IMG/VR virus record: IMGVR_UViG_3300025118_002981
Location: 1 to 20,799 of that record
Reading direction: 5' to 3' (one strand)
Origin: a virus
DNA length: 20,799 bases
Below, piece by piece: positions 1 to 20,799 of the stretch. The position numbers and the translations under genes were made by a program. Positions within the stretch are counted from its first letter, which is position 1. Each line of letters begins with the position of its first letter. The notes beneath the pieces were generated by a model. It was not told where the DNA came from, made no database searches, and saw only the letters and a program-made list of their open reading frames with translations.

Positions 1-1
1 A

Positions 2-1066
2 GATCCAAACGTGGAGTATGCTTCATTGTTGTGTTCTGGTTTGTCTTTAGAAGAGGCATGTTCAGCGGATATGCTTGATGATTTCAAAAGACTCCAGCGC
101 CGTTTTGTGGCGTATCTGAAGTCATTTCGAATCGGTAGGATCAATTTGCACGAACATTGCTTTTTTGATTTAGTTCCGAATGACTTTTTGCTGCAGTTTT
201 GTGAAGCAAAGAATCAGATAACAAAGCACGTTTTTGAAAACTTTGAAAAACCAGTAAACTATGATCATTTGGATAAACTAGCAAAATTGTTGTACAAAAT
301 CAAATATCAAGATTTGGAAGTTAACAATAAGGACTGTAAAACGTTGTTTTATAATTCGTATGCTCGTGAAAAAATCAAAAAATTGCTCAATGGAAAACGA
401 TACATCGATTACAATCTTTTCGGCACTGTGACAGGCAGATTAACCACTGCTCCTGGTTCTTTTCCTATTCTCACGATGATGAAGGAAATGCGGAAGTTGA
501 TTAAGCCAAAGAATGACTGGTTTATTTCGCTAGATTACAATGGCGCCGAAGTGAGGACATTTCTGGCATTGTGTGGCGATTCGCAACCACAAGAGGATAT
601 TCATGATTGGAATATGAAAAATGTATTTGGTAATCGCACTCTAACAAGGGAAGAAGTGAAGACGACATTCTTTGCGTGGCTATATAATCCAGATTCGAAT
701 GACATTAAAAGCAGAGAATACGATAAAAATAAAGCACTTGACAGATGGTATGCCGATGGTAGCGTTACAACGCCCTTTGGCCGTAAATTGATGGTTGGAG
801 AGAAGAAAGCGCTAAACTATCTCGTGCAGAGCACAACGGCAGATTTGGTATTGGAAAAAGCTGTTCAAATTGATGAATTATTAATCGGTAAGAAATCATT
901 CATTTCGCATATTGTCCATGACGAAATTGTATTGGATGTTACCGACGATGAGCGTGATTATATTGTTGATATTAAAAAGGTATTTTCAGAAAATCGATTG
1001 GGCAATTATTTAGTTAATTTGAAGGCTGGTAAGAACTATTTAGAGTTAGAAGATCTTAAACTATGA
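2..1066 (+). CDS. Family A DNA polymerase, C-terminal polymerase domain (5' partial)
   Basis: DNA polymerase I-type (family A) catalytic domain. The frame is open to the left edge, so the N-terminus, including any 3'-5' exonuclease domain, lies outside; the GTG at 11 is probably not the start. Numbering from that GTG, I see the TGR element (141-143), motif A DYNGAEVR with catalytic Asp175, motif B Arg213-x3-Lys217-x3-Phe221-x3-Tyr225, an NYLVQSTTAD segment near 279-288 matching the family's N-x2-QG-x2-AD block, and motif C HDE (303-305). All key catalytic residues are therefore present. The Gly that usually follows the motif B Tyr is Asn. Phe at the position equivalent to E. coli Pol I Phe762 is the form that in the family discriminates against dideoxynucleotides. 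The gene ends in an ATGA overlap with the next one. It probably acts in phage genome replication, alongside the DnaE-like enzyme at 15410. The family call is secure; the division of labour is unknown. Confidence 0.93.
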   Translation, partial: DPNVEYASLLCSGLSLEEACSADMLDDFKRLQRRFVAYLKSFRIGRINLHEHCFFDLVPNDFLLQFCEAKNQITKHVFENFEKPVNYDHLDKLAKLLYKIKYQDLEVNNKDCKTLFYNSYAREKIKKLLNGKRYIDYNLFGTVTGRLTTAPGSFPILTMMKEMRKLIKPKNDWFISLDYNGAEVRTFLALCGDSQPQEDIHDWNMKNVFGNRTLTREEVKTTFFAWLYNPDSNDIKSREYDKNKALDRWYADGSVTTPFGRKLMVGEKKALNYLVQSTTADLVLEKAVQIDELLIGKKSFISHIVHDEIVLDVTDDERDYIVDIKKVFSENRLGNYLVNLKAGKNYLELEDLKL

Positions 1067-1905
1067 TATCAATTATTGGATTAGGAAATGCGGCGTCTGC
1101 TATCGCAGAAAAGTTTGCTGATACATCAAATTATAATGTGTATTTAATGAACAGTAACGTATCACGCGCATCTAAGTATAAGTTTAAATTGAAGAAATAC
1201 GACAAGCCAGAGGAATATGAAGAGAACATTCCGAATGTTAAAAAGTTCTTCAAAGACATTGATAATGATGTGCAGTTTATTGTTATGGGGGCATCGTATA
1301 GTTCAAATTATGCTCTTGGGATACTTGAACAAATTAAAGATAAAAAGGTAAATGTTTTTTATATTAAACCTGACACTGAGTTGCTTACTGGTGTTCCTCG
1401 ATTGGTTGAGAAAGCTGTTTTTGGTATTTTACAAGAGTATGCTCGTTCTGGGCTTTTAAACTCCATTACTTTGTTTTCGAATTTAAATTTGGAAAACATA
1501 CTACAAAACGTTCCAGTTAAGGATTATTATGATACCTTGAACAGTTCGATTTTTTCGACAATGCATTATTTAAATTTCTTTGAACATACAGAACCAGAAA
1601 TCGGACAAGTTTCAAAGCCATCTGAGATTAATCGTATTAGATCGATTGCAATGTTGAATATGAAAACTCTTGAAGAAAAGTGGTGCTTTCCGCTTGACAT
1701 CGATAGAGAGTTGTGTTATTATATGTGTATAAACGAAAAACGAATGAGAGAAGAAGGAGGACTTCACAAGAAGTTGGTGAATATTTTGAAAGAAAAGCCG
1801 AGAAATGCTTTTCGGAAAATCTCGTATGCTATATACGAGACATCACTAGAACAAGACTTTGGCTTTTGCATTAGCCACACCAATGCAATCCAAAATAACG
1901 CTTGA
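1063..1905 (+). CDS. Probable divergent tubulin/FtsZ-superfamily protein
   Basis: A 280-residue protein translationally coupled (ATGA) to the family A polymerase. Its architecture follows the GTPase half of FtsZ/tubulins: an N-terminal strand and Gly turn IIGLGNAAS (4-12), a strand-plus-turn region FIVMGASYSSN (72-82) where FtsZ has its GGGTGTG signature loop, then a helix, the strand VNVFYIKP (97-103) matching FtsZ VAVVTKP, and a helix followed by LFSNLNLENIL (137-147) matching the IPN-L element. The signature loop has lost most of its glycines, and the synergy-loop Asp residues are not obvious in the region around 183-200 (SKPSEINRIRSI). GTP binding or hydrolysis may therefore be altered or lost. 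Known phage tubulins (PhuZ, TubZ) make filaments that position DNA or replication compartments; whether this one polymerises is unknown. The call rests on motif order and spacing seen by eye, so it could instead be another Rossmann-like protein. Confidence 0.5.
   Translation: MISIIGLGNAASAIAEKFADTSNYNVYLMNSNVSRASKYKFKLKKYDKPEEYEENIPNVKKFFKDIDNDVQFIVMGASYSSNYALGILEQIKDKKVNVFYIKPDTELLTGVPRLVEKAVFGILQEYARSGLLNSITLFSNLNLENILQNVPVKDYYDTLNSSIFSTMHYLNFFEHTEPEIGQVSKPSEINRIRSIAMLNMKTLEEKWCFPLDIDRELCYYMCINEKRMREEGGLHKKLVNILKEKPRNAFRKISYAIYETSLEQDFGFCISHTNAIQNNA
1694..1722 (+). promoter_or_regulatory. Possible internal sigma70 promoter inside the FtsZ-like gene
   Basis: TTGACA at 1694-1699 and TATTAT at 1717-1722 are separated by 17 bp, one mismatch from full consensus. 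It lies within coding sequence about 270 bases upstream of the ssDNA-binding protein gene, which has its own perfect promoter, so chance is quite possible. Confidence 0.3.
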
Positions 1906-1930
1906 CATGCTACGTTGAGTGTTTTATAAT
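1902..1930 (+). promoter_or_regulatory. Consensus sigma70 promoter for the ssDNA-binding protein gene
   Basis: A perfect TTGACA (1902-1907), a 17-bp spacer and a perfect TATAAT (1925-1930). The -35 box overlaps the stop codon of the upstream gene. Transcription would start near 1937, giving a leader of about 50 bases. This is the strongest promoter in the window and fits the high expression expected of a gp32-like protein. Confidence 0.9.
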
Positions 1931-1935
1931 AAAGT

Positions 1936-1952
1936 AACAAGGAACGCTTGTT
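1936..1952 (+). promoter_or_regulatory. 5'-leader hairpin of the ssDNA-binding protein mRNA
   Basis: AACAAG (1936-1941) pairs with CTTGTT (1947-1952) across a 5-base loop, right at the predicted 5' end of the transcript. It is followed by an A-rich, apparently unstructured stretch running through the AGGAG ribosome binding site (1977-1981). This resembles the layout of the autoregulated T4 gene 32 leader, but no pseudoknot partner was found. Confidence 0.4.
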
Positions 1953-1987
1953 GCGAACTCATAAACATCAAAAAAAGGAGATAAATT

Positions 1988-2761
1988 ATGGGAATCAATA
2001 TGGAACTAATGAAAAAGAAACTCGCTGCATTGCGAGGGGAGAATACCAGCGATAACACATCTGTCTGGTTTCGCCCAGATGAAGGAGACACTGATATTCG
2101 TATCGTGCCTACTGCAGATGGCGATCCGTTGAAAGAGGTGTCTTTCCACTATAACGTTGGAGATCATCGCGGAGGTATTATGTGTCCGAAACGTAATTTT
2201 GGCGACAATTGCCCAATTTGCGAATTTGCGTCTTCATTATGGCGTGAAGGTACACAAAACAATGACGAGGAGAGTAAAAAGTTGGCTAAGTCGCTTTTTG
2301 TTCGTGCTCGTTTTTTCTCACCTGTCGTCGTTCGCGGCAGAGAGAGTGAAGGAATCAAGGTATATGGTTATGGGAAGCAAGCTTATGAATTGCTTTTGGG
2401 ATACATTCTTGATCCAGAATATGGTGATGTCACAGATACCTCTGAGGGTACTGATATCACTCTTACTTACACTAAGCCTACTAAGCCCGGTGCTTACCCT
2501 CAGACAAATCTAAAAATGCGTCGTAATACATCGGCTCTGTTGGAAGATGAGCAAGCGATCCCCGCCCTCCTTGATCGTATGCCTGATTTTGACTCTCTTT
2601 TCGAGCGTCTTTCTTCCACACAGATCGACGCGATTCTCGATGAACAATTAGCTGGCGACAAAACTGCCGAAGAGCGTTCAACTGAGACTGCCAAGTATGG
2701 TCCCGCTGACGGAAAAAGCGAAGTTGACCGAGCGTTTAATGAATTAATGGCAGGAAAATAG
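1988..2761 (+). CDS. gp32-like single-stranded DNA-binding protein
   Basis: A 257-residue protein of the T4 gp32 type, which coats single-stranded DNA during replication and recombination. The Zn site is recognisable: His54, then Cys66-x8-Cys75-x2-Cys78, closely matching gp32 His64/Cys77/Cys87/Cys90. The core SLFVRARFFSPVVV strand and following segments fit the OB fold, and the N-terminus is basic (MKKKLAALRG), as in the gp32 cooperativity domain. The C-terminal third is rich in Asp and Glu but the last residues (NELMAGK) are less acidic than the T4 tail. The ATG is set by AAAAAAGGAG six bases upstream. It has its own consensus promoter and a hairpin after the stop, and sits upstream of the GHKL ATPase and UvsX/RecA genes, its natural partners. 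It is shorter than T4 gp32 (301 aa). Confidence 0.88.
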   Translation: MGINMELMKKKLAALRGENTSDNTSVWFRPDEGDTDIRIVPTADGDPLKEVSFHYNVGDHRGGIMCPKRNFGDNCPICEFASSLWREGTQNNDEESKKLAKSLFVRARFFSPVVVRGRESEGIKVYGYGKQAYELLLGYILDPEYGDVTDTSEGTDITLTYTKPTKPGAYPQTNLKMRRNTSALLEDEQAIPALLDRMPDFDSLFERLSSTQIDAILDEQLAGDKTAEERSTETAKYGPADGKSEVDRAFNELMAGK

Positions 2762-2773
2762 TCTAGATTTGTT

Positions 2774-2816
2774 CCCACAGGGAGGCACAGGGTTATCAGG
2801 TGCCTCATATTTTTAA
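2774..2816 (+). terminator. Hairpin element copy 1 (putative terminator after ssDNA-binding protein gene)
   Basis: GAGGCAC (2782-2788) pairs with GTGCCTC (2800-2806) over an 11-base loop, followed by ATATTTTTAA. It begins 12 bases after the stop codon. The short U run makes it a modest intrinsic terminator. The 43-base segment recurs with three differences at 4466-4508. Confidence 0.6.
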
Positions 2817-2878
2817 TAAATGTTTTTCATTTTCAATCATAGCGATTGGAATATAATATCAATATAAAGGAGAATATA

Positions 2879-4450
2879 ATGAAAAAACAAAAAACAATAG
2901 AATATAACAGACGAGATATATCATCCGATCCGAATCATCTCTACAGCCATGTCGTTGGTGCGCTTGGAGGTACAATGAAAGAATCGTTTATGGAATTAAT
3001 AGATAATTCTGTGGATGCTGACGCGTCAGATATAAGACTTATTATTGATTCACCTAATAAGAATCAAAAGAGTAAGCTTGCAAGATTTATCATTGTTGAT
3101 GATGGATACGGTATGGATGGCAAACAGTTGGATAAGTCATTTACATTTGCAGCAGCTAACTACCATTCTAATGGTGATATTGGTAAGTTTGGTGCTGGTG
3201 GTACGGCTGCTTTTTTTAAGCTGGCTCGAAAGAAAACAGTTCTTACGAAAACAAAAATAGGGGAGTTGCTTGTTCAATGCCATGAAGTGCAACCAGAAGA
3301 TCCACTAAATGTGTATCGATTGGATCCAACTCCCGACCATTGGAAAATGTTTTCAGAATATTGTGATAATAGCGGCACTGTAGTCATTCTTGAAGATATT
3401 CTTGATTTAGAGCGAACACGCCCACACGATATTAGAAACGACATGCTTAAAGCTATTGGAGAAACATATCACAATAGATTGTCTTCTAAGATGAAGATAT
3501 CCGTTGAGACTAGTTCTAATAATGTTGAAGAAATACATTCCAACACACCAGTTGAACCCTGTGATCCATTGCATTGGGGCAGTCCAGCGGTTCTTGAGAA
3601 AAGAAAAGAAACACTTTCACGCACAGATGAACACGGCAACCAACATACTATCATTGTTAGAATGGTGTATTTGGATTTGGAGAAATTAAAAGGAAGGAGT
3701 TCAGGCGCCGGCAAAAAGCAAGGTATATATTTTTCACGAGAAAATAGGATTATTTCACATTCTGCTTCTTGCGCTTTGTGGCCAAATCGCCATTCGATCC
3801 TTAATCCTCTTCGTGTAGAGATTGAATACCCGGCTGCTCTGGATTCTGTTTTCGGTACTTCGGCATTTAAGAATCGTGTTAAACTTCCACAAACTTTAGT
3901 TGATCAACTTGGTTGTATTAAAAACTTCAGAGTAGAAATGGATAAGAAAATTAGAGATAAATCGAAAATGACTCCAGAGTCTACACAGAAGATAAATGAG
4001 AATACGGAGGATTTTTTTAAAAAAATACTTCGCGAATCCCCGTCTGAACTACCAAAAGCACGTGGCTCTGGTAGTAAAAATAACGGAGGTGGCGGTACAC
4101 CTCCGATAAAAAATAAAGGTAGAAATGGAAAACCCGGATCTGGCGGTAAAAAAAGCCGATTACTGCCTGAATATGAGATAGTCCCATTCGGACCGGTAGC
4201 TAGAAATATCCCTTTTTCTTATGATATAAATGAAGGATCAATGAAGGTGTCGATAAATGAAACGAGCGATTTTGTCTCGAAATATTATATTAATGCATCA
4301 AAAGAAGAGCAAACACTCATAAGACTTTTCGTCATAACGCACGTGCTAGCACTTTATGAATCATATGACGATAGCCGTTATGAGAAGTTGGAGGGCTTTG
4401 CGTATAGAACTATAGAGCTATTGGGAAGATTCGGCAACTTATTTACGTAG
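2879..4450 (+). CDS. GHKL-type ATPase (Hsp90/MutL/MORC-like)
   Basis: A 523-residue protein with a clear Bergerat ATP-binding fold: N-box Glu39-x2-AspAsn (42-43) with the following Asp46/Asp48, the DDGYGMD box (74-80), and the G2-type lid GKFGAGG (102-108). The segment QGIYFSRENRII (291-302) matches the conserved strand of the S5-like transducer domain in MORC/MutL-type proteins. A Gly/Lys-rich flexible linker (394-427) joins a C-terminal domain of about 95 residues that I do not recognise. ATG at 2879 is chosen because AAGGAG lies a few bases upstream; a TTG at 2846 in frame lacks a site. The gene lies between the ssDNA-binding protein and the recombinase, suggesting a DNA-linked role such as strand clamping, topology change or repair. 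MORC-like, MutL-like and topoisomerase-like functions cannot be separated from sequence alone. I see no recognisable topoisomerase or endonuclease active site. Confidence 0.82.
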   Translation: MKKQKTIEYNRRDISSDPNHLYSHVVGALGGTMKESFMELIDNSVDADASDIRLIIDSPNKNQKSKLARFIIVDDGYGMDGKQLDKSFTFAAANYHSNGDIGKFGAGGTAAFFKLARKKTVLTKTKIGELLVQCHEVQPEDPLNVYRLDPTPDHWKMFSEYCDNSGTVVILEDILDLERTRPHDIRNDMLKAIGETYHNRLSSKMKISVETSSNNVEEIHSNTPVEPCDPLHWGSPAVLEKRKETLSRTDEHGNQHTIIVRMVYLDLEKLKGRSSGAGKKQGIYFSRENRIISHSASCALWPNRHSILNPLRVEIEYPAALDSVFGTSAFKNRVKLPQTLVDQLGCIKNFRVEMDKKIRDKSKMTPESTQKINENTEDFFKKILRESPSELPKARGSGSKNNGGGGTPPIKNKGRNGKPGSGGKKSRLLPEYEIVPFGPVARNIPFSYDINEGSMKVSINETSDFVSKYYINASKEEQTLIRLFVITHVLALYESYDDSRYEKLEGFAYRTIELLGRFGNLFT

Positions 4451-4465
4451 GATGATATCATCCCC

Positions 4466-4508
4466 CCCACAGGGAGGCACAGGGTTATCAGGTGTTTCAC
4501 ATTTTTAA
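4466..4508 (+). repeat. Hairpin element copy 2 (between GHKL ATPase and recombinase)
   Basis: The first 29 bases (4466-4494) are identical to 2774-2802, and 40 of 43 bases match overall. GAGGCAC (4474-4480) pairs with GTGTTTC (4492-4498): both stem changes are C to T and keep the pairing as G-U. The element ends at the start of the recombinase Shine-Dalgarno (AAGGAGG, 4508-4514), so it may act as a terminator or affect translation start. A 12-bp palindrome (4451-4462) precedes it. Confidence 0.6.
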
Positions 4509-4519
4509 AGGAGGAATAA

Positions 4520-5641
4520 ATGGCTAGAAAAGCAGCAACAAAACCTGGCAGAGTATCAATGCATGATTTGATGAAAATCGTCAACAAGAAAGCAGGCAGA
4601 AATGTAGCTCATGATTTAACTGGAGAGAATCCAACAGAAGTAAAACAATGGATTTCCACAGGTTCGCGCTGGTTAGATTCTATTACTTGCAAAGGCAAGC
4701 TTGCTGGAATTCCTGTTGGTAAGATTACAGAAATTGCTGGACTTAATAGTTCTGGTAAATCTTACATGGCAGCACAGATAGCAGCAAACGCTCAGAAACA
4801 GGATATGCTCGTTGTATATTTTGACTCTGAGTCTGCTATCGATCCAGTTTTTTTGGAGCAGACAGGGTGCAACCTGGAGCGACTAATGTACATCCAAGCA
4901 TCCTCTGTCGAGTTCGTTTTAGAGACAATCGAAGAGTTGCTGGGTGCGACGGAAGAACGAATTTTGTTTGTCTGGGATTCTCTGGCATTAACTCCCGCGA
5001 TCTCTGATATTGAAGGGGATTTTAACCCTCAATCATCGATGGCAGTGAAAGCACGCATTTTGGCGAAGGGTATGTCAAAGTTGATCATTCCGATTGCCGA
5101 CAAGCAAGCAACCTTTTTGGTGTTGAATCAATTAAAGGCAAATATCACCAGTGGCCCAGCCGCGAGAGTCACAGCGATGACAACGCCATATATGACGCCT
5201 GGTGGCAAAGCAATGCATTATTCGTATTCGCTGCGTATTTGGCTAACAGGAAGGAAAGCAAAATCTGCGTTTGTTGAAGATGAAAATGGATTCAGAATTG
5301 GTTCAGAGGTTAAGGTAAAACTAGAGAAATCTCGCTTTGGAACACAAGGAAGAAACTGTTTTTTCAAGATATTGTGGGGAGTGGACAACGTAGGCATTCA
5401 AGATGATGAAAGTCTTTTTGAGGCAGTTAAAGGCACAAAATACTTATCCAGTGCTGGTTCGTGGTATACGATGGAAATGGCTGATGGTAACACTGTCAGA
5501 TTTCAACCAGGCAGTTGGGCAAAGAAGATGGAAGAAGAAGTATTTCGAAATAGAGTTTATGAGATTATGGATGAAGAGATCATCCGTAAATTTGATAAGC
5601 GAGAAGGAAAGGCTTCAGATTTTTATGAAGAAGATGAATAA
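4520..5641 (+). CDS. UvsX/RecA-family recombinase
   Basis: A 373-residue RecA-fold strand-exchange ATPase; it would form filaments on ssDNA, pair homologous DNA, and drive recombination-dependent replication and repair. Walker A is GLNSSGKS (74-81), the catalytic Glu lies in YFDSES (Glu104), and Walker B is ILFVWD (148-153). NQLKANIT followed by the Thr/Gly-rich segment to GGKAMHY (about 203-233) corresponds to the L2 DNA-binding loop region. The C-terminus is acidic (DFYEEDE), as in RecA-type proteins. The length is close to T4 UvsX (391 aa) and E. coli RecA (353 aa). A strong AAGGAGG precedes the ATG. The reading frame is intact although a homing endonuclease gene overlaps its 3' end. Confidence 0.93.
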   Translation: MARKAATKPGRVSMHDLMKIVNKKAGRNVAHDLTGENPTEVKQWISTGSRWLDSITCKGKLAGIPVGKITEIAGLNSSGKSYMAAQIAANAQKQDMLVVYFDSESAIDPVFLEQTGCNLERLMYIQASSVEFVLETIEELLGATEERILFVWDSLALTPAISDIEGDFNPQSSMAVKARILAKGMSKLIIPIADKQATFLVLNQLKANITSGPAARVTAMTTPYMTPGGKAMHYSYSLRIWLTGRKAKSAFVEDENGFRIGSEVKVKLEKSRFGTQGRNCFFKILWGVDNVGIQDDESLFEAVKGTKYLSSAGSWYTMEMADGNTVRFQPGSWAKKMEEEVFRNRVYEIMDEEIIRKFDKREGKASDFYEEDE

Positions 5642-6464
5642 GACTTGTAGCAAATGTGGCGAAGTGAAGCCGATTAGTGAGATGCGTAAAAACAGAAACC
5701 AATGTAAGGCGTGTGTGGCTGAATACTGGAAGCAATACCGTCAAGATCCAGTCATCAAAGAACGCCAAAAGCAATACGACAAGCAATACGGCAAGCAATG
5801 GCGTCAAGACAACAAAGAACACAGAAAGCAATACCGTCAAGACAACAAAGAACACATCAAGCAATACAACAAGCAATACTATCAAGACAACAAAGAACAC
5901 ATAAAGCAACGCGATAAGCAATACCGTCAAGATCCAGTCAACAAAGAACGCAGAAAGCAATACGACAAGCAATACCGTCAAGACAATAAAGAACGCATAT
6001 ATCAACGCCATAAGCAATACTATCAAGACAACAAAGAACGCATAAAGCAATACTATCAAGATCCAGTCAACAAAGAACACAAAAAGCAATACAACAAGCA
6101 ATACAATCAAGACAATAAAGAACGCATATATCAACGCCATAAGCAATACCTTAAGCAATACCGTCAAAATCTCCCAGCCGCAACGTATTCAATAACAAAC
6201 ACAATAAACGGAAAGGTGTATATCGGGCAATCTACCCAGTATTCACGAAGATGGACAACACACAAAAGAAACTTACGAAAGAACAAACACGAAAACAAAC
6301 ATTTCCAGCAAGACTGGAACGAATATGGAGAAGACGCATTTGTGTTTGAAGTGATAGAAGAATTGCCACCAGACACATCTTCTGAACTACTGCTGGAAAA
6401 AGAGCGAGAACAAATAATAGAACATCTTAAAAGAGATGTTATACTTTATAATACATTAAATTGA
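5634..6464 (+). CDS. Free-standing GIY-YIG endonuclease with zinc finger and KQY repeat linker
   Basis: A 276-residue protein in three parts. The head is a four-Cys zinc finger, CSKC (Cys5, Cys8) and CKAC (Cys24, Cys27). Residues about 33-178 are a low-complexity linker of about nine units of the KQYRQDNKE type, very rich in Lys, Gln and Tyr. The tail from about 183 is a GIY-YIG nuclease: TYSI in place of GIY, VYIG (Tyr196), ArgArgTrp (205-207), and Glu255 in LLEKERE as likely metal ligand. Such proteins cleave DNA to spread their own gene. The start is ATG 5634, or 5625 in the same frame; both overlap the recombinase gene. Frame and stop are intact, and no intron is evident in the recombinase, so this looks like a free-standing homing gene inserted beside a conserved target. 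Confidence 0.85.
   Translation: MNKTCSKCGEVKPISEMRKNRNQCKACVAEYWKQYRQDPVIKERQKQYDKQYGKQWRQDNKEHRKQYRQDNKEHIKQYNKQYYQDNKEHIKQRDKQYRQDPVNKERRKQYDKQYRQDNKERIYQRHKQYYQDNKERIKQYYQDPVNKEHKKQYNKQYNQDNKERIYQRHKQYLKQYRQNLPAATYSITNTINGKVYIGQSTQYSRRWTTHKRNLRKNKHENKHFQQDWNEYGEDAFVFEVIEELPPDTSSELLLEKEREQIIEHLKRDVILYNTLN
5730..6170 (+). repeat. Degenerate tandem repeats within the endonuclease gene
   Basis: About nine degenerate copies of a 33-45-base unit built around AAGCAATAC and CAAGACAACAAAGAAC encode the KQY..QD..KE linker. Units vary in length by whole codons, so the reading frame is kept. Near-identical longer blocks (for example those around 5985-6020 and 6110-6145) suggest recent unit duplication. 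Confidence 0.85.
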
Positions 6465-6493
6465 ATAAAACAACAACACAGCCGTCTAATTAC

Positions 6494-6509
6494 TGGGAAA
6501 CTAATCCCA
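6494..6509 (+). other. Small hairpin upstream of the His-rich protein gene
   Basis: TGGGA (6494-6498) pairs with TCCCA (6505-6509) over a 6-base loop, a few bases before the AAAGGAG site (6515-6521). With 5 bp and no U run, it is not a convincing terminator. Confidence 0.25.
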
Positions 6510-6528
6510 CATAGAAAGGAGAAATAAC

Positions 6529-6771
6529 ATGTTAAATATTCTATCTTTGATGGTGCTTTTATCAGCACCAGCAGACGCACACCACAAGGCACATAAGGCG
6601 CCCCCACCGAAGCATAAACACCATGCGACGACACACCGGCACACGCCCCCTCCGCGATACCGACACCACGCACATCGCGTTGTAGGGTGGAATTGGACAC
6701 CAGGGCACTATGACGCTTACGGACATTGGATCCGTGGGAGATGGTCTTTTGGTGTGAAAGTGATTATTTGA
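6529..6771 (+). CDS. Small exported His/Pro-rich protein
   Basis: 80 residues. The first 17 (MLNILSLMVLLSAPADA) look like a short signal peptide ending in Ala-x-Ala, although it lacks a positive charge before the hydrophobic core. The mature part is basic and rich in His and Pro (13 His overall) and ends with WTPGHYDAYGHWIRGRW, resembling the short Tyr/Trp/Gly-His-Trp repeats of small bacterial periplasmic proteins. AAAGGAG is well placed before the ATG. Metal binding or an envelope role is possible but not shown. It sits between the endonuclease and the deaminase promoter and may be a late addition (moron). Its C-to-A-rich sense strand differs from its neighbours. Confidence 0.6.
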   Translation: MLNILSLMVLLSAPADAHHKAHKAPPPKHKHHATTHRHTPPPRYRHHAHRVVGWNWTPGHYDAYGHWIRGRWSFGVKVII

Positions 6772-6795
6772 AAAGTGAAAGTGATTATTTGAAAA
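6754..6795 (+). repeat. Perfect 21-bp tandem duplication over a stop codon
   Basis: Bases 6754-6774 are repeated exactly at 6775-6795. The first copy encodes the last residues (VKVII) and stop of the His-rich protein; the second lies just downstream, between that gene and the deaminase promoter. This looks like a recent slippage event. Confidence 0.9.
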
Positions 6796-6802
6796 TAAAC
6801 AC

Positions 6803-6831
6803 TTGACTGGCGCCTCCTTTTCAGTTATAAT
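6803..6831 (+). promoter_or_regulatory. sigma70 promoter for the deaminase operon
   Basis: TTGACT (6803-6808), a 17-bp spacer and TATAAT (6826-6831). Predicted start is near 6838, giving a leader of about 15 bases before the TTG start of the deaminase. Confidence 0.8.
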
Positions 6832-6850
6832 ATAATCTGATTAGGAGGCG
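6811..6850 (+). promoter_or_regulatory. Inverted repeat pairing promoter spacer with Shine-Dalgarno
   Basis: CGCCTCCT (6811-6818) is the exact complement of AGGAGGCG (6843-6850), the deaminase ribosome binding site. Two G-U pairs can extend the stem. The left arm lies upstream of the predicted transcription start, so only read-through RNA from upstream genes could form it. Confidence 0.5.
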
Positions 6851-6852
6851 TT

Positions 6853-7281
6853 TTGTATGATCACATTAAGATAGCAGAAAAGACATATAAATACACCGGC
6901 AAAACTGGTAGGTATATGGAACTCGCACGAAGATTGGCAAATCAATCAATTTTTCCAGAGTATAAACACGGAGCGGTTTTGGTGAAAGGAGGAACAGTCA
7001 GAAATGGATCTTTTAACAAGTCAAACTACTGCTCATTTGGCCACAGATTCAGAAAAAAAGAGTATGGCATTCCTACCCTTCATGCAGAAATTGGAACAGT
7101 CCTGGGGGTAGACAGGACAGTCACAGAGGGTGCTACGGTGTATGTTGCGAGAGTAGGAAAGGGAAATGATTTCAAAATGTCTAAGCCGTGTCCGATGTGT
7201 CGGGAAGCTTTGAGACATTGTGGAGTTAAGCGAGTGGTTTATACAATAGATGATAAGATAGCAGGCAGTTACAGGTTGTGA
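6853..7281 (+). CDS. Cytidine/dCMP deaminase-family protein
   Basis: 142 residues with the zinc-deaminase signature: HAE (77-79), giving the His ligand and catalytic Glu, and PCPMC (112-116), giving two Cys ligands. The family removes the amino group from cytosine nucleosides or nucleotides; beside phage replication and reductase genes, a dCMP deaminase supplying dUMP for dTTP synthesis is the likeliest role. It is shorter than T4 dCMP deaminase (193 aa), so the substrate is uncertain. TTG at 6853 is chosen because AGGAGG (6843-6848) lies just upstream, though the 4-base spacing is tight; ATG 6916 in frame would remove 21 residues. A nearer ATG at 6857 is out of frame and stops at once. The gene is coupled to the next by a GTGA overlap. 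Confidence 0.8.
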   Translation: MYDHIKIAEKTYKYTGKTGRYMELARRLANQSIFPEYKHGAVLVKGGTVRNGSFNKSNYCSFGHRFRKKEYGIPTLHAEIGTVLGVDRTVTEGATVYVARVGKGNDFKMSKPCPMCREALRHCGVKRVVYTIDDKIAGSYRL

Positions 7282-7484
7282 AATATAAGATGGGCGATTT
7301 GGTGAAAATAAAAGCATTCGACGAATATGATAATGAAGAATATCATATTGGATTGATAGTTGATCAACCAACGGCAATCCCGGCGACTCCTCCAAGTGGC
7401 TCTGTATTTTATGAGATATTGTTTGTTGGAGAGAATGAGTCAGATTATTATTTTGAAGAAGAAATTATTGAGGTGATTGAATGA
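7278..7484 (+). CDS. Small acidic protein, possible SH3-like barrel
   Basis: 68 residues starting at GTG 7278, which overlaps the deaminase stop; ATG 7290 in frame is an alternative. The pattern MGDLVKIKAF...HIGLIVDQP...YEILFVGENESDYYFEEEIIEVIE alternates short strands and turns, as in small SH3/KOW-like phage proteins, with a very acidic C-terminal half. No function recognised. It ends in an ATGA overlap with the 5' nuclease, so it belongs to the same operon. Confidence 0.65.
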   Translation: MKYKMGDLVKIKAFDEYDNEEYHIGLIVDQPTAIPATPPSGSVFYEILFVGENESDYYFEEEIIEVIE

Positions 7485-8437
7485 AAAGAGTATTGATTAT
7501 TGATGCATTAAATATGTATCTGAGAAGTTATATTGTGGTTCCTAGTTTATCCACCAACGGACAACCTATTGGTGGGTTGGTTGGAACTATTAAGTCTTTA
7601 CAAAAACTAGCAAGAGAGACAAAGCCAGATCATATTGTGTTTGCGTGGGATGGTCCAAACGGATCAATGAAACGCAAGATTATGGACAAGAACTATAAAG
7701 AAGGCCGCAAGCCTATTCGCTTGAATCGTGCTTTCCATAACTTGTCGGAAGACGAAGAGACGCAGAACAAAGTATGGCAGCAGAGTAGATTGATGGAATA
7801 TTTGAATATTATGCCGGTTATTCAGACAATACTGCCTGAGATTGAAGCAGATGATGTTATATCTTATATTACTCAGATGCCATATTACAAAGGCTGGCAG
7901 AAGATTATTGTTTCAAATGATAAAGATTTTATGCAACTATGCGATGAAGAGACTGTATTGATGCGGCCGGTTAAAAAGGAGTTGTTAAATAAGTCTCGCA
8001 TTACTGAACAGACAGGCGTTCACCCAACGAACATGGCATTAGCGAGAGCAATAATCGGAGACGCTTCAGACAATTTGCCCGGTATTAAAGGTGCTGGTTT
8101 TGCGACCGTCGCAAAAAGGCTTGATTTTTTATCGGAGGAAAAAACGTATACAATTGATGAAGTTATAGAGCACTGTGAGAATTCAAACAGCACACTTAAG
8201 TTTTTTTCCAATGTTATAGAGGGAAGGGAGCTTGTTGAACATAATTATAAGATGATGCAGTTGTATTCTCCTCAAATGTCGATTCAGGCAAAAACAATAA
8301 CCAAAGAAGCGATAGAGAATTTTGAATTTACGTTTAATAAAACAGAACTTATCAAGATGATGAATATTGATGGATTTAGTGATTTAAACTTAAGCGATCT
8401 TACTGCACACATGAATAGAATAGCTAGAGAAAACTAA
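7481..8437 (+). CDS. 5'-3' exonuclease/flap nuclease (T4 RNase H/FEN-like)
   Basis: 318 residues with the FEN-family acidic residues in order: Asp8 (IIDALN), Asp57 (FAWDG), the cluster around Glu120-Glu122-Asp124-Asp125 (EIEADD), Asp147 and Asp149 (SNDKD), and Asp194 and Asp197 (GDASDN). These are followed by the helix-hairpin-helix PGIKGAG (200-206), which grips duplex DNA. The family removes RNA primers and 5' flaps from the lagging strand. Its length is close to T4 RNase H (305 aa). It is a separate gene from the family A polymerase, as in many phages, whereas bacterial Pol I fuses the two. It is the last gene before the next promoter at 8445. Confidence 0.9.
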   Translation: MKRVLIIDALNMYLRSYIVVPSLSTNGQPIGGLVGTIKSLQKLARETKPDHIVFAWDGPNGSMKRKIMDKNYKEGRKPIRLNRAFHNLSEDEETQNKVWQQSRLMEYLNIMPVIQTILPEIEADDVISYITQMPYYKGWQKIIVSNDKDFMQLCDEETVLMRPVKKELLNKSRITEQTGVHPTNMALARAIIGDASDNLPGIKGAGFATVAKRLDFLSEEKTYTIDEVIEHCENSNSTLKFFSNVIEGRELVEHNYKMMQLYSPQMSIQAKTITKEAIENFEFTFNKTELIKMMNIDGFSDLNLSDLTAHMNRIAREN

Positions 8438-8444
8438 AAACACA

Positions 8445-8472
8445 TTGACTTTGAAAGTCGTTGTGTTATACT
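8445..8472 (+). promoter_or_regulatory. sigma70 promoter for the helicase operon
   Basis: TTGACT (8445-8450), a 16-bp spacer and TATACT (8467-8472) lie between the nuclease stop and the helicase ATG at 8493. Predicted start near 8479 leaves a very short leader with GAGGG (8482-8486) as the ribosome binding site. Confidence 0.75.
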
Positions 8473-8492
8473 TGTATTGTTGAGGGTAAAAT

Positions 8493-9866
8493 ATGAGAGA
8501 AGAGGGAACAAATTTTGCAAAATATGGCAAATCCTTTCAGGAAGGATTAGTTCAGCTTATTTTTGAGGATCGTCCTTTCGCTGATCAGATAACAGAAGTG
8601 CTTGATGTTAATTTTTTAGAACTTGAGTATCTTAGAGTGTTCGTATCGAAGGTGATAGATTATAGAACAAAATATACCGTTCATCCTTCATTTGAGGCAT
8701 TAATTAGTATTTTGCGTACTGAGCTAGATGAAGAAGATGAAGTGATTCAGAAACAAGTTAGAGAGTATTTTGCAAGAATTAAGACAAAAGATATAACTGA
8801 CGCCGCATATATTAAAGAGACATCGTTGGATTTCTGTCGAAAGCAGAATCTTAAAGAAGCTATGATGAAGTCTGTTGGGTTGTTACAGACGTGTTCTTTT
8901 GATGAGATTTCAAAAGTTATCAATGAGTCGTTAAAGTTAGGATCGGAAACAAACTTTGGTCATGATTATATAGTGGACTTTGAAGAGAGATATAAACCTA
9001 GACATCGTATGCCGACTACAACTGGGTGGAAGGAGATAGATCAGATTTGCGGTGGCGGTTTGGGGCAAAGTGAATTGGGTGTTGTGATAGCGCCAACGGG
9101 CGCAGGTAAGAGTATGGCTTTGGTTCATTTAGGCACGCAAGCTTTGAAGGAAAAGAAAACAGTTGTTCATTATACTTTAGAATTACGGGATATAGTTGTT
9201 GCAAATCGATATGATAGTTGTATTACAGGATATCCCCTTTCAAATTTGAATGAATTTAAAGAAGATATTTTTGAACAAATCAAGCTCGTTGATGGTAAAC
9301 TAATAGTGAAAGAATACCCAACTAAATCTGCTTCATCTAATACTATTCGCAATCATTTATCTCGATTGGCAAAAAGAGGGATAAATCCAAGTGTGATAAT
9401 TGTTGATTATGCCGATTTGCTCAAGCCAACTGTTATTAGGAAAGAGAAAAGAAATGAATTGGAATCTATTTATGAAGAACTGCGAGCAATTGCTTCCGAA
9501 TTTAAATGTTCAATTTGGACAGCCTCTCAAACAAATCGATCTGGATTAAACGCTGAAGTGATTACAATGGAGCAAATATCAGAAGCATTTAATAAATGCT
9601 TTGTAGCAGATTTCATTTTTTCTGTGTCTCGTACAGTGGAAGATAAGCAGAAGAATCAGGGAAAGATATTTATCGCAAAGAATAGAAATGGTCCAGATGG
9701 AATAGTATACAATATTCATATGGATACATCTAATGTAGATATTAAAATTGCACCAACAGCGGCAACGCCACAAATTCAGGTAAATCCAGTGGCATTAAGT
9801 CCTAAAATGCAACAAGATGTTTTACAAAAACGATATGAAAAATTTAGAAATAAAGGGAGAAACTAG
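8493..9866 (+). CDS. Replicative DNA helicase, DnaB/T4 gp41-like
   Basis: 457 residues. The C-terminal RecA-like motor has Walker A APTGAGKS (200-207), Glu230 in TLELRD as the likely catalytic base, Walker B VIIVDYADLL (301-310), and the ASQTNRSG segment near 350 typical of the DnaB sensor region. The N-terminal 150 residues are helical and poorly conserved, matching the primase-interacting domain of the family. The length is close to T4 gp41 (475 aa). The enzyme would unwind the fork as a hexameric ring on the lagging strand. No primase is seen in the window. GAGGG precedes the ATG at normal distance. The ribonucleotide reductase follows after 6 bases. Confidence 0.92.
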   Translation: MREEGTNFAKYGKSFQEGLVQLIFEDRPFADQITEVLDVNFLELEYLRVFVSKVIDYRTKYTVHPSFEALISILRTELDEEDEVIQKQVREYFARIKTKDITDAAYIKETSLDFCRKQNLKEAMMKSVGLLQTCSFDEISKVINESLKLGSETNFGHDYIVDFEERYKPRHRMPTTTGWKEIDQICGGGLGQSELGVVIAPTGAGKSMALVHLGTQALKEKKTVVHYTLELRDIVVANRYDSCITGYPLSNLNEFKEDIFEQIKLVDGKLIVKEYPTKSASSNTIRNHLSRLAKRGINPSVIIVDYADLLKPTVIRKEKRNELESIYEELRAIASEFKCSIWTASQTNRSGLNAEVITMEQISEAFNKCFVADFIFSVSRTVEDKQKNQGKIFIAKNRNGPDGIVYNIHMDTSNVDIKIAPTAATPQIQVNPVALSPKMQQDVLQKRYEKFRNKGRN

Positions 9867-9872
9867 TATATT

Positions 9873-11840
9873 ATGAGAACTTTAAAGAACATCCGTCGAT
9901 TTCGTTTATCGGATGTATTCATTGAACCGTATAAAACACAAGAGGTACCTTGGGGTCCATTGGGTTATGTGACGTTTAAACGTACATACGCTCGTCGCCT
10001 GGAAGAGTTTGAACCTGGAGCTTCTGGTACTGAGGAGTGGTGGCAAACTTGCCGACGAGTGATAGAAGGAACGTTTAACATGCAAAAAGAGCACGTTGCT
10101 CTGTTGGGATTAGAATGGAATGATAATAAAGCCCAACGCACAGCAAAAGATGCTTATGGGCGTTTGTTTAATCTCAAATGGACGCCACCAGGCAGAGGGC
10201 TATGGATGATGGGCACGAAGTTCGTGGAAGAGCGTACTGCTGCTGGTTTGTTCAATTGCGCGATGCGATCAACTGCTGATATTGCTTCTAAAGGTGGTTA
10301 TCTATTTTCTTGGATGATGGATGCTCTCATGGTGGGTATCGGAGTTGGGTTTGATACTCTGGGTGCTGGGACGATTACTATCAAAGAACCACATTACACT
10401 AATGATGTTCTTGTTATTGATGATTCTCGTGAGGGATGGGTTAACTCCGTTCATATTCTGTTAGATGGTTTCTTTTTTGGCAACAAAGTTCCAAAGTTTG
10501 ACTATAGCGCGATTCGTCCCGAAGGTGAGTTAATTAAAGGATTTGGAGGCACTTCTTCTGGCTATGGGCCACTTAAGGAACTCCATGAGAATCTCAAAGA
10601 GTTATATATGGACAAAGCAGGAGAGCTTATAACATCTGTGGATATTGTTGATACAGAGAATCTTATTGGCCGTTGCGTGGTGTCTGGTAATGTGAGGCGT
10701 TCTGCGGCATTAGCATTGGGAAAACATGACGATATGCATTATCTTGAAATGAAGAATGATCAAGAAAAGCTTTATCATCATCGGTGGGGTTCAAACAATT
10801 CATTTGTTGCTGAAGTAGGTATGGATTATACTTGGCATGCTGAACAGTGTCAGAAGAACGGTGAACCGGGAGCTATCTGGTTGGAAAACGCAAGAGCATA
10901 TGGAAGATTTAAAGATGGTGTTAATTATCGTGATAGAGAGGTAGTGGGAATGAACCCTTGTTCAGAACAAAGCCTTCATAACGCTGAGATGTGTTGCTTA
11001 ACGGAGACATTTCCAGCAAAACACGACGATTACGAAGATTACCTTAAGACACTTAAAGTTGCTTATCTGTATGGTAAAACTGTGACTCTTTCCAATACTC
11101 ATTGGTTAGAAACCAACGCAATGATGCTCAAAAACCGTCGTATTGGGTTATCACAATCCGGCATCGTCCAGGCGTTTAATAAGTTTGGAAGGAGAGCGAT
11201 GTTGGAGTGGTGTGATAAAGCGTATGATTATGTTAAAGAGTTAGACGAAGAATATTCTAATTGGTTATGTATTCCTAGATCCATTAAGATGACTTCTATC
11301 AAGCCTTCTGGTACTGTTTCATTGTTGAACGGTTCAACTCCAGGCATTCATTTTCCAGAGAGTGAATATTACATTCGTCGTATTCGATTCTCTAGTGATT
11401 CGACGTTACTGGTAGCGCTAGCGGAAGCTGGATATGTTATTGAGGATGATGAATATTCTCCAAATACAAAAGTGGTTGAGTTTCCAGTTCACGAACCGTT
11501 CTTTGAGAAGGGTAAAAAAGATGTTAGTATGTGGGAGCAGTTGGAGATAGCTGCACAGTATCAACATTTTTGGGCAGATAACGCTGTGTCGGTGACTGTT
11601 ACGTTTAGCGATGCCGAGGCTCCACAAATTAAAAATGCATTAGAGCTATATGAAAAAAGACTTAAAGCAGTTTCATTTTTGAGATATAAAGAAACTGGCT
11701 ACACTCAAGCTCCATATGAAGCGATAACTAAAGAACAATTCGAAGCGAGAGTGAAAGATGTAACTCCGATCCAACGAATAGATGATGACGAAGGTGGATC
11801 TGGTTCTAAATTCTGCACTAACGATTCTTGCACTATTTAA
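9873..11840 (+). CDS. nrdJ: Class II (adenosylcobalamin-dependent) ribonucleotide reductase
   Basis: 655 residues of the monomeric class II type, which makes deoxyribonucleotides using coenzyme B12 as radical source. Visible sites: Cys129 in LFNCAMR (redox Cys near the N-terminus), NPCSE (361-365) with the thiyl-radical Cys363 and Glu365, Cys374-Cys375 supplying the second redox Cys, and a C-terminal pair (Cys648, Cys653) that would be re-reduced by thioredoxin. Compared with the Lactobacillus leichmannii enzyme (739 aa) it is shorter by about 80 residues, which may reflect changes in the allosteric or cobalamin-binding insertions. It needs no small subunit, and none is seen. A GGGAG site lies 13 bases before the ATG, rather far. 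Together with the deaminase it would feed dNTP supply during replication, and it implies the host makes or imports B12. Confidence 0.9.
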   Translation: MRTLKNIRRFRLSDVFIEPYKTQEVPWGPLGYVTFKRTYARRLEEFEPGASGTEEWWQTCRRVIEGTFNMQKEHVALLGLEWNDNKAQRTAKDAYGRLFNLKWTPPGRGLWMMGTKFVEERTAAGLFNCAMRSTADIASKGGYLFSWMMDALMVGIGVGFDTLGAGTITIKEPHYTNDVLVIDDSREGWVNSVHILLDGFFFGNKVPKFDYSAIRPEGELIKGFGGTSSGYGPLKELHENLKELYMDKAGELITSVDIVDTENLIGRCVVSGNVRRSAALALGKHDDMHYLEMKNDQEKLYHHRWGSNNSFVAEVGMDYTWHAEQCQKNGEPGAIWLENARAYGRFKDGVNYRDREVVGMNPCSEQSLHNAEMCCLTETFPAKHDDYEDYLKTLKVAYLYGKTVTLSNTHWLETNAMMLKNRRIGLSQSGIVQAFNKFGRRAMLEWCDKAYDYVKELDEEYSNWLCIPRSIKMTSIKPSGTVSLLNGSTPGIHFPESEYYIRRIRFSSDSTLLVALAEAGYVIEDDEYSPNTKVVEFPVHEPFFEKGKKDVSMWEQLEIAAQYQHFWADNAVSVTVTFSDAEAPQIKNALELYEKRLKAVSFLRYKETGYTQAPYEAITKEQFEARVKDVTPIQRIDDDEGGSGSKFCTNDSCTI

Positions 11841-11861
11841 CATTAACAAAAGAGGTGATAT

Positions 11862-12137
11862 ATGTTTAGTCCGGTTAACCGTTATATTTTAGTGGATATA
11901 CCCCAAAAACAAGAACCAGAAACATCAAGTGGCATAGTTCTTCCAGAAAGTTTTAAACCAACAGAAGAGAAGCACATGGTAGTTTCGGTGATTAGTTGGG
12001 CAACAGACGTGAAGTTTGAAAATGTATTAAATATTAATTCTAAACTAGTTATTGATAGATCTATGATAGAAGAAGTAGATATAAAAGGCAAGAAATATAG
12101 TTTGATATTGGAAAATTATGTTTTAGGCATTATATAG
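11862..12137 (+). CDS. GroES-like co-chaperonin (gp31-type)
   Basis: 91 residues with the GroES/Cpn10 pattern: VNRYILVDIPQ at the start (P-x-DRVLV in the family), SSGIVLPES (22-30) at the mobile loop/strand, a middle strand MVVSVISW matching G-x-VVAVG, and a C-terminal strand YSLILENYVLGII. T4 gp31 replaces GroES as lid of the host GroEL chamber so that the capsid protein folds; the same is inferred here. The usual Gly before the central strand is replaced (KHMVVSVI). AGAGGTGAT precedes the ATG. It follows the reductase by 21 bases and is probably co-transcribed. Confidence 0.8.
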   Translation: MFSPVNRYILVDIPQKQEPETSSGIVLPESFKPTEEKHMVVSVISWATDVKFENVLNINSKLVIDRSMIEEVDIKGKKYSLILENYVLGII

Positions 12138-12149
12138 GGCGTATAGTGT

Positions 12150-13055
12150 ATGGATAAAGATTTTTATAACCAATCATCAGCAGCGAAGCTTGGATGGGAA
12201 CCCCCTTGGTTTGGTGAAAGGCATTTTGACGATAAACTTGTTAGAGCTATTAAGAAATGGCAACGAGTGCGACGTTTAAAAGCAGACGGCTTGTGCGGCC
12301 CAATGACTTTTCGTCGTTTATGGACGGAAAAACAGAAGGATATTGAAGAACAAGAGTTTAACAATCTTAAGTATTCAAATTATATTATATATAATGGTAG
12401 AAATTTTCCTATTAAATGGGAGAAAGTTGTACTCTGGACGGATAAGGATGGCATTAAAGCGTCGGATGGTTCGTACTATGATTACACCGGCAGACCTAAA
12501 CGCGGCGTTCGCTATTTTGTAAATCACTGGGATGTGTGTTTATCCTCAACGTCTTGTGCGAGAGTGTTAGATAAAAGAGGTATTTCAGTTCACTTTATGA
12601 TAGACAATGATGGTACTATTTATCAGACGTTGGATATGCAACATGCTGCTTTTCACGCTGGAAGTTCCCGCTCAAATAGGGCGTCTGTTGGTGTTGAGAT
12701 CACTAACGCATATTATCCAAAATATCAGGATACATATGTTCAACGAGGTTTTGGCAAACGTCCTGTGATTGATGATGCGTGGGTGCATGGGAATAAGTTA
12801 GATCCTTTTCTTGATTTTTATCCAGAGCAAATCAATGCGCTGAAGGCGTTATGGGCAGCTATTCATGATGCCACGGGAATTCCCTTTAAAGCGCCAGAGA
12901 ATCAATTTGGTAAAACTTCCACTAAATATGAACAAGATGTACCCTACGGTAAGTTTTCAGGATTTGTTAGTCATTATCATGTAAGCAAACGGAAGATTGA
13001 TTGTGCAGGTTTAGATTTGGTATCTCTTTTAGACGAGGTGCAGAGTGAAAGATGA
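12150..13055 (+). CDS. N-acetylmuramoyl-L-alanine amidase endolysin with peptidoglycan-binding domain
   Basis: 301 residues. The N-terminal part (about 24-58: DDKLVRAIKKWQ...DGLCGPMTFRRLW) is a PG_binding_1 repeat that anchors to peptidoglycan. From about 120 on it is an Amidase_2 (PGRP/T7 lysozyme-like) domain: His126 in VNHWD, HAAFHAG (165-171), Glu183 in GVEITN, and His275/His277 with Cys285 in DCAG as remaining zinc ligands. It would cut the amide between MurNAc and L-Ala in the host wall. There is no signal peptide, so export would need a holin, not seen here. No strong ribosome binding site precedes ATG 12150. The stop overlaps an ATG at 13052 that opens the next coding unit. Confidence 0.88.
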   Translation: MDKDFYNQSSAAKLGWEPPWFGERHFDDKLVRAIKKWQRVRRLKADGLCGPMTFRRLWTEKQKDIEEQEFNNLKYSNYIIYNGRNFPIKWEKVVLWTDKDGIKASDGSYYDYTGRPKRGVRYFVNHWDVCLSSTSCARVLDKRGISVHFMIDNDGTIYQTLDMQHAAFHAGSSRSNRASVGVEITNAYYPKYQDTYVQRGFGKRPVIDDAWVHGNKLDPFLDFYPEQINALKALWAAIHDATGIPFKAPENQFGKTSTKYEQDVPYGKFSGFVSHYHVSKRKIDCAGLDLVSLLDEVQSER

Positions 13056-13072
13056 AAACAACTATGTATTAG
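13052..13072 (+). other. Six-codon leader ORF overlapping the amidase stop
   Basis: ATG 13052 overlaps the amidase stop as ATGA and encodes MKTTMY before TAG (13070-13072). One base later comes the ATG (13074) of the metalloprotease, in the +1 frame. The six residues would make a textbook N-terminus for that protein's lipoprotein signal, so this is either a termination-reinitiation leader or the broken start of the gene. Confidence 0.45.
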
Positions 13073-13073
13073 T

Positions 13074-13610
13074 ATGTTGTTCGTATTATTGCTGTGCTCG
13101 TGTTTAAACTCAAATACCCAATACCTCGAAAAATATCCCAATACATTTTTTGAGATTGCGACTTTTGGTAAGCCACAGAAAGTAGGCACGTGGGCCAGCC
13201 CTCCCGTAGTTAAAGTATGCGAGGGTGTAAAAATTTCAGAAACAAGAGTAATGATGGCTTTGGCTTTTTGGGAGAATAGTGGATATGATTTTGAAGATGT
13301 GATTTTCGATTATAATTCTATGGAGTGTGTTGTTGATAATTATGGAACAGGAATAGTAATAACCACAGCGGATCAATCCGTGGAAGAGAAGTATTTAGCA
13401 TTTACAAAAACATCAGTAAATAAAAGAACGGGATACATCACCAGGGCAAAGATTTTAATTAAAGAGACAGACATAACTCGTGAAAGAATATTGGAACATG
13501 AAATTGGACATGCTTTAGGTTGGAAACATTATCTTCAAAAATTACACGTGATGCATCCTGAATGGAAATATGGCGGATATGACAATAAAGGAATGAGGAA
13601 AACGGATTGA
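13074..13610 (+). CDS. Matrixin-like (metzincin) zinc metalloprotease with lipoprotein signal
   Basis: 178 residues. The zinc site HEIGHALGWKH (142-152) carries His142, Glu143, His146 and His152, with the Met-turn VMHP (159-162) eight residues on: the full metzincin signature, closest to matrixins. The N-terminus MLFVLLLCSC is a hydrophobic run ending in a lipobox-like LLCSC, so the mature protein probably starts at Cys8 or Cys10 and would be lipid-anchored. The hydrophobic run lacks the usual N-terminal Lys, and no Shine-Dalgarno precedes ATG 13074; the leader at 13052 may supply both by frameshift or reinitiation. A predicted prodomain Cys switch is not evident. Next to an endolysin it might help open the envelope or act on surface proteins; the substrate is unknown. 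The stop overlaps the TTG of the next gene. Confidence 0.75.
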   Translation: MLFVLLLCSCLNSNTQYLEKYPNTFFEIATFGKPQKVGTWASPPVVKVCEGVKISETRVMMALAFWENSGYDFEDVIFDYNSMECVVDNYGTGIVITTADQSVEEKYLAFTKTSVNKRTGYITRAKILIKETDITRERILEHEIGHALGWKHYLQKLHVMHPEWKYGGYDNKGMRKTD

Positions 13611-14506
13611 CTCACGTTTATGAGTATGATACAGTGGTCTTGGGGAGCGATTTGAGAGCGCTTTTGTTCGCGTTCAACAATCGTCTTCCTGTCGTGTTTG
13701 CAGAACAAAGACGCCCTTTTCGTTTTGATTATTTCGATGATGAAGATTTGAGTTGTCTGAATATCGAAAACACACAGAAAATACTTAAAACACACCAAGG
13801 AGATAAAATAATAGGAATTGCTAAAGATATCTTATGGGAGAGATTGTTGTTTTTTCTATCTCTAGAAGGACGCATGCCACTCTCAGATATTTGTAGCAGT
13901 ATTCGATATGATGGCGATAGTTTGGTATGTTCGAATGAATATGCTAAGATCGCAGAAATCAAGTTTGATACTTGTTATTATTTCGGAGATGATAAATGTT
14001 TGGGTATAGATAAGAAAATAGTTGATAAAGGTGAATATATATGTTATGATTGGGTAGCATTCAATCAAGGAGGGAAGCATGATATTGATTATATTAAAAC
14101 TGGTGATGACTTTGTAAGTCAAATATGGTTTTATTCTTCAGATAGGATTGATGGAAACACACCAGTAAAAGATGCGTGCGCTGTCTCGATAATCAAGGAA
14201 GAAGATATATTTAATTTTGATTTTTCAGAAACGTCAGCAAGATTTAAAACAACCGAAGAAATGTATAAACGAGGAATGAAAGGAAAATTTAATGGACACT
14301 GCCCAAAATACGGACATCCAAAATATTATAGATTTAAAACATCACATATCTCCCGAAGAAAGGAGAAGAATAAAACTACGATTAGCACGAGGGAGAGCGC
14401 GATCAAAGTTACAAAAACTAAAGAGCAAACTCTACTCAGAGATTTACCGGCGTCTTGTTTGGGTTACGATAGATATGTGAGGCATTTTGTCGCAAGTAAG
14501 ACATAA
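13607..14506 (+). CDS. Uncharacterised protein with Rossmann-like N-terminus
   Basis: 299 residues starting at TTG 13607, which overlaps the stop of the metalloprotease (TTGA), with GAGG about 9 bases upstream. The start YDTVVLGSDLRALLFAFNNRLPVVFAE has the strand-turn-helix-strand pattern of an FAD/NAD-binding fold, but the GxGxxG loop is degenerate (GSDLRA), so cofactor binding is doubtful. The middle has no motif I recognise. Near 225-275 there is FDFSETSARFKTTEEMYKRGMKGKFNGHCPKYGHPKYYRFK, a dense charged block that looks conserved. The last 50 or so residues are basic and low in complexity, and overlap another open frame (14292-14480). No function assigned. The coupling to the metalloprotease may be only positional. 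Confidence 0.6.
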   Translation: MTHVYEYDTVVLGSDLRALLFAFNNRLPVVFAEQRRPFRFDYFDDEDLSCLNIENTQKILKTHQGDKIIGIAKDILWERLLFFLSLEGRMPLSDICSSIRYDGDSLVCSNEYAKIAEIKFDTCYYFGDDKCLGIDKKIVDKGEYICYDWVAFNQGGKHDIDYIKTGDDFVSQIWFYSSDRIDGNTPVKDACAVSIIKEEDIFNFDFSETSARFKTTEEMYKRGMKGKFNGHCPKYGHPKYYRFKTSHISRRKEKNKTTISTRESAIKVTKTKEQTLLRDLPASCLGYDRYVRHFVASKT

Positions 14507-14525
14507 ACAACAAAACGTACAACAC

Positions 14526-15413
14526 ATGGCTGGTATTATTCCGATAGCAAGCCTTGAAACTGATTTTGAAACAGAAATACCATCTGTGATGCATCCGTAT
14601 GCTAATCAATATTCTTTTATTCAGAAGGCGGCACTAGAGTGCGCCACTGTTGGATGTAAGACAATATGGATAGTTGCGAATGATGATGTTGCTCCGATTA
14701 TTCGAAAAAACGTTGGAGATTATGTTTTTGATCCAGTTTGGGCTTTTCGAAATTTAAGCAAATTTCATAATCAACTGAGAAGAGAAGTGCCTATATATTA
14801 TGTTCCTATTCATCCGAAAGACAGAGAAAGGCGAGATTCTAATGGCTGGGCGGCATTGCATGGAGTTGCGATGTCGCGTTGGGTGACAAGTAAAATATCG
14901 AAATGGTTAGTAGCCGACAAGTATTATATCACTTTTCCGATGTCTGCTTATGACTTTAACGCTCTTAGGGAGCACAGGAGAAGTATTATCGATAAAGAGA
15001 AGAATTTCTATTTGACTTATAATGGAAAGTCAGTGAAAGATAATTTACCACTACCTTTCACTATGTTTTACAAAGATTATCAGAAATGTAAAGTTGATGT
15101 AAATCGTAAAACGACAAGAACATTTTCCAACTTTGGCACTTTTTCAGAAATAGATAAAGCGGAAAAACTACCACTGGATGAGCGATGGTCAGCTAGAAAG
15201 TTTGACTTTAGTGAGGTATATCAAGAGGTTGGCGACAAGAATGCGATAAAAGTGGAAGCTGAATGGTTCTATAATACTTCAATATGGGATGAGTATTGTG
15301 CCTATCTTGGCGAGAGAGGCAGGACAATGAGACGCCCAACAAAGTTCTTGACACGAACACATAAACATGATAAGATAGCATATAATCAATCAACAATAGA
15401 GGGCGAAGAATGA
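14526..15413 (+). CDS. Nucleotidyltransferase-like protein (GT-A/NTP-transferase fold, tentative)
   Basis: 295 residues from ATG 14526; the same frame extends to a TTG at 14487 preceded by GAGG, which would add 13 basic residues. ATG 14526 is preferred because the fold's first strand (GIIPIAS) then lies at the N-terminus. The opening GIIPIASLETDFETEIPSVMHPYANQYSFIQKAALECATVGCKTIWIVANDD follows the NTP-transferase pattern (strand, substrate loop, Pro-x-x-x-His-Pro, helix, Gly-Cys, Ile-x-Ile-Val strand). The family's GxGTR loop is not conserved, so activity is uncertain. The rest has no recognised motif. It overlaps the preceding gene only if the TTG start is used and joins the DnaE-like polymerase by ATGA, so translation of the two is probably coupled. 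A role in sugar or nucleotide modification is inference. Confidence 0.6.
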   Translation: MAGIIPIASLETDFETEIPSVMHPYANQYSFIQKAALECATVGCKTIWIVANDDVAPIIRKNVGDYVFDPVWAFRNLSKFHNQLRREVPIYYVPIHPKDRERRDSNGWAALHGVAMSRWVTSKISKWLVADKYYITFPMSAYDFNALREHRRSIIDKEKNFYLTYNGKSVKDNLPLPFTMFYKDYQKCKVDVNRKTTRTFSNFGTFSEIDKAEKLPLDERWSARKFDFSEVYQEVGDKNAIKVEAEWFYNTSIWDEYCAYLGERGRTMRRPTKFLTRTHKHDKIAYNQSTIEGEE

Positions 15414-18400
15414 TTAAATTTGTGGGACTACACGCGCATAGTACGCATTCAAGGAACGATGGATTTGGATATCCACAGGAGCATATTGATTTTGCGATTG
15501 AAAATGGGATGGATGCGTTGGCGTTGACTGATCACGGTACAATGGCGGGTACATCGTATCAGATATTGCATGCAAGGAAGTTAAAAGAGAAAGGAATCGA
15601 TTTTAAGGCGATTTATGGAGTAGAGGCATACTTTCACGCTTCTCTTACTGAGTGGCGAGAGGTTTATGAGAAGATAAAAGAAGACAAGAAACTCGCCCGT
15701 TCGTTAAACAGCAAAAAGCAAACATCAGCAGCGGTGGAATCAGACGGTTCGGTGAATGCGCAGACTATCGGCGGCTTGCCCCGGTATAGGCATCTTGTGT
15801 TGCTGGCGCAGAATCAGACAGGATTGAACAACTTGTACAAGTTGGTATCTGCCTCACATAACGAGGAGAACTACTATCGACGCCCAAGAATGGATTTTGA
15901 TATGCTTCGAGAGCACAGCGAGGGTGTTATTTGCACTAGTGCTTGTATGTCAGGACCTTTGGCTGGTGTGTGGTGGGAACATAAAGACGATGGCGAAGCA
16001 GCAGTGCAAACGGCAATGAAGAAGATGATCGCAGAGTTTGTTGATATCTTTGGTGATCGTTTTTACGGAGAGGTTCAGTGGAATTCAATTCCAGAACAGC
16101 ACAAGATAAATCAGAATGTATTGAAAGCATGTCGAGATATGGGTGTGCCGGTTGTTTCTACAGCAGACAGTCATTATCCTCGACAAGACGCATGGAAAGA
16201 CAGAGAGATGTACAAGCGTCTGGGATGGTTATCGCAAGGTATTCCAAGTTGGATTGATGATATTAGTTTGCCGAAGTCTGTTGAGGAGATTGGATATGAG
16301 TTATATCCTAAGAATGGCGAACAAATGTGGGAGGCTTATAAGAAGTATTCTGAAAAGTGTAACGAGACGTATGATGATGACGAGATATTGAAAACCATCA
16401 CAAAGACTCATTGGATCGCCCACGAACAAATTGAAGACTTTGAGCCAGATGCTACCATTCGTTTGCCTAATTTCGTTGTGCCAGAAGGTGAAACAGCGGA
16501 ATCAACATTACGAAGGATGGCACTTCAAGGATTGGAAGATAAAGAGATTACATCAGATGAATACATCAAGCGCATTGAGTATGAACTTGACGTGATAGCG
16601 TCACAGGGATTTTCGAAATATTTCCTGACAATGAAAGCTATAGCAGACAAAGCAAATGCGACAATGGCAACAGGAGCAGCAAGAGGAAGCGCTTCAGGCA
16701 GCTTGCTAGCATATGCCCTTGATATTACTCAGGTTAATCCTATTCGTTGGGAGTTACCGTTCGAGCGCTTTATGACAAAAGGAATGACTTCGTATCCAGA
16801 TATTGATTTTGATGTGGCTGAGCCTGCACTGTTGAAACAGAAACTCGCAGATGAATGGGGAGAGTTTTCGGTAGTCCCGATCTCTAATTGGAACACACTT
16901 CAACTTCGTTCATTGATTAAGGATATATCAAAATTCTACGAGATTCCATTCACAGAGGTTAACGCTGTTACTGGTACAATGCTTCAAGAAGCAACACCAC
17001 TGGCAAAGAAGAAGCACGGCATTAATGCGGGTGTGTATGTTCCGACGTTTGAAGAGGTGATGGAGTTCAGTTCCACGTTGCAAGATTTTTTGAGGAAGTA
17101 TCCGCACATCAAAACACATGTAGAGGCGTGCTACGGCAACGTCAGGAGCCAATCTGTGCATGCTGGCGGTTGCATTGTCGCAGACAACATCAACGAACAC
17201 ATGCCTCTTATTCGTTCGAAGGGTATGTGGATCACCCCATGGAGTGAAGGACAGAACGTGAGACATCTGGAGCCTCTGGGTTTCATTAAGTTCGATATCT
17301 TAGGGCTATCGACTCTTACGATGATCCAGGATTCCATCAGACATATTCTTAAACGACACTACAATATCGCTGAACCAACGTTCGATGACATTAAGAAGTA
17401 TTATGCTCAGAATCTCCATCCAGATAAAATTGGTTTCGATGATAAGGAAGTGTGGGAAAATGTATTTCATAACGTTTCATCTGCACCAGGCATCTTTCAA
17501 TTCACAAACTCTGGGATGAGTGCGTTCTGTGAGAGAGTAATGCCGGATAGTTTGGATGAACTTTCAGCCGTAACCAGCATTTTCCGCCCAGGGCCTTTGT
17601 CTTTTGGCGTTCATGATTTGTTTGTGGGAGCGAAGAGAGGCACACTCGATATCGAATGGCATCATCCTATCTATCAAGAGATAACAGAAAAGACATATGG
17701 CAATATCATTTACCAGGAACAGATCGCAGAGATTTGCAGTCGTATTGGAAAGGATATTTCTCGGGCAGATGGCAACACTATTCGCAAACTTCTTACAAAG
17801 AAGGGAACAGGCAAGGAGCATCTTCTTGCAGCATACGAGGCGAAGTTTATTGAGGGCGCTAGCGATAAGGGTATTCCAAATCATGTTGCGAATAGAATTT
17901 GGACGGCAATGTCTGAGTTTGCAAAGTATGGGTTTAATCTTTGTCACGCAACTTCGTATTCTATCATTTCGTATCAATGCGCTTGGTTGTGGAACTACTA
18001 TCCTTCTGAGTGGATTGCAAGCTTCCTTCAGAAAGAACCAGAGACAAGAAAAGAGAAAGCAATCAATATCGCAAAAAAGCATGGATATGATATCGCTGCT
18101 CTGGATATCAACAATTCTGGAACAGTATGGGAGATTAGCGATAACGGTAAAACACTTATTCAACCTCTTACTTCGATTAAGGGATTGGGATTATCTGCGA
18201 TTGAACAGATACTCAATAATCGTCCGTTTGAAAACGCAGAGGATTTGCTTTTCAAAGAAGAGATAACATACAGCAAGCTTAACAAGAAATCGCTTGATGC
18301 TCTTTGTCGAGCAGGGGCATTGAATAATCTCATTGACGATAGATTTACGGGAATGAAGCATTTTTGGAGTGCTTGTGTTGTTGAGCGTCCGAAAAGCACA

Positions 18401-18823
18401 AAGAAGTTAGACGAGAACATCGAACTATATGCCCCAGAAGGTGAGTTTTCAGAAGAGGATATCATCCAGTTCAAGACTGAACTAACTGGTGTGTTTCCAA
18501 TGAATTTAGTAATGTCAGAATCAATGTTGAATCGACTTAGCGAGAAATATATTCCACCCATTTCAGAATTTGATAGTATGTTAGGAATTTGCTGGTTCAT
18601 TCCTCGCAAAGTGATTCCCAAGAGAACAAAAACAGGGAAAGATTATTGGATAGTAGAAGTGATAGATAGCAACAACGAGCGAACAACTATTCGCTGCTGG
18701 GGTATCAAACCAGAGAAAGATAAAATATCACTTAATAAGCCGTATATGAGTAGACTCAAGTATGATCCCAAATGGGGATTCAGCACATATGCGGTTGGAA
18801 AAATGTTTAAAAAGTTAACATAA
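15410..18823 (+). CDS. Family C DNA polymerase (DnaE-like, Pol III alpha) with intact PHP domain
   Basis: 1137 residues, close to E. coli DnaE (1160). The N-terminal PHP domain has all nine canonical metal-site residues in order: His8, His10, Asp17, His42, Glu72, His128, Cys179, Asp253 and His255; E. coli DnaE has lost several, while enzymes keeping the set can proofread. The palm carries GSASGSLLAY and PDIDFD with catalytic Asp464 and Asp466, and the third Asp629 in KFDILGL. Fingers show GIFQFTNSGM and SIFRPGPL, then IIYQEQIAEICSRIG. SIKGLG is the DNA-binding helix-hairpin-helix. The C-terminal OB fold (from about 1060, GICWFIPRKV...KTGKDYW) is present, but there is no tau-binding domain after it, and I do not see a clear clamp-binding peptide. 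It would be the main replicase or a partner of the family A polymerase. The start overlaps the upstream stop (ATGA). Confidence 0.93.
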   Translation: MIKFVGLHAHSTHSRNDGFGYPQEHIDFAIENGMDALALTDHGTMAGTSYQILHARKLKEKGIDFKAIYGVEAYFHASLTEWREVYEKIKEDKKLARSLNSKKQTSAAVESDGSVNAQTIGGLPRYRHLVLLAQNQTGLNNLYKLVSASHNEENYYRRPRMDFDMLREHSEGVICTSACMSGPLAGVWWEHKDDGEAAVQTAMKKMIAEFVDIFGDRFYGEVQWNSIPEQHKINQNVLKACRDMGVPVVSTADSHYPRQDAWKDREMYKRLGWLSQGIPSWIDDISLPKSVEEIGYELYPKNGEQMWEAYKKYSEKCNETYDDDEILKTITKTHWIAHEQIEDFEPDATIRLPNFVVPEGETAESTLRRMALQGLEDKEITSDEYIKRIEYELDVIASQGFSKYFLTMKAIADKANATMATGAARGSASGSLLAYALDITQVNPIRWELPFERFMTKGMTSYPDIDFDVAEPALLKQKLADEWGEFSVVPISNWNTLQLRSLIKDISKFYEIPFTEVNAVTGTMLQEATPLAKKKHGINAGVYVPTFEEVMEFSSTLQDFLRKYPHIKTHVEACYGNVRSQSVHAGGCIVADNINEHMPLIRSKGMWITPWSEGQNVRHLEPLGFIKFDILGLSTLTMIQDSIRHILKRHYNIAEPTFDDIKKYYAQNLHPDKIGFDDKEVWENVFHNVSSAPGIFQFTNSGMSAFCERVMPDSLDELSAVTSIFRPGPLSFGVHDLFVGAKRGTLDIEWHHPIYQEITEKTYGNIIYQEQIAEICSRIGKDISRADGNTIRKLLTKKGTGKEHLLAAYEAKFIEGASDKGIPNHVANRIWTAMSEFAKYGFNLCHATSYSIISYQCAWLWNYYPSEWIASFLQKEPETRKEKAINIAKKHGYDIAALDINNSGTVWEISDNGKTLIQPLTSIKGLGLSAIEQILNNRPFENAEDLLFKEEITYSKLNKKSLDALCRAGALNNLIDDRFTGMKHFWSACVVERPKSTKKLDENIELYAPEGEFSEEDIIQFKTELTGVFPMNLVMSESMLNRLSEKYIPPISEFDSMLGICWFIPRKVIPKRTKTGKDYWIVEVIDSNNERTTIRCWGIKPEKDKISLNKPYMSRLKYDPKWGFSTYAVGKMFKKLT

Positions 18824-18835
18824 CTAATTAGTTAT
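18820..18835. other. Perfect 16-bp palindrome between polymerase and ClpP-like genes
   Basis: ATAACTAATTAGTTAT (18820-18835) is self-complementary and overlaps the DnaE stop codon. It has the look of an operator for a dimeric regulator, but there is no promoter box next to it, and all but two of its pairs are A-T, so chance cannot be excluded. Confidence 0.35.
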
Positions 18836-18848
18836 TAGAGGGCAAACA

Positions 18849-19454
18849 ATGAATATCATAAAGCATTTTACTCCACTCATAAAAGACAAAGAGTTAATTG
18901 ATAATTTACCAATTGTCATTAGGGTGGTAAAGTTTGATGAATCATCAGCAAAAGAGTTTTCTGTCGAAATGAGCAAAGCACAGAATTCAGGACAACCAGT
19001 TGTTCCTGTGATAATCGATAGCTATGGTGGACAAGTATATTCATTAATGTCGATGATATCTGACATTAAACATTCTAAAATCCCAGTCGCAACTATCGTG
19101 CAAGGTAAAGCAATGTCGTGTGGATCTATTTTGGCGAGTTTTGGAGCGGAAGGTAAAAGATATATGGATCCCGATGCCACTGTAATGATTCACGATGTTA
19201 GTTCGATGATGGAAGGAAAGATTGAAGATCTTAAAGCCGATGCAAAAGAGGCAGATAGATTAAACAAAAAGATTTTTCGTATGATGGCAGAAAACTGCGG
19301 ACAAGAGGAAGAACACTTTCTTGATATTATACACCAGAAAGGACATGCTGAGTGGTATCTAACCGCTGAAGAATGCAAAAGGCATAATATTGTGAATCAC
19401 CTGCATGTACCAACGTTACAGATTGAAGTTGGTATTAAGTTCCGTTTTGAATAA
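18849..19454 (+). CDS. ClpP-like serine protease
   Basis: 201 residues with the ClpP fold: IDSYGGQV (56-63; family N/DSPGG), the nucleophile Ser90 in QGKAMSCGS, and His115 in VMIHDVS. The third triad position (Asp in ERDRF/DRDNF of the family) aligns with Glu168 in HAEWYLTAEE, so the site is complete but with an unusual acid. The length matches bacterial ClpP (about 200 aa). Many phages use ClpP-like enzymes to mature capsid proteins, but this one lies beside replication genes, so a role in protein turnover, perhaps with host Clp ATPases, is equally possible. GAGGG precedes the ATG. Confidence 0.83.
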   Translation: MNIIKHFTPLIKDKELIDNLPIVIRVVKFDESSAKEFSVEMSKAQNSGQPVVPVIIDSYGGQVYSLMSMISDIKHSKIPVATIVQGKAMSCGSILASFGAEGKRYMDPDATVMIHDVSSMMEGKIEDLKADAKEADRLNKKIFRMMAENCGQEEEHFLDIIHQKGHAEWYLTAEECKRHNIVNHLHVPTLQIEVGIKFRFE

Positions 19455-19480
19455 TAGAGTCGATTTTTTATAAAAACTTC

Positions 19481-19509
19481 TTGACTTCTACCGTATACAG
19501 TGATATATT
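19481..19509 (+). promoter_or_regulatory. sigma70 promoter for the small-gene cluster
   Basis: TTGACT (19481-19486), a 17-bp spacer and TATATT (19504-19509). A run of T and A just upstream (about 19464-19477) may serve as an UP element. The predicted start near 19515 leaves a very short leader before AAGGAGG. Confidence 0.75.
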
Positions 19510-19512
19510 AAT

Positions 19513-19528
19513 AACACCATTAAGGAGG
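19513..19528 (+). promoter_or_regulatory. Duplicated ribosome binding site, copy 1
   Basis: AACACCATTAAGGAGG is identical to 19801-19816 upstream of the next gene. It contains a full-strength Shine-Dalgarno, 5 bases before the ATG at 19534. Confidence 0.8.
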
Positions 19529-19533
19529 AACTA

Positions 19534-19794
19534 ATGACAAACAAATCTATCTATCAACTAATCTCTGACTTCTGCGAATATCACGCAACAGAACGAGAAC
19601 GCTTTATCTTCCGGTCAATGACTGGACTGGATGATGTCGTATACGATGAACATTACAAATATGTTCTGAATTACCCCGGCAAGATTGTCACACGACAAAC
19701 TTTCCACAGTCATAAACGGAAACTAATCCATAAATTCAAGGGACTTGCCTTGAAGGCATCACCATCTACACCTGTAGAATCTGATGCAGCATAA
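19534..19794 (+). CDS. Small protein of unknown function
   Basis: 86 residues with an excellent AAGGAGG and its own promoter, so strong early expression is likely. The sequence is mostly helical, with a basic stretch VTRQTFHSHKRKLIHKFKGL (52-71) that could be a DNA- or RNA-contacting helix, and a short Ser/Pro/Ala tail. No family recognised. A host take-over or regulatory role would fit small, strongly translated phage genes but is inference. Confidence 0.7.
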   Translation: MTNKSIYQLISDFCEYHATERERFIFRSMTGLDDVVYDEHYKYVLNYPGKIVTRQTFHSHKRKLIHKFKGLALKASPSTPVESDAA

Positions 19795-19800
19795 CAGTAA

Positions 19801-19816
19801 AACACCATTAAGGAGG
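19801..19816 (+). promoter_or_regulatory. Duplicated ribosome binding site, copy 2
   Basis: An exact copy of the 16 bases at 19513-19528, placed just before the ATG at 19822. The coding regions that follow are not similar, so only the translation start region is shared. Confidence 0.8.
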
Positions 19817-19821
19817 CAACA

Positions 19822-20076
19822 ATGGCTAAAACACTAGAAGAGAAGCGACGTTACGTAAAAGAGTACGTTCGTTCATTAAACACTATCGAAGAGGCGATAG
19901 AACCTTATAAGGATCAAAAGCGTGAACTACGAGATGAATACCGCACAAACGGTTGGTTGAACACTGATGAGATTCGTGCTGCTGTAAGGGCATACCGGCT
20001 CATTAAGGGCAACATCGATGTAGATGAAGTGTATGATAATTTTAAAGTATTGATTGGAAATCCAAATAATGACTAA
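19822..20076 (+). CDS. Small helical protein, weakly GapR/DUF2312-like
   Basis: 84 charged residues forming probable long helices: KRRYVKEYVRSLNTIEEAIEPYKDQKRELRDEYRTNGW, then NTDEIRAAVRAYRLIKGNIDVDEVYDNF. The layout (helix with Glu/Lys, DEY..NGW turn, DEIR..VR..RLIK helix) recalls GapR/DUF2312 proteins, which bind AT-rich or overtwisted DNA, but identity is low and the call is tentative. It starts at ATG 19822 behind a strong AAGGAGG and is probably co-transcribed with the preceding gene. Confidence 0.65.
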   Translation: MAKTLEEKRRYVKEYVRSLNTIEEAIEPYKDQKRELRDEYRTNGWLNTDEIRAAVRAYRLIKGNIDVDEVYDNFKVLIGNPNND

Positions 20077-20092
20077 ATTTAACGGAGTACAG

Positions 20093-20799
20093 ATGAAAAC
20101 ATATAATGATTTGATGAAATTTATGCGAACTAAGCAGTTTGCTATTGAAGTGCTTTCGATGGTTGAAAGTGTTGTAGGGTATAATTTTATGTCTCTTCGA
20201 ATACTAGAACCTAATATTAAGACGCTTGCTGACTATGCTAGGTATGTCGAAGAAAGCAAAGGCCAGCAAACAGTATACTTAACAGTCAGGGCTGCTTATG
20301 AATTTGAGTACGCCATTAAGAGAGTGTTGAGTGATCATGGTTTTGAAACTGTTTCAAAGATTCATAATACCGCAGAGCAGAAAAATGACTTTGGAGTCCA
20401 AGTCTCAGACAGAGAACAGACCGCTTGGTTTGAGGTTAAAACAACTCAATCTAAGAATGGGTGGACAGGTGCAACACATTCAAAAGGAAGTGGAAAGGTT
20501 GATAATTATGTGCTGGTTAGTTATGAATTAGACAGAGACATGACATTGCCGCCCATCGATGGTTCGTCACCGGGGGCTTTGCATGGTGTATTTAAATCTG
20601 TTCATTTTTCTGTGGTGGATGCGTTTGATATGGGTTGGCACGGTGCTGCTACAGATAGAAGTAGTTTTACAACAGCAAAAATTCACAATTCACAACATTC
20701 CGCATATACTCCACAGATTGTTCTAGGTTCAGCAGATAGGAAGACTGTCAACTGTGCTATTAATCGTGAGTCTTTAAACTCATATCGTGTAAATGGAGT
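20093..20799 (+). CDS. PD-(D/E)XK endonuclease-like protein (3' partial)
   Basis: An open frame of 235 codons that runs off the right edge, starting at ATG 20093 with GGAG about 8 bases upstream. After a helical N-terminal region of about 90 residues comes KNDFGVQVSD...AWFEVKTT: Asp99, 14 residues, then Glu114-Val-Lys116, the spacing of a PD-(D/E)XK nuclease core. Next come a Gly/Ser/Lys stretch and KVDNYVLVSYELD (135-147), a strand common in type II restriction enzymes of this fold. It may be a restriction-like, homing or repair nuclease; no methyltransferase partner is visible here. The C-terminus is missing, so the class is open. Confidence 0.65.
   Translation, partial: MKTYNDLMKFMRTKQFAIEVLSMVESVVGYNFMSLRILEPNIKTLADYARYVEESKGQQTVYLTVRAAYEFEYAIKRVLSDHGFETVSKIHNTAEQKNDFGVQVSDREQTAWFEVKTTQSKNGWTGATHSKGSGKVDNYVLVSYELDRDMTLPPIDGSSPGALHGVFKSVHFSVVDAFDMGWHGAATDRSSFTTAKIHNSQHSAYTPQIVLGSADRKTVNCAINRESLNSYRVNG

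Follow-up and report, generated by a model that had tools for sequence, protein, structure and literature searches.

The 20,799 bases analysed here (the window), which represent an entire linear IMG/VR record, encode a DnaE-type family C DNA polymerase together with a small family A polymerase that matches the divPolA1 enzymes described by Yutin et al. 2024 (PMC11348598). We consider it fairly probable, on the basis of sequence comparisons and predicted structures, that DnaE is the main, self-proofreading replicase of this phage, while divPolA1 would serve as an accessory enzyme for short synthesis. The window itself is best explained as part of a large marine phage (about 185-196 kb) that belongs to the divPolA1 group and carries a T4-like replication cassette. 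Since the record is linear, genes at either end may be cut. A large and well-sampled marine lineage is thereby added to the divPolA1 phages, and its main polymerase is specified as DnaE.

The genes of the window are arranged in a replication cassette, all assigned members of which are located on the plus strand. The polA fragment (2-1066) is followed by a 280-aa gene of no assigned function (1063-1905), a gp32-like single-stranded DNA-binding protein (SSB; 1988..2761; Pfam PF08804, 1e-13), a protein with an HATPase domain (2846-4450) and the UvsX/RecA recombinase (4520..5641; Pfam RecA, 8e-34; phrog_97). Downstream of uvsX, the order continues with a GIY-YIG gene (5643-6464), a small gene, a dCMP deaminase-like gene, a second small gene and a FEN-like 5'-3' exonuclease (7481..8437; Pfam PF02739, 8e-27), a candidate partner of divPolA1. 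The exonuclease gene precedes those encoding a DnaB/gp41-like replicative helicase (8493..9866; Pfam PF03796; phrog_19), a B12-dependent (class II) ribonucleotide reductase (RNR; 9873..11840; Pfam PF17975/PF21995), GroES (Cpn10; 11862..12137; Pfam PF00166, 2.6e-9), an amidase and a small metalloprotease. Two genes of no assigned function (13607-14506 and 14487-15413), dnaE, clpP and a few small genes complete the window. The SSB is homologous and colinear in the phages immuto and Mel-JY01, both of which also contain homologues of the 5'-3' exonuclease.

Several genes of this region merit a separate description. The 280-aa gene overlaps the end of polA, and its product starts with MISIIGLGNAASAIAE, resembling the start of a dinucleotide-binding protein; the gene adjoins polA also in two relatives, G014 and G032, as well as in the WOR-3 bin discussed below. 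The protein located between SSB and UvsX comprises 534 amino acids and contains an Hsp90/gyrase-type ATPase domain (HATPase_c_3); no topoisomerase partner was seen for it, and BLAST detected no match in two large relatives. The GIY-YIG endonuclease-like gene lies directly 3' of uvsX, encodes an extended N-terminal series of short repeats resembling QYRQDNKEH and possibly specifies a homing endonuclease; segA likewise adjoins uvsX in T4. The two genes directly upstream of dnaE have no Pfam match; their order is kept in the relatives, and the second of them overlaps dnaE by 4 nt, with the dnaE ATG placed over the preceding stop codon.

The assignment of the 1137-aa protein encoded at 15410..18823 (plus strand) to the DnaE family is supported by several lines of evidence. 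Pfam searches identified the Pol III alpha domain (2e-47), the PHP domain (3e-34), the fingers (4e-29) and HHH_6 (2e-12), and PHROG 405 matched nearly the whole length of the protein (1e-220). The AlphaFold2 model, with a mean pLDDT of 80, yielded M. tuberculosis DnaE1 (E 8e-53) and Taq Pol III alpha (4e-51) as best Foldseek matches. With respect to Pfam, the model and Foldseek, the domain order PHP, palm/thumb/fingers, HhH and C-terminal OB fits that of DnaE. Conservation was assessed in 81 family members, consisting of the window protein and 80 relatives from viral contigs with 57-79% identity. The catalytic aspartates D464 and D466 (PDIDFD) and D629 (KFDxLGL), encoded within 16799..17296 on the plus strand, are invariant in 81/81 sequences. 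Pfam, PHROG 405 and the predicted structure thus agree with the preliminary description, in which a full-length DnaE-like family C enzyme had been proposed and a structure prediction suggested as a check.

The preliminary description was likewise right that the protein ends after the OB fold: the chain encoded in the window stops in the OB region, as do those of all relatives, and neither the sequences of the 81 members nor the model revealed a C-terminal tau-binding domain. Because a bacterial DnaE1 variant truncated after OB is known, the missing domain does not exclude membership in the DnaE type. Moreover, a beta-clamp motif of the Q..[LMIVF]F type was found in none of the 81 family sequences. 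Of DnaE1 proteins, 99% carry a motif for binding the beta clamp close to the HhH/OB junction (PMC3919608), but it is also missing from some bacterial DnaE1 and is not required for family C membership.

The PHP domain of the phage enzyme retains the full set of metal-site residues. The residues H8, H10, D17, H42, E72, H128, C179, D253 and H255, encoded within 15431..16174 (plus strand), align with the nine metal residues of the exonuclease-active DnaE1 of M. tuberculosis, and all 81 family members keep them unchanged; the Asp17 loop (residues 11-20) was modelled at low confidence, with a pLDDT below 50. In M. tuberculosis, the PHP domain of DnaE1 is an exonuclease that binds three zinc ions on these nine residues, whereas five of the nine are changed in E. 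coli (PMC5636811). These data bear out the earlier observation that all nine residues are kept, unlike the situation in E. coli. An intact PHP site is by itself not rare: bacterial DnaE1 proteins usually possess one, except in the Bacteroidetes and the alpha-, beta- and gamma-proteobacteria (PMC3919608), and it was present in 10/17 sampled DnaE proteins of cultivated phages, with the N-terminal region of most others lying outside the retrieved stretch. No DnaQ-type exonuclease over the cut-off was detected in 10 large contigs of relatives, which yielded a single sub-threshold match. Given the lack of a recognisable gene for a DnaQ-type exonuclease, the phage DnaE probably proofreads its own products by a zinc-dependent PHP exonuclease, like DnaE1 of M. 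tuberculosis, and the built-in 3'-5' exonuclease activity suggested in the preliminary description appears likely.

The second polymerase gene (2..1066, plus strand) was assigned to family A by Pfam (PF00476, 2e-15). The preliminary description had correctly named it a family A enzyme but had not remarked that the start of the gene is lost at the contig boundary. The sister contigs L119 and L120, which are 99-100% identical over polA, extend further upstream and specify a complete protein of 395 amino acids with a TTG start codon. In these contigs, another gene precedes polA and ends four bases into it; the existence of a separate, split exonuclease gene at this position was rejected, as the region is occupied by other genes in the sister contigs. 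Family members measure about 390-418 amino acids, and the alignment revealed invariant residues in motif A (Asp and Glu; the aspartate is encoded at 533-535 of the window), motif B (Arg, Lys, Phe and Tyr) and motif C (His-Asp; HDE at 917-925). A 3'-5' exonuclease domain would not fit into a protein of 395 amino acids, whose thumb is also shortened. The structural model (mean pLDDT 75) matched Klenow-type polymerases.

The classification of this enzyme was based on profile and pairwise scores, size and gene order. The family profile scored 48 bits with the divPolA1 of immuto and 38 bits with a 409-aa ORF of Mel-JY01, compared with 18 bits for the regular PolA of immuto; the sequence link between the window protein and divPolA1 is remote (24% identity). 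Ordinary Pol I enzymes of the mycobacteriophage type reached comparable BLAST scores, but this alternative was rejected in view of the gene order, the size and the profile, which speak for divPolA1. Additionally, the window combines a family A palm that retains the catalytic residues, a truncated thumb and no exonuclease domain with the conserved downstream order polA-SSB-UvsX-5' exonuclease-DnaB-RNR and with a second polymerase (DnaE) and GroES, and the relatives measure 158-196 kb. By profile, size and gene order, the family A gene matches the divPolA1 of Yutin et al. 2024.

The distribution of the two polymerase genes was determined in 42 relative contigs searched alongside the window. The polA gene was present in the window and in 25/42 contigs; it was found in 25/25 contigs whose sequence upstream of dnaE measured at least 14.6 kb and was missing from all 17 contigs with at most 14.1 kb. 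Each absence is accordingly explained by a contig end, and a real loss of polA from some relatives was rejected. As a family A gene was found in 0/17 sampled DnaE phages from a varied cultivated set, the pairing is a trait of the lineage of the window and not of DnaE phages in general. Matches of DnaE in bacterial genome records were also considered as a link to a host, but they sit in metagenome bins and were rejected for this purpose. In the one bin inspected, assigned to a WOR-3 bacterium (CP070664.1; L188 and L195), dnaE and polA of the family are located far apart, phage genes are present and runs of 100 N occur; the record resembles scaffolds that were joined together and contaminated by phage DNA, for which reason no host was deduced.

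That both genes are kept together without exception wherever this could be assessed would suit an arrangement in which two equal replicases share the leading and lagging strands, a division of labour raised as a question in the preliminary description. The pair PolC and DnaE of Bacillus is the comparison for such a division. The two phage enzymes are nonetheless very unequal, one with 1137 amino acids and a PHP domain and the other with 395 amino acids and no exonuclease, and the small enzyme is retained regardless of the family of the large one (PMC11348598). We consequently regard this arrangement as highly improbable. The constancy of divPolA1 in phages whose main polymerase belongs to family A, B or C indicates an accessory role instead.

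The remaining components of the replisome were searched for in contigs of relatives. A family B polymerase was absent from 13 large related contigs (68-196 kb), which extends beyond the window the earlier statement that none is encoded there; an enzyme of this kind elsewhere in the genome was rejected on this ground. In ten large contigs, no T4-type or bacterial clamp was recognisable, and the only matches to clamp loaders were generic AAA ones. Matches to phrog_168 were rejected as evidence for a loader, since they span only part of the AAA core, non-loader proteins of T4 score alike and other tests were negative; the phrog_168 match of contig G014 falls in a CobS-like ATPase (phrog_1297/249). 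A primase and a gp46/47-like protein are present in G014. This contig of 195,690 bases is classified as linear in IMG/VR and carries a near-perfect repeat of approximately 100 bases at its ends, suggesting that it is complete or nearly complete. The idea that DnaE may work without the clamp loader of the host is plausible inasmuch as neither clamp, loader nor clamp motif was found, although a diverged clamp or that of the host might be used. That this lineage of ~190 kb relies on a self-proofreading DnaE devoid of sliding clamp, clamp loader and epsilon, with the exonuclease-less family A enzyme and the 5' nuclease forming the halves of a split Pol I, is in its entirety a doubtful proposition.

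A DnaE protein without a recognisable clamp motif or clamp is odd as the main replicase of a genome of ~190 kb, and this feature counts against the interpretation favoured here, as do the remote sequence link to divPolA1, the well-kept catalytic motifs of divPolA1 and the position of its gene among core replication genes. The roles could be reversed, because divPolA1 is the polymerase that is embedded in this gene set in all three kinds of phage: it would then act as fork replicase, leaving DnaE for repair, late replication or the replacement of the host Pol III alpha. The lack of a clamp motif and a tau-binding domain in DnaE is consistent with this assignment, and Yutin et al. read divPolA1 as replicative and the role of the regular polymerase as less obvious (PMC11348598). 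Against it, divPolA1 has a shortened thumb and no proofreading domain, DnaE is invariant at all catalytic sites and many cultivated phages rely on DnaE and encode no family A enzyme, as in the 17 sampled. We therefore consider the reversal unlikely.

With DnaE as the main replicase, the family C enzyme would copy the phage genome and correct its own errors through the PHP domain. The divPolA1 protein would perform short synthesis, for instance the filling of gaps left once the adjacent 5' nuclease has removed primers, so that both proteins together would resemble a split Pol I; alternatively, it may extend recombination intermediates together with UvsX, in neither case serving as half of the fork. 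We infer these activities and the division of roles from the observed gene content, site conservation, co-occurrence and missing domains. A restriction of divPolA1 to the extension of D-loops or the bypass of lesions with UvsX and SSB, excluding the filling of Okazaki gaps, is somewhat less remote than the reversal but still not expected. In the window as well as in immuto and Mel-JY01, a few genes separate divPolA1 from those of SSB and UvsX, and missing proofreading fits error-tolerant synthesis, but the 5' nuclease belongs to the same cassette and no lesion-bypass motif was identified.

A comparison with known systems placed the pairing of DnaE with a family A enzyme in a phage group published in 2024, to which the lineage of the window is a new addition, as all assessable divPolA1 features were found and the cassette is shared with immuto and Mel-JY01. 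The published divPolA1 phages have genomes of 155-190 kb, and their main polymerase, accompanied by chaperonin genes, belongs to family A, B or C (PMC11348598). They resemble the window in a small family A enzyme that lacks the exonuclease and precedes SSB, RecA, 5'-3' exonuclease, DnaB and RNR, and in the second, regular polymerase near chaperonin genes. The closest type of DnaE is that of M. tuberculosis (PDB 5lew, 7pu7), which has the PHP-Pol-HhH-OB order and the nine PHP metal residues in common with the phage protein; the two are about 25% identical, and the phage enzyme differs in ending at the OB fold and in the absence of a recognisable clamp motif. The DnaE proteins of cultivated phages (Bacillus Leo2, Streptomyces Karimac-like phages and Bixzunavirus) represent the same polymerase type but are <30% identical to that of the window. 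The cassette of immuto is colinear with the window, but its regular polymerase is a family A enzyme of 777 amino acids instead of DnaE. In the divPolA1 of immuto (MW353176, 1-1326; L155), the motif A Glu is replaced by His and the His/Glu of motif C are lost (YDA), with both Asp kept, whereas the marine family retains the canonical motif A Glu and the motif C HDE; members of divPolA1 thus differ in the erosion of the active site. The Microcystis phage Mel-JY01 (PP395634, 190 kb) shares the order SSB-RecA-5' exonuclease-helicase-RNR, with the divPolA1-like ORF upstream, but its main polymerase belongs to family B and is accompanied by T4-like clamp-loader genes, in contrast to DnaE and no such genes found in the lineage of the window. 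Immuto (family A), Mel-JY01 (family B) and this lineage (family C) constitute a natural experiment in which one cassette and one accessory polymerase are combined with three unrelated main replicases, so that direct tests become feasible both of what divPolA1 does and of PHP proofreading in the absence of epsilon or clamp.
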